A DNA stretch of 64,000 nt from an uncultured Bacteroidia bacterium (GTDB lineage Bacteria > Bacteroidota > Bacteroidia > Bacteroidales > F082), in the NCBI GenBank assembly GCA_902774365.1, contig CACYHX010000003.1, positions 57,551 to 121,550 of the forward strand, read 5' to 3'. Numbering within the stretch: the first letter of the stretch is position 1; the number at the start of each line of letters is the position of its first letter. Under the pieces are notes generated by a model. The model made no database searches and was not told the origin of the DNA. It saw only the letters and a list, made by a program, of their open reading frames with translations. The position numbers and the translations under genes are program-made. Positions 1 to 64,000 of this stretch are shown here, piece by piece.

Positions 1-372
1 CGTTGTCACATAGGTGACTTTGGAATTGATGAGATGAGAAAGGGCATGGTTTACGTCTCGCTGCACAAAGATGCGGCTCGATATGTGTTGGATTTTATGT
101 CGAAGCATGGTGCTTATGTGAGAAGTTTGAGGACTTGCCTGATTCCGGAAGAATTCTGCTTCCAAACCATTTTAGTCAATTCGCCATTGCGTGACACATT
201 AGTGAACGATAACCTGCGTTATATGGATTGGCAATTTCGCGATGACATCTCGCCCTGCGTTTTGAATGAGACAGACTATGATGCCATCAAATCCAGTGGG
301 AAACTGATTATGCGAAAAGTCTCCGCCCAATCCAATCAACTCATCGAATTATTGCATGGAAAAGAAATATAA
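1..372 (+). CDS. C-terminal part of a GT14 (core-2/I-branching type) glycosyltransferase, cut by the window edge
   Basis: The frame is open from base 1 and the first in-frame ATG is at 34, so the true start lies left of the window. What remains (about 123 residues) matches the C-terminal third of GT14 beta-1,6-N-acetylglucosaminyltransferase-like enzymes: a PEEFCFQT segment (family PDE-ff-QT), a YMDW segment and a final S-x-K-L-x-M-R-K-V stretch. Bacterial members transfer a sugar, often GlcNAc or xylose, from a nucleotide donor during surface-polysaccharide assembly at the cytoplasmic membrane. The gene overlaps the next start by 17 bases, which suggests one transcript and translational coupling. 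The family call rests on the C-terminal motifs only; donor and acceptor cannot be told. Confidence 0.75.
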   Translation, partial: RCHIGDFGIDEMRKGMVYVSLHKDAARYVLDFMSKHGAYVRSLRTCLIPEEFCFQTILVNSPLRDTLVNDNLRYMDWQFRDDISPCVLNETDYDAIKSSGKLIMRKVSAQSNQLIELLHGKEI

Positions 373-1168
373 AATAGCTATCATGACGGCCTTCATCGGC
401 AATGCCGGTAACACGGGCGAGTTGAAAATCGACCCGGAAGCCCAAGCCGAATTTGACCGCTATGGAGTGGATGTCTACAAGTTCAATAGCGGCAACCTCG
501 ATGCCTTGATGCCGCATGTCGAACCCACGCTTACCGAGGAGCAAGTGCTACACAAGACGAGGCGCGACAAGAGGGTGTATTGGTGGTACGAAAACGTGAA
601 GTACAAACAGACCTATCGTCCAAAAAAGGAAGACGATTATACAAGGTTGGTGGCCAAGATACCCAAGATGATGTTCTACAAGGTAGTGCCGCACGACTAC
701 GACTACTACGTTTGGCTTGACTCCAAATTTACCATCCATGAGCATTGGCTCGACTACTTGATTTGGCTCATCAACAAGTATCCGAAGCATGATGTGATTA
801 CCTCGAAGCACTCTGTAAGATCGTCGGTTGAGGAAGAGACAATGGATATGCTGAACGCATTGAAGATGGGCTATGGGAATCTCCGCACAAAGTATTATGC
901 CCCTAGCCTGGCGTTTCAACTCTATAAGTATAAGAAAGCCGGTGGTTTTGTTGATGATTGCTTGAATGAGTTGACGATGATCATCTATTCTTCAAGGATG
1001 TTGGGAAAGACACAGTTTGGGGAAGAATGGTATGCCCATAATTGTCACTTTACCATCCAGGACCAATTGAGTTTCCCGTTTTTGTGTAAGAAGCACAACG
1101 TCAAAGTTGCTTCGGTTTGCCAGGATGTGTTCAATATGCCTTTCGTTAATCATGAGTATGGGATATAA
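356..1168 (+). CDS. putative glycosyltransferase, GT-A-like, family uncertain
   Basis: A 270-residue soluble protein with no signal peptide or membrane segment. It opens with a hydrophobic strand (YKIAIMTAFIGN) and has a central Y-x-x-x-W-L-D-S segment near residues 115 to 125 that resembles the metal-binding acidic motif of glycosyltransferases. The W-L-D-S and the preceding K-x-P-K-x-x-F-Y-K-V pattern recall the DUF616/TOD1-like group, but I cannot confirm that family by eye. Its position between a GT14 gene and a hexapeptide acyltransferase, overlapping both by 17 bases, makes a role in polysaccharide assembly likely. The start at 356 is chosen because it is the first ATG in frame and gives a compact overlap. 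Function is inferred mainly from context. Confidence 0.55.
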   Translation: MEKKYKIAIMTAFIGNAGNTGELKIDPEAQAEFDRYGVDVYKFNSGNLDALMPHVEPTLTEEQVLHKTRRDKRVYWWYENVKYKQTYRPKKEDDYTRLVAKIPKMMFYKVVPHDYDYYVWLDSKFTIHEHWLDYLIWLINKYPKHDVITSKHSVRSSVEEETMDMLNALKMGYGNLRTKYYAPSLAFQLYKYKKAGGFVDDCLNELTMIIYSSRMLGKTQFGEEWYAHNCHFTIQDQLSFPFLCKKHNVKVASVCQDVFNMPFVNHEYGI

Positions 1169-1736
1169 GTGGTTAGATAAGATGCTGAAGCGGTTGCGCA
1201 CCGCAACGAAGCTGGACCTGGGGGCTACCTTGGGTTTGCGTAGAAAGTGCAATCTCGAGGGCTGGGCTTCGGTGTATGTGTATCCGAAAAATCAGGTAAA
1301 AGTCTCAAAAGATGCTGCAATTCGTATTTCCAACGGGCTGATGACTATCTCAAAACCGTGGTTTGAGGTGGAAGTGGCCGCACCATGTGTCTTTGAAATG
1401 GAAAGAGGATCCCAGTTGGAGTGCAATGGCAATTTCGACTTTGTCAGTGGCTCCCAGTGTGTCATAAAAAATGGAGCCATGCTGCGTTTGGGTAATGATG
1501 GCAGGATAGGGAAAGGCTCAAATTTGGAGTGCAGTAAAGAAATCGTCGTCGGCAAGAATTGCTGGATATCCGATGATGTGACTATCGCCGATGCAGGAAA
1601 GATTGTCATTGAAGATGGCGTGTGGATTGGCAATGGCGCTCAAATTATTGGAAACGTTAAGATTGGAAAGAATGCTGTGATAGGTGAAGGGGTGGCGGTG
1701 AAGGAGGATGTGGAAGCAGAAACGGTGCTGGCCTGA
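1152..1736 (+). CDS. hexapeptide-repeat (left-handed beta-helix) acyltransferase
   Basis: About 194 residues. The second half shows hexapeptide repeats of the LpxA/CatB type, such as IGKGSNLE, VWIGNGAQI, VKIGKNAVIGEGV, which build a triangular beta-helix. Such enzymes form trimers and transfer an acetyl or other acyl group from acyl-CoA to a sugar hydroxyl or amine. The N-terminal half is also strand-rich and may be an irregular extension of the helix. I chose the ATG at 1152, which overlaps the preceding gene by 17 bases; an in-frame ATG at 1107 would give a much longer overlap and a hydrophobic leader unlike the family. The last codons lie one base from the next start. The likely role is O- or N-acetylation of the repeat unit. 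Confidence 0.75.
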   Translation: MSMGYKWLDKMLKRLRTATKLDLGATLGLRRKCNLEGWASVYVYPKNQVKVSKDAAIRISNGLMTISKPWFEVEVAAPCVFEMERGSQLECNGNFDFVSGSQCVIKNGAMLRLGNDGRIGKGSNLECSKEIVVGKNCWISDDVTIADAGKIVIEDGVWIGNGAQIIGNVKIGKNAVIGEGVAVKEDVEAETVLA

Positions 1737-1737
1737 T

Positions 1738-2067
1738 ATGCAGATTGACAAGAACAATCCGATTGATGCAAATGTCAAACCCCGTCTTTATTGGGTGGAC
1801 ATGGCCAAAGGTATATTGATTATCTTGGTGGCCATGCATCACATGACCATGAGAGGCGATGAGCTGGGCATATCGTGTCCTGCCATAAGTTTCTTTATGC
1901 CGTTAGTGTCAACATTCCTTTTTTATATGCCTGCGTTTTTTGTTATTGCAGGCTTTTTTGCAAGGTATGATGCGAGTTTCAAGGATTTTGTCATCAAAAA
2001 CGCACGTGTTTTACTTCTCCCGTTAATCATATTGGTATACTGCAAGAGGTTTTTTATGAGATTCTAA
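1738..2067 (+). pseudogene. acyltransferase-3 family membrane protein, N-terminal piece of a frameshifted gene
   Basis: This piece (109 residues from the ATG at 1738) carries the hallmark start of acyltransferase-3 (OafA/NodX-like) integral membrane acyltransferases: R-L-Y-W-V-D-M-A-K-G, then the conserved M-H-H motif and two membrane spans. It stops at 2067, but the protein continues in another frame: from about 2031 the frame starting at bases divisible by 3 reads on without a stop through the next piece. A single missing base between roughly 2022 and 2045 explains the break. The intact enzyme would O-acetylate a polysaccharide sugar in the inner membrane. A sequencing or assembly error is as likely as a real loss. 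Confidence 0.75.
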
Positions 2068-2141
2068 AGGGCTCCTATAACGCTGATGCATTAGAGTCCC
2101 CATCTTTTTCTATTTCTATCGATTACTGGTTTATCCTGGCC

Positions 2142-2756
2142 TTGTTTTTGGCTAAATGCATTTATTGGGGCGTGAGTAGAATCAGTGAAAAGTTTTGGGT
2201 AAGATTGTTGGTTTGCCTAGGCTTTTATGTTTTAGGTGTAGCGGCGTTGAAAATATGGTTGCCCAACTATTTCTGTTGGAATCACGCTTTGATATTGTTG
2301 GTTTATTTGCCAATCGGACAATGGATTTTTAATCATCTCGACGGATGGAAAGCTTTTCTTGTCTCATTGGTGGTTCTCATTGCAGGTTGTTGCTTCTATC
2401 GGTGGCAAGGGTTGAATATCCCTGCTCCAGAAGGAGGTATGTTGCTCAATTTGAAATCTGCTTTGCCATCCCTGTTTCTGTGCGTGGCAGGTAGTTTTGT
2501 CTTTCTCAAGTTGTGTTCTCTTGTCAAGAGGGCAAGACTGTTGGAAATAATTGGCCGTAATACACTCGCAATTTACATAATGCATTGGTGGGTTGAGATA
2601 TTGGCCATGAAGGTGTTACGGGGCTTTTTCTCGCAAGGGGTCTGGGTGTCAACTATAGCCACTTTGGTTGTGTTGGCAGCGGCTGTGTTAGTACCATGCC
2701 TGATTTCAGAGTTGTTGAATCATCCAAAACTCAGATGGGTTTTGGGGAAATCTTAG
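2142..2756 (+). pseudogene. acyltransferase-3 family membrane protein, C-terminal piece of the same frameshifted gene
   Basis: This piece has about seven hydrophobic segments typical of the C-terminal two thirds of acyltransferase-3 proteins and includes the conserved R-N-T-L-A-I-Y-I-M-H-W-W block near its end. The only in-frame start is a TTG at 2142, with no sign of a ribosome site, and the open frame reaches back to about 2031 with sensible membrane-protein sequence (Y-W-F-I-L-A-L-F). That shows it is the continuation of the fragment starting at 1738, not a separate gene. Joined, the two give a protein of about 340 residues, the usual family length. A second, intact member of the family lies at 8580, so O-acetylation capacity of the locus may persist. 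Confidence 0.75.
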
Positions 2757-2760
2757 AGTC

Positions 2761-3675
2761 ATGAATGTGAAGTTATTTGTAATTGTCGTCACTTATAAGG
2801 GCAAGCAATGGTACGACCGTTGTTTCGCTTCGCTGCGGGAATCAACCCTCCCCGTGCAGACTATTGTGGTCGACAATGCTTCCAGCGATGGCTCTGTGGA
2901 ATACATCAAGGAAAACTATCCTGAAATCCATCTGATTGAGTCTGATGAGAATTTGGGTTTTGGTCGTGCCAACAATTTGGGGATGCGCTATGCTTTGGAC
3001 CATGGATGCGATTTCGTTTTCTTGCTCAACCAAGATGCTTGGGTGGAAACCGATACTTTTGGGAAGTTGTTGGACATTCACGGCAACCACTCTGAATATG
3101 GGATCCTGAGCCCGATACACCTAAATGCCGAGAAGACGGGGATCGAAAAAGGACTGCTTAATTATCTGGATGACAAAAAGGTTACGGATAAGCGGCTGCT
3201 CGAAGATCTTTATTTCCATAGGCTGAAGGATATTTACGACACCACCTATGTCAATGCGGCGGCATGGCTGTTGCCAAGGAATACGCTTGAGACCATCGGC
3301 GGCTTTGACCCGATTTTTTCGCATTATGGGGAAGATGACAATTATCTGCAAAGGGTCCGCTTTCATGGTTTGAAGATAGGCATTTGCCCTTCATGTGTAG
3401 CGGTGCATGATACCGAACGCAGGATTGCCGCCGCCGAAAAGAAAGTTCAGACGAGCAGCAGTTGGTTGCTGGCGAAGGTTGCAGATGTCAATTCCTCGGA
3501 TAAGGTCAACGCATTATGCCTTTATCATTTTAGGAAAGCGATGTCAAAGCTTTTGGCCTTTAAGTTTTCGCAAGCTAAGACTCACTGGGGGATTATGCGT
3601 TTTTTGCGTAAGAACGCCAATGGCATCAAACATAGTAGGGATGTCAATGTTAAGAAGGGGATGAATTGGTTGTGA
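2761..3675 (+). CDS. GT2 family glycosyltransferase, rhamnosyltransferase-like
   Basis: A 304-residue GT-A protein. The N-terminus has V-I-V-V-T-Y-K-G, followed by V-V-D-N-A-S-S-D-G-S near residue 38 and the N-x-G-F-G-R-A-N-N motif near residue 64, all typical of the GT2 rhamnosyltransferase (WbbL/RfbF-like) branch. A variant metal-binding site, L-N-Q-D-A, sits near residue 92, and G-G-F-D-P-x-F-x-x-Y-x-E-D-x-D near residue 178 holds the likely catalytic base region. It would add one sugar, possibly a deoxyhexose, to the lipid-linked repeat unit in the cytoplasm. It begins four bases after the frameshifted acyltransferase gene, in the same operon. The rhamnose preference is only a family tendency. 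Confidence 0.85.
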   Translation: MNVKLFVIVVTYKGKQWYDRCFASLRESTLPVQTIVVDNASSDGSVEYIKENYPEIHLIESDENLGFGRANNLGMRYALDHGCDFVFLLNQDAWVETDTFGKLLDIHGNHSEYGILSPIHLNAEKTGIEKGLLNYLDDKKVTDKRLLEDLYFHRLKDIYDTTYVNAAAWLLPRNTLETIGGFDPIFSHYGEDDNYLQRVRFHGLKIGICPSCVAVHDTERRIAAAEKKVQTSSSWLLAKVADVNSSDKVNALCLYHFRKAMSKLLAFKFSQAKTHWGIMRFLRKNANGIKHSRDVNVKKGMNWL

Positions 3676-3693
3676 TTGTTCTATAGTAGGTCT

Positions 3694-4650
3694 ATGGCAA
3701 ATACGGATATTTCTGTGGTGATGACCACTTATAACGGGTCTTCTTTCATTAGGGCGCAATTGGAATCGGTTTTGGCTCAGACTGTCCTCCCGCGTGAAAT
3801 TGTCATTGTTGACGACCTCTCTACTGACGATACTTTTGATATCATCAAAGAATATGCGGAGTCCCATCCGATGATTCGCTATGCTCGCAATGACCAAAGG
3901 GTTGGAGCGCATCAGAATTTCAGAAAGGCTTTTGCCCTCGCCTCTTGCCCTTTAATTGCGCCTTCTGACCAAGACGATATTTGGGATGTGAATCATCTGA
4001 AAGTGATGCTTGATATTCTGATTGAGAAGAACGTAGACCTTGTCTATTCCCAAGACAAGATACTTTGGGAAGATGGAAGCACTAGCGACTTCTTTCAAAA
4101 AATGCCCGAGATGAGAGATCTGATTTGGGGAAATAATATGAGAGGGCACACTTTTTTGTTTCGGAAGGAGATGCTATCCGTTTTTGATCGGGTTGAATTC
4201 TTGCCTTTTGACCACGCTTTGGCGTTAGAGGCGTCTATGACAAATAAGTATGCATGTTCAGATGAGGAGTTAACGTTGTGGAGAAGGCATGGAGGGGCAT
4301 GCACTACGGCTTATTCTGAACATTCCGAGTTGGTCATTCAAGACGTTTCAAGGCGAAAGAAAATCTGTTATACATACCGCCATCTGTCCGATGAAAAATC
4401 CCGCCCCATTGAGTTGAACTTCGAACAAATTGCCACGATTCTTCATGTGGATCCTTCCTTCGACAGGTACTATAGGGTCTGTAAGGGCATGGCTAGGCAA
4501 ACCCGATTGGGCTTGTTGCGGGCTTCGGCCAATAATGCGCTTGTCCAAAAATATGAAGGCAACTTGCGAAGAAGAATCGCGCATCTCTTATGGGCGATAC
4601 GATTCCCATGGGTTTATTGGTATGACATGCATAAACTTCACGCATTGTGA
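3694..4650 (+). CDS. GT2 family glycosyltransferase
   Basis: About 318 residues. The GT-A fold is marked by I-S-V-V-M-T-T-Y-N-G at the start, E-I-V-I-V-D-D-L-S-T-D-D-T about 35 residues later, and S-D-Q-D-D-I-W, the metal-binding motif of this branch, near residue 95. The S-D-Q-D-D-I-W form is typical of enzymes of capsular and O-antigen clusters (alpha-L-Rha, Glc or GalNAc transferases). I chose the ATG at 3694; an upstream TTG at 3676 abuts the previous stop but adds residues that do not look like the family. It lies in the + strand run and is followed by the HlpA-like gene after 13 bases. The exact sugar cannot be read from sequence. Confidence 0.85.
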   Translation: MANTDISVVMTTYNGSSFIRAQLESVLAQTVLPREIVIVDDLSTDDTFDIIKEYAESHPMIRYARNDQRVGAHQNFRKAFALASCPLIAPSDQDDIWDVNHLKVMLDILIEKNVDLVYSQDKILWEDGSTSDFFQKMPEMRDLIWGNNMRGHTFLFRKEMLSVFDRVEFLPFDHALALEASMTNKYACSDEELTLWRRHGGACTTAYSEHSELVIQDVSRRKKICYTYRHLSDEKSRPIELNFEQIATILHVDPSFDRYYRVCKGMARQTRLGLLRASANNALVQKYEGNLRRRIAHLLWAIRFPWVYWYDMHKLHAL

Positions 4651-4663
4651 TATTTAGGATGAG

Positions 4664-5641
4664 ATGAATACGCCGGTCCTACTGATTACCTTCAATCGAC
4701 CCGAGCATACCAAGCGGGTATTAGAAGCCATTTTGGCCGCCCAACCACTAGAATTGTATGTGTTTCAAGATGGCGCTCGCGAAGGGAATGAAAACGACAC
4801 CTCAAAATGTGCTGAGGTTCGTCGTGTGGTAGAGGACATGGCTCATGGAACTCAAGTCCGGCTTCACACCCTTTATTCGGATACGAATTTGGGTTGTGGT
4901 CCAGGCCCTGTGACTGGCATCACATGGTTTTTCGATCATGTTGAGCAGGGCATTGTCATGGAAGACGACTGCTTGCCGCATCCGGATTTCTTTGGATATT
5001 GCGAGGAACTGCTGGAGAGATATAAAGATGTCGAAGAGGTGCAGTTTATCAATGCCGCTTTGTATGACGACAGGTGGAAATGCGAACACTCGTACGATTT
5101 TTCGCGCTACCAAGTGGCTGGCGCTTGGGCATCATGGAGGCGCTTTTGGGTCAACTATGATATTGATTTGAAAACCGTTGATCCTAAAGTGTTCTATCGT
5201 AAGTGCAAAAAGATTCTCTTTGAAAGGGCAGAAGCCGATTGGTGGTATTTCAAGTTGTTGGAGATCCAGAAAGACAATGCAAAGAAAAGCTATTGGGATT
5301 ACCAGTGCCTGATTGTGTTGCTCCTTAACTCAGGGATTACGATCATGCCCCGAAAGAATCTCATCTCGAATATCGGATTTGATGGAGAAGGAACACACAC
5401 GCTTGAGAACGACGGCCGAGGTGATAGATCGGTGTTCCCCATACTGCCGCTTGACCATCCTGCACAAATCTATGTGGATAAGGTCCGTGATGCGCGTTGC
5501 TTTGCCAAGGTGCGGTCGAGAGGCTTCGTTAAGGACAGGATGATTTCTGCTTATCGGAAGATAGCCAATTTGCAAGGCTTCCCTTATCGAATGCTGTTGG
5601 CCTACAAGAAACTAAAATCCAAGTTTTTGCGTCGCAAATGA
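4664..5641 (+). CDS. HlpA-like GT-A nucleotide-diphospho-sugar transferase
   Basis: A 325-residue protein of the group often labelled hemolytic protein HlpA-like. It begins with P-V-L-L-I-T-F-N-R-P and has N-L-G-C-G-P near residue 72, then I-V-M-E-D-D-C-L-P-H near residue 97, where the E-D-D replaces the DXD metal site. A W-A-S-W-R-R-F-W block near residue 160 is also characteristic. Members occur in polysaccharide loci of Bacteroidota and are related to GT-A enzymes; the hemolysin label is historic and should not be taken as function. Its stop overlaps the next start by four bases (ATGA-type), so it is translationally coupled to the GT4 gene. The sugar transferred is unknown. Confidence 0.8.
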   Translation: MNTPVLLITFNRPEHTKRVLEAILAAQPLELYVFQDGAREGNENDTSKCAEVRRVVEDMAHGTQVRLHTLYSDTNLGCGPGPVTGITWFFDHVEQGIVMEDDCLPHPDFFGYCEELLERYKDVEEVQFINAALYDDRWKCEHSYDFSRYQVAGAWASWRRFWVNYDIDLKTVDPKVFYRKCKKILFERAEADWWYFKLLEIQKDNAKKSYWDYQCLIVLLLNSGITIMPRKNLISNIGFDGEGTHTLENDGRGDRSVFPILPLDHPAQIYVDKVRDARCFAKVRSRGFVKDRMISAYRKIANLQGFPYRMLLAYKKLKSKFLRRK

Positions 5642-6783
5642 CCATTTTGTTCGTCACACATTATGCGGGATTCTATGGCGCCAACAAATCCTTGTTGACC
5701 TTGATGGTTCTGTTGCGTGAACGGCACGGGGTCGAGCCAATCGTCCTTTTGCATAATCGAGGTGCGATGTGTGCCATGTTGGAGGAACAAGGGATCGAGT
5801 ACGTGGTGTCGCCCTATTATTGGTGGGTGAATTACAACCACGGACTTTTCCAATGGGCCCTCAATAAGCGGAAACAATGGATTAATTGGCACAGAGCGAA
5901 GCGTATTGGCGGTCAACTCAAGGCAAGGAACATCGATTTGGTCTATTCCAATAGTATTTGTGTTAACATGGGCTTCCTTGTCGCCAAATGCCTTGGTCTG
6001 CCTCACGTTTGGCAGTTTAGGGAGAGCCTTACGCAGTTTTCCCTGTCCTTGTCCAAATGCTTATCCAAGCGTTTTTTTGCTGACAAGACCAACAGGAGGT
6101 ATCTGTTGATTAGTGACTATATGATGTCGTTTTATAGGCCCTATCTTCCGCACGAGAGGATGGTGCGAGTCTATAATGGTTTGGATTTGCCCCAAGGAGT
6201 GGCCCGTCGGGAAGAGAACCGGATTAATCAACGGTTGCAAGTGGCCTGTGTGGGAGTGATTTGTGAACAGAAGAACCAGATGGAACTGCTTCGTGCCCAA
6301 TGTGCACTCCATAAACGCGGGATCGACATCGATACATGGCTCGTTGGAACATGCAATGACAAGGCTTACCTGAATTCCATTCAAGACTATGCCAACGATA
6401 ACGGCTTGGCAGGGATGACCCATTTTGTAGGACATGTTGATAAGGTTTTTGAGGTGCTGCAAAAGATGAATCTGGGAGTGGTTACAGCCCACGATGAGGC
6501 GTTTGGCCGTGTCACCATTGAGTATATGCTGATGAAAATGCCTGTGATTGTCAGCCATTCAGGAGCCAGCCCAGAATTGGTTAAATCCGGCCAAACCGGC
6601 TTGATTTATGAATTGGGAGATGTGGAGGCATTAGCCGATGGCATACAAAGCTATTGCTCTAGCCCCAATTTGTTGGTTTCGCAAGGCGAGGCGGCTTTTT
6701 CCGATGCTACAGAGCGCTTCTCAGCGGGTAATAATGCGGAACATATTTATAATCAAATTGTTGAAGTCTTAAGCTCTAAATAA
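5638..6783 (+). CDS. GT4 family glycosyltransferase
   Basis: A 381-residue GT-B retaining glycosyltransferase. The N-terminal domain opens with T-I-L-F-V-T-H-Y-A-G-F-Y-G-A-N-K-S-L, a glycine-rich acceptor-side loop. The C-terminal domain has V-G-V-I-C-E-Q-K-N-Q near residue 200, the signature after the linker, and the E-x7-E motif H-D-E-A-F-G-R-V-T-I-E near residue 287, followed by P-V-I-V-S-H-S-G-A-S-P-E-L, which binds the nucleotide-sugar. It would act in the cytoplasm on the lipid-linked repeat unit. It overlaps the upstream gene by four bases and is followed three bases later by the asparagine-synthetase-like gene. Family assignment is secure; donor and linkage are not. Confidence 0.88.
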   Translation: MTILFVTHYAGFYGANKSLLTLMVLLRERHGVEPIVLLHNRGAMCAMLEEQGIEYVVSPYYWWVNYNHGLFQWALNKRKQWINWHRAKRIGGQLKARNIDLVYSNSICVNMGFLVAKCLGLPHVWQFRESLTQFSLSLSKCLSKRFFADKTNRRYLLISDYMMSFYRPYLPHERMVRVYNGLDLPQGVARREENRINQRLQVACVGVICEQKNQMELLRAQCALHKRGIDIDTWLVGTCNDKAYLNSIQDYANDNGLAGMTHFVGHVDKVFEVLQKMNLGVVTAHDEAFGRVTIEYMLMKMPVIVSHSGASPELVKSGQTGLIYELGDVEALADGIQSYCSSPNLLVSQGEAAFSDATERFSAGNNAEHIYNQIVEVLSSK

Positions 6784-6786
6784 TAT

Positions 6787-8583
6787 ATGTGTGGCATTTC
6801 AGTGGTGTATCGCTATTCGGCTGTCACAGAAGATGATTTGTCGAAGGTTCAACAGATGAATGATCAAATGCGCTATCGCGGACCGGAAGACGAAGGCAGA
6901 TGGTCGGACGAGCATTGCGCTATGGGACAAGTCCGTTTGTCCATTATCGGTTTGGAGAACGGAAAGCAGCCGCTTTTCAATCACGACAAGTCATTGGCCT
7001 TGGTTTGCAATGGCGAGATATACAATTATGTAGAGTTGAAGAAGGAGCTGCAGGCCAAAGGCTTCTCCTTCCTTACGGATAGCGATACCGAGGTAATCCT
7101 TTATCTTTATGAGTTGTACGGGACGGATTGCGTGAACCATCTGCGCGGCATGTTTGCATTTTGTTTGTATGATGTGAAGAAACAGCAACTGCTTGCTGCT
7201 CGAGACAGGATAGGAGAGGAGCGCATCTATTACGCCGAGGTGCCTTGTGGCGTTGTGTTTTGCTCCGAGTTGAAAGGCATCTTGAAAGCGTATATCGACA
7301 CCCCACAATTGAATGTGTCGGCTTTGTTGGAGCCAATTCGTTTTACCGGCGCCTTGAATCCTCGTGATACATTTGTTGAACAGATAAAAAGAGTGCAACC
7401 AGGGGAGATAGTTGTCGTCAATGCCCATGGCGTTCGAAGGAAGTTTTACTGGCAACGACGCCGCACCTATGACTTTAATGGGTCGCTTCTGGATGCCAAA
7501 GCTGAGACGTTGCGTTTGTTGAGGGAGGCGGTTGATATCGAGATGCGGAGCGATGTGCCTGTGGCGATTATGTTGAGTGGCGGCGTTGACAGCAGCGCTG
7601 TGGCAGCCTTGGCTAAGCAAAACGGACATGAGGTTCATACCATAACTACAGGGTATTCTGGCCAGCATTACGAAGATGAACGGGATGTGGCACGGCGTTT
7701 TGCAAAAGAACAAGGATTCGTATATCATGAAATAGAACTCTCGGAGAAGGATTATGTAGACTGCTTCGACGAGTTGACCTCGTATCTTGACGAGCCCATG
7801 ACAGACTCCACCGCCATTGCACAGTGGGCCATGTTTAAGAAAGTGAAGGAGTTGGGCTTCAAGGTGCTGTTGGGCGGCATGGGTGGTGACGAGCTGTTTT
7901 ATGGCTATCCTGCTTGGAACCAGTTGGGCGATTCTTTGCAATTGCGTCGTGAGCACGAATCCATCTTCCCTTGGAAAGGGAAAGAACGGAAGCTGCATTG
8001 GCTCCGTTTCGTTTTGCGGCATTTCAAATGGATTATGATGGCTGGCTACCCCAACAAGTTGGAAGATAAATCTGTGGCTTGGTGGCTTCACGATGATTAC
8101 TATAAGTTCGTGAAAGATGCCACCTTGACTTTAGATGATGAAACCTGGCGTTTGGATGACTTCGACATCTTCAAGGGTTTCGCACCTTGTCCTTTGGGTA
8201 GGGAGGTCGACTTGGTTTATGACTATGCCATTGACACGGTAATGACGCAAGCTTATCTTTATCTATCCGACAGGCTGTCGATGGGGAATTCTCTTGAGGT
8301 GAGGTCTCCGTTGCTTGATTACAAGTTATTTGAGCATGTGATGTCGCTGCCATTGGAGTATAAGTATGTGCCAAGTCGTCCCAAACAGTATCTGAAAGAT
8401 GTGCTGGCAGGGATTGTCCCCGATTATATCTTGTATGCCAGCAAGCGTGGTTTTTCTTCGCCTTCTAGCTTTGTGAACCATGTGGCGCAGCGACATGAAT
8501 ACAAGCATTTTTCATCGCTGCATAAATACTACAATGCTGTGTTAGCTGACCAACTGTTAACGGACCTGTGGAGTTGGCAATGA
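6787..8583 (+). CDS. asnB: asparagine synthetase B-type glutamine amidotransferase
   Basis: A 598-residue class II glutamine amidotransferase. The start M-C-G-I-S puts the catalytic cysteine at position 2 after Met removal, and C-N-G-E-I-Y-N is present near residue 76. The synthetase half has the PP-loop M-L-S-G-G-V-D-S-S near residue 260, which activates a carboxylate with ATP, and G-G-M-G-G-D-E-L near residue 362. In E. coli the enzyme makes asparagine from aspartate and glutamine. Copies inside polysaccharide loci are often proposed to amidate uronic acids or amino-acid decorations of the repeat unit, which is my inference here. It is embedded between a GT4 gene and an acyltransferase whose start overlaps its stop. 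Confidence 0.85.
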   Translation: MCGISVVYRYSAVTEDDLSKVQQMNDQMRYRGPEDEGRWSDEHCAMGQVRLSIIGLENGKQPLFNHDKSLALVCNGEIYNYVELKKELQAKGFSFLTDSDTEVILYLYELYGTDCVNHLRGMFAFCLYDVKKQQLLAARDRIGEERIYYAEVPCGVVFCSELKGILKAYIDTPQLNVSALLEPIRFTGALNPRDTFVEQIKRVQPGEIVVVNAHGVRRKFYWQRRRTYDFNGSLLDAKAETLRLLREAVDIEMRSDVPVAIMLSGGVDSSAVAALAKQNGHEVHTITTGYSGQHYEDERDVARRFAKEQGFVYHEIELSEKDYVDCFDELTSYLDEPMTDSTAIAQWAMFKKVKELGFKVLLGGMGGDELFYGYPAWNQLGDSLQLRREHESIFPWKGKERKLHWLRFVLRHFKWIMMAGYPNKLEDKSVAWWLHDDYYKFVKDATLTLDDETWRLDDFDIFKGFAPCPLGREVDLVYDYAIDTVMTQAYLYLSDRLSMGNSLEVRSPLLDYKLFEHVMSLPLEYKYVPSRPKQYLKDVLAGIVPDYILYASKRGFSSPSSFVNHVAQRHEYKHFSSLHKYYNAVLADQLLTDLWSWQ

Positions 8584-9617
8584 TGATGATGGGAATGCCT
8601 CCAAACAAATCAGGAATGCGAAATTCATCTATTGAACTGTTGCGCATTATTTCCATGCTTATGATAATAAGTATGCATGTGTTAGGTGCGCATTTTATGG
8701 AGCCTACAAAGCTTGCCGATCGAGAGTTTGTCCTCTTCATTAATTCATTTTGTAATGCAGGTGTTACTATCTTTGTTCTAATCTCTGGTTTCTATGGAAT
8801 TAGGTTTAAGATGGACAGATTGATGTATATGGCCAATCAGACTTGGTTCTATTCGTTGCTGTTGTTTGGAGTTGGTTTTCTGTTGTATCACAGATTCCTC
8901 AGGGTGGATTTGATCAGAACCATTTTCCCCATAGTCACAAATAAGTATTGGTTTATTACCTCGTATATCATTCTGTTTGTGGCTTCGCCACACCTGAATA
9001 CTTGTTTGGACAATATGACCCAAAAGACGTATGCTGCGTTCCTGGCTTTCATGCTTTTTATATTTGTTGTGGCTCCCACTTTATTGAAATTCGAGATCAC
9101 TTGTGATGGCGGAAAAGGCCCAATCAACATGATTGTCGTATACATGACCGGCTATTACTTTAAGCGTTTCGACTTTCCTGCTTTAATTAAGAAATACGCT
9201 ATTGTTATCCTTATTTTGTCTTTTCTTGTCGTGTTTATTGCGAGTAGTTGGCAGTCATTTGGCAACCCTTGGATGAGTAGGGGCCTTTTCAGGGATAACA
9301 GTTTGTTCATATTGCTGATAGCCGTCTCCTTGTTCTATCTCTTTAGCAAGATGTCCTTTTATAGTGCGATGGTCAATGAAGTCGCTAAACTGACATTGGG
9401 TGTTTATCTTGTACAAGAGACTTTGAAACTCTGGATCCCCAAGTTTACGGATAATATCTTCTTGTATTGGGCAGGATCTTTATTTGGATTATACCTTATA
9501 AGCCTTTTGGTGGAGTTTCTAAAAGTCCGACTCCTTGATGGATGGTTTAGACGACTTTCTTCATGGGAGTGTATGATGATAGGAAAGGTGTTGAAATTAG
9601 AAGATGATGTAAAATGA
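8580..9617 (+). CDS. acyltransferase-3 family membrane protein (O-acetyltransferase-like)
   Basis: About 345 residues with nine to ten hydrophobic spans. The N-terminus shows the family start R-N-S-S-I-E-L-L-R-I-I-S-M followed by S-M-H-V, where the histidine after the first span is usually followed by another histidine (HH) but here is H-V. The C-terminal span contains L-G-V-Y-L-V-Q-E, the position of the conserved I-Y-x-x-H block. Such enzymes pass an acetyl group across the inner membrane to sugars. Four consecutive ATG codons begin at 8580; the first forms an ATGA overlap with the asnB stop, so coupling is likely and the exact start is uncertain by a few residues. Its own stop overlaps the start of a truncated GT2 remnant. 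Confidence 0.8.
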   Translation: MMMMGMPPNKSGMRNSSIELLRIISMLMIISMHVLGAHFMEPTKLADREFVLFINSFCNAGVTIFVLISGFYGIRFKMDRLMYMANQTWFYSLLLFGVGFLLYHRFLRVDLIRTIFPIVTNKYWFITSYIILFVASPHLNTCLDNMTQKTYAAFLAFMLFIFVVAPTLLKFEITCDGGKGPINMIVVYMTGYYFKRFDFPALIKKYAIVILILSFLVVFIASSWQSFGNPWMSRGLFRDNSLFILLIAVSLFYLFSKMSFYSAMVNEVAKLTLGVYLVQETLKLWIPKFTDNIFLYWAGSLFGLYLISLLVEFLKVRLLDGWFRRLSSWECMMIGKVLKLEDDVK

Positions 9618-9676
9618 TACTCTCCATTATTACCATCAATCTAACAACAAGTGGGTCTCTAAAACCTTGTGCCTAA
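9614..9676 (+). pseudogene. 5' remnant of a GT2 glycosyltransferase gene
   Basis: A 20-codon open frame starts with an ATGA overlap on the previous stop and reads M-I-L-S-I-I-T-I-N before diverging and stopping. These nine residues are identical to the start of the intact GT2 gene at 15022, and the first 27 bases differ there at only three positions. Such short frames are not functional; the overlap shows it was once the next gene of the operon. The rest of the gene is missing and is replaced by unrelated DNA carrying the MaoC gene. Confidence 0.6.
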
Positions 9677-9787
9677 CAAGGATATGGCTTAGCTTTATTG
9701 TGGATAATAATTATCGTTTCCCTATATTTTTTGTCTTGGCGAGAAAATGATTCTCAAATTGGTGCCGCTTGAAACGTGAATCAAACC

Positions 9788-10192
9788 ATGCGTTACGAAG
9801 ACCTAAAAATTGGTATGTCCTGCTCCATGTCGAAGTCGTTTAGCTCCGACGAGGTGGAGGCGTTCTCGAAGTTATCGATGGATATCAATCCTTTGCATCT
9901 TGATGCGGGCTATGCTGAGAAGTCGATGTTCGGCAAGCGGATTGTGCACGGCTTTCTGACGGCTTCGCTGTTTAGCGCCATCATCGGCACGAAGTTACCA
10001 GGCGAAGGTTCCATCTACTTGAAACAAGGCATGAGTTTCCTGCGCCCGGTGTTTCACGACCAATGGGTTACGGCAACGGTCACTGTTAAGGAACTGTTTC
10101 CCGAAAAGCACAGGGTGCTGCTCGAGACAATTTGCAAAGACGAATCTGGCTTGGTGCTCATCACTGGTACGGCTTTGGTGAAACTACCTTGA
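9788..10192 (+). CDS. MaoC-like (R)-specific enoyl-CoA hydratase/dehydratase
   Basis: About 134 residues with a single hot-dog fold domain. The hydratase-2 motif is seen as S-x-D-I-N-P-L-H-L-D near residue 35, holding the catalytic Asp and His, followed by F-G-K-R-I-V-H-G-F, matching the conserved G-x-x-x-H-G. Family members hydrate trans-2-enoyl-CoA to (R)-3-hydroxyacyl-CoA, or use related thioesters. The ATG at 9788 is preferred; a GTG at 9776 adds four residues. It is isolated among polysaccharide genes, with 111 bases of non-coding DNA before it and pseudogene debris after it, so it may have arrived with a transferred segment. A role in making an unusual acyl group for the polysaccharide is possible but unsupported. 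Confidence 0.8.
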   Translation: MRYEDLKIGMSCSMSKSFSSDEVEAFSKLSMDINPLHLDAGYAEKSMFGKRIVHGFLTASLFSAIIGTKLPGEGSIYLKQGMSFLRPVFHDQWVTATVTVKELFPEKHRVLLETICKDESGLVLITGTALVKLP

Positions 10193-10211
10193 TTTTTTTA
10201 TTAGTTTTTAT

Positions 10212-10226
10212 GATAGCAAAGCTATC
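10212..10226 (+). terminator. short hairpin after the MaoC gene
   Basis: Arms GATAGC and GCTATC flank a three-base loop, 19 bases past the maoC stop and just after a T-rich stretch. The stem is only six pairs and has no long T-run behind it, so termination is a weak suggestion. Confidence 0.25.
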
Positions 10227-10373
10227 TTGTTGACCAAGACTTGATTGCATAGTGGAAAGGTGTTTGTGAGATTTTGAATCAAAGCATCGGTGTATTGTAT
10301 GATAAAAACGGAAAATTTGAAGGTTTTTCAACAAGAATCGCAGATTTTATTAAAGCCTAGAAATAAACGAGTT

Positions 10374-10472
10374 ATGAATAGAGGGCTGCAAAATACTGAT
10401 GGTTTGATTTCTCATATCAATGAGCTTCGAAAGACAATTCAAATTGTTGCTGGGTCGCGATTGGTTTTATGA
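10374..10472 (+). pseudogene. N-terminal remnant of an AAA_14/DUF4143 ATPase
   Basis: A 32-codon frame that matches the first residues of the intact ATPase at 13832: L-Q-N-T-D-G-L-I-S-H-I-N-E-L-R-K against L-Q-N-D-N-L-I-S-N-I-S-E-P-R-K, and I-Q-I-V-A-G against I-Q-V-V-A-G. The match stops exactly before the Walker A loop (G-P-R-Q-V-G-K-T in the intact gene). The 60 bases upstream also resemble the region upstream of the intact gene, including the phrase AAGAATCGCAGATTTT and the spacing to the start. It is a broken copy, not a gene. Confidence 0.65.
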
Positions 10473-10579
10473 ACGGTGTATTGGAGACCAAGCATCGATA
10501 TGTTTGCGTCACTCGGGTTCGTCGTTTCGGCAAATCGATGATGGCCAAAATGCTTTATGCATATTATTACAAGTATTGA
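10469..10579 (+). pseudogene. N-terminal remnant of an AAA-ATPase-like (PF09820-type) protein
   Basis: A 36-codon frame overlapping the previous remnant by four bases. It reads N-G-V-L-E-T-K-H-R-Y-V-C-V-T-R then V-R-R-F-G-K-S-M-M-A-K-M-L-Y-A-Y-Y. This is the P-loop region of the AAA-ATPase-like family common in Bacteroidota (typical form R-P-R-R-F-G-K-S/T, then a short helix and A-Y-Y). Everything after the A-Y-Y helix is missing. The pair of remnants is therefore a fusion of the starts of two different ATPase genes, most simply left by recombination. Confidence 0.6.
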
Positions 10580-10605
10580 GACTCAGGTGTCCTTTTTGAA
10601 AATTT

Positions 10606-11004
10606 ATGGATATTCGAAATCCAAAATATGCGGAATTTTTTCGTTTTTGTTTGGTTGGAGTTGTTGCTACAATACTTCACTATGGCATTTATTTGCTCAT
10701 CCTTAAGGTTTTCAATATTGATAGCCTGATTGGGGAGAATGTGGCTTATTCCATCGGTTATTTGCTTAGTTGGTGCGCTAATTTATGGCTTACCGCAAAG
10801 TTTACTTTCAAAGAAAAAGTGACAGTGAAAAGAGGAATAGGCTTTGCGGTCTCCCATGCTGTCAACTATGTTTTGCATCTTTTGTTTTTGAATTTGTTTT
10901 TGTCATTTGGAGTGTCAAGTCAGGTGGCTCCAATTCCAGTTTATTGTATTGTAGTCCCAATCAATTTTCTTTTGGTTAGAACTGTATTTAAAAAACTTAA
11001 TTGA
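10606..11004 (+). CDS. gtrA: GtrA family membrane protein
   Basis: A 132-residue protein with four hydrophobic spans. It shows the GtrA pattern: F-x-R-F-C-L-V-G-V-V-A-T in the first span, then N-V-A-Y-S-I-G-Y-L-L-S-W near residue 45 followed by N-x-W-x-T-x-K-F-T-F. GtrA proteins are thought to help flip polyprenyl-phosphate-linked sugars across the inner membrane. It overlaps the following GT2 gene by one base (TGATG), and the two with the next large membrane protein form a GtrA-GtrB-GtrC-like trio, as in phage serotype-conversion cassettes. The trio is noticeably more AT-rich than its flanks. Family call secure; the partner sugar is unknown. Confidence 0.85.
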   Translation: MDIRNPKYAEFFRFCLVGVVATILHYGIYLLILKVFNIDSLIGENVAYSIGYLLSWCANLWLTAKFTFKEKVTVKRGIGFAVSHAVNYVLHLLFLNLFLSFGVSSQVAPIPVYCIVVPINFLLVRTVFKKLN

Positions 11005-11939
11005 TGAAAATAATAAGTTTATTAGTGCCATGCTACAACGAAGAGCAGTCTTTGCCATTTTTGTATGAAGAGATTGTGAAAGTAATTAATGAACTTCCCG
11101 AGTATGAATGGGAGTTGCTGTTTGTCAATGATGGCAGTAAAGACGGTACTTTGGATTGCCTTATTGGGCTTCGAAATAAGGACAAAAGGGTGAACTATTT
11201 GGATTTGAGCCGCAATTTTGGGAAAGAAAATGCTATGCTGGCAGGTTTTGATTATGCCAAAGGAGACGCAGTGATTATTATGGATGCAGATTTGCAACAT
11301 CCCCCTATGGTTATTCCACAAATGCTCAAAAAATGGGAGGAGGGGTATGATGATGTTTACGCTAGGAGGAAAACGAGAGGGAGTGAGTCTTGGATTCGAA
11401 AAAAATTGACCAACTATTACTACAAGATACTGCAAAATAGTTCGAGAATGGATGTTCTTCCTAATGTGGGCGATTTTCGTTTGTTAGACCGCAAATGCAT
11501 TAACGCTTTGCGTCAAATGCGAGAGTCTGGTCGCTACACTAAAGGTATGTATTGCTACATAGGATTCAAGAAGGTAGGGGTCGAGTTTGAGACACAAAAT
11601 AGGATCTCGGGAACGTCAAGCATGAGTTATCGGAAATTGGCGAATCTGGCATTGGAAGGTGTTACCTCGTTTACGACAGCACCTTTGCGATGGGCAACTT
11701 TTATCGGAATAATTGTCTCCTTATTTGCATTCGCATACATGGTTTTCGTAATACTAAAAGCGGCTTTGTATGGTGATCCAGTACGTGGTTATCCAACATT
11801 GCTCACCGTAATACTCTTTTTGGGTGGAGTTCAGTTGTTTACCATTGGCATTATTGGAGAGTATTTGGCCAAGGTTTTTGTCGAAGTGAAAAATAGGCCG
11901 GTATATTTTGTAAGGGATTATAATGGGGAGAAACAGTAA
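11004..11939 (+). CDS. gtrB: GtrB-like polyprenyl-phosphate glycosyltransferase (GT2)
   Basis: About 311 residues: an N-terminal GT2 domain and two C-terminal membrane spans, the layout of GtrB/DPM1-like enzymes that load a sugar from UDP- or GDP-sugar onto undecaprenyl phosphate on the cytoplasmic face. Motifs: L-V-P-C-Y-N-E-E at the start, F-V-N-D-G-S-K-D-G-T near residue 40, I-M-D-A-D-L-Q-H-P-P near residue 92 for the metal, and R-x-S-G-x-S-x-M-S-Y near residue 200. The ATG at 11004 overlaps the gtrA stop. Its product would be the donor for the membrane protein encoded next. Confidence 0.88.
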   Translation: MKIISLLVPCYNEEQSLPFLYEEIVKVINELPEYEWELLFVNDGSKDGTLDCLIGLRNKDKRVNYLDLSRNFGKENAMLAGFDYAKGDAVIIMDADLQHPPMVIPQMLKKWEEGYDDVYARRKTRGSESWIRKKLTNYYYKILQNSSRMDVLPNVGDFRLLDRKCINALRQMRESGRYTKGMYCYIGFKKVGVEFETQNRISGTSSMSYRKLANLALEGVTSFTTAPLRWATFIGIIVSLFAFAYMVFVILKAALYGDPVRGYPTLLTVILFLGGVQLFTIGIIGEYLAKVFVEVKNRPVYFVRDYNGEKQ

Positions 11940-11943
11940 CAAT

Positions 11944-13626
11944 ATGGATACGAAAGAGTGTAATAAAAGCAAAAGCGTATTATTGATTAGTTATATTGCT
12001 TTTGTCTTTGTAATAGTGGTTTTCTATGTCATTAGCCGTTGCGGTTATCTGTGGAGTGACGATTATGCAATGGGATATGGAGACAATTACTCTTTTGTTG
12101 ATGTTCTGAAGCAAACCAAATGGTTTTATTTTCATTTAGGAGGACGATATCTGTCCGTTGCAGCTCAATACATGTTTGATGGGCTTTTGGGGAACAAGAT
12201 TTGGTATGATATTGTAAATACGGTGTTTTTTTCTTTTTTTATTATGATTTGCGGGAAGTTGGTGAATACAAGTAGAGCTGGGGGGCACACGCTATTATTT
12301 GTATTGCTGTTTTGGCTTCTTTGCCCGGTTCCTAGGGAAACATTGTTTTGGATTGCAGGCTCTACGACTTATTTGTGGGCCCATTCATTGACTTTTCTCT
12401 TCCTTTTGGTTTTTATAAAATGTAAAAACAAAGATTACAGTTGGCTAGGTAAATTGGGATTGTTCTTTCTTTCATTTTTTTCCCCAACGGAATTTATAGC
12501 AGGGGTTTCTATTTGCGGTGCTTTTGTTGTCTATTATTTGTGCCATGTCAAAGAATTCAAAGGGAATGCGGTTCCCTTGGTTGTTGGATTTGTTATTGGG
12601 ACTTTGGTACTTATGCTTGCTCCTGGCAATTTTGCTCGGATGCATGCGAGTGAACAGAATTCTTTTTTCTTGTGGACGAATCTGAAAGAATTGATCCTCC
12701 ATTTTCCTAAAGAAATCATAAAATATAAGGCATTATGGTTGTTTTTGGTTGTTATGCTTTTAGGAGTGAAAAGAGATAATGAACTGACAAAAAAATGGAT
12801 GCGTGGCAATTGGGTTTTACTCTTATCGCTTGCATGGAGCATTGTTGCGTTCAGTGTGGTTTTTAGACCTTACCAAAGAGCTTTGTTTTTTACGGAAACA
12901 CTATCAATCATTCTGCTGTTACGCTTTTTTACTGATGATTCAATTGTTGCCATGATAGAACCTTTTTCGGCTCGTTTGAAAGTAATGTTTGGAGAAAAAG
13001 CGTTTGCCTCAAGATATTGGCTTGTTGGATCGTTGCTTTTTGCCATTTTTTTGGTGGATGCGAGTTTTGCTATAAAAGAAACTGTCAGGCAAAAGAACAA
13101 CAATAATAGATTGTTAAGTGAGATTGCCGCAGCTGGTGGCGTCGCCGCAGTTGACTATCCGTTATCGTCTCATCGTATGGCCTATGCACCCGACTATCCG
13201 AAATGGAGTTGGCCAGGTATTGCTTATCAGTTAGGTTTGGACTCAGTGCATGTCTATCCGTATTTTTGTCAAGATAAATATTACAGGACTTCTCCTTTGG
13301 GCGATAGGGTTTGGCTTGATAAACAAGGATTGGCGGATGTCAATCCAAATTATCATTTATCAAAGAATTGCATGTTGTTTTTCCGTATTCCGGTTGAGGA
13401 ATTGCAAGACAATCAACAAGTCGTTTTCAAAATTTCTTATTCTCGTCCGCACAAATGGTGGAAGGAATGGTTGGATAAATATCGGAACTATGTTTATGAA
13501 AGAGAGTCTGTCGTGAGACGAGATAAGCCAGATGAGGTGTTCGATGGATATAATTTTTATGTTGTATGGTTTTTAAAGGAAAATGCCAAAAACATTAATG
13601 CTGTGGAAATAGAAATGCATCATTGA
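11944..13626 (+). CDS. large polytopic membrane protein, DUF6056-like / GtrC-position glucosyltransferase candidate
   Basis: About 560 residues with ten or more hydrophobic spans in the first 390 residues and a soluble, periplasmic-looking C-terminal domain. Just after the first span comes W-S-D-D-Y-A-M-G, an acidic motif in the first outer loop, which is where GT-C glycosyltransferases hold their catalytic Asp; then G-G-R-Y and a P-R-E-T-x-F-W segment, features of the DUF6056 group. Sitting third behind gtrA and gtrB, it is the best candidate for the transferase that moves the lipid-linked sugar onto the polysaccharide outside the membrane (role of GtrC/GtrII). I use the ATG at 11944; 11923 is an in-frame alternative. 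Sequence is strongly AT-rich. The enzymatic role is inference from topology and context. Confidence 0.65.
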   Translation: MDTKECNKSKSVLLISYIAFVFVIVVFYVISRCGYLWSDDYAMGYGDNYSFVDVLKQTKWFYFHLGGRYLSVAAQYMFDGLLGNKIWYDIVNTVFFSFFIMICGKLVNTSRAGGHTLLFVLLFWLLCPVPRETLFWIAGSTTYLWAHSLTFLFLLVFIKCKNKDYSWLGKLGLFFLSFFSPTEFIAGVSICGAFVVYYLCHVKEFKGNAVPLVVGFVIGTLVLMLAPGNFARMHASEQNSFFLWTNLKELILHFPKEIIKYKALWLFLVVMLLGVKRDNELTKKWMRGNWVLLLSLAWSIVAFSVVFRPYQRALFFTETLSIILLLRFFTDDSIVAMIEPFSARLKVMFGEKAFASRYWLVGSLLFAIFLVDASFAIKETVRQKNNNNRLLSEIAAAGGVAAVDYPLSSHRMAYAPDYPKWSWPGIAYQLGLDSVHVYPYFCQDKYYRTSPLGDRVWLDKQGLADVNPNYHLSKNCMLFFRIPVEELQDNQQVVFKISYSRPHKWWKEWLDKYRNYVYERESVVRRDKPDEVFDGYNFYVVWFLKENAKNINAVEIEMHH

Positions 13627-13634
13627 TATCTGTA

Positions 13635-13685
13635 ATGTGTCTTTCCCTTTTCATCATCAACCGTAACAACACCGCAATTGCTCTT
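13635..13685 (+). pseudogene. second degenerate 5' remnant of a GT2 glycosyltransferase gene
   Basis: Eight bases after the previous stop, the sequence reads M-C-L-S-L-F-I-I-N-R-N-N-T-A-x-A-L, which lines up with M-I-L-S-I-I-T-I-N-R-N-N-A-A-G-L at the start of the intact gene at 15022. The identity ends after about 17 codons, where a run of AT-rich repeats begins. It is too short and altered to be a gene. Together with the remnant at 9614 it marks recombination at the same point of the same gene type. Confidence 0.5.
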
Positions 13686-13721
13686 TCGTTATTTGTCAAA
13701 ATCACAGTGATTTTGGCAAGA

Positions 13722-13801
13722 TTTGAAGATTTTTTTAATAAGAATCGCAGATTTTTTCATAGACTTTTGAAGATTTTTTTAATAAGAATCGCAGATTTTT
13801 T
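13722..13801 (+). repeat. pair of identical 36-bp direct repeats
   Basis: Two exact copies (13722-13757 and 13766-13801) of a T-rich 36-mer containing AATAAGAATCGCAGATTT, separated by eight bases. The second copy runs straight into the -7 box of the downstream ATPase. A diverged copy lies at about 10307, upstream of the truncated ATPase remnant. The unit therefore travels with this ATPase family's promoter region. Confidence 0.85.
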
Positions 13802-13802
13802 A

Positions 13803-13810
13803 TATCTTTG
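13803..13810 (+). promoter_or_regulatory. Bacteroidota-type -7 box (TATCTTTG) for the ATPase gene
   Basis: TATCTTTG fits TAnnTTTG, 22 bases before the ATG, and is followed by GCAG as is common at such promoters. No TTG -33 element is visible at the usual distance; the repeat lies there instead. Confidence 0.55.
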
Positions 13811-13831
13811 CAGCCTAAAAATAAATGAGTT

Positions 13832-15019
13832 ATGATTAGGAGGCTACAAAACGATAATTTGATTTCAAATATCAGCGAACCTCGAAAGGCTATTCAGGTT
13901 GTGGCAGGTCCTCGGCAGGTGGGGAAAACCACCATGGTGAAGCAGGTGCTGAATGAAATCACTATTCCGTCGTTGTTCTTCAATGCCGATGGAGTTGCGC
14001 ACGACGACAATACATGGATTGCTGCCCGTTGGGAGGATGCCCGTGCGCAGATGCGGTTCGGACAAAACCACGAGTTTCTGCTCGTTTTTGATGAGATCCA
14101 TAAAATCGACAACTGGAGCGAACAAGTGAAGAGGGAATGGGATGCTGATACCTTCAACGATGTGAATCTGAAGGTGATCCTGCTTGGCTCTTCTCGCTTA
14201 CTGCTGAAGAAGGGACTGACGGAGTCGCTCGCTGGTCGTTTTGAGCTGCTGCCCATGACGCATTGGTCCTATCGGGAAATGCATGAAGCTTTTGGGTGGG
14301 ACATTAACCAATATGTTTATTTTGGCGGCTATCCTGGCAGCGCGGCCTATATGTCCAACGAGACCCGCTGGCGGCGCTATATGCGCGATTCCATTGTCGC
14401 GCCAGCCATCGAGAAGGACGTGTTGCAGACCACATATATCTACAAGCCAGCCCTGATGCACCAGCTCTTCCATCTCGGCTGTGCCTATTCAGCGGAACAA
14501 TTGTCGTACAACAAAATGCTGGGCCAACTGCAGGATGCAGGCAATGCCACCACGTTGGTCAACTACCTCGAGGTGTTGGGCGAGAGCAAGCTGCTTATCG
14601 GTTTGCAGAAATATGCAGTCGACAAGTCGCGAAAATACCGCTCCATACCCAAATTGCAAGTGTTTAACAATGCGTTGCTTACCGTGATGACGGATGGCAT
14701 GACCTACGAGAAGGCCTACACGCATCCCACTTTATGGGGGCGTTGGGTGGAGTCAGCAGTGGGCTGTTATCTTCTGGACAAGGCTGACGAGTTGGAATAC
14801 AAGTTGTATTATTGGAGGGAAAGTAATGAGGAAGTCGACTTCGTGATTGCCCGAGGCGAAAGTCTGGTCGCCATAGAGGTGAAAAGCGGCAGAAGGCAGC
14901 ACAACACAGGACTGAGTACTTTCCGTGAAATGTATCATCCTCAGTATTCCATGGTGGTCGGCGGCGATGCCATGCCCCTTGAAAAGTTTTTTACAGGCAA
15001 TTTGTCTAATTTGCTGTGA
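13832..15019 (+). CDS. AAA_14 / DUF4143 ATPase
   Basis: A 395-residue protein. The N-terminal AAA domain has Walker A G-P-R-Q-V-G-K-T near residue 28 and Walker B L-L-V-F-D-E-I-H-K near residue 86, with a sensor-like L-x-G-S-S-R-L near residue 117. The C-terminal DUF4143 domain ends with a nuclease-like stretch, E-E-V-D-F-V-x11-A-I-E-V-K-S-G, resembling the PD-(D/E)XK core. The family is widespread and often multi-copy in Bacteroidota; its cellular role is not settled. It has its own promoter, does not belong to the polysaccharide operon, and sits where a GT2 start has been copied, which suggests a mobile or recombination-prone unit. The gene looks intact. Confidence 0.85.
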   Translation: MIRRLQNDNLISNISEPRKAIQVVAGPRQVGKTTMVKQVLNEITIPSLFFNADGVAHDDNTWIAARWEDARAQMRFGQNHEFLLVFDEIHKIDNWSEQVKREWDADTFNDVNLKVILLGSSRLLLKKGLTESLAGRFELLPMTHWSYREMHEAFGWDINQYVYFGGYPGSAAYMSNETRWRRYMRDSIVAPAIEKDVLQTTYIYKPALMHQLFHLGCAYSAEQLSYNKMLGQLQDAGNATTLVNYLEVLGESKLLIGLQKYAVDKSRKYRSIPKLQVFNNALLTVMTDGMTYEKAYTHPTLWGRWVESAVGCYLLDKADELEYKLYYWRESNEEVDFVIARGESLVAIEVKSGRRQHNTGLSTFREMYHPQYSMVVGGDAMPLEKFFTGNLSNLL

Positions 15020-15021
15020 CT

Positions 15022-15867
15022 ATGATACTCTCCATCATTACCATTAACCGGAACAACGCTGCAGGTCTTGAAAAGACCATGCGAAGCGTGGCTGCTCAAA
15101 CTTTCAAGGAACTTGAGTACATCGTCATAGATGGTGCATCAACCGATGGCAGCGTGGAAGTGATAAAAAGCTTGGAATCAGAGTTCGCCCATCTGAAGTG
15201 GGTTTCGGAGCCTGATGCGGGCATCTATAATGCCATGAACAAAGGACTTCGCATGGCATCGGGCGACTATATCCAAATCCTTAATTCGGCGGACTGCTTG
15301 GCCGCCCCTGAGGTGACCGAGCGGATGTTGGAAGAACTGGAAAAACAAGGTTATCCTTCCATCCTCTACGGCAATATGGTGAAGTGTTTCTCCGATGGAC
15401 GCAAGATGGTTGACAAATGCTTTGCTGGTCAGGAAATCACCATGCTCGGTATGTACACGGGAACGTTGAACCACGACCCGGCATACATCCGTCGCGACTT
15501 GTTTGAGAAATATGGTTGTTACGATGAGAGTTTGAAAATTGTTTCAGATTGGAAATGGTATTTGCAAGCCCTCATTCTCGGTGACGAAAAACCGCAATAT
15601 GTGGATATGGATGTCACCTTGTTTGATATGACAGGCATCAGTGAAACCAATAAAGAGTTGGACAAAAAAGAGCGTGAAATGGTTTTGGAACAGCTGTTCC
15701 CCAAGGCTGTTGTCGGCGATTATGAGCGTTTCGCTTTCCCCATCAGCCAAATCAAGCGGTTGCAACGGCATCCTTGGGCTTACAAGTTGATGTGGTTTGT
15801 TGAGCGTTGCCTTTTTAAGATGGAAAAGCGCAAGAATAGGAAAACTGCTATCGTAAGATACGAATAA
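15022..15867 (+). CDS. GT2 family glycosyltransferase (WcaA-like)
   Basis: About 281 residues. It begins I-L-S-I-I-T-I-N-R-N-N, has Y-I-V-I-D-G-A-S-T-D-G-S near residue 36, S-E-P-D-A-G-I-Y-N-A-M-N-K-G near residue 65 and I-Q-I-L-N-S-A-D near residue 90 in the place of the DXD motif. The S-E-x-D-x-G-I-Y-D/N-A-M-N-K-G block is characteristic of a branch of GT2 enzymes found in O-antigen and colanic-acid loci. I take the ATG at 15022, two bases after the ATPase stop; a GTG at 15016 overlaps that stop. Copies of its first 9 to 17 codons occur at 9614 and 13635. The next gene begins four bases after its stop. Confidence 0.87.
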   Translation: MILSIITINRNNAAGLEKTMRSVAAQTFKELEYIVIDGASTDGSVEVIKSLESEFAHLKWVSEPDAGIYNAMNKGLRMASGDYIQILNSADCLAAPEVTERMLEELEKQGYPSILYGNMVKCFSDGRKMVDKCFAGQEITMLGMYTGTLNHDPAYIRRDLFEKYGCYDESLKIVSDWKWYLQALILGDEKPQYVDMDVTLFDMTGISETNKELDKKEREMVLEQLFPKAVVGDYERFAFPISQIKRLQRHPWAYKLMWFVERCLFKMEKRKNRKTAIVRYE

Positions 15868-15871
15868 GACG

Positions 15872-16846
15872 ATGAGGTTCTCTGTCATCATACCGCTTTA
15901 TAACAAAGCACCCTATGTGGCTAAAGCCATCGGAAGCGTGCTCTCCCAAACCTTTGCCGACTATGAGTTGGTGATCATGGATGACGGGAGCCAGGACGGT
16001 TCTTTTGAGGTGGCCTTGCAATGTATTGACGGGCACCCTAACTGTCACATTTATCGGCAAACCAACAAAGGCGTTAGCGTGGCGCGTAACAATGCGGTGG
16101 CCCTTTCACAAGGGGAATACCTCTGCTTTTTGGATGCCGATGATTGGTGGGAACCGACGTTCTTGGAAGAGATGTCGAGACTGATAGAAGAGTTTCCGGA
16201 TGCCGGCATTTATGGCACTAACTATACCATTGTAAATGAGACGAGGCATAAGACTCGTGTGGCATCGGTAGGCGTGGATCCGGGGTTTGAAAAAGGTTAC
16301 ATCAACTATTGCCAAGTGTACGCCAAAACATTGTATATGCCCTTGACATCCATAACGGTGTCGATTCCTCGGGTTGTTTTTCAGGAGATGCAAGGCTTCC
16401 CCAAAAACATTAAACTGGGGGAGGATTTCATGTTGTGGATACGAATCGCTTTGAACTACAAGGTCGCCTTCCTTAACCAGCCCCTGGCTTTCTACAACCA
16501 AGATGTGGATGGCGTAAATCGCGGTGTGGGCAGGCTGCATCAGCCGCAAGAACACATGCTATGGAATCTGGGCTTTTTGGAAGAGGAGGAAAGGACGAAT
16601 CCCGATTACAAGCAGTTGATTGATCGTCTGCGCGTGTCAAGTTTAATGCCGTATTACCTCTCTAAGCTATATCACGACGATGCTGCGCTTGAACTGCAGA
16701 AGGTGAATTGGGATTTGCAGCCGACCATAGTGAGAAGGTTGTATAAAACGCCTTTAGTTTGGTTGAAAGTAACTAATGGCATCAGAAAGTGTGTGGTTCG
16801 TTTGAAAGATAAGTTTTCCGAAGGCTACATTAAGAATAAACGTTGA
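15872..16846 (+). CDS. GT2 family glycosyltransferase
   Basis: A 324-residue GT-A enzyme. F-S-V-I-I-P-L-Y-N-K-A-P-Y opens the nucleotide-binding domain; E-L-V-I-M-D-D-G-S-Q-D-G-S follows near residue 35, N-K-G-V-S-V-A-R-N-N near residue 66, and C-F-L-D-A-D-D-W-W near residue 88 with the DXD metal site. The C-terminal third has a hydrophilic tail and no membrane span. It adds a sugar to the lipid-linked repeat unit. It is packed tightly between another GT2 gene and the wecB-like epimerase gene, whose ATG follows its stop by two bases. Substrate unknown. Confidence 0.87.
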   Translation: MRFSVIIPLYNKAPYVAKAIGSVLSQTFADYELVIMDDGSQDGSFEVALQCIDGHPNCHIYRQTNKGVSVARNNAVALSQGEYLCFLDADDWWEPTFLEEMSRLIEEFPDAGIYGTNYTIVNETRHKTRVASVGVDPGFEKGYINYCQVYAKTLYMPLTSITVSIPRVVFQEMQGFPKNIKLGEDFMLWIRIALNYKVAFLNQPLAFYNQDVDGVNRGVGRLHQPQEHMLWNLGFLEEEERTNPDYKQLIDRLRVSSLMPYYLSKLYHDDAALELQKVNWDLQPTIVRRLYKTPLVWLKVTNGIRKCVVRLKDKFSEGYIKNKR

Positions 16847-16848
16847 GA

Positions 16849-18000
16849 ATGAAAAGAGTATTACTCGTTTTTGGAACACGTCCGGAAGCCATCAAAATGG
16901 CTCCTTTGGTGCATGAATTCAAAAAGCATGGAGATGTTTTTGAAACGTTGGTTTGTGTTACTGGCCAGCATAGGGAGATGTTGGACCAGGTCCTGGATTT
17001 GTTTCAGGTCAAGCCCGACTATGATTTGAACATCATGAAACCCGATCAAGACTTGTATGACGTTACGAGTCGTATCCTGATGGGCATGCGTGATGTGCTT
17101 GCCGAAGTCCGCCCTGATGTGGTTTTCGTTCACGGCGATACCACCACTTCCATGGCATCGGCCCTTGCGGCATTCTATCAGCAGATACCCGTGGCTCATG
17201 TGGAAGCAGGATTGCGTACGGGAAACATCTACAGCCCATGGCCGGAAGAGATGAATCGCTCCATTACGGGACGTATCGCGACCTATAATTTCGCTCCGAC
17301 CCTATGCTCAAAAAACAACCTGCTAAAAGAAAACGTGCCAGAGGGATCAATAGTGGTGACGGGCAACACGGTGATTGACGCGCTTCATTGGGTGGTTGAG
17401 AAGATTGCATCTGATTCGCAATTGCAAGATTTGATAAAAAGTGAAATCAAGTCAATGGGTTATGATACGGCTCGGCTTGATGAGGGAAGGCGCTTGGTGT
17501 TGATAACGGGGCATCGTAGAGAGAATTTCGGCGATGGCTTTTTGAACATCTGTCGGGCCATCAAAGGATTGTCTGAGATGTATCCCAAGGTTGATTTTGT
17601 GTATCCCATGCATTTAAATCCCAATGTTCGTAAACCTGTGTTGGATATCCTTGGGAAGGGGAATCCCAATATCATTCTGATAGAACCCCTTCAGTATCTT
17701 CTGTTTGTGTATTTGATGGAAAAATCGTATTTGGTGCTTACGGATAGTGGCGGCATCCAAGAGGAAGCTCCCGGTTTGGGTAAACCGGTTTTGGTGATGC
17801 GAGATACGACCGAAAGGCCCGAGGCGGTTGAAGCCGGTACTGTTTTATTGGTAGGGGCAGATAGGGAGAGAATAATAAAAGGCGTATCTGATTTATTGGA
17901 TAATGGTGCCGTGTATGAGAACATGAGCAAGGCAATCAACCCCTATGGCGACGGGAAGGCCTGCCAGCGAATTGTTGAACATTTGTTGAAATTGAAATGA
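16849..18000 (+). CDS. wecB: UDP-N-acetylglucosamine 2-epimerase (non-hydrolysing)
   Basis: About 383 residues, the family's usual length. It interconverts UDP-GlcNAc and UDP-ManNAc, supplying ManNAc or ManNAcA for the polysaccharide. Visible landmarks of the GT-B-like fold: G-T-R-P-E-A-I-K-M-A-P at the N-terminus, V-H-G-D-T-T-T-S near residue 92 (substrate Asp), H-V-E-A-G-L-R-T near residue 114 and P-E-E-M-N-R near residue 130 (catalytic glutamates in the E. coli enzyme), I-T-G-H-R-R-E-N near residue 218 (His), and T-D-S-G-G-I-Q-E-E near residue 300. The ATG at 16849 fits the family start. The next gene overlaps by four bases. No UDP-ManNAc dehydrogenase gene is seen beside it, so ManNAc itself or another product is more likely unless that gene is elsewhere. 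Confidence 0.93.
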   Translation: MKRVLLVFGTRPEAIKMAPLVHEFKKHGDVFETLVCVTGQHREMLDQVLDLFQVKPDYDLNIMKPDQDLYDVTSRILMGMRDVLAEVRPDVVFVHGDTTTSMASALAAFYQQIPVAHVEAGLRTGNIYSPWPEEMNRSITGRIATYNFAPTLCSKNNLLKENVPEGSIVVTGNTVIDALHWVVEKIASDSQLQDLIKSEIKSMGYDTARLDEGRRLVLITGHRRENFGDGFLNICRAIKGLSEMYPKVDFVYPMHLNPNVRKPVLDILGKGNPNIILIEPLQYLLFVYLMEKSYLVLTDSGGIQEEAPGLGKPVLVMRDTTERPEAVEAGTVLLVGADRERIIKGVSDLLDNGAVYENMSKAINPYGDGKACQRIVEHLLKLK

Positions 18001-18710
18001 TACCAAAGATCATCCATTATTGTTGGTTCGGAAGAGGGCCAATGCCCGAGTTGGCGGAAAAATGTATTGCCTCGTGGCATAAGTTTATGCCCAACTATGA
18101 ATACAAGTTGTGGAACGAAGACAACTTTGATGTCAATTCGGTTCCCTACACGAAAGAGGCTTATGTGGCTCGCAAGTTCGCATTCGTGACGGATTATGTG
18201 CGTCTCTGGGCTTTGTATACAGAGGGAGGGATCTATATGGATACGGATGTGGAAATCCTGAAGCCTTTGGACGATTTGTTGCATCTGTCGGCTTTTACGG
18301 GGTATGAGGGCAGTAAGACACAGCCTCCTGTGACAGGACTGATGGCCAGCAAGGCAGGAGGGGAATGGGTGAAGGAACAACTTGAATCCTATAATGGATC
18401 CCATTTTATCAAGGAAGACGGTTCTTTTGATTTGACCACCAACACGATCCGTATTTCGACCATAATGCGTAACAATGGATTTATCCAGGATGGTAAATAC
18501 AGCGTATATAAGGACATGCATGTGTTCCCAACGGAGTATTTTTGCCCTCGACAGACCACAGGGGAGTTTTTTCTTACAGAGAACACCTATTGCGACCACC
18601 ATTTTATGGGCACCTGGAATGACAACAGTAGAGGTGGGTTTCTCTTAAAGGTTATCGGACAAAAAAACATGACGCGTTTGATTAAGTTGAAGCGAAGACT
18701 GTTGGGATAA
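17997..18710 (+). CDS. GT32 family (DXD-type) glycosyltransferase
   Basis: A 237-residue protein of the Gly_transf_sug/GT32 type (capsular polysaccharide synthesis, OCH1-like). It starts I-P-K-I-I-H-Y-C-W-F-G, has N-Y-E-Y-K-L-W-N-E-D-N-F near residue 35, and the core D-Y-V-R-L-W-A-L-Y-T-E-G-G-I-Y-M-D-T-D-V-near residues 63 to 82, which carries the D-T-D metal site. No membrane span is seen. It transfers a hexose or HexNAc to the growing unit. The ATGA overlap with wecB indicates translational coupling, and a promoter for the next gene lies directly after its stop, so it ends a transcription unit or is followed by an internal promoter. Confidence 0.88.
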   Translation: MIPKIIHYCWFGRGPMPELAEKCIASWHKFMPNYEYKLWNEDNFDVNSVPYTKEAYVARKFAFVTDYVRLWALYTEGGIYMDTDVEILKPLDDLLHLSAFTGYEGSKTQPPVTGLMASKAGGEWVKEQLESYNGSHFIKEDGSFDLTTNTIRISTIMRNNGFIQDGKYSVYKDMHVFPTEYFCPRQTTGEFFLTENTYCDHHFMGTWNDNSRGGFLLKVIGQKNMTRLIKLKRRLLG

Positions 18711-18730
18711 CCTAAAAATGTCTATTTTTG
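18702..18730 (+). promoter_or_regulatory. Bacteroidota-type promoter
   Basis: A TTG at 18702 and TATTTTTG at 18723 are 18 bases apart, 34 bases before the next ATG. This suggests an internal promoter that separately drives the membrane protein and the genes behind it. Confidence 0.55.
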
Positions 18731-18764
18731 CAACCTTTTTGTTCAGATTCGAAATCTAAATGAT

Positions 18765-20168
18765 ATGCTGACTTATTTTCCAAAGTTCATATCTACTAGG
18801 GCCATCATTTGCTATGTCATCACATTGGTTTTGGTGAGCGCTATCTTTATGAGTCATGCTATGCCTTTCCAATTCATGGTGTTTGGTATAGTGTCGGTTG
18901 TGGTGTTTTTCACCTTTGCCACCAAACTAACCATGGGATGGCAGACCTATTCCCCGTATATATATGCCAAGAAGCTTTTTATCACCGCATTCATCATCCG
19001 TTTGATCTATGTCATTTTCATTTATTTTTATTACATTGAAATGACGGGCATTCCTTTTGCCTATCACACCGGTGATGAATACCAATACCATATTTCTGCT
19101 GCATTATGGCGACTGGAGGGTTTCGAAAGGTATTGGGAGGAGTTGACGTATTATTATGCATACTCTGACCGTGGCTATATTATGTGGTTGGGTTTGGAAT
19201 ATAAGTTGCTGGGTACCCACGTGCTGCCGGCAAGAATCGTGAAATGCTTTATTGACGCATTCTCGTGTGTGTTGATGTATAATTTGGCGAAGCGCAACTT
19301 TGGCGAAGCGGTGGGGCGGATGACGGCCGTTTTTTGTATGTTGATGCCTAACATGTGGTATTATTGTGGCCTCACATTGAAAGAAACGGAAATGGCTTTT
19401 TTGGTGGTTCTCTTTGTTGAACGCGCCGACGCCGCATTCCATCTGGAAAAGTTGAGTTTTAAGGAATTGATCCTTCCTTTGGTTGTTATTTTGGTTATGT
19501 TTACTTTCCGCACGGCATTGGCGGGCGTGCTCGTCGCTGGTATGGCTGTGGCACTTGTGTTTACCTCGAAAAGACAATTGAAGACGTGGCAGAAGTTTTT
19601 GTACGGAACTATTTTTGTTGCTTGGATGGTCTCTATGGTGAGTGCTGAATTGTGGGAGGAAGCCCAATTGTTGTGGCAAGGAAGAGAACAGAACCAAAGC
19701 ATCGGCTATGAATGGCGCGCCACACGTGTTAATGGTAATGCTTTTGCGAAATATGCATCTGCTTCTTTGTTTGCACCTTTGATATTTACTATACCTTTCT
19801 CTTCTATGGTGTCCATTATGAATCAAGAGCATCTGATGATGCTCAATGGTGCCTGCTTTATCAAGAACATTCTTTCTGGTTTTACGATTTTGGCTTTGTT
19901 TATGTTGTTGTTCCGAGGAACTTGGCGAAAGCATGTCTTGGTCATTTCTATTATGTGTGGTTATCTTGTGGTGCTGGTGTTTAGTAACTTTGCACATTCT
20001 GAACGTTTCCATTTTCCCATTTTGCCGTTAGAGTTAATGTTTGCTGCATATGGGATATCGCAATTGACGAACAAGCATAAACGATGGTACACCATTTGGC
20101 TGGTGGGTATTTGTATAGCCACCATTGCATGGTCGTGGATTAAATTGGCGGGTAGAGGACTGGTGTAA
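18765..20168 (+). CDS. polytopic membrane protein, possible GT-C glycosyltransferase or polysaccharide polymerase
   Basis: A 467-residue protein with about eleven hydrophobic spans. After the third span the loop reads Y-H-T-G-D-E-Y-Q-Y-H, an acidic and histidine motif in a first large outer loop, which resembles GT-C (PMT/ArnT-like, GT39 or GT83) enzymes. A later outer loop contains W-R-A-T-R-V-N-G-N. Wzy polymerases have a similar number of spans and little sequence conservation, so a polymerase role is an alternative, especially as no other candidate is seen. The gene has its own promoter, and its stop shares one base with the start of the following GT4 gene. I do not recognise the exact family. 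Confidence 0.5.
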   Translation: MLTYFPKFISTRAIICYVITLVLVSAIFMSHAMPFQFMVFGIVSVVVFFTFATKLTMGWQTYSPYIYAKKLFITAFIIRLIYVIFIYFYYIEMTGIPFAYHTGDEYQYHISAALWRLEGFERYWEELTYYYAYSDRGYIMWLGLEYKLLGTHVLPARIVKCFIDAFSCVLMYNLAKRNFGEAVGRMTAVFCMLMPNMWYYCGLTLKETEMAFLVVLFVERADAAFHLEKLSFKELILPLVVILVMFTFRTALAGVLVAGMAVALVFTSKRQLKTWQKFLYGTIFVAWMVSMVSAELWEEAQLLWQGREQNQSIGYEWRATRVNGNAFAKYASASLFAPLIFTIPFSSMVSIMNQEHLMMLNGACFIKNILSGFTILALFMLLFRGTWRKHVLVISIMCGYLVVLVFSNFAHSERFHFPILPLELMFAAYGISQLTNKHKRWYTIWLVGICIATIAWSWIKLAGRGLV

Positions 20169-21088
20169 TGAGAATACTTGTTGTCGCGTCTTTTAACAAA
20201 GGCATTTTCGCCCCTTTTATTGTCGAACAGACCGAAGCACTGAAGCGGCAGGGATGTGAAGTGGGATATTTTGGTTTGCAAGGTAAGGGCTTGAAAGGTT
20301 ATTTGCAGAACCTACCCCAACTAAAACGAACAATCGAGGAATGTAAACCAGATGCCGTTCATGCACACTATGGCTTGTCGGGCCTATTTGCCAACTTGCA
20401 GCGTCGTGTTCCTGTGGTGACCACCTATCATGGTTCGGATATCAACGATAGGAAAGTATTGCCGTTTTCCAAGATGGCGATGCGTTTGTCAGCATGGAAC
20501 ATCTTTGTTTCAAGAAAGACCATGGAAATGGTTCATCTAGAACAAAAGTGTACATTGCTGCCATGTGGAATTGACCTTTCGAAGGCCCAATTGACCTCTC
20601 GAAATGAAGCAAGACAAAAGATGGGACTGAATCTCGACAAACGATATGTCCTTTTCGCCGGCGCTTTCGATAATGCCGTGAAAAACGCTCCTTTGGCAAA
20701 AGAGACTGTAGCATCGTTGCGCGACGATCAAGTTGAATTGTTGGAATTAAAAGGCTACTCGCGTGATGAGGTGACTTCGCTCATGTGTGCGGCTAATGCT
20801 TTGCTGATGACGTCGTATAACGAAGGCTCTCCCCAAGTCGTCAAGGAAGCGATGGCAAGTGGATGCCCTGTCGTGAGTGTGGATGTGGGTGATGTCAAAG
20901 AGCGTGTCGAAGGGGTGGAGGGCTGCTATGTTGCACAAACACGAGAGGCAAAAGAATTGGCCGAAGGCTTGGCTAAGGCGATCGCTTTTGAAGGGAAAAC
21001 GAGAGGCCGAGAAAGAATCATCGCCGACGGATTGGATAATGTTAGAATTGCAGACCAACTGCTTGAAATATACAATAGTGTCATCTAA
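20168..21088 (+). CDS. GT4 family glycosyltransferase
   Basis: A 306-residue GT-B enzyme, somewhat shorter than usual. It begins R-I-L-V-V-A-S-F-N-K-G; the acceptor domain has V-H-A-H-Y-G-L-S-G near residue 60 and T-T-Y-H-G-S-D-I-N near residue 82. The donor domain holds L-F-A-G-A-F-D-N-A-V-K-N near residue 163 and the E-x7-E motif N-E-G-S-P-Q-V-V-K-E-A-M near residue 220. The acceptor-side G-S-D motif is typical of GT4 enzymes using lipid-linked or sugar acceptors in the cytoplasm. Its first base is the last base of the previous stop, and the next gene follows after five bases. Donor sugar unknown. Confidence 0.87.
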   Translation: MRILVVASFNKGIFAPFIVEQTEALKRQGCEVGYFGLQGKGLKGYLQNLPQLKRTIEECKPDAVHAHYGLSGLFANLQRRVPVVTTYHGSDINDRKVLPFSKMAMRLSAWNIFVSRKTMEMVHLEQKCTLLPCGIDLSKAQLTSRNEARQKMGLNLDKRYVLFAGAFDNAVKNAPLAKETVASLRDDQVELLELKGYSRDEVTSLMCAANALLMTSYNEGSPQVVKEAMASGCPVVSVDVGDVKERVEGVEGCYVAQTREAKELAEGLAKAIAFEGKTRGRERIIADGLDNVRIADQLLEIYNSVI

Positions 21089-21093
21089 AGACT

Positions 21094-21717
21094 ATGAAAG
21101 CCTATCTTGAGATAAAAAAACAACCCGTGCCCAATTACGAGGCCAATGGCTTGTGGAAGACCATGCGGCTGTCGGCCAAGGAGCATGGGTATAAGTCAGC
21201 GTTGGTGTTTGGCTTTGTGAGGCTAAAGGATCACATGCTTAACGTGTGGGCTCAGACTTTCCCATGGAATAAGGCGCGTGTAAAGATGCAGAGATGGAGA
21301 GGGGTAAGAATAGGAAAAAATGTTCATATAGGGACGTATGTGAATATGGATTTGCCCTATCCGTACTTCATTTCCGTTGAAGATGGTGTGTCGCTGGCGG
21401 GAAGCATCACCATCTTGGCCCATAACAAGCCGCTTGAGTATCATAAGAACGTCAGTCCTTCTTACATTGCCCCCGTCGTCATCCGTAAAAACGCGTGGGT
21501 GGCTGTGAATGTGACGCTTCTGCCTGGCGTCGAAATCGGCGAAGGTGCGATTGTGGCCTCCAATAGTCTGGTGAACAAAGACGTGCCTCCCATGACTTTA
21601 TATGGCGGCATCCCCGCAAAGTTCATCAAGGATCTTTCTGAGAAGTTGAAGGACAACTACACACCTGAAGAGTTTGAGCGTTTGCTGAATGAACGAAAAG
21701 AGAGATACGGTATTTGA
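21094..21717 (+). CDS. hexapeptide-repeat acetyltransferase (CatB/WbbJ-like)
   Basis: A 207-residue protein. Residues 70 to 180 carry hexapeptide repeats: V-R-I-G-K-N-V-H-I-G, then an inserted loop with I-L-A-H-N-K, where the histidine is the usual catalytic base, then V-V-I-R-K-N-A-W-V-A-V-N-V-T-L-L-P-G-V-E-I-G-type turns. The closing Y-G-G-I-P-A-K-F-I motif is the classic end of maltose/galactoside O-acetyltransferase-type enzymes. The protein would act as a trimer and transfer acetyl from acetyl-CoA to a sugar. The N-terminal 60 residues are an extension of unknown role. It belongs to the operon starting at 18765. Confidence 0.83.
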   Translation: MKAYLEIKKQPVPNYEANGLWKTMRLSAKEHGYKSALVFGFVRLKDHMLNVWAQTFPWNKARVKMQRWRGVRIGKNVHIGTYVNMDLPYPYFISVEDGVSLAGSITILAHNKPLEYHKNVSPSYIAPVVIRKNAWVAVNVTLLPGVEIGEGAIVASNSLVNKDVPPMTLYGGIPAKFIKDLSEKLKDNYTPEEFERLLNERKERYGI

Positions 21718-21757
21718 TGCGTACTGAATATTTAAAAAATTCATTAGTCAAACTACC

Positions 21758-22858
21758 ATGAATGTGCTGATTCAACTGAGCCATCCCGCTCATTTCCATC
21801 TTTATAAGTATGTGGCCAAGAACTTAATGGATGACGGTCATAAGGTCTTTATTCTCATTAAGACCAAGGATATCTTGGAAGACCTTTTGACGCAATCGGG
21901 TCTGCCTTACGAGAATATTTTGAAGGAGGCGCATCGCAAGAGCAAGATGGGCGTGCTTTGGGATATGTTGGTGCGTGATTGGCGAATGCTTCGGTTCGTG
22001 CACAAAAACAAGATCGATTTGCTCACTGGGTCAACGCCGGAGGTGGCGCAAGTGGGCTGGCTGACAAGGAAATACAGAGTTAACACTGGCGAGGATGACA
22101 TGAGGATTGTGCCTTTGTTTCAGCAGATGGCAGGGCCCTTCATCCAATGCATATTGTCGCCCGAAGTATGCGATAATTGGAAGTTGGAGCCCAAATCGGT
22201 GAAATATGCTGGGTATCATAAACTGGCCTACCTCCATCCGAATCAGTTTACGCCGGACAAGCGTGTGGTTGAGAAGTATTTCCCTGCGGAACGCCCTTAT
22301 TTCATCTTGCGTTTTGCCAAGTTGAAGGCCTATCATGACGTGGCTGCCGATGCCCATGGCATCAATACTGAGATTGCCCAACATTTGGTGGATCTGTTGC
22401 TCCCTCATGGGGATGTGTACATCACTTCGGAACGGGAACTAGAACCTCAATTCGAGAAATACAGGTTGAATATCAATCCGCTAGATATCCATCATTTGAT
22501 GGCTTTTGCCACAATGTATATTGGAGACAGTCAGAGCATGGCGGTTGAGGCGGCTATGCTGGGCACGCCGAGCTTGCGTTTTAATGATTTTGCGGGTAGG
22601 ATTGGCGTGCTGGAAGAGTTGGAGCATAAATATAACCTGACCTTTGGCATCCAGCCAACCCATCCCGAACAGCTTTATGCTAAAGTAGATGAATTATTGA
22701 AGATGCCCGATTTGCATGAGGTTTTTCAACAACGTCGAAAAAAAATGCTGGAGGATAAGATTGATGTGACCGCGTTTTTGACGTGGTTTATTGAGAACTA
22801 CCCCGAAAGCAGAAAAACGATGCTTCAACAACCTGATTTTCAATGGCGTTTCAAATGA
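21758..22858 (+). CDS. DUF354 family protein (GT-B-like fold)
   Basis: A 366-residue protein of the DUF354 family, recognisable by N-V-L-I-Q-L-S-H-P-A-H-F-H-L-Y at the start, D-L-L-T-G-S-T-P-E-V-A near residue 88, Y-A-G-Y-H-K-L-A-Y-L near residue 149 and Y-I-G-D-S-Q-S-M-A-V-E-A-A near residue 252. The fold is expected to resemble UDP-GlcNAc 2-epimerases and GT-B glycosyltransferases. The family is common in bacterial and archaeal surface-polysaccharide loci, but its reaction has not been established to my knowledge. It overlaps the following deacetylase-like gene by four bases; the two are probably functionally linked. Nothing looks truncated. Confidence 0.8.
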   Translation: MNVLIQLSHPAHFHLYKYVAKNLMDDGHKVFILIKTKDILEDLLTQSGLPYENILKEAHRKSKMGVLWDMLVRDWRMLRFVHKNKIDLLTGSTPEVAQVGWLTRKYRVNTGEDDMRIVPLFQQMAGPFIQCILSPEVCDNWKLEPKSVKYAGYHKLAYLHPNQFTPDKRVVEKYFPAERPYFILRFAKLKAYHDVAADAHGINTEIAQHLVDLLLPHGDVYITSERELEPQFEKYRLNINPLDIHHLMAFATMYIGDSQSMAVEAAMLGTPSLRFNDFAGRIGVLEELEHKYNLTFGIQPTHPEQLYAKVDELLKMPDLHEVFQQRRKKMLEDKIDVTAFLTWFIENYPESRKTMLQQPDFQWRFK

Positions 22859-23634
22859 GTAGAGACTTTACTTTGGCGAAATATACGGAACTTCTTCGGA
22901 GGCTGGGTGACAACGGATATCGTTTCATCACCTTTGAGCAGTACTGTAAGGAGAAGGAGTCACTAGAGGCAAAGTTTGTCATTCTGCGCCATGACGTTGA
23001 CTTGAAGCCTGAGAATGCGTTGGCAACAGCTAAGATAGAACATTCGCTGGGGATTCGGGCTTCCTATTATTTCCGTGTTGTTGAGCAGAGCAACTATCCT
23101 GATGCCATTGAGTCTATTGCCGCTTTGGAGCATGAAATAGGCTATCACTATGAGGACATGTCGTTGTGCAACGGAGATGCCGAAAAGGCCATTGCCCACT
23201 TTGAGCAGCAACTTACGTATTTTCGTCAGTTCTATCCAGTGAAAACCATCTGCATGCATGGCGCGCCGCGCAGCAAATATGATGGCAGGGATTTGTGGAA
23301 ATCGTTTGATTACCATACTTTTGGCATTATCGGCGAGCCCTATTTTGATGTGGATTTTTCCAAAGTGCTTTATCTTACCGATACGGGCCGCCGTTGGGAC
23401 GGATTCAATGTGAGTGTTCGTGACAAGATACCCGTCTATCAAGACCAATGGATTAAGGAGGGACTCGTTTATCATTCCACGGATGATATCATTATGGCAA
23501 GTGGTAATGGAACCTTACCACAAAGGTTGATGATGACCACTCATCCCCAGCGTTGGACCAATGCATGGGGCGAATGGCTGATGGAAAAAAGCCTTCAATC
23601 CGTTAAGAATGTGGTGAAAAGAATGCTGGTATAG
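22855..23634 (+). CDS. polysaccharide deacetylase-like (CE4/NodB-type) protein
   Basis: About 259 residues without signal peptide, so probably cytoplasmic. V-I-L-R-H-D-V-D near residue 43 matches motif 1 of the NodB domain, where the second Asp binds the metal, and E-I-G-Y-H-Y-E-D near residue 95 is at the place of the metal-binding H-S/T-x-x-H motif, though the second histidine is not obvious. C-M-H-G-A-P-R-S-K-Y near residue 138 resembles motif 3 (R-x-P-Y). Such short cytoplasmic members sit next to DUF354 proteins in surface-glycan loci; they may deacetylate a nucleotide- or lipid-linked sugar. I chose the ATG at 22855 (ATGA overlap); 22843 is an in-frame alternative. The missing motif-2 histidine leaves catalysis uncertain. 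Confidence 0.65.
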   Translation: MSRDFTLAKYTELLRRLGDNGYRFITFEQYCKEKESLEAKFVILRHDVDLKPENALATAKIEHSLGIRASYYFRVVEQSNYPDAIESIAALEHEIGYHYEDMSLCNGDAEKAIAHFEQQLTYFRQFYPVKTICMHGAPRSKYDGRDLWKSFDYHTFGIIGEPYFDVDFSKVLYLTDTGRRWDGFNVSVRDKIPVYQDQWIKEGLVYHSTDDIIMASGNGTLPQRLMMTTHPQRWTNAWGEWLMEKSLQSVKNVVKRMLV

Positions 23635-23655
23635 CATTTTGTCGGAAATATTTTG

Positions 23656-23663
23656 TATTTTTG
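23656..23663 (+). promoter_or_regulatory. -7 box (TATTTTTG) before the export genes
   Basis: TATTTTTG followed by CAC lies 34 bases before the wza-like ATG and 22 bases after the previous stop. A TTG at 23639 is closer than usual. It suggests separate expression of the export and kinase genes. Confidence 0.5.
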
Positions 23664-23697
23664 CACGATAATAGAACGATAATAATTTAATATCTAT

Positions 23698-24483
23698 ATG
23701 AAAATCAATAAAATAGCTTTGTTTTTTGCTTTGGTTGTTATTGCCATGGCCTCTACCTCATGTGTCACCGCCAAGAAAGTGCGTTATTTGCAGGATATGC
23801 CCAAGGCTGGTATGCCTTTGAATGAGGCCTTGGAGGCGACGGTGGCCCCGTATGATGAACTCCGTATCCAGGTGCTGAGCAATACGGGAAAGGACGATGA
23901 ACTGCTCAAGCCTTTCAATGCCATGCAGACCATGAATATGGGCGGTGGCGGTAATTTGGGCGGTTATCTTGTAGATGCTCAAGGTAATATTGAATTTCCT
24001 GTTTTGGGTGAAATCCACGTACAAGGACTGACTCGACTTCAATTACAGGATACCATCGCTTCGCGTTTGGAGCAAAATGGCTATATCAAGAATCCTTTGG
24101 TGGTGGCTCGTTTCCTGAATTTCAAGGTGTTTTTCTTGAGCAGTTCGGGAGGTAAGGTAATTAATGTCACCAATGAACGTTGCACCTTTTTGGAGGCTTT
24201 GTCTATGGCAGGAGGCTTGGACTGGTACACCCGTCGCGACCGCATCGGCGTGATGCGTGAAGTGGATGGGAAACGGGTCATCCATTATCTGGATCCGCGT
24301 TCCACCTCCATTTTTGACGACGATTTCTTTGTGTTGCAGCAAAACGATATCATCTTTACTGAAGAGATGGGCTACAAGTTCTTCAATAACAATTTGAATA
24401 CCGTTTTGGCTTTGATTTCTTCGATTACCTCTTTGGTGTCGATTTATGCCTTGATTAGGACTTTTATACCTAAACAAGACTAA
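23698..24483 (+). CDS. wza: polysaccharide export outer-membrane lipoprotein (Wza/BexD-like)
   Basis: A 261-residue lipoprotein: hydrophobic signal then the lipobox S-T-S-C, lipidation at about Cys22. The Poly_export domain starts near residue 45 (V-A-P-Y-D-E-L-R-I-Q-V) and is followed by an SLBB domain from about residue 140 (K-V-F-F-L-S-S-S-G-G-K-V, then L-E-A-L-S-M-A-G-G-L). A hydrophobic C-terminal segment (near residues 232 to 255) probably crosses the outer membrane as in Wza. It would form the outer-membrane channel for the polysaccharide together with the BY-kinase encoded next. Bacteroidota members are shorter than E. coli Wza, as here. Its position at the end of the locus, before kinase and phosphatase, is the classic order. 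Confidence 0.9.
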   Translation: MKINKIALFFALVVIAMASTSCVTAKKVRYLQDMPKAGMPLNEALEATVAPYDELRIQVLSNTGKDDELLKPFNAMQTMNMGGGGNLGGYLVDAQGNIEFPVLGEIHVQGLTRLQLQDTIASRLEQNGYIKNPLVVARFLNFKVFFLSSSGGKVINVTNERCTFLEALSMAGGLDWYTRRDRIGVMREVDGKRVIHYLDPRSTSIFDDDFFVLQQNDIIFTEEMGYKFFNNNLNTVLALISSITSLVSIYALIRTFIPKQD

Positions 24484-24536
24484 AAATTCTATGATTTCGA
24501 TTTGCATCGTGTATTACTATAATAATTGACAATATA

Positions 24537-27077
24537 ATGGCTACTGACAACAACAATACAAACATGAGGCCCAACGACATGAATGCGTTTTTCGATGAAA
24601 ATGCAAACAGCGGCTTTAAGTTCAAGGATTTGGTTTTTTTGATTCTGCATAATCTGCCGTGGTTCCTTATTTGTGCCGCAATTGGTGGTATTATTGCTTT
24701 TTACAATGTGCGTGGCAAAGATAGAATCTATGCCAGTTCCTCGTCCATTCTTATCAAGACATTGGCCAACGGTGGCTCGGAATCGTTTCGTGGTTCGGCG
24801 CCCTTGAACTTGATTTCAGGCCCAGGTTTGGTGGTAAGTACGGTCAACAATGAGGTGATGGTGCTTCGTTCACAGAAAAACATGGAGGATATGGTGCGCC
24901 AGTTGAATTTGTGCACCATGTATTCATATAAAACCAAGGTGTCGCGCCGTAATACAGATTTGTATAAGGACTCGCCTATTACTGTGTCTTTCCCAGAGAT
25001 GGATGAGAATGGTGGCGCTTCATTTAGCGTGAAGCCCTTGGATCACGAATTTGTCTTATTGGATGATTTCGGTGAGAATGTCCCGTCCATGAAAGTGAGG
25101 TTGAACGACACGGTGATTTCTCCTATTGGCAAATTGGTAGTTTCACCCACATGGAAGTATGACGATTTTATCAATACTGCTGTTGTGGTGCGTCATATGC
25201 CGTTGAAGTCGGTGGCGGCTTCCTACCGTGGCCGTATTAATGTGCAAAGAGACAGTGAGCGTAATGCTTTGTTGCGCTTGTATTTAAACGACACGTCTCC
25301 GTTAAGGGCCGCGGATGTCCTGAATACTTTGATGGAAGTGTATAATCAGGAATCCATAGATGACCAGCAGCGTATTTTGAACTATACGGAAAAATTCATC
25401 AACGACCGTATCGAAATGTTGATGAGTGATATTGAGGAGTATCAGCAGTATTCGGTTGATTTCAAGAAAGGTCACAACATTATTGATATGGGTAGTTATG
25501 GTCAAGCCTATGTCGCAAAGAGCAATGCTAAGACAGAAGAAATGCAACAGCTTGAGTCCCAGAAGGATATGATGCGTTATCTACTGAATTTCATTAAGAA
25601 TAATCAAGACCAGATTGTCCCGGTGGGCGTGGTGAAAGTTTCTTCAGAAGCTGCGTCGGTCATCGCCAAATACAATGATAACTTGGTGAAGATTGAGAAG
25701 TATAAAGCGGATGGCACGATGAATAACCCCGTGGCCAGAAGTGTTGTGGAAGAGCAGGTCTCACTTCATGCTAGCATTGTTTCCATCCTTGAGACCAACT
25801 TGATTGGTCTTGAAGATCGCATCAATGCCGCCAACAAGGAAAGGATGATAGCCAACTCGCAAATTCAAACCGTTCCTGAGGCCCAGGTGGAGTTCCAGTC
25901 GTTGGCTCGTATGCAGAACATCAAGGAACAGCTGTACCTCAATCTGCTGACCAAGCGCGAGGAGTTGATGATGACCAGTCCCCAATTGGAGGCTACGGGT
26001 AAAGTCATCGACTATGCTTCGCCTAACTACGGCCCGGTGGCTCCCGATGAGAAACGTGCTACGTTGATCGGTATCCTGATTGGCTTGGCCATCCCGATTG
26101 CCATCATGCTGCTCCGCAATATGATGGATACCACCATCCATGATAGGGTGGATGTTCAGAAGAGCTCCAACGTACCTTTCTTGGGCGATGTGCCGTTTGA
26201 TGGCGAAGTGAAGGGCCATGTGGTCTCGGTGAAGGAGAATGGTCGAGACTCGCTTTCCGAGTCCTTCCGACTTATTCGATCTAGCCTTGAGTACATGAAA
26301 GACCGAAAGGAGGGAGGCCATGTCATCATGTTCACTTCGTTTATGGTGTCGTCGGGAAAGACCTTCGTGTCCACCAACTTGGCAACGAGTTTTGCCTTGG
26401 CGACGCGAAAGACGGTCATCGTCGACTTGGATATCCGTAAAGGTACGCTGTTTAAGGTGTTTGGCGTCAATACTAGGGCAGGTGTATCTAACTACCTGTC
26501 GGGCAAAACAGATAGCGTGGATGACATTGTGCACTCCAGCCAGACAACCCCCAATCTCGATATTATTTTCTCGGGTCCGGTGCCGCCTAACCCTGCCGAG
26601 TTGCTGATGAGCCCGCGTCTTGACGATTTAGTCGCTGAGTTGCGCAAGCGTTATGAATACATCTTCTTGGATAACGTACCTGTGGGTATGGTGGCCGACT
26701 CCGACATTGTGAAACGTGTGGCCGACACCACCATCATGGTGCTGAGAGCGGGCACGACCGACAAGCGCTTGCTCTTCGACGTTGACAAGTTCTATCACGA
26801 CAACAAGTTCCCGAACCTCTGCGTGGTGTTGAACGGCGTGAGTAAGAGGAAGCGTGGCTACGGCTATTATGGTTACGGATATGGTTACGGATATGGTTAT
26901 GGCTATGGTTATGGCTATGGTTATGGCTACGGTTACGGCTATGGCAGTGAAGAGGAGGAGAGGAAGAAAAACAGGAAATGGTATGAGAAATTGTATGATA
27001 AAATCTTCCCCAACCGCCATCATCATCACCGCCGTTCACACGGACATTTCAAGTCGGGAAGCGACGGTAAAGCATAA
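24537..27077 (+). CDS. wzc: polysaccharide co-polymerase and tyrosine autokinase (Wzc/BY-kinase) with a tyrosine-rich tail
   Basis: An 846-residue inner-membrane protein. The Wzz domain spans two membrane segments (about residues 35 to 60 and 500 to 520) around a periplasmic coiled region. The kinase domain follows with Walker A-like F-M-V-S-S-G-K-T-F near residue 602, Walker A' V-I-V-D-L-D-I-R-K and a Walker B-like Y-I-F-L-D-N-V-P near residue 705. The tail contains 15 tyrosines alternating with glycine (residues about 774 to 803), then a charged and histidine-rich end. BY-kinases autophosphorylate such tyrosines in trans to control chain length and export with Wza; the PHP phosphatase encoded next reverses this. 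The tyrosine tract is much more regular than in the usual Wzc. Confidence 0.92.
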   Translation: MATDNNNTNMRPNDMNAFFDENANSGFKFKDLVFLILHNLPWFLICAAIGGIIAFYNVRGKDRIYASSSSILIKTLANGGSESFRGSAPLNLISGPGLVVSTVNNEVMVLRSQKNMEDMVRQLNLCTMYSYKTKVSRRNTDLYKDSPITVSFPEMDENGGASFSVKPLDHEFVLLDDFGENVPSMKVRLNDTVISPIGKLVVSPTWKYDDFINTAVVVRHMPLKSVAASYRGRINVQRDSERNALLRLYLNDTSPLRAADVLNTLMEVYNQESIDDQQRILNYTEKFINDRIEMLMSDIEEYQQYSVDFKKGHNIIDMGSYGQAYVAKSNAKTEEMQQLESQKDMMRYLLNFIKNNQDQIVPVGVVKVSSEAASVIAKYNDNLVKIEKYKADGTMNNPVARSVVEEQVSLHASIVSILETNLIGLEDRINAANKERMIANSQIQTVPEAQVEFQSLARMQNIKEQLYLNLLTKREELMMTSPQLEATGKVIDYASPNYGPVAPDEKRATLIGILIGLAIPIAIMLLRNMMDTTIHDRVDVQKSSNVPFLGDVPFDGEVKGHVVSVKENGRDSLSESFRLIRSSLEYMKDRKEGGHVIMFTSFMVSSGKTFVSTNLATSFALATRKTVIVDLDIRKGTLFKVFGVNTRAGVSNYLSGKTDSVDDIVHSSQTTPNLDIIFSGPVPPNPAELLMSPRLDDLVAELRKRYEYIFLDNVPVGMVADSDIVKRVADTTIMVLRAGTTDKRLLFDVDKFYHDNKFPNLCVVLNGVSKRKRGYGYYGYGYGYGYGYGYGYGYGYGYGYGYGSEEEERKKNRKWYEKLYDKIFPNRHHHHRRSHGHFKSGSDGKA
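26856..26945 (+). repeat. hexameric coding repeat for a Gly-Tyr tract
   Basis: Thirty codons encode G-Y-G-Y-Y followed by twelve G-Y pairs and a final G. The DNA is an imperfect 6-bp repeat (GGTTAY/GGNTAT variants), with local exact stretches such as GGTTATGGCTAT repeated. This kind of tract is prone to slippage in multiples of six bases, which would change the tyrosine number without a frameshift. Confidence 0.9.
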
Positions 27078-27085
27078 GTAGGCGT

Positions 27086-27820
27086 ATGTTCGGCTTTAGA
27101 AAGAAATATAGTTTACCGGAAGACTTCTTCCAAGGCGCCCATGACATCCATTGTCATTTGCTGCCCGGTGTCGACGATGGCTTCTCATCGGCTGAGAAAT
27201 CATTGTACGCCTTGAAGAAACTGGAGGAGCGTGGCGTGAAAAAGATGATCCTCACACCTCACTTCATGAATAATTACCCGGAAAACAACCGCAAAAGCAT
27301 CTCCGCTGAGTTTGAGACCTTTAAGGCTGAAGCGGAGAAAGCCTGCCAGATTGAGTTGCGATTGGGCGGTGAGTATATGCTAGAAGGCGGTTTTCCTGAA
27401 CATTTCAAACAAGGCTTCCTGACTTTGGATAAAGCGGGTACCCATGTGCTTTGCGAGACATCTTATATGATGTATGAGCAGAATTACACCAATATGCTCT
27501 ACGACATCATGTGTGAGGAACTGCAGCCAGTCATCGCGCATCCCGAGCGCTATGAATACGCGGGAAAGGACGTCTACATGAGGTGGAAGGACAAACGCTA
27601 CAAGTTCCAGATGAACCTGCTTTCGCTAGCGGGCGTGTATGGCGAGCCTGCCCGCGAGAAGGCGCATTTCCTTTTGAACGAGGGGATGTATGACTACATC
27701 GGCTCCGACATGCATGGCTTGGACAACTTCAGGCGTTTCCTCCCTGAGCTTAGGCTGAGAACGAAAGAAATTGACGCCATAGCGCAACTGCTAGAGAATA
27801 ACAAGACACTGTTTGACTGA
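27086..27820 (+). CDS. PHP-domain protein-tyrosine phosphatase (CpsB/Wzb-equivalent)
   Basis: A 244-residue PHP-type metal-dependent phosphatase, as CpsB/YwqE in Gram-positives and common in Bacteroidota. Metal ligands appear in D-I-H-C-H-L-L-P-G-V-D-D-G near residue 18, T-P-H-F near residue 57, G-G-E-Y near residue 91, A-H-P-E-R-Y near residue 151 and G-S-D-M-H-G near residue 211. It would dephosphorylate the tyrosine tail of the BY-kinase whose gene ends eight bases upstream, in the cytoplasm. It is the last + strand gene of the polysaccharide locus and is followed by a strong bidirectional hairpin. No truncation is seen. Confidence 0.9.
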   Translation: MFGFRKKYSLPEDFFQGAHDIHCHLLPGVDDGFSSAEKSLYALKKLEERGVKKMILTPHFMNNYPENNRKSISAEFETFKAEAEKACQIELRLGGEYMLEGGFPEHFKQGFLTLDKAGTHVLCETSYMMYEQNYTNMLYDIMCEELQPVIAHPERYEYAGKDVYMRWKDKRYKFQMNLLSLAGVYGEPAREKAHFLLNEGMYDYIGSDMHGLDNFRRFLPELRLRTKEIDAIAQLLENNKTLFD

Positions 27821-27843
27821 TCCCCAAAGGCTCAGCGACATAA

Positions 27844-27880
27844 AAAACAATCCCGATGGCATGGCCGTCGGGATTGTTTT
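27844..27880. terminator. bidirectional intrinsic terminator
   Basis: Perfect 13-bp arms AAAACAATCCCGA and its complement enclose an inner GGC/GCC stem with a three-base loop. The A-run on one side and the T-run on the other make it work in both directions, ending the polysaccharide operon (+) and the patatin operon (-). Confidence 0.85.
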
Positions 27881-27898
27881 GTTTATGGGTTTCGCGTG

Positions 27899-30214
27899 TC
27901 AGAAAGTGTATCCGACCGAGAAATAGGCACTGACGCGTTTGGTGCAGTCAGACCATTGCAGGGTGAACGAAATCGGGCCGATAAAACTATTATAGGCATA
28001 GCGCAAACCTACGCCAGAGAAGTGCCTCGAGCCTTCAATGAAGCCTTTGCCAAAGGGGTTGAAGCCATACAAGAAATTGTAGGTGGCTGTGACATAATGC
28101 TTTTCCAAGAAATTGAAGCGGAAGTCGCAGCGTGCAATAGCGGTGAAGTTGTTGACATAGTCGACATGGTTGATGCCGATAAAGGGCATTTGCTGGTCGA
28201 AATGCCGCCCTTCGATTTCACCGCCGACAACATTCCAAAGGTTGGCGTAGGCAGCAGCTCCAAACAAGCATCTGGCATAAAGTTGGGGTATGATGGTGAA
28301 CATTTTGTCGTAGGGCGTGATGTAGCCTTGTATGTTATAACCGATTTCATACGTGTTGCCTGAGGCGCCTTTTAGGTCGAAGTGTATTCGCCCGTTTAAG
28401 GTCGTGTTGATGCCATGTTTGGCAAAATAGGGATCGTCGAGGTTGTCGTATTTCAACGTGACGAAGGGCGTGACCAAGAGATTGTCGTTGTAGTAGGACG
28501 AGGAAATCGTCGACTGGTCGATGGTGTCGTTGCTGAAATCGATGGTAAAGGGATTGGAGAAGGAGGTTGAGGAGAGGTTGGCTCCAACGGCGGTGCTGAT
28601 GTCAAGCAAGTGGAACTGCGACACGTATGCGCTGACCCGGTGCTGGACATAGTTGAGGTTGTTGTAGTCGTTGCCGGTAGTCAACGCCTTGTAGTGCTCG
28701 CCTCGATAGTCGTATGCCAAACTGAAACTGGCCAGATTGATACTCGCGTAGGTAGCCGTGATGTCGAATTTCGGATTGTAGCTGAGCTTACCGCTGAGGC
28801 TGAGCTTGAATCCGTTGAGGCGTTTCTCGTTGAGGCCTAACTTGAGCAGCAGGCCTGCGCCTTCTTCGGTGTCGTATCGTAGCCCTAGACCGAAGACATT
28901 GGGCTGTGTCGGTTTGAAGTTCATGCTTAAGGCATAGGTGTCTTGAACCTCTCCGTTGATGGTGTCGGTACCGCTTTCCGTCAAGTTGTAGGTGATGTCG
29001 TCGAAGGCGCCGGTGCCTCTATAGATGTCAACGGCATGGTTGATTTCAGCTTCCGAGATAAGCTGTCCTGCCTTCAGTTTCCCTTTTCTGAGCAGCCATT
29101 TTGTTCTCAACATGTCGCTTGGATTGATGTCAATGGAGCTGATGTAGACGGGAGCGTCAGCGAGGTTTTTCGCTTTTGTCGCTCTTAATTGCTTGTCTAA
29201 AGGTGCTCCGTTGATGGAGTCCAATTGATGTTTGATGCTCATCAAAACGGAATCGTATTTCTTCGCTTCTTGGTAACCACGGTTGACCAGCGTGTCGATG
29301 GCGTCGTGGTTAAAACTTAAGGTGCCATAGCCAGTGATGTCGGGCGTGATGTGTAGCCTGCATAGGGCTTGGTTTTCGAATCTTTTGTTGTTGACGGCGT
29401 TGTCAATCAGCCCGTTGAGGACGTCGGGTAGGGTAACATCATCTTCTGCGATAAGGGTGTCGGCATCTGTCACTTCGACTCCGATGATGATGTCGGCTCC
29501 CATTTTCTTGACCAGGTCGGCGGGAAAGTTGTTGACCAAACCGCCATCGACGAGCAAATGATTGTCCATGGAAACAGGTGTGAACACCCCGGGGATGGCC
29601 ATGCTGGCTCGCATCGCAGTGGGCACACTGCCGTGCCTGATGTCGACTTCCTTGCCGGTCTTGATGTCGGTGGCCACACAAGCGAAAGGAATGGGCAGGT
29701 CGTTGAAGTCCATCTCTTTTTGATAGCCTACGCACAAGTCATTGAAGAGGTTGATCAATGCCGTGTTGTTGACAAATGCACTGGGTATGAAGCCGATGGG
29801 CTGTGTGTCAAGTTTGGTGCTAAAGAGTCGACTGAGACTGAAAGGAATACTGACGATGTAAGTGCTACGGCGTTCTCTGGTCTCAAGCGACATGGCGGAA
29901 CGGTCGATGCTGTTGCCCACATATTGCGACCAGTTCATGTTGGCTATCAATGAGGCGAGTTCGTCGGGCGAGTAACCCATGGCATAAAGGCCGCCGATGA
30001 TGGAGCCCATGCTTGTGCCCGCCACGTAGTCGACAGGGATGCCGATTTCTTCAAGGTGTTTCAACACGCCGATGTGTGCGGCGCCTTTGGCGCCGCCCCC
30101 TCCAAGCACCACGCCTACTTTCGGACGTGGCGTAGCATGGAGGCGAACGGGGTGTTGGGCATGGAGCGACAACCCCATTACGCAGATTGCAAACAATACT
30201 ATGATACGTTTCAT
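27899..30214 (-). CDS. patatin-like phospholipase with outer-membrane beta-barrel (PlpD-like), copy 1
   Basis: About 771 residues. A signal peptide (M-K-R-I-I-V-L-F-A-I-C ending A-Q) is followed by a patatin domain: oxyanion loop V-L-G-G-G-G-A-K-G near residue 35, nucleophile elbow G-T-S-M-G near residue 65 and the catalytic Asp in V-D-G-G-L near residue 192. A POTRA-like linker and a C-terminal barrel follow, ending in aromatic Phe (S-V-G-Y-T-F) as expected for BamA-assembled proteins. The layout is that of type Vd autotransporter-like lipases such as PlpD. The start is the Met at 30214; an upstream in-frame Met at 30256 would overlap the neighbour. It lies 25 bases behind its paralogue, likely in one operon. 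Confidence 0.88.
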   Translation of the reverse strand: MKRIIVLFAICVMGLSLHAQHPVRLHATPRPKVGVVLGGGGAKGAAHIGVLKHLEEIGIPVDYVAGTSMGSIIGGLYAMGYSPDELASLIANMNWSQYVGNSIDRSAMSLETRERRSTYIVSIPFSLSRLFSTKLDTQPIGFIPSAFVNNTALINLFNDLCVGYQKEMDFNDLPIPFACVATDIKTGKEVDIRHGSVPTAMRASMAIPGVFTPVSMDNHLLVDGGLVNNFPADLVKKMGADIIIGVEVTDADTLIAEDDVTLPDVLNGLIDNAVNNKRFENQALCRLHITPDITGYGTLSFNHDAIDTLVNRGYQEAKKYDSVLMSIKHQLDSINGAPLDKQLRATKAKNLADAPVYISSIDINPSDMLRTKWLLRKGKLKAGQLISEAEINHAVDIYRGTGAFDDITYNLTESGTDTINGEVQDTYALSMNFKPTQPNVFGLGLRYDTEEGAGLLLKLGLNEKRLNGFKLSLSGKLSYNPKFDITATYASINLASFSLAYDYRGEHYKALTTGNDYNNLNYVQHRVSAYVSQFHLLDISTAVGANLSSTSFSNPFTIDFSNDTIDQSTISSSYYNDNLLVTPFVTLKYDNLDDPYFAKHGINTTLNGRIHFDLKGASGNTYEIGYNIQGYITPYDKMFTIIPQLYARCLFGAAAYANLWNVVGGEIEGRHFDQQMPFIGINHVDYVNNFTAIARCDFRFNFLEKHYVTATYNFLYGFNPFGKGFIEGSRHFSGVGLRYAYNSFIGPISFTLQWSDCTKRVSAYFSVGYTF

Positions 30215-30239
30215 GATTTTGGTTGAATAGGCTTGGAAA

Positions 30240-32564
30240 TTAGAACGTGTAGCCAATTGAGAAATAGACTCCCCAGCGGTTTTCGGAGTATCTCCTTGAC
30301 CATTGGCCGGTTAACGAAATGGGTCCGACGGGACTATCAATGGAATACTTTATGCCAGCCCCTTGGGCAATTTCAGCAAGGAAGTATTGAGGCGTATACT
30401 CTAATGTTTTCCAATCGGCCAGTATGTTATATGTGGCGGTTATGTAATGCTTCCTGAAGAAATTATAACGAAAATCGACACGGATTATACTTGAGTTGTC
30501 GTTGGTCCATCCCACAGATCCAAAGCCAATGAAAGGCATCTGGTTCTCAAAATGGCGACCCGCAATCTCACCTCCGCACACGTTATAAAGGTTGAAATAT
30601 GTAGGTCTATTAAACACCCAACGGCCATATACTTGGGGAATGATGGTGAACCTGCCATTGTTTGGCGTAATGTAGGCTTGAAATGCGTAGCTGAATTCTG
30701 GACAATTCTTTTTAATCCATTCGTGAACACTGTCGGTTTTAGTGAAATCAAAATGATAACGACCGGTCAGTCGGGCATAGAAGCCATGTTTGGCAAAATA
30801 GGCATCGTCAAGATTATCATATTCTAGGTTGATGTATGGCGTCAACAGCCTGTTGTTTGCCAACATGGTGGAATCTGCAAGGCTTCCTTCTATAGATGCT
30901 TGATCGAATGAAGTGTTAGTGTATGACACGCCTACATTGGTGCTGAAGTTGAGCATGTGGAATTGCGATATGTAGCCGCTCACCTTATGTTGCTTGTAGT
31001 GCAGGTTGATATTTTCAGTTGCTAACACTGTCTTGAAATGCTCGTTGCGGTAATCATAGGCGATGTTGAAGTTGGCCAACGAAGGCGCTGAATAGGTGGC
31101 AACCAAAGAGACCCTCGGACTGTAGCTGAGTTTGATATTGGCATTGAATTTAAAGCCGCCGAATTTCTTTTCGTTGATTCCCATCCTGAGCAGCAAGGCT
31201 GCACCTTCATCGGTGTCGTAGCGGAAGCCAAGCCCCACCACATGGGGCTTTGAGGGCTTCATCTGGAACGACAGGTCGTAGAGGTCGGCAAGTTGGCCAT
31301 CTGCATTCGTTGAGTCTTGCTCCTTTATGGTGTAGGTGATTTCGTCGTAACAGCCCGTGCCACGATACACGCTCACAGCATGTTCGATGTCTTTCTGGCT
31401 GTATTTGTTGCCTGCTTTCAGTCCGCCTTTGCGCATCAGCCAGCGGCTGTCGCTCTCAGGCACGTTGTTGAACTCGATGGAACCGATGACCACGTTCTCT
31501 TTCATGAGGTTGCGCGCCTCAGGAGCATGCAGCTTCTTGGTGACGGGATGTCCGGCCTCCCTGTCGATGTATTGCTTGATGGCTAAGAATTGGTCGTGAT
31601 ATTCAGCGGCTTTTTTGTAGCCTCTGCCGACCAGGGTGTCGATGGCTTCATGTGTGAAGCTGAGCATGCCAAAGCCGCTGACGTCGGGGACGATATGGAT
31701 GTTGCATAGTTTGCCATTCTCCTTGCGTTTGCTGCTGGTGCTGTTGATGAGCAGACGGCCAAACAGTTGCGGCAGCGATTGGATGTCATCTTTGGTGATT
31801 TTCTTCTCGCTGGTGACCTCCACGCCGATGATGATGTCAGCGCCCATTTTTTTCAGCACGTCAGCAGGGAAGTTGTTGACCAGGCCACCGTCGACGAGTA
31901 ACCTGTCGCCAATGGTGACGGGTGAAAACACGCCGGGGATGGCCATGCTGGCGCGCATTGCCGTAGGCACACTGCCATGGCGTATCACCACCTCCTCGCC
32001 CGTGGCGATGTCGGTAGCCACACAAGCGAAGGGAATGGGCAAGTCATTGAAATCCATTTCCTCTTGGTAGCCTACGCACAAGTCGTTGAACAGGTTGATG
32101 AGTGAGCTGTTGTTGACATAGGCACTGGGCAAGTTGGCGATTAGCTTGGTGTTAGGGTCTTTGTCGAAGAGGTTCTCGTGACTAAAGGGAATGCTGAGCT
32201 GTGTGGTGCTGGTGCGCTGGCGGCTTTCCATTGACATGGTGGAACGGTCGATCTTGTTGCCGATATATTCGCTCCAGTTCATTTCGGCGATGAGCGTGGC
32301 CATTTCTTCGGGGGTGTATCCCATGGCATAAAGACCGCCAAGGATGGAACCCATACTGGTGCCTGCCACATAGTCGACGGGGATGCCCATTTCTTCGATG
32401 TATTTCAGTACGCCGATGTGCGAGGCGCCCTTGGCACCGCCGCCACCGAGCACGACGCCCACTTTTGGGCGCGGTTTGCTCAAGTTGACATTTATGCTGT
32501 TGTTTTGGGCTTCAGCTGTAACTAAACAAGTAAAAATAAGGAACGATAAGAAAAGATGTTTCAT
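30240..32564 (-). CDS. patatin-like phospholipase with outer-membrane beta-barrel (PlpD-like), copy 2
   Basis: About 774 residues with the same plan as the next gene downstream: signal peptide ending near A-E-A-Q, V-L-G-G-G-G-A-K-G, G-T-S-M-G, V-D-G-G-L, then a POTRA-like region and a barrel ending S-I-G-Y-T-F. Long stretches of the catalytic domain are identical between the two (for example L-F-N-D-L-C-V-G-Y-Q then E-M-D-F-N-D-L-P-I-P), whereas the barrels differ more, so they are diverged tandem duplicates. The protein would act as a phospholipase A at the cell surface or in the periplasm. No promoter is seen in the 61 bases between it and the M3 peptidase gene, so co-transcription is likely. 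Confidence 0.88.
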   Translation of the reverse strand: MKHLFLSFLIFTCLVTAEAQNNSINVNLSKPRPKVGVVLGGGGAKGASHIGVLKYIEEMGIPVDYVAGTSMGSILGGLYAMGYTPEEMATLIAEMNWSEYIGNKIDRSTMSMESRQRTSTTQLSIPFSHENLFDKDPNTKLIANLPSAYVNNSSLINLFNDLCVGYQEEMDFNDLPIPFACVATDIATGEEVVIRHGSVPTAMRASMAIPGVFSPVTIGDRLLVDGGLVNNFPADVLKKMGADIIIGVEVTSEKKITKDDIQSLPQLFGRLLINSTSSKRKENGKLCNIHIVPDVSGFGMLSFTHEAIDTLVGRGYKKAAEYHDQFLAIKQYIDREAGHPVTKKLHAPEARNLMKENVVIGSIEFNNVPESDSRWLMRKGGLKAGNKYSQKDIEHAVSVYRGTGCYDEITYTIKEQDSTNADGQLADLYDLSFQMKPSKPHVVGLGFRYDTDEGAALLLRMGINEKKFGGFKFNANIKLSYSPRVSLVATYSAPSLANFNIAYDYRNEHFKTVLATENINLHYKQHKVSGYISQFHMLNFSTNVGVSYTNTSFDQASIEGSLADSTMLANNRLLTPYINLEYDNLDDAYFAKHGFYARLTGRYHFDFTKTDSVHEWIKKNCPEFSYAFQAYITPNNGRFTIIPQVYGRWVFNRPTYFNLYNVCGGEIAGRHFENQMPFIGFGSVGWTNDNSSIIRVDFRYNFFRKHYITATYNILADWKTLEYTPQYFLAEIAQGAGIKYSIDSPVGPISLTGQWSRRYSENRWGVYFSIGYTF

Positions 32565-32579
32565 TGTATTATGGTTAGG

Positions 32580-32608
32580 GTAGGGCTGCCATATCATGAC
32601 AGCCCTAC
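32580..32608. terminator. inverted repeat between peptidase and patatin genes
   Basis: Nine-bp perfect arms (GTAGGGCTG and complement) surround an inner CAT/ATG stem. It lies between the peptidase stop and the patatin start on the - strand, but has no T-run. It could attenuate transcription or stabilise the mRNA end. Confidence 0.4.
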
Positions 32609-32625
32609 AATCAATTTCGTATTAT

Positions 32626-34752
32626 TTATTTTAAACCACGTGCCTTCAAATAGGGTTCATAGTCGGGGTCTTGGCCGCGGAACTTGCGGTATTGCACCAT
32701 GCCTTCATCGTTGCCGCATTCTTGCAGGCAGTTCAGGCGGAACGAGGCCGCTAGTTCGGGGTTGAAGAGGTCACCGGAGGTCTTGAAGTAGTTGAAGGCG
32801 TCCTTGTCCAACACCTCGGCCCAGGTATAAGCATAATAGCCAGCGCTGTAACCACCATTGAAGATATGGGCAAAGTTGGTCGAACGATAGCGGGGCAAGA
32901 TTTCGGGCATCAGGCCGATGGCATCCATCTGTTGCTTCTCGAAGGCATCCACGTCGAGGTCTTGGGGCTCGGTCAGCTCGTGGTACTTCATGTCGAGGAT
33001 GGAGGCGGCGATGAGTTCTGTGGTCATGAAGCCTTGGTTGAACAAAGCGCTGTTCTCGATCTTGTTGATGAGGCTGTCGGGCATGGGTTCGCCAGTCTGG
33101 TAGTGCTTGGCGTACAGGCGGATGACCTCAGGCTCGGCGACCCAGTTCTCCATGATTTGCGAAGGCATCTCCACATAGTCGTGAGGCACGTTGCCGCATG
33201 TGCGGTCATAAAGACCGTCTGAGAAGAAAGCGTGTAGCGAATGGCCGAATTCGTGCCACATGGTCTCGGTCTCGTCCCATGTGAGCAGGGCAGGGGTGTC
33301 GCCCGAAGCCGGGGTGAAGTTCATCACCAGTGAAACGACGGGATAAATCTTGTTGCCCTTGATGTCGTGGCCGCTTTCGCGGAAACTGGTGCACCAGGCA
33401 CCACCGCTCTTCGACTCGCGCGGATAGTAGTCGAGATAGAGGATGCCGAGGAAGTCACCGTTGGCTTCCTTCACCTCGTAGGTCTCCACACCGGGATAAT
33501 AGATGGGCAAGTTGGTGTTTTGTGTGAAAGTGATGCCATACAACTTATTGGCAGCCATAAACATGCCATTGCGCACATTGTCCACGGTGAGGTAAGGCTT
33601 GATATAGTTTTCATCGAAATCATACTTGGCCTTGCGAAGCTTCTCGGCATAATACCACCAGTCCCAGCCTTCCAGCTTGAAACCAGCACCTTCCTTGTCG
33701 GCGATGGCTTGCATCTCGGCGAGTTCTTTCTTGGCCAGCACCTGTGCGGGATTGAAGATGTCGATGAGGAACTTGTCAACCGTCTTTGAGTCTTTGGCCA
33801 TGTTGACATCCAACACATAGTCGGCATAGTTGTCGAAACCGAAGAGCTTGGCTTTCTGAACACGCAGATTGCACATCTCGTTGACGAGTTTCTTGTTGTC
33901 GAACTCGTTGTTGTTATCGCCACGGTTGTAGTAGGCCTTATAGATTTGTTCGCGCAGGTCGCGGTTGTCGGCAAACTGCAGGAAGGGGATGAGGCTGGGC
34001 TTGCTGAGGGTGAACACCCACTTGCCTTCTAAGCTGTCGTTCTTGGCTTGCTCGGCAGCAGCGTCGATGCTGGTCTGTGGCAGGCCCGCCAGGTCGGCTT
34101 CGTTTTCGACGACGAGTTTATAGTTGGCATTTTCCTTCAGCAGGTTGTTGCCGAATTGTAGGCTCAAAGTCGAGAGCTGCTCGTTGATTTTGCTGAGCTC
34201 TTCTTGTTTGTCGGCAGGCAGACCGGCGCCGCTGCGGATGAAATCTTGATGGTATTTCTCAACCACACGGATCTGCTGGTCGTCGAGGCCCATTTCGTTA
34301 CGATGCTGATATACGTAGTCGATGCGTTCGAAGAGTTTCGGGTTCATCATGATGGCATCGCTATGCTTCGAGAGCACGGGCAGTACTTCTTCGGCGATGG
34401 ACACCATCTCGTCGTTGGTGAGACATTCGTTGAGGTTGAAGAACACGTTGCTGACGCGGTCGAGGATTTGGCCTGACTTGTCGAAAGGCAGGATGGTGTT
34501 CTCGAAAGTGGGCGTCTCCGGATTGTTGACAATGGCGTCAATCTCAGCCTGTTGCTCGGCCATGCCGGCTTCAAAGGCGGGCATGTAGTGCTCGTTCTTG
34601 ATTTGGTCGAATGGCGGCACTTGGAAAGGGGTCGTGTATTCGCTGAGGAAAGGGTTCGGGGCTTCGGCCTCGGTTTTCTGTTCAGGCTTCGAAGTGCATG
34701 AAGCCAAGGTGATGACGCTTAATGCGATCATGTTGACAAGTTTTTTGTTCAT
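32626..34752 (-). CDS. dcp: M3 family metallopeptidase, Dcp-like lipoprotein
   Basis: About 708 residues. The N-terminus M-N-K-K-L-V-N then a hydrophobic run and the lipobox L-A-S-C indicates a lipoprotein with Cys about residue 19, facing the periplasm. The thermolysin-type zinc motif W-H-E-F-G-H-S-L-H is near residue 500, with the third ligand expected in the following E-x-x-S-Q-I-M-E-N segment. This matches peptidyl-dipeptidase Dcp/oligopeptidase A, which removes C-terminal dipeptides. I chose the Met at 34752 since the upstream Met at 34788 adds non-signal residues. It appears to be the first gene of a three-gene - strand operon with the two patatin paralogues, and faces the debranching-enzyme gene across a shared promoter region. 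Confidence 0.9.
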   Translation of the reverse strand: MNKKLVNMIALSVITLASCTSKPEQKTEAEAPNPFLSEYTTPFQVPPFDQIKNEHYMPAFEAGMAEQQAEIDAIVNNPETPTFENTILPFDKSGQILDRVSNVFFNLNECLTNDEMVSIAEEVLPVLSKHSDAIMMNPKLFERIDYVYQHRNEMGLDDQQIRVVEKYHQDFIRSGAGLPADKQEELSKINEQLSTLSLQFGNNLLKENANYKLVVENEADLAGLPQTSIDAAAEQAKNDSLEGKWVFTLSKPSLIPFLQFADNRDLREQIYKAYYNRGDNNNEFDNKKLVNEMCNLRVQKAKLFGFDNYADYVLDVNMAKDSKTVDKFLIDIFNPAQVLAKKELAEMQAIADKEGAGFKLEGWDWWYYAEKLRKAKYDFDENYIKPYLTVDNVRNGMFMAANKLYGITFTQNTNLPIYYPGVETYEVKEANGDFLGILYLDYYPRESKSGGAWCTSFRESGHDIKGNKIYPVVSLVMNFTPASGDTPALLTWDETETMWHEFGHSLHAFFSDGLYDRTCGNVPHDYVEMPSQIMENWVAEPEVIRLYAKHYQTGEPMPDSLINKIENSALFNQGFMTTELIAASILDMKYHELTEPQDLDVDAFEKQQMDAIGLMPEILPRYRSTNFAHIFNGGYSAGYYAYTWAEVLDKDAFNYFKTSGDLFNPELAASFRLNCLQECGNDEGMVQYRKFRGQDPDYEPYLKARGLK

Positions 34753-34785
34753 TTGTATAGTGCTTTTGATATTATTTCTGGGCTG

Positions 34786-34793
34786 CAAAGATA
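34786..34793 (-). promoter_or_regulatory. -7 box (TATCTTTG) for the peptidase operon
   Basis: On the - strand the sequence TATCTTTGCAG lies 33 bases before the peptidase start. A clear TTG -33 element is not seen. Confidence 0.55.
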
Positions 34794-34812
34794 AAAAATG
34801 TTGTTTTTTTCC

Positions 34813-34840
34813 TTGCGAAAAAGTAAAAACATTATCTTTG
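34813..34840 (+). promoter_or_regulatory. promoter for the alpha-glucan operon
   Basis: TTG at 34813 and TATCTTTG at 34833 are 17 bases apart, 36 bases before the debranching-enzyme ATG. It is divergent from the peptidase promoter 40 bases away. Confidence 0.6.
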
Positions 34841-34876
34841 TAGTCGGTTATTTATGCAAATTCTGAAAATAATTAT

Positions 34877-36844
34877 ATGAGTTACATTTCCTGGGATAAG
34901 AAAAAAGTAATCAATCTGGAGTTTACACTCAACCGAGAAGTGTTGCGTTCCAATGCTTTGGGAGCATTCCTCGCCACCACGATGATTGGCTGCAACACGA
35001 GAAAATACCACGGCCTTTTGGTGGTGCCGCAGCCGCAGCTGGACAACAACAACCACGTGCTGCTGTCGAGCCTCGACGAGACCATCATCGAAAACAAGCA
35101 GGAGTTTCACCTTGGCGTACACATGTACCCCGACGGTATTTTTGCCCCGCGTGGGCACAAATACATGCGTGACTTCACCGCCGACCCCATGCCGAAGATG
35201 ACCTATCGCATTGGCAATGTGGTGCTCGACAAGGAGCTGATTTTCTCCGCCACCGAGGCACGGCTCTTCGTGCGCTACACTCTGCGTGAATCCGTGGTGC
35301 CTATCACCTTGCGTGTGTTGCCGTTCCTGGCCTTCCGCAACGTCCACATGCTGACGCATGAGAACCATGAGGCCAGCCGTAAGGTGGAGCTGGTCAAGAA
35401 TGGCGCTTCGTGGCAGCTCTATAGGGACTATTCAAGGCTGTACCTGCAGTTCTCGCGTGCGGCGCAATATACGCATGTGCCGCATTGGTATTATAATATG
35501 TTCTACATCCGTGAACAAGAACGTGGCTACGAGGCGGTGGAAGACCAGTTTGTCCCGGGTTTCTTCGAATTGCAGATGAAACAGGGCGACTCGGTGATTC
35601 TATCGGTGAGCCTCAACGAAGAAAACCCCGCTGCCATCAAGCGGCAGTGTGAGGCCGAGGTGAAGAGACTGTTGCCACAACACAACTACGAAGAGTGTCT
35701 TCTGAAGGCCGCCGATCAGTTTGTCATCCGCGACGACAAAGGCACGCGTCTTTGGGCGGGCTTCCCATGGTTCGGCTCGTGCAGCCGCGACATGTTCCTC
35801 TCCCTTCCTGGCATTGCCTTGGCGCAAGGCGACGAGAAGACCTTCAAGGAAGCATTGGATTATCTGATTTCAAGGATGCAAGGCCCGTTCTTCCCGCATC
35901 GTTACTATCAGAAGAGCCTGTATTTCACGGCGGTTGACTCACCATTGTGGTTCTTCTATGTGCTGCAACTCTACGAAAAGATGCTCGGAAAGGACAAGAA
36001 GGACATCTGGAAGAAATATAAGAAACCGATGACGACCATCCTGGAGAGCTTCATCGCTGGCACAGACTTTAATGTGCATACTTTGGACAATGGCTTGCTC
36101 TATGCGGGCAACCGCGACTTGGCGCTCACCTGGATGAACGTCTTCGCCCAAGGCAAGCCTTGGACGCCGCGCACGGGATTGGCGATTGAAGTGAATGCCC
36201 TTTGGTATAACGCCCTGCGCTATGGTGTGGAACTGTTGAAAGCCGCCGAGCCGAAGAGCACGCTGCTCAAAAAATGGCAGGAGTTGGCCGACAAGGTGAA
36301 GGCTTCGTTTGCCGACACTTTCTATAATAAAGAGGCCAACGGTTTCTACGATTATGTGAATAGCAATGAGAAAAACGAACAGGTGAGGCCCAACATGATG
36401 ATTGCCGCCGCCTTGCCCTATAGCCCGATGAGCGATGAGATGCAGAAACGCGCTTTCGACATCGCCCACTCCGAGTTGCTGACACCGCGTGGCATCCGCT
36501 CGCTGTCGCCCAACGATGAGAACTACAAGGGCGTCAGCATCGGCAACCATAGCGAGCGTGAACGCGCCTACCACAACGGAACGGCCTTCCCATGGCTGAT
36601 TGCCTTCTATGCCGACCTTTCGGTGAAGCTGTTTGGCAAAACCTCGCAGCCTTATTTGGAAGACTTGTATAATGGCTTTGAAGTGGCCATCAAGGAAAAC
36701 GGCATCGGCACGGTGTCGGAGATATACGACGGCAACCCGCCCTTCGAGGCAAGAGGTTGCATCTCCCAGTCGACGAGCGTGGGTGCCTTGCTCTACCTGC
36801 ATTATCTGATTGAAGAACTAAATAAGAAAGGAGGCTCAAAATGA
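34877..36844 (+). CDS. glycogen debranching enzyme (amylo-alpha-1,6-glucosidase type)
   Basis: A 655-residue cytoplasmic protein. The N-terminal GDE_N domain shows L-G-A-F-L-A-T-T-M-I-G-C-N-T-R-K-Y-H-G-L near residue 28, the strongly conserved R-K-Y-H-G-L motif. The C-terminal six-helix-barrel domain has W-A-G-F-P-W-F-G-S-C-S-R-D-M near residue 295, where the Asp is the expected acid, and later N-x-x-W-Y-N-A-L and a H-x-G-x-x-F-P-W segment. It hydrolyses alpha-1,6 branch points in glycogen-like glucan. It starts a run of four alpha-glucan genes, overlapping the next by four bases. Length and motifs fit the archaeal/bacterial GDE group rather than GlgX. Confidence 0.9.
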   Translation: MSYISWDKKKVINLEFTLNREVLRSNALGAFLATTMIGCNTRKYHGLLVVPQPQLDNNNHVLLSSLDETIIENKQEFHLGVHMYPDGIFAPRGHKYMRDFTADPMPKMTYRIGNVVLDKELIFSATEARLFVRYTLRESVVPITLRVLPFLAFRNVHMLTHENHEASRKVELVKNGASWQLYRDYSRLYLQFSRAAQYTHVPHWYYNMFYIREQERGYEAVEDQFVPGFFELQMKQGDSVILSVSLNEENPAAIKRQCEAEVKRLLPQHNYEECLLKAADQFVIRDDKGTRLWAGFPWFGSCSRDMFLSLPGIALAQGDEKTFKEALDYLISRMQGPFFPHRYYQKSLYFTAVDSPLWFFYVLQLYEKMLGKDKKDIWKKYKKPMTTILESFIAGTDFNVHTLDNGLLYAGNRDLALTWMNVFAQGKPWTPRTGLAIEVNALWYNALRYGVELLKAAEPKSTLLKKWQELADKVKASFADTFYNKEANGFYDYVNSNEKNEQVRPNMMIAAALPYSPMSDEMQKRAFDIAHSELLTPRGIRSLSPNDENYKGVSIGNHSERERAYHNGTAFPWLIAFYADLSVKLFGKTSQPYLEDLYNGFEVAIKENGIGTVSEIYDGNPPFEARGCISQSTSVGALLYLHYLIEELNKKGGSK

Positions 36845-38130
36845 GAGTCCTGATGTTTGGGTGGGAGTTTCCGCCCCATATTACCGGCGGCCTCGGAACG
36901 GCTTGCTTCGGCATGACCAAAGGCCTGGCCAAGAATGACGTGGATGTGCTGTTTGTGGTGCCCCGCGCCTATGGCGATGAGGATGAGACCAACGTACGTC
37001 TGCTCAACGCCAGCGAGGTGACCATCGATATCGACCACGAGAAAGACCGCAGCTATTGGGAACGTGTGCAGTACATGGAGATCGGCTCCAACATCATCCC
37101 GTATGTCGGGCCGGAGAACTTCGCCAATGTGCTGGAAAATGACCGCCATGTGGTAGAGCATTTCAACCGCAGCGGCTCGGTGTTTGCACGCAACTACCAG
37201 TTCTCGGGCAAATACGGCATGAACCTTATGGAAGAGGTGGCACGTTATGCCTTGATAGGCTCGTCGCTGGCCACGAAATACGACTTCGATGTCATCCACG
37301 CCCACGACTGGCTGACCTACTCGGCAGGCATCGCCGCCAAGGAGACCACGGGCAAGCCGCTCGTGGTGCACATGCATGCCACCGAGTTCGACCGCTCGGG
37401 CGAGAATATCAACACCGATGTGTACGCCATCGAGCGTAGAGGCATGGAGGCCGCAGACCGTGTCATCACGGTGAGTAACCTGACTAGAAATATCGTCATC
37501 AACAAATACGGTATCGACCCCGCCAAGGTCGTGACGGTGCACAACGCCGTGGAGCCTAACGATAAGCCCAAGTCGGAATACGAACGCAGTGGTCTGGATG
37601 CCAAGGTGGTGACCTTCCTCGGAAGAATCACTTACCAGAAAGGGCCTGAGTACTTCATCGAAGCGGCATACAAGATCCATCAGGTCGACCCGAGCATCCA
37701 TTTCGTGATGGCGGGCACAGGCGATATGCTGGAGAAGATGATTCGCCGTGTGGCGCAGCTCGGCATGGGCAGCCACTTCCACTTCACGGGTTTCCTGAAG
37801 GGCGAGGCCGTCGACCAGATGTTCGCCATGACCGACGTGTTCGTCATGCCGTCCATCTCCGAGCCGTTCGGCATCGTGCCGCTGGAGGCCATGCGTCTCA
37901 ACGTGCCGGTGGTCATCAGCAAGCAGTCGGGTGTCTCCGAGGTCGTCAAGCACGCCTTGAAGGTCGACTTCTGGGACATCAACGGCCTGGCCGATGCCAT
38001 CTATGGCCTCTGCCACTACAAGCCTTTGGCCGATTGCTTCAAGGATGAAGGCAAGGACGAGGTGGACAGCCTCAAATGGGAACTGGCCGCCAAGAAGATT
38101 AAAGCCGTATATGAGTCTGTAGCTAAGTAA
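36841..38130 (+). CDS. GT4 glycosyltransferase, glycogen-synthase-like
   Basis: A 429-residue GT-B enzyme. M-F-G-W-E-F-P-P-H-I-T-G-G-L-G-T at the start holds the K/T-x-G-G-L-type donor loop of glycogen and starch synthases. V-I-H-A-H-D-W-L-T-Y near residue 148 matches the synthase H-x-H-D-W motif. The donor domain has L-G-R-I-T-Y-Q-K-G-P near residue 260 and E-x7-E as S-E-P-F-G-I-V-P-L-E-A-M near residue 340. In Bacteroidota this gene is regularly found between debranching enzyme and GH57 amylase, supporting a role in alpha-1,4-glucan synthesis, perhaps with ADP- or UDP-glucose or in a maltose-phosphate-type route. It overlaps the upstream gene by four bases. Confidence 0.85.
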   Translation: MRVLMFGWEFPPHITGGLGTACFGMTKGLAKNDVDVLFVVPRAYGDEDETNVRLLNASEVTIDIDHEKDRSYWERVQYMEIGSNIIPYVGPENFANVLENDRHVVEHFNRSGSVFARNYQFSGKYGMNLMEEVARYALIGSSLATKYDFDVIHAHDWLTYSAGIAAKETTGKPLVVHMHATEFDRSGENINTDVYAIERRGMEAADRVITVSNLTRNIVINKYGIDPAKVVTVHNAVEPNDKPKSEYERSGLDAKVVTFLGRITYQKGPEYFIEAAYKIHQVDPSIHFVMAGTGDMLEKMIRRVAQLGMGSHFHFTGFLKGEAVDQMFAMTDVFVMPSISEPFGIVPLEAMRLNVPVVISKQSGVSEVVKHALKVDFWDINGLADAIYGLCHYKPLADCFKDEGKDEVDSLKWELAAKKIKAVYESVAK

Positions 38131-38151
38131 GAAAAATAAAAACACAACAAT

Positions 38152-39345
38152 ATGAGCAAATCAATCTGTTTCTATTTCCAAGTGCATCAGCCTTATAGGC
38201 TTCGCACGTATCGTTTCTTCGAAATCGGCAAGAAACACTATTACTATGACGACTACAGCAACCGCACGATCATGCGGCGCGTGGCCGAGAAATGCTACCT
38301 GCCCATGAACGAGTTGCTGATGAAACAAATCGAGAAGTTTGGCGACAAGGTCAAATTCGCCTTCTCGTTCTCGGGCGTGGTCATCGAGCAGATGGAGCAA
38401 TTTGCGCCTGAGGTGCTGGAGAGCTTCCAAAAGCTGGTCGCCACGGGTAGGGTAGAGGTGCTTTCAGAGACCTACGCCCACTCCTTGGCCTCCCTGTCGA
38501 ATCCCGATGAGTTCAAGCGCCAGGTGACGGCCCACAAGCACAAGATGAAAGAAGTGTTTGGCGTCACCCCCAAGACCTTCCGCAACACCGAATTAATATA
38601 TAGCGACGAAATCGGTGCGGCGGTGGCCGACATGGGCTACAACCTCATGCTCACCGAAGGTGCCAAGCACATCTTGGGCTGGAAGAGTCCCAACTACATG
38701 TACGCCAACGCCATCAACCCGAAGCTGAAGGTGCTGTTGCGCAACTTCAAGTTCAGCGACGAGATTGCCTTCCGCTTCGTGCAGGACGGTTTCCGCGCCG
38801 AGGACTTCGTCAGCTGGCTGAATGCCTTGCCAGAGGAGGAAGAGGTGGTCAACATCTTCATGGACTACGAGACCTTTGGCGAGCACCAGAGCGCTGAGAC
38901 GGGCATCTTCAACTTTATGGAGGCTCTGCCTGAGGCCATCCTGAAAGGCAGCAAGTTCAAGTTTGCCACGCCGCAGGAATTGGCTAAGAAGCTGCAGCCG
39001 ATTAGTGCCGTCAACGTGCCCAATGTGTTGTCGTGGAGCGACGAGGAGCGCGACCTCACGGCTTGGCTCGGCAACCCCTTGCAGGATGACGCCTTCCGCG
39101 CTTTGTACGACTTGAACGCCAAGGTGCATCGCATCAAGGACGAAGAGTTGCAACAGGATTGGACCCTGCTCCAGTCTTCCGACCATTTCTACTACATGTG
39201 CACGAAGTGGCTCTCCGATGGCGTGGTGCATAAGTACTTCAACCACTATGCCTCACCGTATGATGCCTACGTCAACTACATGAATGTGCTGACGGACTTT
39301 GCAGATAGAGTGGCGAAACTGTCGAAACGGAAGGTGGCAGGCTAA
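38152..39345 (+). CDS. GH57 family alpha-amylase-like protein
   Basis: A 397-residue cytoplasmic GH57 protein of the short form. Region 1 is Y-F-Q-V-H-Q-P-Y-R-L-R near residue 10. R-N-T-E-L-I-Y-S-D-E near residue 146 carries the likely glutamate nucleophile and F-M-D-Y-E-T-F-G-E-H near residue 242 the likely aspartate acid, as in other GH57 enzymes. Members cleave or rearrange alpha-1,4-glucans; the exact activity (amylase or 4-alpha-glucanotransferase) varies and is not readable here. It follows the GT4 gene after 21 bases and is separated from the synthase/phosphorylase fusion by a hairpin repeat. Confidence 0.88.
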   Translation: MSKSICFYFQVHQPYRLRTYRFFEIGKKHYYYDDYSNRTIMRRVAEKCYLPMNELLMKQIEKFGDKVKFAFSFSGVVIEQMEQFAPEVLESFQKLVATGRVEVLSETYAHSLASLSNPDEFKRQVTAHKHKMKEVFGVTPKTFRNTELIYSDEIGAAVADMGYNLMLTEGAKHILGWKSPNYMYANAINPKLKVLLRNFKFSDEIAFRFVQDGFRAEDFVSWLNALPEEEEVVNIFMDYETFGEHQSAETGIFNFMEALPEAILKGSKFKFATPQELAKKLQPISAVNVPNVLSWSDEERDLTAWLGNPLQDDAFRALYDLNAKVHRIKDEELQQDWTLLQSSDHFYYMCTKWLSDGVVHKYFNHYASPYDAYVNYMNVLTDFADRVAKLSKRKVAG

Positions 39346-39349
39346 GTCG

Positions 39350-39451
39350 GCCTTCTATGTCATTCCGAGGATTTTGAAGGCATAGATACGCTCCTTCGTT
39401 CCTCGGTCGGTATGACATGCCTTCAAAATCCGAAAGGAATCTATAGAAGGC
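39350..39451. repeat. 102-bp imperfect palindromic element in the intergenic region
   Basis: The outer arms GCCTTCTAT/ATAGAAGGC and the inner arms GGATTTTGAAGGCAT and its exact complement nest around a central part that includes GTCATTCCGA and a near-complementary TCGGTATGAC. The nested arrangement gives one long hairpin. It starts five bases after the GH57 stop. Elements with CATTCCGAGG phrases recur in intergenic regions of Bacteroidota genomes, so this may be one of a dispersed family; it can also act as a transcript end. Confidence 0.75.
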
Positions 39452-39496
39452 GGTTAATTTTGAATTTTGAATTTTAAATCTTTGAATATTAAATAA

Positions 39497-42400
39497 ATGA
39501 AAACCCCCGAATACCTTTTTGAAACCAGTTGGGAAGTGTGTAACATGGTGGGCGGTATCTATACGGTGCTTTCCACGAAGTCGAATGTGATGCGTCAGTT
39601 GCTTGGCGACCATTATATTACAGTGGGCCCCGATGTGGTCAAGGAAGCCCATGAGACACTTTATTTTGTCGAGGACACCGAGCTCTTTCCCGAATGGCGT
39701 GAGCGCGCCTTGGCGCAAGGACTGAAGTTCCGCATCGGGCGTTGGAAGATCGAAAGCAGTCCTATCGCCATTTTGGTGGACTACACCACGCTGTATCAAT
39801 CGAAAAATGAAATCCTTGCCCATCTTTGGGAACAATATGAACTCGACAGCATCCGCGGTCAGTGGGACTATATCGAGCCGGTGTTGTTCGGCTATGCCGC
39901 TGGTCAGGTGATTGAGAGTTTCGTCAACTTCAACCTGCAGCAGGTCTCCAATATCGTGGCCCAGTTCCATGAGTGGATGACAGGTTCTGGCGTGTTGTAT
40001 CTCAAGGAGCATTGCCCCAAGGTCGCCACGGTGTTCACCACCCATGCCACCTATCTCGGCCGTGCCATCTCGGGCAACGGGTTGCCGCTTTACGATAACC
40101 TGAAGTCGTATCTGCCTTCGGTAATGGCCATGCAGTTCAACATCGTCTCGCAGCAGTCGATGGAGCAGAAGGCGGCCAAGAATGCCGATGTCTTCACGAC
40201 GGTGAGTGACATCACGGCGAAGGAGTGCGAACAATTCCTCTATCGCAAGCCCGATGTGGTGACGATGAACGGTATCGACCATACCATGCGTGAAAACAAG
40301 GCTGCTTTTGTCGCAAAGCGTAAGGCATCGCGCGAGAAGGTGTTGAAGATCGTCGACACGCTCTGTGGCGAGACCATCGACAGGAACTGCCTCATGGTCA
40401 TCAATAGCGGACGTTACGAGTTCAAGAACAAGGGCATTGACCTCTTCATCGAGGCGTTGCGTCGATTGAACGAGGACAAGAACTTGCCGCGCACTGTCGT
40501 TGGCGTGATTGCTGTGCCCAGCAATATTGCTGGCCCTTCAAAGGATTTGCAGCACCGTTTGGACGGCTCTGTGACCATCATGGGCCATACCGATTTTCCG
40601 GCCACGCACCATGTCTTTGACTATGAAAACGACGCCATCCTGAACGCTTTGCGTAACGCAGGCCTGCAGAACGACGCTAACGATAAGGTGAAGGTGATGT
40701 TTGTGCCTGCCTACCTCAACGGCAACGACGGCATCTTCAACATGACCTATTCCGACTTCCTCGCCGCTTTCGACTTCTCGGTGTTCCCCTCGTATTACGA
40801 GCCCTGGGGCTATACGCCGCTTGAAAGCATTGCCATGGGTATCCCGACCATGACGTCTGATGTCTCTGGCTTCGGCATGTTTGTGCAGCGCGAATCGCAA
40901 GGCAACGAGGCCGTGACCGTGATCCCGCGAGAGGATGGTGATACTAATAAGGTGATTGACAAGATGGTCGCCACCCTGCGTCAATTCTTGACCTTGACGG
41001 ACAAGGGCATGGAGGAGTTGTCGAAGCAGGCACTCCAACAGGCCAAGAAACTATTGTGGAAAGACTTGATTGTCAGCTACCAGAAAGCGTGGTCCATGGC
41101 CCTCGACAAGTCGGGTGGCCGCCACTATGTATTGGAGCCGGTGCCCTACGCCGAGTTGCTGCATGAGGTAGTCTACCAGAAGAACGACGCCCCGAGTTGG
41201 AAGAAGGTCCTCGTGAAGCCCATCTATTCCGAAGAGATGCGTAAGCTGGAGGAGCTGTCGCGCAATATCTGGTGGTGTTGGAACGTGGATGCCATAGAGT
41301 TGTTCGAGAGCATCGACCCGGTGGCATGGAAGGCTACGGAGCAGAACCCCGTCGCGTTGATGGCAGGACTCTCGGTGGAGCAAATCAAGGACTTGGAAAA
41401 CAATGAGGACTTCATTGACCGTCTGAATAAGGTGTACGACCAGTTCAAGGAATACATGAGTCAGCCTACGAAGCAAAAGGATCTCATAGCCTACTTCAGC
41501 ATGGAGTATGGCTTGATGAAGAGTCTCAAGATCTATTCGGGAGGTCTCGGCATCCTTGCGGGCGACTACATGAAACAAGCCTCCGACTCCAACGCCAACA
41601 TGGTGGGTATCGGACTGCTGTACCGTTATGGCTACTTCGCTCAGGAGATCACTGTCTCTGGCGAGCAAAGGGCCGAATACATCCCGCAGAAGTTCTCGCA
41701 GCTGCCTTTGCAGCCGGTTCGCAACGACAAGGGCGAATGGATCATGGTGAGCATCGCCTTCCCTGGCCGCTCGGTCTATGCCAAAGCATGGCGTGTCAAC
41801 GTGGGTAGGGTAGGACTTTACCTGTTGGATACCGACATCGAAGAGAACTCGCCCGAGGACCGCGGCATCACGAGCCGACTCTATGGCGGCGACCCCGAGA
41901 TGCGTATCAAACAGGAGATGTTCCTTGGCGTAGGCGGCATCCGTCTGCTCGAAGCCATGGGCATGAAACCGACGATCTACCACTGCAACGAAGGTCACGC
42001 GGCCTTCAGTGGCTTGGAGCGTCTGCGAGTCTACATCAACAAGCATAACCTCGACTTCGACGTCGCACTTGAGTTGGTGAGGACCTCCACCTTGTTTACG
42101 ACACATACGCCTGTGCCCGCAGGCCACGATGCCTTTGAGGAGCACCTCATCCGTACCTATATGCCGCACTATGCCAACCGCATGAACATCAGTTGGGAAC
42201 GCTTCATGGGCTTGGGCCGTTTCAACCCCAATAACCCGAACGAGAAGTTCTCGATGAGCGTGCTGGCCACTAACCTCAGCCAAGAGGTGAACGGCGTGAG
42301 TAGGATCCACGGCCGTGTGTCGCGTGAGATGTTCCAGTCGCTGTGGCCAGGCTATTTTGCCGAAGAGAACCACATCGGCTACGTCACCAATGGCGTGCAC

Positions 42401-43723
42401 CTGCCCACATGGAGCAACCGCCTGTGGCAGCGCCTCTATAAGAAGACCTTTGGCCCCGATTACATCGACCACCAGTCGGATGTGAAGATGTGGGAGCAAA
42501 TCAACGAGGTGCCAGATGCAGCCATCTGGGACATCCGCAAGCAGCTGAAGCACGAACTGATAGCTTATCTCTCGGAGAAAATCAAGGAAGACATGCGTCA
42601 GCGTCAGGAAAGCCCGAAACTGATTATGCAGACTGTCAACAACCTGGACGAGAACGCCTTGATTGTCGGCTTCGCCCGTCGTTTCGCCACTTACAAGCGC
42701 GCCCATCTGCTGTTTGGCAACCTACAGCGTCTCTCTCAGCTGGTCAACGACCCGAAACGCCCCGTCATCTTCCTCTTTGCAGGCAAGGCGCACCCCAACG
42801 ACAAGGCCGGTCAAGACCTCATCAAGATGATCATTGACATCTCGCGTCGTCCTGAATTCATCGGTAAGATATTGTTTATCAGTAACTACGATATGGAACT
42901 CGGCAGCCGCCTCACCAGCGGTGTGGATGTGTGGCTCAACACGCCTACGCGTCCGCTCGAAGCCTCTGGCACCAGCGGCGAGAAGGCTGTGATGAATGGA
43001 GTACTCAACTTCTCCGTGCTTGACGGCTGGTGGGCCGAGGGCTATCGTCCCGACGCTGGCTGGGCCATCCAGGAGAAGCGCACCTATCAAGACCAACGCT
43101 ATCAAGACGAGATGGATGCTGAGACGATTTACAACACCCTCGAAAATGAAATCGTCCCGCTCTATTACGCTCGCAACGTTCAGGAGGTGCCCACGGGTTG
43201 GGTGGCCGCCATGAAGAAGTGTCTCAACGAGATTTCACCGCGCTTCACGATGAAACGCATGATGGACGACTACTTCGAGAAGTACTACAACAAACTGATT
43301 GAGCGGACCAATTGGATGCGTGAAAACCGTTATCAGAAAGCTTTCGAGATCAATGCGTGGAAGACGCGCGTGCGCAACGCTTGGGACAAGGTGGAGGTGA
43401 AGTCGCTCCTCTTGCCTGATACCAACGTGCGTCCATTGACCTTTGGTGAGCAGTTTATCGCTGAAATCACGTTGCTTACACCCGACCTTGAGCCTGGCGA
43501 CCTGGCCGTTGAACTGCTTTTCGGAAAGAAGAACAACGATGTGGTGAACGAAATCACCGGAGTCCACGAAATGAAACTCGTCGACTCGGGCGATACCTGG
43601 GTGAAGTATTATATTAAGGTGCCGATCACTCGCTCAGGCGTGTATAACTACACCTTCCGCGTCTATCCCACCAACAAGATGCTCCCGCACCGTCAGGACT
43701 TCCCGCTAGTCAAGTGGATCTGA
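39497..43723 (+). CDS. glgP: glycogen synthase (GT3-like) fused to alpha-glucan phosphorylase (GT35)
   Basis: A 1408-residue cytoplasmic fusion. Residues about 1 to 540 form a GT3-like glycogen synthase: L-F-E-T-S-W-E-V-C-N-M-V-G-G-I-Y at the start and Y-Y-E-P-W-G-Y-T-P-L-E-S as the E-x7-E motif near residue 435. Residues about 570 to 1408 form a phosphorylase: DUF3417-like start (N-I-W-W-C-W-N), Y-F-S-M-E-Y-G near residue 665, G-G-L-G-I-L-A-G-D near residue 681, and E-A-S-G-T-S-G-E-K-A near residue 1155, where the Lys carries pyridoxal phosphate. One half would extend, the other shorten, alpha-1,4-glucan. This arrangement is characteristic of Bacteroidota. It ends with a clear terminator. 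Confidence 0.9.
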   Translation: MKTPEYLFETSWEVCNMVGGIYTVLSTKSNVMRQLLGDHYITVGPDVVKEAHETLYFVEDTELFPEWRERALAQGLKFRIGRWKIESSPIAILVDYTTLYQSKNEILAHLWEQYELDSIRGQWDYIEPVLFGYAAGQVIESFVNFNLQQVSNIVAQFHEWMTGSGVLYLKEHCPKVATVFTTHATYLGRAISGNGLPLYDNLKSYLPSVMAMQFNIVSQQSMEQKAAKNADVFTTVSDITAKECEQFLYRKPDVVTMNGIDHTMRENKAAFVAKRKASREKVLKIVDTLCGETIDRNCLMVINSGRYEFKNKGIDLFIEALRRLNEDKNLPRTVVGVIAVPSNIAGPSKDLQHRLDGSVTIMGHTDFPATHHVFDYENDAILNALRNAGLQNDANDKVKVMFVPAYLNGNDGIFNMTYSDFLAAFDFSVFPSYYEPWGYTPLESIAMGIPTMTSDVSGFGMFVQRESQGNEAVTVIPREDGDTNKVIDKMVATLRQFLTLTDKGMEELSKQALQQAKKLLWKDLIVSYQKAWSMALDKSGGRHYVLEPVPYAELLHEVVYQKNDAPSWKKVLVKPIYSEEMRKLEELSRNIWWCWNVDAIELFESIDPVAWKATEQNPVALMAGLSVEQIKDLENNEDFIDRLNKVYDQFKEYMSQPTKQKDLIAYFSMEYGLMKSLKIYSGGLGILAGDYMKQASDSNANMVGIGLLYRYGYFAQEITVSGEQRAEYIPQKFSQLPLQPVRNDKGEWIMVSIAFPGRSVYAKAWRVNVGRVGLYLLDTDIEENSPEDRGITSRLYGGDPEMRIKQEMFLGVGGIRLLEAMGMKPTIYHCNEGHAAFSGLERLRVYINKHNLDFDVALELVRTSTLFTTHTPVPAGHDAFEEHLIRTYMPHYANRMNISWERFMGLGRFNPNNPNEKFSMSVLATNLSQEVNGVSRIHGRVSREMFQSLWPGYFAEENHIGYVTNGVHLPTWSNRLWQRLYKKTFGPDYIDHQSDVKMWEQINEVPDAAIWDIRKQLKHELIAYLSEKIKEDMRQRQESPKLIMQTVNNLDENALIVGFARRFATYKRAHLLFGNLQRLSQLVNDPKRPVIFLFAGKAHPNDKAGQDLIKMIIDISRRPEFIGKILFISNYDMELGSRLTSGVDVWLNTPTRPLEASGTSGEKAVMNGVLNFSVLDGWWAEGYRPDAGWAIQEKRTYQDQRYQDEMDAETIYNTLENEIVPLYYARNVQEVPTGWVAAMKKCLNEISPRFTMKRMMDDYFEKYYNKLIERTNWMRENRYQKAFEINAWKTRVRNAWDKVEVKSLLLPDTNVRPLTFGEQFIAEITLLTPDLEPGDLAVELLFGKKNNDVVNEITGVHEMKLVDSGDTWVKYYIKVPITRSGVYNYTFRVYPTNKMLPHRQDFPLVKWI

Positions 43724-43736
43724 TGACAAAAAGAAA

Positions 43737-43761
43737 GGTTGCAATGTTGCAACCTTTTTTT
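43737..43761 (+). terminator. intrinsic terminator after the glycogen genes
   Basis: GGTTGCAA and TTGCAACC form a tight stem followed by seven T, 13 bases after the stop codon. Confidence 0.85.
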
Positions 43762-43777
43762 GTATTTGGAATTTGAT

Positions 43778-43785
43778 TATCTTTG
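43778..43785 (+). promoter_or_regulatory. -7 box (TATCTTTG) for the NfeD/stomatin operon
   Basis: TATCTTTGCAG lies 22 bases before the ATG at 43808, directly after the terminator. A TTG at 43760 is somewhat close for a -33 element. Confidence 0.6.
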
Positions 43786-43807
43786 CAGAACAAAACAATT
43801 TAAAACT

Positions 43808-44239
43808 ATGCAACCATACCAAATCTGGCTTATTGCCGCAATCCTGCTCCTCATCTTCGAAATATGTTCGGCGACCTTTGGCGCCATCTGTTTCGCCATT
43901 GGGGCGGGCTTCTCAGCCCTTGCTGCTGGCTTGGGTGCTAACCTCACCTGGCAAATCATTATTTTTGCCGTGGTCTCCCTGCTGACCTTTATTTTCCTAA
44001 GGCCTGTCGTGATGCGGTTTCTGGATAGGAAATCGAAAGACGTGAAGACCAATGCCGATGCCATCATTGGACGAAAAGGCGTAGTCTCGGAACGTATTGA
44101 TGCCGCGCAGCATACAGGTCGTGTTGCCATTGATGGCGACGATTGGAAAGCTGTGTCGGAAGACGGCTCGGTCATCGAGAAAGGCACCACCGTGGAAATC
44201 GTTAAATTGGAGAGTATTATAGTAACTGTAAAACAATAA
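43808..44239 (+). CDS. NfeD-like membrane protein
   Basis: A 143-residue protein with three hydrophobic segments in the first 75 residues and a soluble C-terminal OB-fold domain (G-R-K-G-V-V-S-E-R-I, then G-R-V-A-I-D-G-D-D-W-K-A, the conserved G-x-V-x-x-x-G-x-x-W pattern). This is the short, protease-less NfeD type. Such proteins pair with stomatin/flotillin-like SPFH proteins and are thought to support membrane microdomain organisation or protein quality control. The partner gene starts four bases after its stop. I use the ATG at 43808 since it follows the promoter and begins the first membrane segment. Confidence 0.88.
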   Translation: MQPYQIWLIAAILLLIFEICSATFGAICFAIGAGFSALAAGLGANLTWQIIIFAVVSLLTFIFLRPVVMRFLDRKSKDVKTNADAIIGRKGVVSERIDAAQHTGRVAIDGDDWKAVSEDGSVIEKGTTVEIVKLESIIVTVKQ

Positions 44240-44243
44240 CACT

Positions 44244-45200
44244 ATGAATTTTGGCATGATTATTCTTTATGTCTTGATTGCACTTGTTGTGATTTACATC
44301 CTTCGAGGCATCAAGATTGTTTCCCAGTCGGAAACCATGATTGTAGAACGCCTTGGCAAGTACAACCGTACCTTGAACGCAGGCATCAATGTCATTCTGC
44401 CCATCATTGAGCAGGCCAAGGAGACCATAGTGCGCCGTCAAAATGGTGCACTGGCACGCACCTCCCGCATCGACATGCGTGAGCAGGTGTATGACTTCGA
44501 CAAACAAAGTGTCATCACCAAAGATAATGTGATGACCGAAATCAACGCCTTGCTTTATTTCCAAATCGTTGACCCGATGAAGGCCGTGTACGAAATCCAA
44601 AACCTCCCCGTCGCCATCGAGAAACTCACCCAAACCACCTTACGTAACGTGGTCGGTGAGATGGAACTCGATGAGACCTTGACCTCGCGCGACACCATCA
44701 ACTCGAAGCTCCGCAACGTGCTTGATGATGCCACAAATAAATGGGGCGTAAAGGTAAACCGTGTTGAATTGCAGGATATTACACCTCCGGAAAGCATCCG
44801 CCGTACCATGGAACTTCAGATGCAGGCCGAGCGTAACCGTCGCGCTGAGATTCTGAAGGCAGAAGGTGAGAAGCAAGCTCAGATCTTGAACTCTGAAGGT
44901 GAGAAACAGGCTGAAATCAATGCTGCTGAGGCTGACAAGCAGGCCAACATCCTGAAGGCAGAAGGTGAAGCCAGAGCCAAGGTGTTGCAAGCCGAAGCCG
45001 AAGCCGCTGCCATCCGCAACATCGCAGAGGCCGTCGCCGACCGTGGTGCCGACCCCGTCAACTACCTCTTGGCCGTGAAATACATCGAGGCCTTGAAGGA
45101 AGTCGCGAGCGGACAAGAGAACAAGACCGTGTATCTGCCTTACGAGGCCACCAATGTGCTGGGCTCGCTCGGCGGCATCAAGGACCTGTTCGCGAAATAA
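44244..45200 (+). CDS. SPFH/Band 7 (stomatin-like) protein
   Basis: A 318-residue protein anchored by an N-terminal membrane segment (residues 5 to 22). The SPFH domain shows I-V-x-Q-S-E-T-M-I-V-E-R-L-G-K-Y near residue 28 and V-D-P-x-K-A-V-Y-E-I near residue 110. The C-terminal half is a repetitive helix rich in E-G-E-K-Q-A and A-E-A, including I-L-K-A-E-G-E and I-L-N-S-E-G-E-K-Q repeats, typical of the oligomerising coiled coil of stomatins. It matches QmcA/slipin-type proteins. With NfeD directly upstream it forms the known two-gene module of the membrane. A terminator hairpin follows 24 bases behind the stop. Confidence 0.92.
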   Translation: MNFGMIILYVLIALVVIYILRGIKIVSQSETMIVERLGKYNRTLNAGINVILPIIEQAKETIVRRQNGALARTSRIDMREQVYDFDKQSVITKDNVMTEINALLYFQIVDPMKAVYEIQNLPVAIEKLTQTTLRNVVGEMELDETLTSRDTINSKLRNVLDDATNKWGVKVNRVELQDITPPESIRRTMELQMQAERNRRAEILKAEGEKQAQILNSEGEKQAEINAAEADKQANILKAEGEARAKVLQAEAEAAAIRNIAEAVADRGADPVNYLLAVKYIEALKEVASGQENKTVYLPYEATNVLGSLGGIKDLFAK

Positions 45201-45224
45201 TCACTCTTGTTTCGGGAAACAATT

Positions 45225-45257
45225 GGAAGGCAATTCGCAAGGATTGCCTTCCTTTTT
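45225..45257 (+). terminator. intrinsic terminator after the stomatin gene
   Basis: Ten-bp perfect arms GGAAGGCAAT/ATTGCCTTCC with an eight-base loop, followed by five T. Confidence 0.85.
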
Positions 45258-45276
45258 GTATTTTTCCGTATCTTTG
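45244..45276 (+). promoter_or_regulatory. promoter for the Nudix gene
   Basis: TATCTTTG at 45269 is followed by GCAG and lies 25 bases before the ATG. The TTG at 45244, 22 bases upstream, is within the terminator's right arm, so terminator and promoter overlap. Confidence 0.5.
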
Positions 45277-45301
45277 CAGCAACTTATTTGATCGTTGCAT
45301 C

Positions 45302-45799
45302 ATGGAGCTTTTGGATTTGTACGACAAAGACCTGAAGTTTACGGGCCAAACCATCGAGCGGGGCCGACGCGTCCCTCCCGGGCTGATGATTCCCATCGTG
45401 GCAGTGTATGTCTACAACAACCAAGGCCAGTATCTGATTCAAAAAGTGGCTGAGCGGAAAGGCAACTATTACTCCACCACGGCAGGTCATGTGCAAAGCG
45501 GCGAGCGCGACTTCGCCGTGGCCATGCTTCGTGAGATGAAAGAGGAAATAGGACTCTCTGCCACGAAGAGCGAGCTGAAACTGGTGAAAATCAGACGCTA
45601 CGATTATAAGTTCACCCTCTTGTATATGTTGAAAAGCAATGTCCCGATCGAGATGCTGCGCCTTCAAAAAGACGAAGTGGAATCGGTGAGCTGGATGAGC
45701 CATGAGGACATCGAACAGCTTTGTAAAAACGGGCTTTTCAACAAAGTTCATTACCAATTGTTGCTGGATTGCGAGGAAAGATTGCAAAACAGGCGCTGA
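45302..45799 (+). CDS. Nudix hydrolase
   Basis: A 165-residue protein with a Nudix domain. The Nudix box begins G-H-V-Q-S-G-E and ends R-E-M-K-E-E-I-G-L (about residues 62 to 85), giving the metal-binding glutamates of a nucleoside-diphosphate-X hydrolase. The spacing between the first glutamate and the R-E pair is eight residues, one more than the usual seven, so the fit is near-canonical. The start M-E-L-L-D-L-Y-D-K resembles IDI-like and YfcD-like Nudix proteins (isopentenyl-diphosphate-isomerase relatives). It is monocistronic, with its own promoter and separate promoter for the next gene. Substrate cannot be predicted. Confidence 0.82.
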   Translation: MELLDLYDKDLKFTGQTIERGRRVPPGLMIPIVAVYVYNNQGQYLIQKVAERKGNYYSTTAGHVQSGERDFAVAMLREMKEEIGLSATKSELKLVKIRRYDYKFTLLYMLKSNVPIEMLRLQKDEVESVSWMSHEDIEQLCKNGLFNKVHYQLLLDCEERLQNRR

Positions 45800-45832
45800 T
45801 TGCTTTTCGTTTCATTATTTTGGTTATATTTG
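45800..45832 (+). promoter_or_regulatory. promoter for the acyl-CoA synthetase gene
   Basis: TTG at 45800 and TATATTTG at 45825 are 22 bases apart, 37 bases before the ATG. Confidence 0.55.
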
Positions 45833-45869
45833 CGGCAAATTATTTTGTAGCAACAAATATCTTATTATT

Positions 45870-47930
45870 ATGATAGCAAGAGAATTACTTAATCCGAAAA
45901 GCATCGTAGTGTGCGGTGCGTCGTCCGACATTCACAAACCCGGTGGAAAAGCTTTGAAAAACCTTCTGGAAAGCCCGTTCCAAGGCCCTGTTTATGCTGT
46001 GAACCCCAAAGAGACCGAAGTGCAAGGCGTGAAATGCTACGCTAAAGTTGATGACCTGCCTCAGGTGGAATGCGCCATCATTTGCATCGCCGCCAAGTTC
46101 TGCGCCCAGACCGTTGACGTGCTGGCCAAAGAGAAAGGCTGCAAAGGCTTTATCATCATCAGCGCTGGATTCTCGGAGGAGAACGCTGAAGGCGCTGCCA
46201 TCGAGAAGCATATCGTCGACACCATCAACAGCGTTGGCGGTAGCTTGATCGGCCCCAACTGCACGGGCTTCCTCAACGTGAACTATGCTGGCTGCTTCGA
46301 CACACCTATCCCGACCCTCGACCCGAAGGGTGTCGACTTCATCACGGGCTCAGGCGCAACCGCCGTGTTTATCAAGGAATACGGTATGAGCAACGGCTTG
46401 AAATTCAACAGCGTGTGGGCGGTGGGTAACAGCGCTCAACTCGGCATCGAAGACGTGCTGGAATACCTGGACGAGACCTTCGACCCGGTGAAGTCGAGTC
46501 ATGTCATCATGCTTTACATGGAAAAGATTGGCGATCCGCAACGCTTGCTGAAACACTCACGGAGCCTTATCAACAAGGGTTGCCATATCGCTGCTATCAA
46601 GTCTGGTGGCTCTGCTGCAGGTAGCCGTGCGGCCTTGTCACATACGGGTGCTTTGGCCACCAACGACGCCGTGGTCGATGCCTTGTTCCGCAAGGCGGGC
46701 ATCGTGCGCTGCCACAACCGTCAGGAGCTGACCACCGTGTGCGGCGTGTTCATGCATCCTGAACTCAAAGGCAAACGCTGCGCTGTCATCACCCACGCTG
46801 GCGGCCCCGCCGTGATGCTTACCGACGTGCTCAGCAACGGCGGCATGGAGGTGCCTTCACTCAAGGAACATCCCGCCAGCCCGGCCCTGCTCGCCAAGCT
46901 CTTCGGAGGCTCAAGTGTGGGCAACCCGATCGACTTCCTCGCGACGGGAACTGCCGAACAACTCGGATATATCATCGACACCGTCGAGAACGAATACACC
47001 GACATCGACTTCTCGGTGGTCATCTTCGGCTCGCCTGGATTGTTCAGCAACAAGGAGGTCTACGACCTGCTTGACGAGAAGATGAAGACCTGCAAGAAGC
47101 CTATCTTCCCCGTGCTGCCTTCCATCATCAACGTGAAGGATGAGATTGAAGACTTCATCGCCAAGGGCCGTATCAACTTCCCGGAAGAGTGCGTGTTGGG
47201 CAATGCCATCTGCAAGGTGTACAATACGCCCAAGCCGCAGCCTGAAAATCCCGATATGCCTAATATCGACGTGAAACGCATCCGTGAGGTCATCGACAGC
47301 TGCGACAACGGCTATATCGACCCCGACAAGATCTATCAACTCCTCGACGCTGCGGGTATTGCCCAAAAGCAGATCCGTGTGGTGGACCAGAAGCAGCAAG
47401 CCGTCGATTTCGCCAACGAGGTGGGTTATCCACTCGTGATGAAGGTGGTCGGTCCCGTGCATAAGAGCGATGTCGGAGGCGTGACACTGAATGTGCGCGA
47501 CATCGATACCGTGCAGAAGGAATTCGACCGCTTGATGGCTATCAAGGACACCTACGCTGTGGAGATGTATCCTATGCTCGATGGCACGGAGGTCTACATC
47601 GGCGCCATCCGTGATGCCAAGTTCGGCCATCAGGTGTTCTTCGGTCTCGGCGGCATCTTCATCGAGGTGCTGAAGGACGTGCAGAGCGCCTTGGCTCCTG
47701 TCAACGTGGCCGAAGCCAAAGACCTGCTGACCAAGCTCCGTGGCTACAAGATCCTGCAAGGCGTGCGTGGACAGCAGCCCGTCAACATCGACGTGTATGC
47801 TGAGCAGATTGCTCGCGTCAGCACCCTTGTGATGGCCGCTCCCGAGATTGCCGAGATGGACCTCAACCCGTTGCTCGGCAACCCGAAGAACGTCGTCGCC
47901 GTGGATGCACGTATTAGAATTGAAAAATAA
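45870..47930 (+). CDS. acetate/acyl-CoA ligase (ADP-forming), fused alpha-beta form
   Basis: A 686-residue enzyme, the usual length of fused ADP-forming acyl-CoA synthetases. The N-terminal CoA-binding domain starts L-N-P-K-S-I-V-V-C-G-A-S near residue 6; the succinyl-CoA-ligase-like domain follows with G-P-N-C-T-G-F near residue 127 and the phosphohistidine loop A-L-S-H-T-G-A-L-A near residue 253. The ATP-grasp domain begins near residue 490 and includes G-Y-P-L-V-M-K-V-V-G-P and K-S-D-V-G-G-V. It converts acyl-CoA, ADP and phosphate to acid, CoA and ATP, an energy-conserving step in fermentation. I use the ATG at 45870 after a promoter; the frame is open upstream but lacks family sequence. 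Confidence 0.92.
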   Translation: MIARELLNPKSIVVCGASSDIHKPGGKALKNLLESPFQGPVYAVNPKETEVQGVKCYAKVDDLPQVECAIICIAAKFCAQTVDVLAKEKGCKGFIIISAGFSEENAEGAAIEKHIVDTINSVGGSLIGPNCTGFLNVNYAGCFDTPIPTLDPKGVDFITGSGATAVFIKEYGMSNGLKFNSVWAVGNSAQLGIEDVLEYLDETFDPVKSSHVIMLYMEKIGDPQRLLKHSRSLINKGCHIAAIKSGGSAAGSRAALSHTGALATNDAVVDALFRKAGIVRCHNRQELTTVCGVFMHPELKGKRCAVITHAGGPAVMLTDVLSNGGMEVPSLKEHPASPALLAKLFGGSSVGNPIDFLATGTAEQLGYIIDTVENEYTDIDFSVVIFGSPGLFSNKEVYDLLDEKMKTCKKPIFPVLPSIINVKDEIEDFIAKGRINFPEECVLGNAICKVYNTPKPQPENPDMPNIDVKRIREVIDSCDNGYIDPDKIYQLLDAAGIAQKQIRVVDQKQQAVDFANEVGYPLVMKVVGPVHKSDVGGVTLNVRDIDTVQKEFDRLMAIKDTYAVEMYPMLDGTEVYIGAIRDAKFGHQVFFGLGGIFIEVLKDVQSALAPVNVAEAKDLLTKLRGYKILQGVRGQQPVNIDVYAEQIARVSTLVMAAPEIAEMDLNPLLGNPKNVVAVDARIRIEK

Positions 47931-47941
47931 ACCATCGGTCA

Positions 47942-47971
47942 TGTAGAGACGCAAAATTTTGCGTCTCTACA
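47942..47971. repeat. 30-bp perfect palindrome between genes
   Basis: A perfect inverted repeat whose half is TGTAGAGACGCAAAA, 11 bases after one stop and 18 bases before the next ATG. It can fold to a hairpin in either strand and may act as terminator or as a dispersed repeat; similar GTAGAGACGC palindromes are known in many bacterial genomes. Confidence 0.8.
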
Positions 47972-47989
47972 GACCCAAAACTTAAGAAT

Positions 47990-48289
47990 ATGCCAAGCAT
48001 CACCCCGAAAGCCCTCTATTATTTGGTTTACGCCATCTTGGTCGCCTTGACCTTTGTGGTCGACATGACATTGCTGAAGAAACTTGACAAGACAAGTCGG
48101 GCGATTGGCTACATCCTGAGCATCATCCTCGACTTGGGCATCCTTGGCTTCGGAATTTATCTGTATTATGCCAAGGGCGAGGATCAGACAGGCTTCGTGC
48201 TGGGCGGCATTTTGTGCGGTCTTTGCCTGCTATGCCTCTTAGGGCGTTATTGGCAAAACAAGGAAATTGACAAAAGGCGTGACCATTGA
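47990..48289 (+). CDS. small membrane protein of unknown function
   Basis: A 99-residue protein with three hydrophobic segments (about residues 9 to 25, 40 to 60 and 68 to 86) and a charged C-terminus ending K-E-I-D-K-R-R-D-H. No conserved motif that I recognise. It has a start right behind a 30-bp palindrome and its stop shares a base with the ATG of the CotH-kinase gene (TGATG), so the two are translationally coupled. It might help export or membrane handling of the secreted CotH protein, but that is only context. Confidence 0.7.
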   Translation: MPSITPKALYYLVYAILVALTFVVDMTLLKKLDKTSRAIGYILSIILDLGILGFGIYLYYAKGEDQTGFVLGGILCGLCLLCLLGRYWQNKEIDKRRDH

Positions 48290-50103
48290 TGAAACGCTTG
48301 GCACTCATAGGATTCGTGCTGTTGCTGTCGCAATGGATGCGGGCACAGACGGTAACATTTTCTGCTACCGGAGGATTCTATGATGCGTCGTTTGAGTTGG
48401 CTTTGCAGTGCAACGCAGCCTATCAAATCCGTTATACCATCAATGGCAATACTCCAACGGGAGCTTCGGCATTGTACGAAGCTCCTTTGTGGTTGGATGA
48501 GGATTTGTATTCAAAATCAGATATATACACGATACAAACTGCCTGTGACGAATTGTTTTTTGCCCCCGAAACGGTGCAACATTGCATCACGCTTCGGGCT
48601 GCTGCATTCGATGAGGCAGGGAATTGTGTCGGTCCTGTCGCCACGCAAAGTTATTTTATTCGTTCCTTGGGCTGCGACACCCATGGTTTGCCCGTGATGG
48701 CCATCAGTGCCGATTCTTTGGCTTTGTTTGACTATGAAACGGGTATTCTCGTCCCTGGTGTGTTTTTTGATCCCTCCAATATCAATGGGACGGGAAATTT
48801 CTATCAGAACGGCCGGGAATGGGAGCGGCTTGTCAATGTGGAGTTTTATGAACCGAATGACAATAGTGGCATCAACCAGCAGGCTGGATTACGTACGCAT
48901 GGCGGAACATGTCGCCGCCAGACGCAGAAAGGCATGAAGATTTATGCTCGTGAAGAGTACGGCAAGAAGCGCTTCAAACACAAGTTCTTTGAGTCAATTC
49001 CCAATGAAAGTTTCAAGCATCTTGTGATGAAGCCGTTCAGCTACCAATGGTTCAATTACGGGATACAGGACAACATCTGCAACCGCATGGCGGCCCATCT
49101 TGACGTGGAGTCCGTCGCCTCGCGTCCCATGGTGCTTTTCATAAATGGCGAGTATTGGGGCATTTATTACCTCAAGGAAAAGCCTGACGCCCATTATCTG
49201 GAGGACCATTTCGGAAACGAGGACACGGACTATAATGTCGTCAGTAATTGGTATGGCTATCTGGTAGATGGCGACACTACTGGCTTCATTGAGATGATGC
49301 GCTGGGTGAACGAGTGCGACCTTACCCAAGAAGAGCAATATGCACGCATCAACGAGATGATTGATGTAAGCAGTTTCATCGACTACTATTGCTTAGAACT
49401 GTTCATCGCCAACAACGACTGGCCCGCCAATAATATGCGCTGCTATCAACTGGATGATGGGAAATGGCGTTGGATCTTCTTCGATGGTGATGATGCGCTC
49501 GCCAAAATGGATTTTGATGTTCTGGAAAATGCCACATCAACGATTAATTTGGGCTGGCCCACCGACGCCAGGTCGACGTTGCTCTTTCGGAAACTGCTTG
49601 AAAACAAAGAGTTTGGTGATCGCTTCCTTCTCCGTTTCAAAGAGCTTTTGACCTCGCAATTTACATATGCAGTGACAAAGCCCTATTTTGACGATGCAGC
49701 AGCTCTGGTTAGGGGAGAGGTGCCTTCGCAATGCGAACGCTTTGGCTTGCCATTGAATCTTGGACAATGGGAGTATGACATTTTGACTGTCGACAAGTTT
49801 CTTAGGACGAGGGTGGAAAATATGATAGACCGACTTGCCGAGTTCTTTGCGACAGAGGACAATACTACGATTATCAAGGTCTTGTATCCGAATCCTGTAA
49901 TCGATAACCTCCATGTGATTCTTTGGAGTGACGGTTTCGCTGTGAGCGATATTGAATTGTATGATCTCATGGGCCGGAGAGTCTATTCCCAAAAGATAGT
50001 CTTGATGGAAGGCGAAAACTATTTGAATTTGTCATGCCCTTATGCTGCTGGCATATACGTTCTTAGATTTGGAAATAAAACGCAAAAATTTGTAATTCAA
50101 TAA
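48289..50103 (+). CDS. secreted CotH-kinase-domain protein with T9SS sorting domain
   Basis: A 604-residue protein with a signal peptide ending at about residue 20 (M-R-A-Q). Residues 25 to 75 resemble a chitobiase-type C-terminal beta-sandwich (Y-T-I-N-G-N-T-P). The CotH domain spans about residues 170 to 430 with K-P-F-S-Y-Q-W, V-L-F-I-N-G-E-Y-W-G-I-Y-Y-L-K-E-K near residue 280 and a F-F-D-G-D-D-A motif near residue 400, the places of ATP-binding and metal residues in CotH pseudokinases. The end is a type A T9SS domain: Y-P-N-P-V then I-E-L-Y-D-L-M-G-R-R-V-Y. It is therefore likely secreted to the cell surface, possibly phosphorylating surface proteins. Confidence 0.85.
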   Translation: MKRLALIGFVLLLSQWMRAQTVTFSATGGFYDASFELALQCNAAYQIRYTINGNTPTGASALYEAPLWLDEDLYSKSDIYTIQTACDELFFAPETVQHCITLRAAAFDEAGNCVGPVATQSYFIRSLGCDTHGLPVMAISADSLALFDYETGILVPGVFFDPSNINGTGNFYQNGREWERLVNVEFYEPNDNSGINQQAGLRTHGGTCRRQTQKGMKIYAREEYGKKRFKHKFFESIPNESFKHLVMKPFSYQWFNYGIQDNICNRMAAHLDVESVASRPMVLFINGEYWGIYYLKEKPDAHYLEDHFGNEDTDYNVVSNWYGYLVDGDTTGFIEMMRWVNECDLTQEEQYARINEMIDVSSFIDYYCLELFIANNDWPANNMRCYQLDDGKWRWIFFDGDDALAKMDFDVLENATSTINLGWPTDARSTLLFRKLLENKEFGDRFLLRFKELLTSQFTYAVTKPYFDDAAALVRGEVPSQCERFGLPLNLGQWEYDILTVDKFLRTRVENMIDRLAEFFATEDNTTIIKVLYPNPVIDNLHVILWSDGFAVSDIELYDLMGRRVYSQKIVLMEGENYLNLSCPYAAGIYVLRFGNKTQKFVIQ

Positions 50104-50111
50104 GATGTAAT

Positions 50112-50801
50112 ATGAAAAAAACCGATTTGTTGACTATAATGATTGTGGCAGCCGTTGTTTGTGGCTTCGCTTTCATTCCTGGCGCGTGGGATTGGTTCCT
50201 CACGACCACGACCCACCACGGCCTACTGATGAGTTTCTTCAAGTTTGCCATCCTCGGCACCTTTGGTGAGATGCTGGCCATGCGCATCCGTGAGGGCGTT
50301 TATATGAAACAAGGCTTTGGCCTGTTGCCTAAGCTTTTGATTTGGGGTGTGCTGGGTGTGGTCATCGCCTCGGCCATGACCATCTTCAAGACGGGCACGG
50401 TGAAGTTGCTTGACGGTGGTTTCCATCTCAATGGCAAAGCTGCCGAATGGTTTGCCGGCGACCTCAGCTGGGGCAAGGCCTTTGTCGCGCTCTGTGTCAG
50501 CGTGCTGATGAACACTTTGTTTGCGCCGGTCTTCATGACCTTCCACAAGATTACCGACATCCACATCGTAGAGACGGGTGGCTCGCTGAAAGGCTTTTTC
50601 AGCAGTCCGCTGAAGATAGGGGAGGCCTTGTCAAAGAAAATCAACTGGGACATCCAATACGGCTTCGTTTTCGCCAAGACCATCCCGCTGTTCTGGTATC
50701 CGATGCACACGATTACATTCCTGCTGCCTGGAACGCTTCAGGTGCTGTTCGCAGCCTTCCTCGGTGTTGCCTTGGGTGTAATTCTAAGTATCAAAAAATA
50801 A
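50112..50801 (+). CDS. integral membrane protein, possibly Mpv17/PMP22-like
   Basis: A 229-residue protein with five to six hydrophobic spans. It has no signal peptide cleavage site. The segment V-L-M-N-T-L-F-A-P-V-F-M-T-F-H-K-I-T-D and the closing W-Y-P-M-H-T-I-T-F-L-L-P pattern recall the Mpv17/PMP22 family, in which aromatic and proline-rich loops alternate with spans, but this match by eye is weak. It follows the CotH gene after eight bases and is followed by the first rSAM-associated lipoprotein after 12 bases, so it is probably in the same transcript. Function unknown. Confidence 0.55.
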   Translation: MKKTDLLTIMIVAAVVCGFAFIPGAWDWFLTTTTHHGLLMSFFKFAILGTFGEMLAMRIREGVYMKQGFGLLPKLLIWGVLGVVIASAMTIFKTGTVKLLDGGFHLNGKAAEWFAGDLSWGKAFVALCVSVLMNTLFAPVFMTFHKITDIHIVETGGSLKGFFSSPLKIGEALSKKINWDIQYGFVFAKTIPLFWYPMHTITFLLPGTLQVLFAAFLGVALGVILSIKK

Positions 50802-50813
50802 AACCTATATATT

Positions 50814-51002
50814 ATGAAAGCATACAAAATCTTTAGGTGGTTTTTGAGAGCATCGGCCTTGACCACGGTGATGTTCGTCATGCAGGCATGCTACGGTTCG
50901 CCGAACATGCGGCCAGAAATGCCTGATGATACAGAACTTATTGGTGAAGAAGAGGTGGAACAACTTGTTGTCGACTCTTTGGAGATGCAAAACAGTTTAT
51001 AA
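50814..51002 (+). CDS. very short lipoprotein of the rSAM/lipoprotein system
   Basis: A 62-residue protein with a leader A-S-A-L-T-T-V-M-F-V-M-Q-A-C-Y-G-S-P: a positively charged start, hydrophobic run and lipobox M-Q-A-C, with lipidation expected at Cys26. The rest is acidic (D-D-T-E-L-I-G-E-E-E-V-E-Q-L-V-V-D). The leader and the C-Y-G-x-P that follows the lipid site are nearly identical to the next lipoprotein, so the two are paralogues; this one has lost, or never had, the beta-sandwich domain. I recall a family of putative lipoproteins linked to radical SAM enzymes (TIGR04134-like) with this C-Y-G-x-P feature. It sits 124 bases before the second copy. Confidence 0.7.
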   Translation: MKAYKIFRWFLRASALTTVMFVMQACYGSPNMRPEMPDDTELIGEEEVEQLVVDSLEMQNSL

Positions 51003-51071
51003 TTTGGATTTGTAGACCATTGATAATCAGCATTGACGTTCCGAAAAAGTTTGTAATGCCTTGAACAAACG

Positions 51072-51101
51072 TTGTTTTTGTTACGATTCTTTCTACTTTT
51101 G
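51072..51101 (+). promoter_or_regulatory. promoter for the main rSAM/lipoprotein operon
   Basis: TTG at 51072 and TACTTTTG at 51094 are 19 bases apart, 25 bases before the ATG at 51127, and followed by GCAG. It separates the short lipoprotein gene from the rest. Confidence 0.65.
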
Positions 51102-51126
51102 CAGCAACAACAAAAAAACGAACGCT

Positions 51127-51519
51127 ATGATAATCTACAAATGGTTAAGAGGGCTGATGAAAGCCTCGGCGCTCACGACGGTGATGTTCATCATGCAGGC
51201 TTGTTATGGCACGCCTAGGGACCTTGATGATATTGTCGAAATCAACTTGTGCGGCTATGTGTCGGATAAGGTCACAGGTCAGCCATTGCAAGGCATACAT
51301 TTGCATGTGTATCATGCTGACGGCTGGTCTGGCTGTCATGACTTTGGAGAATCGGATGAAAACGGATACTTTGAAATGCGGCAGTGGGGCAATATCCATA
51401 GGGTTTCCTCGCTATCCATCGAAGTTGAGGATGAGGAAGAGAACTATCAGCCCTTTGACACCTTGGTCTACTCTGATACAGACCTCACTGGTTTAAAAAT
51501 CAATTTGATAAGTAAATAG
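51127..51519 (+). CDS. lipoprotein of the rSAM/lipoprotein system with a carboxypeptidase-regulatory-like domain
   Basis: About 130 residues. The leader is K-A-S-A-L-T-T-V-M-F-I-M-Q-A-C-Y-G-T-P with lipidation at about Cys27. The mature part reads C-G-Y-V-S-D-K-V-T-G-Q-P-L-Q-G, H-V-Y-H-A-D-G-W-S-G-C-H-D and S-D-E-N-G-Y-F-E-M, the pattern of a CarboxypepD_reg-like beta-sandwich, and contains extra cysteines. It may be the substrate of the radical SAM enzyme encoded two genes on. I start at 51127, since a TTG at 51061 would put the promoter inside the gene. The third lipoprotein begins 14 bases after its stop. Confidence 0.75.
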   Translation: MIIYKWLRGLMKASALTTVMFIMQACYGTPRDLDDIVEINLCGYVSDKVTGQPLQGIHLHVYHADGWSGCHDFGESDENGYFEMRQWGNIHRVSSLSIEVEDEEENYQPFDTLVYSDTDLTGLKINLISK

Positions 51520-51533
51520 TAAATCCTTGAGCG

Positions 51534-51881
51534 ATGAAAAAGCACTCCTTATATAAATGGTTCCGCCGCGTGGCGATGTTTTCGGGCATACCAACCTTGA
51601 CGATGATGTTTGCTTGCTGCTGCAAGTATGGGATGCCAAGCGATTGGATCTATGGTGTGGTTATTGACGAAGAAACAAATGGCTTGATTCCAGAAGTTGT
51701 TATTGGGTCAGAAGGAGATGTCTTGACTGTAACGAACGAGGATGGAGAATTTCGTTTGGTTACTGAAAGCTGCATAGACTTGGAGTTCAGCAAACTAGGT
51801 TACCAAGTAAAGGATACAATGATTTGTCCATCTCAAAATGTACCGGTTACTATTAAGTTGCAAAAGCAACCCGAAGAATGA
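51534..51881 (+). CDS. third lipoprotein of the rSAM/lipoprotein system
   Basis: A 115-residue protein with a charged start (K-K-H-S-L-Y-K-W-F-R-R), a hydrophobic leader and a lipobox ending in three cysteines (F-A-C-C-C-K-Y-G-M-P). The C-K-Y-G-x-P matches the C-Y-G-x-P of its neighbours with one inserted residue. The mature part is a carboxypeptidase-regulatory-like sandwich (G-V-V-I-D-E-E-T-N-G-L-I-P, then T-N-E-D-G-E-F-R-L, L-G-Y-Q-V-K-D-T). Its stop overlaps the radical SAM gene start by four bases (ATGA), which makes co-translation and functional coupling very likely. Confidence 0.75.
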   Translation: MKKHSLYKWFRRVAMFSGIPTLTMMFACCCKYGMPSDWIYGVVIDEETNGLIPEVVIGSEGDVLTVTNEDGEFRLVTESCIDLEFSKLGYQVKDTMICPSQNVPVTIKLQKQPEE

Positions 51882-52930
51882 TGCTCCAAGCCTTACATAA
51901 CTATTTTAGAAAGAAGGAAACTCAGCTCCATGAGCTGAACTATCTTTTTTGGGAGTGTACGCAGCGCTGTAACCTCAATTGCCAGCATTGTGGCTCGGAC
52001 TGTTTGGCTTCGTCGCGCTACAAGGACATGCCTTTCGAGGACTTTCTGAATGCCATCAAACCTTTGGAAACCAAGTATGAGCGCAATTCAGTTTTGGTGG
52101 TCATCACGGGCGGTGAGCCTTTGGTGCGCCCCGACTTGGTCGACTGCGGGCGGCAACTGCGGCAGCACGGCTTTCCATGGGGTATCGTCAGCAACGGCTA
52201 TGCTTACGACGAGACCATGCACAAAAAGCTGATGGACGCGGGAATGTGCAGCATCACCATCAGCCTTGACGGCCTGCGCGACACACACGATGCCTTCCGT
52301 AAACGCCAAGGCAGTTTCGACCATGCCCTTCACGCCATTGATTTGATTGCTAACGAGAAACGTCTGCCTACCTACGACATTGTGACCTGCGTCAGTCCGA
52401 TGAATTTCGGCGAGTTGGAGGCTATCAAGCAGTTGCTTATTGAACATAAGGTGAAAGCGTGGCGCCTATTCACCATCGACCCGATTGGTCGTGCGGCCGC
52501 CGACAAGAGCCTGCAACTCAGCGATGAACAGTTTCGCCAGCTGATGGACTTCATCGTCGCGACCAGAATGGAAGGCAAAATCGATTGCAAGTTCAGTTGC
52601 GAGGCCTATGTCGGCCCTTACGAGCGCAAGGTGCGCGACTGGTTCTATTTCTGCCGCGCGGGCATCACCGTCGGCTCCATTCTCATTGACGGCTCTATTT
52701 CCGCTTGCCCCAATATTGACAGAAGCTTTGCTCAAGGTAACATCTACCAAGACGATTTTCTCGATGTCTGGGAAAATCGTTTCCAGCCTTTCCGCGACCG
52801 CCAATGGATGAAGACGGGTCAATGCGCTGATTGCAAGGTGTTTAAGAGTTGCTTGGGCGGAGCGATGCACCTTCGCTCAAAGTCCGGGGAGTTGTTAGTT
52901 TGCCACTATGGAAAGTTGGGTATGCCCTAA
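51878..52930 (+). CDS. radical SAM/SPASM enzyme of the rSAM/lipoprotein system
   Basis: A 350-residue enzyme. The [4Fe-4S] site C-N-L-N-C-Q-H-C (Cys31, Cys35, Cys38) is canonical C-x3-C-x2-C; V-I-T-G-G-E-P-L-V near residue 70 is the SAM-binding G-G-E-P motif. The C-terminal part carries further cysteines in the SPASM pattern (F-C-R-A-G, S-A-C-P-N-I, C-A-D-C-K, C-L-G-G, V-C-H-Y-G), which would hold auxiliary clusters. SPASM enzymes modify peptides and proteins; here the natural targets are the three lipoproteins encoded just upstream. The architecture and neighbourhood match the rSAM/lipoprotein system I recall as TIGR04133, whose chemistry is not established to my knowledge. The start at 51878 overlaps the previous gene by four bases. 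Confidence 0.85.
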   Translation: MMLQALHNYFRKKETQLHELNYLFWECTQRCNLNCQHCGSDCLASSRYKDMPFEDFLNAIKPLETKYERNSVLVVITGGEPLVRPDLVDCGRQLRQHGFPWGIVSNGYAYDETMHKKLMDAGMCSITISLDGLRDTHDAFRKRQGSFDHALHAIDLIANEKRLPTYDIVTCVSPMNFGELEAIKQLLIEHKVKAWRLFTIDPIGRAAADKSLQLSDEQFRQLMDFIVATRMEGKIDCKFSCEAYVGPYERKVRDWFYFCRAGITVGSILIDGSISACPNIDRSFAQGNIYQDDFLDVWENRFQPFRDRQWMKTGQCADCKVFKSCLGGAMHLRSKSGELLVCHYGKLGMP

Positions 52931-52971
52931 AGGGCAGAAATCTATCAAAAATCTTTTCTAAAATTTTTCAG

Positions 52972-52999
52972 AATCTATTGTTTTGATTTTCAATAGATT
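52972..52999 (+). terminator. probable terminator after the radical SAM gene
   Basis: Nine-bp arms AATCTATTG/CAATAGATT with a ten-base loop, followed by T-rich sequence. The surrounding 190 bases (52931 to 53120) are AT-rich and show no gene. Confidence 0.5.
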
Positions 53000-53099
53000 T
53001 TAAATTTTATTTTTGAATGATTTAACTGCGTTGAATACTGCGTATTTCTTGCGAAGCAATCCCGAAAACAAAAAAAATCGAAAAAATCACACTTTTTTC

Positions 53100-53129
53100 T
53101 TGACAGTAAGAAAAATTGTTGTACTTTTG
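53100..53129 (+). promoter_or_regulatory. promoter for the ABC transporter operon
   Basis: TTG at 53100 and TACTTTTG at 53122 are 19 bases apart, a textbook layout for this phylum, followed by GCAG. The leader to the ATG at 53174 is about 40 bases. Confidence 0.7.
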
Positions 53130-53173
53130 CAGTGTTCTATTCAACTAATACACTAACACAAAAATACAACAAC

Positions 53174-53998
53174 ATGATTGAAATCAAGAATTTAGACTTC
53201 GGCTACAAGAATCAGCCAGTCTTCAACAACATCAGCCTCAGCTTCGAGAAGGGCAACATCTACGGGCTGTTAGGCGAAAACGGAGTGGGGAAGACCTCCC
53301 TGCTGAAACTCATCAGCGGCTTGCAGAAGCCGACCGCTGGCGCCTGCGAGGTGGACGGCATTGCGCCTTTCAACCGCTTACCGGAAACCCTCCAGAAGAT
53401 TTACTTCATCTCGGAGGATTTCGCCATCCCGGAGGGCACACCTATTAATAATATAAGGGAGTTGGGCGTGTTCTATCCCCATTACGACGAGAACCTTTTC
53501 CATGAACTCTGCAAGGAGATGGAAGTAGACCCGACGCGCAAATTCGCCGAGTTGTCGTTTGGCCAGCAGAAGAAGTGCCTCATCGCCACGGCTTTGGCTT
53601 TGAATACGGACTATCTGCTCCTTGACGAACCCACCAACGGCCTCGACATCCCCTCGAAGACCCTCTTCCGTCAGGTCATCGCCAAGCATGCCACGGAAAA
53701 CCGCACCATCATCATCTCCACCCACCAGGTGAAGGATGTGGAAAACCTCATCGACCCCATCATCATCCTCGACCATGACGAGGTACTGCTGAAGGCCTCG
53801 TTCCGCGAAATCACCGACCGTCTCTATTTCGATTATGGCATGGAGAAGGACGACACCGCGCTCTACAGTGAGATGATCCCTGGCGGCTACGTCAACGTGA
53901 CCCGCAACCCCGAAGGCCTTGACAGCAAAGTCAGCATCGAGGTGCTGTTCAACACCGTGATGAAAAACAAGGAAACCATCAAACAAATCTTTAGTTAA
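53174..53998 (+). CDS. ABC transporter ATP-binding protein
   Basis: A 274-residue ATPase. Walker A is G-L-L-G-E-N-G-V-G-K-T-S near residue 34, the ABC signature L-S-F-G-Q-Q-K-K near residue 130 (glutamine and phenylalanine forms of L-S-G-G-Q are common in this group), Walker B Y-L-L-L-D-E-P-T-N-G-L-D near residue 152 and the H-loop I-I-S-T-H-Q near residue 184. It would power the permease encoded 15 bases on. The pairing with a YtrA-like GntR regulator suggests a role in drug, bacteriocin or cell-envelope stress response, as for YtrA-controlled transporters of Firmicutes, but the substrate is unknown. I use the ATG at 53174; the frame's earlier ATG at 53132 precedes M-I-E-I-K-N-L. Confidence 0.9.
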   Translation: MIEIKNLDFGYKNQPVFNNISLSFEKGNIYGLLGENGVGKTSLLKLISGLQKPTAGACEVDGIAPFNRLPETLQKIYFISEDFAIPEGTPINNIRELGVFYPHYDENLFHELCKEMEVDPTRKFAELSFGQQKKCLIATALALNTDYLLLDEPTNGLDIPSKTLFRQVIAKHATENRTIIISTHQVKDVENLIDPIIILDHDEVLLKASFREITDRLYFDYGMEKDDTALYSEMIPGGYVNVTRNPEGLDSKVSIEVLFNTVMKNKETIKQIFS

Positions 53999-53999
53999 T

Positions 54000-54005
54000 A
54001 GGAGG
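54000..54005 (+). promoter_or_regulatory. strong Shine-Dalgarno sequence before the permease gene
   Basis: AGGAGG lies eight bases before the permease ATG. Most genes here have no such site, as usual in Bacteroidota. Confidence 0.6.
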
Positions 54006-54013
54006 ATAAAGTC

Positions 54014-54853
54014 ATGAATAACACATTTGAAATCAATCGTTTCAAGAACCTTTTGCTGAAAGACGGTAGGAGGTATTTCCGCAATTACGGAACTGGACTT
54101 GTTGTTTTCTGCTGCTTGAACGCCATCTCCTGGATTTTCAACCTCTTGTTTGGTACGTCATCCCAACAGCCGTTCCGCTTTGGTATGCTTTGCACTTGGA
54201 CAGCATTGGCCATGATGATGGTACCAGAGAAGGTCTACGGCAAGGCCAACCTTTCGCGTGAGGGCGTGAGTTTCGCCATGCTGCCTGCCTCTTCGTTGGA
54301 GAAGTTCATCAGCATGTTCATCTATTGCGCCATCGTGACGCCCATCATCGTCTTCTTTGGCGGTTACTTGGTTGACACGCTACTGTCGCTCTTCCCCTTC
54401 GGCGGTTTCGAGAAGCCGATACATCTCTACACTATCAATGAGGTTGTTCGCATGATAGACAATTCAGAAGGAGTGGTGCAATCCAGCAATATAGAACTCT
54501 CTTTTGGCGATGTGTTCCCTGTAGGAGTGATTCGCATTTCGCTTTATGTGGGCATCATTCAATGGGCGGCTATCTTCATGCTCGGCAATATGGTTTTCAA
54601 AAAACACAAAGCCGGAAAGACTTTTGCCAGCTATCTGGGTGTCTCCTACGTGCTTTCCACAATATTTGGACTTGCATTTACGTCAAGCAGCAGCCGCCTG
54701 AAGCAGTGGCTCGAAAATATGGATAGCGTTTCTGAGGAGGAGATGATACAAATCGCCCATAATGGAATGATTTGTGGCATGGTAGTCGGCATCATCATCA
54801 CGGGCGTGCTGCTTTTCTTCACCTATCATAAAATCAAGACGCAAAAATACTAA
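54014..54853 (+). CDS. ABC transporter permease-like membrane protein
   Basis: A 279-residue protein with six hydrophobic spans (about residues 27 to 45, 58 to 72, 100 to 125, 175 to 195, 215 to 235 and 255 to 275). No recognisable EAA loop, but the layout matches the ABC2-type membrane partner of small export ATPases. It is encoded between the ATP-binding protein and the GntR regulator, with a Shine-Dalgarno site AGGAGG before it. The role is likely export of a compound or envelope peptide. Its stop is three bases before the regulator's ATG. Confidence 0.75.
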   Translation: MNNTFEINRFKNLLLKDGRRYFRNYGTGLVVFCCLNAISWIFNLLFGTSSQQPFRFGMLCTWTALAMMMVPEKVYGKANLSREGVSFAMLPASSLEKFISMFIYCAIVTPIIVFFGGYLVDTLLSLFPFGGFEKPIHLYTINEVVRMIDNSEGVVQSSNIELSFGDVFPVGVIRISLYVGIIQWAAIFMLGNMVFKKHKAGKTFASYLGVSYVLSTIFGLAFTSSSSRLKQWLENMDSVSEEEMIQIAHNGMICGMVVGIIITGVLLFFTYHKIKTQKY

Positions 54854-54856
54854 ACC

Positions 54857-55195
54857 ATGGAATTCAACGCACACAAACCCATATACTTGCAGATTTGCTC
54901 GCAGCTCTATGAACAGATTCTGCGCGGCGAGTTGAAGGCCGACGACCGCATCCTTTCGGTGCGCGACTACGGCATCCAACTTGGGGTGAACCCCAACACC
55001 ATTATGCGCTCCTACGAGACCATGACGGCGGCGGGCATCATCTACAACAAACGCGGCATCGGCTATTTCATCTCCGCCGAAGCCAAGGACATCGTCCTCA
55101 AGCAAATGCGCGAGGAGTTCCTTGAAAAGGAACTGCCCGAAGTCATTAAGAAAATGAAATTGCTTGGCATAGGGCTGGATGAGATAAGACTGTAG
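54857..55195 (+). CDS. GntR family regulator, YtrA-like
   Basis: A 112-residue DNA-binding protein with a GntR winged helix: P-I-Y-L-Q-I-C-S-Q-L-Y-E-Q-I near residue 8, then L-S-V-R-D-Y-G-I-Q-L-G-V-N-P-N-T-I near residue 33, the recognition helix region. The short C-terminal part without a large effector domain is typical of the YtrA subfamily, which usually regulates adjacent ABC transporter genes. It stands at the end of the operon instead of the beginning, and would bind its promoter at 53100 region. No operator is identified by eye. Confidence 0.85.
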   Translation: MEFNAHKPIYLQICSQLYEQILRGELKADDRILSVRDYGIQLGVNPNTIMRSYETMTAAGIIYNKRGIGYFISAEAKDIVLKQMREEFLEKELPEVIKKMKLLGIGLDEIRL

Positions 55196-55286
55196 GAGAT
55201 TTCCTGCTGGAACCTAAAAAACACACTAGACTGTAACTTTTTCACCTGTTCTTCGTATTACTACAAATCAATTAAAACTTAATACA

Positions 55287-56102
55287 ATGAAAAGACACAT
55301 CATAATCATTGCAGCCGTCATCATTGGCATGATGCTCAATGCCTGTACTATCAATGTTGATGGCGAATCGTTTGGCTTTAAAACCGTCAAAGGCGACGGG
55401 AATGTTGTCACTCGAGACTACGACGTGGCAGCATTCAACGCCATCTCGACTTCGTTGCCGGCAACGGTCAACTTCACCATTGCTGACAGTTATTCCTGCA
55501 CCGTGAGCGTTGACGAGAACCTTTTCGACTATCTTGACATCAAAGTGAAAGACAATGAATTGCTGATGGGCAAACGAGAGGAAGACAAAAACACCAGCCT
55601 AAAAGCCACACAGTTCGTCATCGAGGTGACGGCTCCGAGTTTGGAGAACCTTAACCTTGCGGGCAGCGGCACTTTCAACGCGCTTAGCCCGTTGCAAGGA
55701 GAGGCAATGGAGGTCAACTTGGCTGGTTCAGGCGACATTGTTTTCCACAAAACGGTTAGCGCTCGTGACATCGAGTTGAATGTGGCTGGCTCTGGTGACA
55801 TGGTTTGCGACGACTTAGTTGCTGACAAATTGGATAGCAACATTGCAGGTTCTGGCGACTTGAAAGTCACAAAGGGCACGGTGCGTGAAGCTACGGCCAG
55901 CGTGGCCGGCTCTGGCGACATCGTTCTCACCTGCGACATTGAAAACCTCGATGCCAACGTCGCTGGCTCAGGCGACATCAAGGCACGGGTCAACGGCAAA
56001 CTCACTTATGGCATCTTCGGCTCAGGCGACATTGGTTACTACGGCAACCCTGTCGTGGAAGGCGACAAAGTGGGAGGCGGGGTCAAGCGCCTTGGCGACT
56101 GA
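55287..56102 (+). CDS. GIN-domain (DUF2807) lipoprotein with AGSGD repeats
   Basis: A 271-residue lipoprotein: hydrophobic leader then L-N-A-C (lipidation at about Cys20). The rest is a DUF2807 head GIN domain, with seven regular units of about 20 residues beginning A-G-S-G-D (A-G-S-G-T-F, A-G-S-G-D-I, A-G-S-G-D-M, A-G-S-G-D-L, then I-K and G-I-F-G-S-G-D-I). Such repeats form a right-handed beta-helix. In Bacteroidota these proteins are usually in the envelope and often lie next to regulators or transporters; function is not established. It follows the GntR gene after 91 bases with no clear promoter seen. Confidence 0.85.
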   Translation: MKRHIIIIAAVIIGMMLNACTINVDGESFGFKTVKGDGNVVTRDYDVAAFNAISTSLPATVNFTIADSYSCTVSVDENLFDYLDIKVKDNELLMGKREEDKNTSLKATQFVIEVTAPSLENLNLAGSGTFNALSPLQGEAMEVNLAGSGDIVFHKTVSARDIELNVAGSGDMVCDDLVADKLDSNIAGSGDLKVTKGTVREATASVAGSGDIVLTCDIENLDANVAGSGDIKARVNGKLTYGIFGSGDIGYYGNPVVEGDKVGGGVKRLGD

Positions 56103-56148
56103 CTGATTTCAACGAAAAGTAAATCACTTTTTCATATCCTTGTAAACG

Positions 56149-56180
56149 CAGAGCGGCTGACCTTCAGGCCAGCCGCTCTG
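56149..56180. terminator. bidirectional intrinsic terminator
   Basis: Perfect 11-bp arms (CAGAGCGGCTG and its complement) with a ten-base loop that contains a further CCT/AGG pairing. It separates convergent genes. Confidence 0.8.
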
Positions 56181-56201
56181 TTATTCTCTAACTGTCAACT
56201 A

Positions 56202-57074
56202 TCAATCGTATTCACCCCAGTTCAAGCAAGCATCCTTCAAGGGCTTCTTCAACGGGAAGAGGATTGTGAACTTCACGGATGCGTCCGTGTTGAAACGCTT
56301 TTGCATCAGATAGGGGTCGATGTAGGAGGCGCCGATGACGATTTCGGAGTCGCCGTTGTTCTCGTCTTTCGTGAACGAATTGATGAGGGTGGTATGGGCT
56401 GAAGCGTCAAGCTTCATAAGAAGATAATAATTGCCCATTTGCACCTTGAATCTAACACCTGCTCCCAACACAAGGCCCGCATTGGCAGAGCGCATATTTT
56501 GGGCGGTCATTGAAATGGTGTCAAGGGTGGACGTGGACTCATCGTAGTGTTCGTTCTCGGTGCCGTATTCAAGGATTTCCATCTTCTGCCATTTTATGTG
56601 ACCAGACAAGGGAAGTGAGAAACGGGGAGCGACAAAGACATAAGGACGGATGTTGCCTTCGCCGAAATAATAAGTCAGGGGTACTTGCACGTCCACTTCC
56701 ATATAGTCGGCATCATATTGACGGTAGAAATCCTTATTGACGTTGATGGCAACGGGGAAGTTGAGCACATTGTAGTCCATGTGCACGTTACGCATGGCAA
56801 ACAAGCCTTCGATGGCGATGGAGACGTCTTTGTTGAACATGCGTTCTACAACGATGCCACCGATGGGGCCGAAGTTGAAAGGCTCATGGTATTTTGTCCC
56901 TGTCCCGCCAAAGTGCACCCAATAGGTAGAGGTAAGTCCTCCCGTCAAACCGATGTTGTACCGGGCCTCATTGAGTTTTGCGCCACGCGACTGCAGGGGC
57001 TTTTTGAATTGCGCATTGGCGGCATTGCCTATAAGTAATAAGGAAAGGAGCAATATTAAGCTTGACTTTTTCAT
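56202..57074 (-). CDS. outer-membrane beta-barrel protein (porin-family-like)
   Basis: A 290-residue protein with signal peptide M-K-K-S-S-L-I then leucine-rich core ending N-A-Q. The mature part alternates hydrophobic and polar residues in beta-strand fashion (Y-N-I-G-L-T-G-G-L-T-S, V-P-L-T-Y-Y-F-G-E-G-N, Y-L-L-M-K-L-D-A-S-A-H) and resembles the PorT-like/OMP_b-brl_2 barrels of Bacteroidota. The C-terminus ends in W-G-E-Y-D instead of an aromatic residue, so it differs from the BamA-type end signal. It is 18 bases downstream of the lipoprotein gene, likely a functional pair. Substrate and role unknown. Confidence 0.75.
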   Translation of the reverse strand: MKKSSLILLLSLLLIGNAANAQFKKPLQSRGAKLNEARYNIGLTGGLTSTYWVHFGGTGTKYHEPFNFGPIGGIVVERMFNKDVSIAIEGLFAMRNVHMDYNVLNFPVAINVNKDFYRQYDADYMEVDVQVPLTYYFGEGNIRPYVFVAPRFSLPLSGHIKWQKMEILEYGTENEHYDESTSTLDTISMTAQNMRSANAGLVLGAGVRFKVQMGNYYLLMKLDASAHTTLINSFTKDENNGDSEIVIGASYIDPYLMQKRFNTDASVKFTILFPLKKPLKDACLNWGEYD

Positions 57075-57092
57075 GCTGCAATAGGTTGTAGG

Positions 57093-57941
57093 TTATTCTG
57101 GAAGTTCACTGCTGTGTGTGTCCCCGTCGTTGCGGAGCATCATCAAGTCGCCTGGTGTAGGCAGGAAGCCTAAGTTGATGATCTGGTTGATGCTGGAGCT
57201 TTCTTGTCCGTATTTCATGGTTTGAATGCCCCATCTCAAGTCTTTGATGACAGGCTTGACGATGGTGTCGGTGGTGTGGCTGACCGTGTCGCTCACCACG
57301 GTAATCTCCTCGTCCATCTTACCGGAGAAGATGACGGCATTCAGCGGTGAGCCTTTTGACTTGATGTCGCGGATTTCGTAGAAGAACACGGTGAAATAGG
57401 GGTCTTGCCCCATGATGTAGACAGTATTGAAATCTCTTGATTCGAGTTTGCCTTCTTTGAAGTAAATGGGGGAGATGGTGTCATCGACAAACCAACTCGT
57501 GTTTGCTGACATGAAGCTGTGCGTGTCGTCTGTGCTGGACTGCTCAAGGAAATAGTCATATTGCCCAACATGGCCTTTGGGGCTCTGGAATTTCATCTTG
57601 GCAATGCCCTTGTGCTGCTCGTAGAATTTGAAATACTGCGGATTGGGAATGGAGTTGTTGGCGGGCTGAAGCCAAGGGCTTGAGGGGACCTTTTCGACGT
57701 ATGTTACCCATACATCATCCGCTACATAACAACCTTCGATTTTTGGGGGCTCGTCTCCGAAATGAAGGTGTTCATTGCCAAAGGCATACAAGAGCCGCTG
57801 GGGCATGAACTCGTTGATATTCGGAATTTCCTGGTAAGCGTAGTAAACCGTTGGATTGTGCTCTGGGTCGTTTTTTAGACATGAACCCAACAGCAATGTG
57901 CCGCATAAGAAAAGGACGGTCCTGTATAAGTGCTTCTTCAT
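57093..57941 (-). CDS. lipoprotein of unknown function
   Basis: A 282-residue protein with a hydrophobic leader and lipobox L-L-G-S-C (lipidation at about Cys21), followed by a sequence with many aromatic and charged residues. No family recognised. It starts 163 bases from the large secreted-protein gene on the same strand and is directly followed by the beta-barrel gene, which suggests an outer-membrane partnership. A promoter -7 box lies about 55 bases upstream. Confidence 0.7.
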   Translation of the reverse strand: MKKHLYRTVLFLCGTLLLGSCLKNDPEHNPTVYYAYQEIPNINEFMPQRLLYAFGNEHLHFGDEPPKIEGCYVADDVWVTYVEKVPSSPWLQPANNSIPNPQYFKFYEQHKGIAKMKFQSPKGHVGQYDYFLEQSSTDDTHSFMSANTSWFVDDTISPIYFKEGKLESRDFNTVYIMGQDPYFTVFFYEIRDIKSKGSPLNAVIFSGKMDEEITVVSDTVSHTTDTIVKPVIKDLRWGIQTMKYGQESSSINQIINLGFLPTPGDLMMLRNDGDTHSSELPE

Positions 57942-57994
57942 CTGTATTAGTTTTTGAAGAGGTGCTATTTTTATTCGGTTTAAAGAATATTCCG

Positions 57995-58002
57995 CAAATG
58001 TA
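57995..58002 (-). promoter_or_regulatory. -7 box (TACATTTG) for the lipoprotein/barrel operon
   Basis: On the - strand TACATTTG is followed by GCGG and lies about 54 bases before the start at 57941. A TTG about 23 bases upstream is a plausible -33 element. The rest of the AT-rich gap 57942 to 58105 also holds distant complementary arms GCCCACAAA (58031) and TTTGTGGGC (58094). Confidence 0.5.
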
Positions 58003-58105
58003 AGTAATTTAGTTTATTGTTCCGCCAATTGCCCACAAATTTTTTTCAACAATTTTCTTAATGTATTTATAATCAAATTATTATGACGTATTGTTTGTGG
58101 GCTTT

Positions 58106-61100
58106 TTAGCGGGCGATGATGACTTTTTTCGTCAAAACGCCATCTTTCCCAGTGATGACGAAATAGTAAATTCCGTTTGCGACGGCTTTCATTATATAGG
58201 GATACGTGCTTGAACCAGTGCCGTTGTAGGCTTGGAAATGGTCGATCAGCGTGCCTCTCATGTCATACACTTTCACGTCGGCTTTACCTTCAAGATGCTT
58301 GAAGAGGAGGTCCATCTGGCCGTTGTTGGGGTTGGGGACGATGTCAAATTGAACCTCGGCACTGTTTTCCTCAAGATCATAGAACGAGCAAAGGAACCAG
58401 TAGCGGCGCTCGACGCCTTGCGGGTTACATTCGTTGTAGGCCGTGGCATGTATCCAAATCGTGTCGGGCAGCGAGTTGCGGACAATCATCGTGCAGACCT
58501 TCCCAGGAGGTTGCGTTGTCATGTCGGGTTCTAGAATCCATAAGGCTTCGGGCGTATCGATGGCCCATTCGATGGAATCCCAACGACAATTGGGGTTGCG
58601 GTCTTCAAAGATAAAGTCGTAGGAGTGGATGTCGAACTCCGATGCGGTGATGACCCAGTGTGGGGCTGGGTTATCGAAATCGGCAGGGGTGATTTCCTTT
58701 GGGTCGGGGGTGTAGTTCAGGTCCAGGTTGAGATAAAGGATACTATCACATCCTAAATAGGTTTGGAACACCTTGGTGTATATGCCCGACTCAGTGTAAT
58801 CAACGTCGTACCATGTGTAAGAGTTACATTCGGATGCCGTGGTGGTGGCGCCATCGACGGGGGCACTGACAAGCAGATGGCACAACACTGTGCTGTCGCA
58901 GCCATCATACGTGGTCAAAACTTGTGTGTAGTCGCCCGACAGGTCATATTCTTGTCCATTCCAATGGAAGGTGCCGCATGAGATGGTGTCGAACGACGAT
59001 TCTTGGTTGGTGCCCATGGTGAGGTGTAATGTGACGATGCTGTCGCATCCGTCGAGTGTGGTGTATAGTTTTTCGTATGTGCCCGGGGTGGTATAGATGT
59101 CACCATCCCAAGTATAGCTCCCGTTACATTCATGGTGATTGACCTCAGTGGTGATACGGTCGGCCACGATGAGATGCAGGAAAACAATGCTGTCGCAACC
59201 ATCAACGGATTGCAATTCAAGTTGCCGGTTGTATTCTCCAGGGGCGTTGTATTCGAAGCTGAATCCGTAGCCGTTGTAGACGCCAGGCTCGCCTTGCCAG
59301 CAACGACTGTCGTTGAAGGGGATGTGATAGCTTGGCCGTGCCGTGAGGTAAAGCAACAGGCTATCCTGACATTCCGGGTGGTCGGGGTTGTCGACCATTC
59401 TTACCAATATGGTGTCGTTGTTGATTAACACGTTGTTGAAGCCGTGTCCTGAATAGAACTCTCCCGTGCAGCTCTCGTCGTTTTCCATGATGTAATGCTG
59501 TGTCAAGTCGACATAGTAGGTGAAGGTGTGCGCCGCTGTCGCATCACATCCACTGCCGTCGGAGTTGACGGTCAAAGTGACAGTATAGACGAGGTTGTCG
59601 TGGTAGGTATGAACGGCGGGGTTGTCGGTGCTGGTGCTGCCATCGCCAAAATCCCATTGGAGTGAATAGTTTGAAGAGTTGATGTCGGCAAGGAAAGTCA
59701 TGCCTTGGTCGGAACAGTAGGCGTAGCTTTCGTTAGGATTGACGCTGACCTCGTTGATGGTGACGCTAGTGCTGAGGTCTATGGCATTGGAGCCTACCAA
59801 ATAGGCGTATCCCTTGGCGCGACCGAATCCGTAGACATGGGCGTTGAAGCCATTGCTGCATGAGAGGTGATGCGAACCGTGCGTAATGTTTTTGCGGGTA
59901 AAACTGAACTCGTTGTTGCCCTCGATGGGTTCGAAGTCGCTTGACGCGATGGGGCGGTTGTCCAAATACACATTATTAATATCATTGCTGTTGACGATGA
60001 TGTTGACGTAATGGACACTGATACCCGTCGTGGCGTTATCGAAAGTGGAGAAGTTCACCTCGTCGATGACTTGCTCTACGGGAGCGATCCACACCATGGA
60101 GGGGTCACCCAATTCCGAGTTTGTGTCGTCATAGCAAGAGGTGTTGTAAAGGTAAACGGCGCAAGGATGAGTCGACTCGATGAAACAGGAACCATCGTAT
60201 GAATCAAGCTCAAAAATGTAGGATTGGTTGGCGTTTAACGAGGTTAAGCGGTCGCCGTTTCTGTAAATCTGGTTGTAGTCGGCACTTGAAGTGACTTTGA
60301 CGAAGTCACGATTGCGGTTCGCAGAACCAGTGACTGCAAAACGTTTCCCCCATGAACGTAAGGGCATGGCTTGTTCGAACACATGGTCGAAGCCGTCGCC
60401 TTGGTTAGTGGGGATACAGGTGAGGGTGTTGCCGTTGAAGACGGCGATCTTCTTGCAGTCGCTTGCGGTGATGCGAGTGCCGCTAAGGTCACGATTGGTT
60501 TCATAGTTGTTCGACCTAACCTGATAGGTCTCACCTGCGTTCAATGTAATCTGAAATGTTTGGCCTGCAGGCATTCCATCCAGAGTGGTACAGGAGGGGG
60601 TGATGTCGATGTCGGTGTTGTCTTCGGTAGCGACGATGGCAAAGGCACTGGTTTGGTTGACATTGACGACATCCTCCAAAAACATCCTCGATTGGTTGAA
60701 GCTTTGGATGATGTAGTCGTCGCCAAGGCTCTCTGTGGGCAGCACAAACGAAGCGTCGAAGGAGACATAGGCGATGTTGGTGCAATAGGCAGAGATGGTG
60801 TCGGTCGACACGATATGGATGGCTTTTTTGGAAACCGTGCTATAATTGGAGCGGTCGTGGTAGCCTTGCTCAATAGGGATGTCGACAGTGGTGATGCTGT
60901 TGGCATTAACATTGAATTGCACGCTCCATCCTGTCTTTGGGTTGGAAATCGTACCCGAACAGTCACGTTTGGCACTGATAAGCACTTGGTTGGTTATCCA
61001 TCCACCAAGTGGGTGCTCCTTGAACCCGTTGTGCATGAACGTTAGCCAAAATTCCTTGCCTTGTGTGGAAGTATTTTGGGCTAATGTATGGGTAGGTAAT

Positions 61101-61147
61101 ACCATACACATCACCACAACAAGCAGTAATGTCTTGAAGAGTCTCAT
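58106..61147 (-). CDS. secreted IgGFc-binding-like protein with PKD and Cys-repeat regions and T9SS sorting domain
   Basis: A 1013-residue protein. A signal peptide ends near residue 23 (T-L-A-Q). Residues about 25 to 450 form an IgGFc-binding-protein-N-like domain (T-Q-G-K-E-F-W-L-T-F-M, D-C-K-K-I-A-V-F-N-G, W-G-K-R-F-A-V). A PKD-like unit follows (Q-W-D-F-G-D-G-S near residue 500), then repeats with G-C-D-S-I/T-V-x-x-H-L (four copies, residues about 645 to 815). The end is a T9SS domain: V-P-N-P-N-N-G-Q-M, K-V-Y-D-M-R-G and K-K-V-I-I. It would be secreted through the outer membrane to the cell surface, for adhesion or binding. A second protein of similar plan lies immediately upstream. Confidence 0.85.
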   Translation of the reverse strand: MRLFKTLLLVVVMCMVLPTHTLAQNTSTQGKEFWLTFMHNGFKEHPLGGWITNQVLISAKRDCSGTISNPKTGWSVQFNVNANSITTVDIPIEQGYHDRSNYSTVSKKAIHIVSTDTISAYCTNIAYVSFDASFVLPTESLGDDYIIQSFNQSRMFLEDVVNVNQTSAFAIVATEDNTDIDITPSCTTLDGMPAGQTFQITLNAGETYQVRSNNYETNRDLSGTRITASDCKKIAVFNGNTLTCIPTNQGDGFDHVFEQAMPLRSWGKRFAVTGSANRNRDFVKVTSSADYNQIYRNGDRLTSLNANQSYIFELDSYDGSCFIESTHPCAVYLYNTSCYDDTNSELGDPSMVWIAPVEQVIDEVNFSTFDNATTGISVHYVNIIVNSNDINNVYLDNRPIASSDFEPIEGNNEFSFTRKNITHGSHHLSCSNGFNAHVYGFGRAKGYAYLVGSNAIDLSTSVTINEVSVNPNESYAYCSDQGMTFLADINSSNYSLQWDFGDGSTSTDNPAVHTYHDNLVYTVTLTVNSDGSGCDATAAHTFTYYVDLTQHYIMENDESCTGEFYSGHGFNNVLINNDTILVRMVDNPDHPECQDSLLLYLTARPSYHIPFNDSRCWQGEPGVYNGYGFSFEYNAPGEYNRQLELQSVDGCDSIVFLHLIVADRITTEVNHHECNGSYTWDGDIYTTPGTYEKLYTTLDGCDSIVTLHLTMGTNQESSFDTISCGTFHWNGQEYDLSGDYTQVLTTYDGCDSTVLCHLLVSAPVDGATTTASECNSYTWYDVDYTESGIYTKVFQTYLGCDSILYLNLDLNYTPDPKEITPADFDNPAPHWVITASEFDIHSYDFIFEDRNPNCRWDSIEWAIDTPEALWILEPDMTTQPPGKVCTMIVRNSLPDTIWIHATAYNECNPQGVERRYWFLCSFYDLEENSAEVQFDIVPNPNNGQMDLLFKHLEGKADVKVYDMRGTLIDHFQAYNGTGSSTYPYIMKAVANGIYYFVITGKDGVLTKKVIIAR

Positions 61148-61181
61148 AAGCTAATATGTTGTATTTGTGCTGTTTTTGTTG

Positions 61182-61484
61182 TTATCTTCGGATAATCACT
61201 TTCTTTGCTATTGTTCCTTCCTTGCCTGTTGCGACGAAGTAGTAGATGCCATCGGCGCGGTTTCTCATCTGGTAGGTGTAAGTGCTGGGTCCAGCGTTGT
61301 TGTAGGTCTGGAAGTCGTCAATGAGTGCGCCTTTCATGTCGTAGACCTTGACGTTGATCTTGCCGGTGAGGTTGTCGAAGTTGAGCGTCATCTGTCCGTT
61401 GTTGGGGTTCGGGACGACGGAGAAGTCGGCGTCGGTTAATTCGTCGATGCCATAGAAAGAGCACACCATCCAATACCTTTGCAT
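61182..61484 (-). pseudogene. T9SS sorting domain cut off from the upstream PKD protein by a frameshift
   Basis: A 100-codon frame beginning M-Q-R-Y-W-M-V-C-S-F-Y-G-I-D-E-L and continuing V-P-N-P-N-N-G-Q-M and K-V-Y-D-M-K-G to K-K-V-I-I-R-R. It is a complete type A sorting domain and aligns with the end of the neighbouring gene at 58106. Reading further upstream in this frame gives R-W-R-F-N-R-C-A-P-D-E-G-V, matching the tail of the large protein if one base is restored. It is therefore the lost C-terminus of the next gene, and not an independent small protein. Confidence 0.75.
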
Positions 61485-64000
61485 GACGCCCTCGTCGGGA
61501 GCGCAGCGGTTGAAGCGCCAACGCAGGTCCAGGTGACAGTGTCCCAGTAACAGTTGGGGTTGGTATCCCAGAGGTTGAAGTCGTAAGTGTTGATCTGGAA
61601 CTCGGAAGCGGTGACGACCCAGTGCGGGGCGGTGTTGTTGGCGTCCATGGGGTAGATGGGGGTGGGATGAGGGGTGTACTCGAGTTGAATTCTCATGGTG
61701 ACGAGGCTGTCGCAGTCCGCTACGTTCGTGTAGGTTCTGTGGTAGGTGCCCGACATGTCGTAGACAAGCCCGTCGTGGTCGGTGTAGACGATTTCATGCC
61801 CCATGGGGTCCCAGAAGTACTCATCGCAGGCCTCGTCTTCGGGGACGACGAAGTCGTACTCGTCGTGGCTGCTGATGGTAAGGTAGAGCGTGGCTTCGCT
61901 GGGGCAGCCGAAGGCGTTGGTGTAGTGGTGGGTGTAGACGGTGCTTTCGGTAAAGGTCATGTCGACGTTGAAGTTGTCGTTCTTCCAGCGATAGGTGTCG
62001 CAGCTGGAAACCACGACCTCGTCGCTGTAGTTAGGCCTGATTTCAAGGTTGAGGATGAGGGTGCTGTCGCAGGTGCCGGCATATTGTAGTGTGTCGTAAT
62101 AGACACCGCTTTCGTAATAGGTCACACCGTTTGAGGGCCAGGTGTATTGCGTACCGCAGAGTGAGATGTTGTAACTCTTGGAGTTGTAGAGCGACTCCTC
62201 AACGTGGAGGTGGATAATGCTGTCGCAGTTTTGCTGGGTGTTGTAGGTGAAGTTGTAGGCATCAGGGCTGGGCTGATAGTACTGGCCAGCGAAGTAGTAG
62301 CCATCCCCACCTTGGCAGGTCGACTCCCACAAGTCGAATTCGTATCTGGGGTTTTGTAGGAGGTTGAGCCTGATGACGCTGTCGCAGCCGTGAGCGGAGT
62401 AGAGGGTGTGGTAGTATGTGCCTGGCGCATTGAGGACATCGCCGTGGAAGTTGTATTGTTCACCTTGGCAGAAGTGGTCGGAGATGGGAGTCTCGTAGGT
62501 CTGCCAGTTGTCGAGGTGCAAGTGGACGATGGAGTCGCAGCCGAATTGCGTGTGTAAGGTATGGTCGTAAATGCCCGGCGTATGGATGTCCTCGCCGAAG
62601 TAGGAGTAGGTGTCGTTGTCACAAATGGTCTGGTAGATGTCGTGCTCGACGTTGGGATGCACATGCAGGGTGACGCTGACATCGATGTCGGTGAAGCCGT
62701 CGCTGACGTGGCAGGTGTAGGTGGTGTTGCCGAGAGCGGGTGAGGCTACGGGGTTCTGCGAGGTGGCATTATTGAGTGTGCCGGCAGGCGACCACTGGTA
62801 GGTGTAGTTTTCAGGTGCGCCGCCTGAGGGGATGGCATGCAGTGTGGTGGACTCGCCGTCGCAGAGGTCGGTCTGGTCGGCGGTTGCCATGGCGAGTAGG
62901 CTGGAGCCGTCGATGCTGACGATGACCTGAGCGGTGCTGGTGCAGCCGCCCTGTGGGTTGGTGATGGTGACGGTGAAGGTCTGGGTCTCCTGCAGCGCCA
63001 CAGTCTGTGTGGTCTGGGCGTCAGGGTTGACCACCAAGTTGGCGGGCTCCCAATGGAAGCTGAACACGCCTTGGGCGCCGGCGTTGGCAGTCAAGGTGGC
63101 GTTGGCGCCGTAGATGACGGTGGAGGGCTGTGCCGAAGCTGAGGCCACGGGCATGGCATACACCTCAACATTCTGGGTGTAAGTGTCGGTGCAACCACCA
63201 GCGGTCTGCACGGTGAGGGTCACAGGATAGCTTCCTGCAGAGGTGTAGTTGTGGCTCGCGGTCTGTCCCGTGCCGTTCTGTCCGTCACCGAAAGTCCATT
63301 GGTAGCTGTTGATTTGGTCGCCGGTGGAGGTGCTGGTGAACTGCATGGGGCTGCCTTGGCAGACGTTGGTGGCGGTGAAATTAGCGGTAGGCAAAGCGTT
63401 CACGACCACTGTTTGTGTGATTTGGTCAGTACATCCGCCTTCGGATTGCACGGTGAGGGTCGCCTGGTAGGTGCCGGCGTGGGCATAGGTGTGGTTGGCG
63501 CTTTGTCCCGTGCCAGTCTGGCTGTCGCCGAAGTTCCACTGGAAGCTGTTGCCACCGGTGGAGGTGCTGGTGAACTGGGTGGCTTCGCCTTCGCATACCG
63601 TCGTGGCGTTGAAGCTGGCGGTGGGCTGGGCATTCACAGTGACGGTTTGCGTGACCTGGTCGGTGCAGCCGCCAGAGGTCTGCACGGTGAGGGTCACCTG
63701 ATGCGTGCCAGGCTGGGCGAAGGTATGCGTCGTGTTTTGTCCAGAGCCAGTGCTTCCGTCACCGAAGTTCCATTGGTAGTTGCTGATGCCCTGACCCGTC
63801 GAGGTGCTGGTGAACTGCGTGGCTTGGCCTTGGCATACAGTAGTGGCGTTGAACGATGCGGTGGGCAGGGCACTGACGGTGACTGTCTTGGTGATTTGGT
63901 CGGTGCAATGTCCGTTACCCGTGCTTACCGTCAGCGTGACTTGGTAGGTGCCAGGGTTAGCGTAGGTATGGGTTGGATTTGCTCCCGTGCCCGTGCTTCC
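61436..64000 (-). CDS. giant PKD-repeat surface protein, 5' end beyond the window, frameshifted near its C-terminus
   Basis: At least 855 residues, with the frame still open at the window edge. It carries at least four PKD domains in tandem (F-G-D-G/S, then T-x-T-V, period about 80 residues), each with T-S-T-S-T-G and C-T-D-x-x-T-Q-T, followed by a Ig-like segment and six Cys-repeat units of the G-C-D-S-I-V-x-L type. In this frame the protein ends abnormally (A-S-C-K-G-I-G-W) at 61436, while the natural T9SS end is in another frame. A one-base loss near 61518 to 61528 explains this. The intact protein would be a long adhesin-like surface protein. No function is proven. Confidence 0.85.
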   Translation of the reverse strand, partial: GSTGTGANPTHTYANPGTYQVTLTVSTGNGHCTDQITKTVTVSALPTASFNATTVCQGQATQFTSTSTGQGISNYQWNFGDGSTGSGQNTTHTFAQPGTHQVTLTVQTSGGCTDQVTQTVTVNAQPTASFNATTVCEGEATQFTSTSTGGNSFQWNFGDSQTGTGQSANHTYAHAGTYQATLTVQSEGGCTDQITQTVVVNALPTANFTATNVCQGSPMQFTSTSTGDQINSYQWTFGDGQNGTGQTASHNYTSAGSYPVTLTVQTAGGCTDTYTQNVEVYAMPVASASAQPSTVIYGANATLTANAGAQGVFSFHWEPANLVVNPDAQTTQTVALQETQTFTVTITNPQGGCTSTAQVIVSIDGSSLLAMATADQTDLCDGESTTLHAIPSGGAPENYTYQWSPAGTLNNATSQNPVASPALGNTTYTCHVSDGFTDIDVSVTLHVHPNVEHDIYQTICDNDTYSYFGEDIHTPGIYDHTLHTQFGCDSIVHLHLDNWQTYETPISDHFCQGEQYNFHGDVLNAPGTYYHTLYSAHGCDSVIRLNLLQNPRYEFDLWESTCQGGDGYYFAGQYYQPSPDAYNFTYNTQQNCDSIIHLHVEESLYNSKSYNISLCGTQYTWPSNGVTYYESGVYYDTLQYAGTCDSTLILNLEIRPNYSDEVVVSSCDTYRWKNDNFNVDMTFTESTVYTHHYTNAFGCPSEATLYLTISSHDEYDFVVPEDEACDEYFWDPMGHEIVYTDHDGLVYDMSGTYHRTYTNVADCDSLVTMRIQLEYTPHPTPIYPMDANNTAPHWVVTASEFQINTYDFNLWDTNPNCYWDTVTWTCVGASTAALPTRASCKGIGWCALSMASTN

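Follow-up and report, generated by a model that had tools for sequence, protein, structure and literature searches.

One locus in the window, the 64,000-nucleotide stretch of DNA from an uncultured Bacteroidia bacterium that was analysed here, raises the question of what a radical SAM/SPASM enzyme does to the small lipoproteins encoded next to it. The pair is known as a family, TIGR04133 for the enzyme and TIGR04134 for the lipoprotein, and its chemistry is not; NCBIfam lists both entries as 'hypoth_equivalog' without assigned chemistry. What is new is a likely target motif, Y-G-x-P, which emerges from sequence comparison.

Genes of the locus and their families

As the original prediction had it, three small lipoprotein genes precede the gene of a SPASM-type radical SAM enzyme, and a recheck of the ORF positions found all four in place (Table 1). 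The overlap of the third lipoprotein gene with the enzyme start comprises four bases (ATGA). For lipoprotein 2 the ORF listing also contains an alternative frame of 152 aa with a TTG start upstream of the ATG. The promoter pattern TTTG-N16..23-TANNTTTG matches the window 3 times vs. 2.1 expected, with zero matches ahead of these genes, and scans for sigma-70 promoters and terminators gave chance level; therefore no claim on transcripts is made.

Table 1. Coordinates of the genes, motifs and domain at the locus (numbering of the window)
Feature	Position	Strand	Description
Lipoprotein 1, 62 aa	50814..51002	+	signal peptide, lipid Cys26, CYGSP, acidic tail; without other Cys
Y-G-S-P motif of lipoprotein 1, adjoining lipid Cys	50892..50903	+	sequence
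Lipoprotein 2, 130 aa from ATG	51127..51519	+	CYGTP, lipoprotein-1-like leader, weak carboxypeptidase-regulatory-like part
Y-G-T-P motif of lipoprotein 2	51205..51216	+	sequence
Lipoprotein 3, 115 aa	51534..51881	+	diverged leader, CCCKYGMP, sandwich-like part
Y-G-M-P motif of lipoprotein 3	51627..51638	+	sequence
Sandwich-like part of lipoprotein 3, residues 39-111	51648..51866	+	PF13715, 30.9 bits
Radical SAM/SPASM enzyme TIGR04133, 350 aa	51878..52930	+	CX3CX2C = C31/C35/C38

Lipoprotein 1, made up of leader, motif and acidic tail, is the candidate minimal substrate type. A leader shared by all three lipoproteins had been proposed; this holds for lipoproteins 1 and 2 (61% over 31 residues), whereas the leader of lipoprotein 3 is similar only in style and was not found in a genome search with the leader of lipoprotein 1. 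As to the sandwich domain claimed for two of the three, lipoprotein 3 stays just below the PF13715 (carboxypeptidase-regulatory-like) gathering cut-off of 32.2 bits, while lipoprotein 2 gives only a hint (PF13715, 12.5 bits; PF13620, 13.7 bits, E 0.079). The partner in the related locus L042 passes the PF13715 cut-off with 37.5 bits. Y-G is preceded by the lipid Cys in the first two lipoproteins and by Lys in the third.

The enzyme scores 482.6 bits with TIGR04133 (E 5.9e-145, residues 6-347; curated cut-off 425 bits), 71.0 bits with PF04055 and 30.6 bits with PF13186, each above the cut-off. The three cysteines of the CX3CX2C motif are invariant in an alignment of 99 rows. Of the extra cysteines, C42 and C241 are invariant and C171 is near-invariant (99%); those of the SPASM region are at positions 259, 277, 316, 319, 325 and 342. 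Solved structures found at E<=1e-5 comprise seven distinct chains, with 7vob the best (67.7 bits) and none named as a splicease. A second TIGR04133 enzyme is encoded in the same genome (L002), preceded by a lipoprotein of helix-like repeats that contains VYGSPE and VYGTPE.

The locus resembles the TIGR04133/TIGR04134 pair in its enzyme, in the adjoining lipoproteins and in relatives whose partners match TIGR04134, which bears out the predicted partner family: the partner of L050 scores 44.2 bits (cut-off 39.8 bits), those of L059, L081 (Draconibacterium sediminis, with CYGTP in the partner), L082 and L042 lie below the cut-off. It differs in its own lipoproteins, for which membership in TIGR04134 is rejected (no match at E<=1), and in the repeat lipoprotein beside L002, also without a match. 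The whole genome gave no match to TIGR04134, with control queries equally silent.

Y-G-x-P motifs beside the enzyme

A close set, 80 loci whose enzymes are 55-97% identical, was searched for same-strand ORFs containing C-x(0-3)-[YF]G.P within 4.5 kb. Such an ORF is present in 78 of the 80, the exceptions being L060 and L062 (a contig edge), and in all 78 except L033 one of these ORFs ends no more than 50 bases from the enzyme start. The linkage of enzyme and motif ORF in close loci is far above chance. In many of these loci the short lipoprotein type is the only partner found. Multiple targets, previously described as an expansion in the window, are not confined to it, as two or three also occur in 12 of 47 close loci (L003-L049, script count). 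That count includes L022, which entered via a CFGIP ORF.

The distinct set consists of 190 TIGR04133-type enzymes, six of 196 matches having been left out as identical. A YGxP ORF lies near the enzyme on the same strand in 176 of the 190 vs. 31 on the other strand; the figure of 176 contains chance ORFs, such as a dehydrogenase-like protein at L060. Rearranged motifs (GY.P, YP.G, PG.Y, GP.Y and PY.G) were found near 12-44 of the 190 enzymes. As scored, YG is present in 164 of the 172 signal-bearing immediate neighbours and YGxP in 155; among 438 control lipobox-like ORFs elsewhere the counts are 134 and 18, YG by itself being common. The loci are related, and the counts are therefore not independent. 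Of the 17 neighbours counted as lacking YGxP, three (L007, L010 and L038) have mis-picked starts and do carry it.

Residue x is variable (among others T, S, V, M, P, A, I, L and C). Loss of Pro mostly leaves YG intact, as in L084, L173, L200, L203, L204, L150, L174, L195 and L196; one immediate neighbour has CYAP and another CYAS, and at six of the 190 loci no recognisable YG partner was found in the upstream sequence present. The comparison narrows the likely target of the modification to one four-residue mark, Y-G-x-P, and agrees with the original prediction on the key motif.

Other SPASM loci served as negative control, and the same script found a same-strand YGxP ORF in 7 of 17 of them vs. 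28 of 28 TIGR04133 loci. Six of the seven control ORFs were inspected: four are near-copies of one PYGNP protein of 451-455 aa, and two are 30-35 aa long. Bare YGxP at a single locus is therefore weak evidence, and weight is placed on its recurrence in lipoproteins. Clustering of the genes around the enzyme at 118 diverse loci (ORFs of at least 60 aa, BLAST E<=1e-4, many loci with only about 1.5 kb per side) gave the lipoprotein (94 loci) as the sole widely conserved neighbour, the next cluster numbering 11. No RRE, protease or transporter partner was found among these clustered neighbours, a procedure that would miss ORFs below 60 aa and strongly diverged proteins.

Comparison with spliceases

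In published passages on PlpXY the splice site of PlpX is X-Y-G, several sites per precursor are described and the leader is not needed. One splice tag given in such passages, ...PIRPLYGLPI, contains YGxP (YGLP). Another tag is without Pro, and Pro is outside the published XYG rule, so that the rule does not account for the near-constant Pro of the present motif. PlpX is placed in IPR026482 in a passage of PMC11002830, and a passage of PMC10533398 credits Scott et al. 2022 (Chem 8:2659) with 27 other characterised and 939 predicted splicease systems, a list in which TIGR04133 systems may already be contained. Passages of PMC8939145 deal with graspetides and other precursors. A literature search by accessions and wording, over sources other than the text of Scott et al. 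2022, found no paper on the TIGR04133/TIGR04134 pair.

With TIGR04103 the window enzyme scores 113.5 bits, against 115-128 bits with several other SPASM families; the TIGR04103 cut-off (725 bits) is passed by no protein in 296 genomes of the phylum. We take TIGR04103 to be the same entry as IPR026482. The best 11 TIGR04133 matches below the cut-off in these genomes reach 151-181 bits (the next 112), and they coincide with the 11 TIGR04103 matches at E<=1e-45, called PlpX-like enzymes here. For seven of the eight scanned out of these 11, the top three families are TIGR03913, TIGR04103 and TIGR04133.

In a tree of 43 rows TIGR04133 and PlpX-like enzymes are grouped (96/93), PlpX itself being absent, the outgroups few and the rejection of alternative groupings not clear-cut (p-AU 0.064 and 0.052). 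This tree was computed with the simpler model LG+G4 and lacks three long-branched other rows and 11 of the 26 TIGR04133 rows of a 57-row tree, in which the same grouping is found (84/92) with one long-branched other row inside. L233, one of the 11 PlpX-like enzymes, is in neither tree.

Among the PlpX-like loci, L244 adjoins a protein with six KYGYP repeats and L242 a protein ending LLYGTPPVPLYQAPSK; seven of the ten loci examined have no evident YG partner adjoining the enzyme. The best TIGR03913 score belongs to L223/L247 (525.9 bits, below the cut-off of 591.75), beside which two short ORFs contain PYGV and LYGV. TIGR03913 is the GDL motif peptide-associated radical SAM/SPASM maturase, and the L223/L247 ORFs, unlike the partners in the window, are not lipoproteins and have a length of 57-58 aa; Pfam, run on one of them, gives DUF1843.

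The likeness to PlpXY, as far as the published passages describe it, consists in a SPASM radical SAM enzyme, the X-Y-G core, which all three window lipoproteins possess, the possibility of multiple cores per precursor and the tag with YGLP. In contrast, the substrates here are lipoproteins and their Pro is nearly constant, the clustering of 118 loci gave no counterpart of the RRE partner PlpY with which PlpX works, and the enzyme is far below the TIGR04103 cut-off and has the extra conserved cysteines. We judge the case evenly balanced for a splicease-like two-part modification system, consisting of a TIGR04133 enzyme and X-Y-G-x-P lipoprotein precursors.

The same motif evidence applies if the YGxP core is altered in another way, e.g. 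by a cross-link of Tyr to x, Pro or an aromatic residue further on, or by oxidation at Tyr, Gly or Pro. Such chemistry would suit a Pro much more constant than the XYG rule requires, an aromatic residue often seven places past Y (F in 39 and Y in 33 of 234 motifs) and an enzyme whose scores give TIGR04103 no preference over other SPASM families. It is rather unlikely, though the strongest competitor: x is free and P can be lost while Y-G stays, as in the splicease rule, and the two limited trees place TIGR04133 with PlpX-like enzymes.

Motif position and proposed mechanism

The motif had been described as following just after the lipid-bearing Cys. Among relatives its distance from the lipid Cys ranges from 1 to more than 100 residues, and it can stand only 6 residues from the C-terminus; it is found by the lipid Cys, before a sandwich, within helix-like repeats or C-terminally, in mature parts of differing build. 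The C-terminal and repeat types rule out nearness to the lipid site as what defines its position. Two or three motifs per protein (three in the L175 type) are present in 20 of 211 partners, whereas shuffled mature parts gave two motifs in 0.02 proteins on average and in at most 1. The 211-partner set is automatic, and its chance entries (among them L031, L049, L052, L053 and L060) were kept in the counts.

In Bacteroidota lipoproteins the export signals are situated immediately behind the lipid Cys, as are 109 of the 234 motifs. YGxP could be a docking or export signal only, the protein being unmodified there or carrying its modified residue elsewhere. We consider this improbable, as the motif also occurs more than 100 residues away, C-terminally and in tandem, no other residue common to the mature parts of different types was seen by eye, and so few of the control lipobox-like ORFs carry YGxP. 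A thioether of the sactipeptide or ranthipeptide type on cysteines of the lipid site or the mature part, such as several SPASM enzymes form and for which lipoproteins 2 and 3 offer mature Cys (CCC in lipoprotein 3), is very improbable, and as general chemistry on mature Cys, the target once suggested, it is rejected because 126 of 211 YGxP partners (script reading), and lipoprotein 1 with them, have no Cys past the lipid Cys, itself required for lipidation.

In the splicease-like system the TIGR04133 enzyme, presumably cytosolic, would act on one to about three adjoining lipoprotein precursors before export. Its target would be the short core X-Y-G-x-P at any place in the protein, and the signal peptide may double as leader for the modification. 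Possibly the enzyme cuts most of the Tyr out (tyramine chemistry); the modified lipoproteins would then receive their lipid, be exported and display a reactive ketoamide on the cell envelope. Tentatively, and with slightly less confidence than in the system as such, we suggest that many Bacteroidales and some Treponema-labelled bins splice tyramine out of X-Y-G-x-P in envelope lipoproteins of their own, with the signal peptide as leader; in the window the splice would fall on the lipid-bearing Cys itself. The envelope would thus carry genetically encoded alpha-ketoamides with a beta-amino backbone, possible traps for proteases or amines.

The comparison shrinks the question of what is modified to four residues, and the splicease reading predicts one number, 135.07 Da (C8H9NO) lost from each motif. 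The minimal lipoprotein of 62 aa and relatives with one, two and three motifs allow a direct test. If the splicease reading is true, common animal-gut bacteria would bear backbone-edited beta-amino residues on their envelope lipoproteins.

The window enzyme and its lipoproteins

The window enzyme scores 482.6 bits on TIGR04133 (rSAM_w_lipo) and so passes the cut-off of 425; Pfam Radical_SAM and SPASM are both above cut-off. An alignment of 99 relatives shows full conservation of the CX3CX2C cysteines, of the GGE motif and of six cysteines in the SPASM region. The start codon (ATG) of the enzyme and the stop codon of the third lipoprotein overlap, and the lipoproteins carry, in order, CYGSP, CYGTP and CCCKYGMP. 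None of the three is matched by the TIGR04134 (lipo_with_rSAM) profile. Among the partners of related enzymes, one (L050) reaches 44.2 bits, above the cut-off of 39.8, while those of L059 (37.8), L081 (36.5), L082 (34.2) and L042 (22.7 bits) score below it. The TIGR04133/TIGR04134 pair named in the original prediction therefore holds for the enzyme and, at the level of the lineage, for partners in relatives, which match TIGR04134, but not for the three window lipoproteins themselves.

The same genome (G000; judged from its nearest relatives, a Bacteroidales metagenome bin; 79 contigs, with the window at 57551-121550 of contig 3) encodes a second enzyme of the family at locus L002. Its lipoprotein, which has no TIGR04134 match at all, is a charged, helix-like repeat protein without a sandwich and contains VYGSPE and VYGTPE distant from the lipid Cys; relatives (L114, L116) have up to three motifs. 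The lead came from this second system.

Features of the two systems, the window surroundings and a PlpX-like locus
Feature	Coordinates	Strand	Remarks
Three lipoproteins (62, 130, 115 aa) and enzyme (350 aa)	within window 50814-52930	all one direction	four genes
Window enzyme	window 51878-52930		
CotH-kinase-like protein with type IX secretion C-terminal sorting domain	window 48286-50103		upstream of cluster
ABC-type ATPase and membrane protein (by eye), GntR-type regulator, DUF2807 head-GIN protein	window 53132-56102		downstream of cluster
Second TIGR04133 enzyme	G000:C2:84791-85804		44% identical
L002 lipoprotein	L002:2577-3035	minus	upstream of second enzyme
L244 protein	L244:6415-7056		214 aa, no Pfam match, six KYGYP repeats at end

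Distribution and composition of the YGxP motif

The first locus set consisted of 80 loci (the best 80 of 418). Within these 80 the closest loci belong to uncultured Bacteroidales or Bacteroidia bins, many titled by ruminant gut compartments; the isolate Draconibacterium sediminis is also present, as are nine bins labelled Treponema or Spirochaetaceae (L059, L065-L068, L071-L073, L075), where CYGTP or CYGPP lipoproteins accompany the enzyme owing either to transfer between phyla or to binning error. Relatives of the second enzyme (E<=1e-60) occur in 94 of 393 genomes of the order, and flanks were used for all but two of the matches listed.

After identical enzymes were dropped, 190 loci remained. 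From 2.5 kb upstream to 1.5 kb downstream of the enzyme, a same-strand ORF with YGxP (Tyr-Gly-any-Pro) is present at 176 of the 190 loci, including some chance ORFs such as that of L060, a dehydrogenase-like protein at a locus with no motif-bearing lipoprotein. On the opposite strand the figure is 31, and other motifs occur on the same strand at 6 to 63 loci (highest YG.V 63, PG.Y 44, FG.P 43, YG.A 42). The 14 misses comprise three loci with fewer than 400 bases upstream (L062, L149, L207), five with partners retaining YG without P (L084, L173, L200, L203, L204) and six with no YG partner (L145, L151, L166, L179, L180, L194).

Immediate neighbours with a lipobox-like signal were found at 172 loci and contain YG in 164 and YGxP in 155 cases as scored, with L007, L010 and L038 counted as misses through late start choice and YGxP actually present; at 16 further loci no neighbour has the signal by the script rule. 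Of 438 lipobox-like ORFs taken as controls from other parts of these loci, 134 contain YG and 18 YGxP, and Fisher values overstate the evidence because the loci are mutually related. Tyr alone is kept in the neighbours of L176 (CYAP) and L222 (CYAS), each with another YGxP ORF nearby. The L138 neighbour has IYGIKV only, and YG is absent from the signal-bearing neighbour at L139, L151 and L194; at L138 and L139 a YGxP lipoprotein is present farther upstream.

The 211 distinct YGxP partners, a few chance entries included, differ in where the motif lies. It is at most 4 residues from the Cys in 38 partners with a mature part below 60 aa and in 84 with a longer one (two with repeats), 5-25 residues from the Cys and followed by a long mature part in 52 (seven with repeats), near the C-terminus in 23 (five with repeats; chance entries among them) and elsewhere internal in 14 (six with repeats). 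Two or three motifs occur in 20 partners, e.g. KYGVP/KYGVP/KYGIP in L175; shuffled mature parts contain two motifs 0.02 times on average. In 126 partners there is no Cys beyond the lipid Cys. Y, G and P were preset in the count of 234 motifs, so that their constancy is uninformative; the position preceding Y is occupied by C (112), E (35), K (27), V (18), M (13), L (12) or A (8), and the position following G by T (98), S (33), V (24), M (21), P (19) or A (17). Because the minimal partner type consists of leader, Cys, YGxP and acidic tail and nothing more, and no residue outside the motif was seen by eye to be shared between the types, the target is best sought in the motif itself. YG(x)P is probably the site acted on.

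Neighbour clustering covered 754 ORFs of at least 60 aa around 118 diverse loci. Only the lipoprotein is widely conserved (94 of 118 loci; a second lipoprotein type at 7), suggesting a two-part system that lacks a dedicated RRE, protease or transporter. The only larger other cluster comprises 12 ORFs from 11 loci, two of them upstream on the same strand, and the example resembles an ABC ATPase.

Comparison with the splicease PlpXY

According to PMC10533398 and PMC10373908, PlpXY cuts tyramine (C8H9NO) from X-Y-G, with MYG and LYG as natural sites; several sites per precursor can be spliced and the leader is dispensable. The mass change printed there is -135.0757 Da, and the formula gives 135.07. 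One splice tag printed in PMC10533398, ...PIRPLYGLPI, has YGxP, the other, AVAAGYGVVFPG, does not. The chemistry literature covered also includes PMC11002830, PMC11117315, PMC8326336 and PMC8939145. Partners that retain YG after loss of P follow the same rule as the X-Y-G of PlpXY.

On the enzyme side there is partial agreement with a splicease. In 296 genomes of the phylum the 11 best sub-cut-off TIGR04133 matches are the 11 matches to TIGR04103, the PlpX family, at E<=1e-45. Seven of the eight enzymes scanned among these 11 PlpX-like enzymes have TIGR04103, TIGR03913 and TIGR04133 as their three best-scoring families. In a first tree TIGR04133 and PlpX-like enzymes group together at 84/92, and one other, long-branched row falls among them; in a second, with rows dropped, they do so at 96/93; both contain few outgroups, lack PlpX itself and do not clearly reject rival groupings. 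The window enzyme scores no higher on TIGR04103 than on several other SPASM families, which counts against a splicease. In an alignment of 190 TIGR04133-type enzymes all have C42 and C241, and 99% have C171; of ten PlpX-like enzymes one has Cys at the C42 position, and at least eight have other residues in place of C171 and C241. These three residues of the window enzyme may act as additional cluster ligands or in catalysis.

YG partners were found at three of ten PlpX-like loci, namely L242 (LLYGTPPVPL), L247 (PYGV and LYGV ORFs) and L244, and the remaining seven have none next to the enzyme. The L244 enzyme scores highest on TIGR03913 and TIGR04103, and the 214-aa protein is perhaps a multi-site precursor. 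That the reaction of the TIGR04133 enzymes is tyramine excision is given an even chance.

Literature searches, with Scott et al. 2022 outside their scope, did not find the motif-level target, its position independence or the splicease reading; the family itself is known by name.
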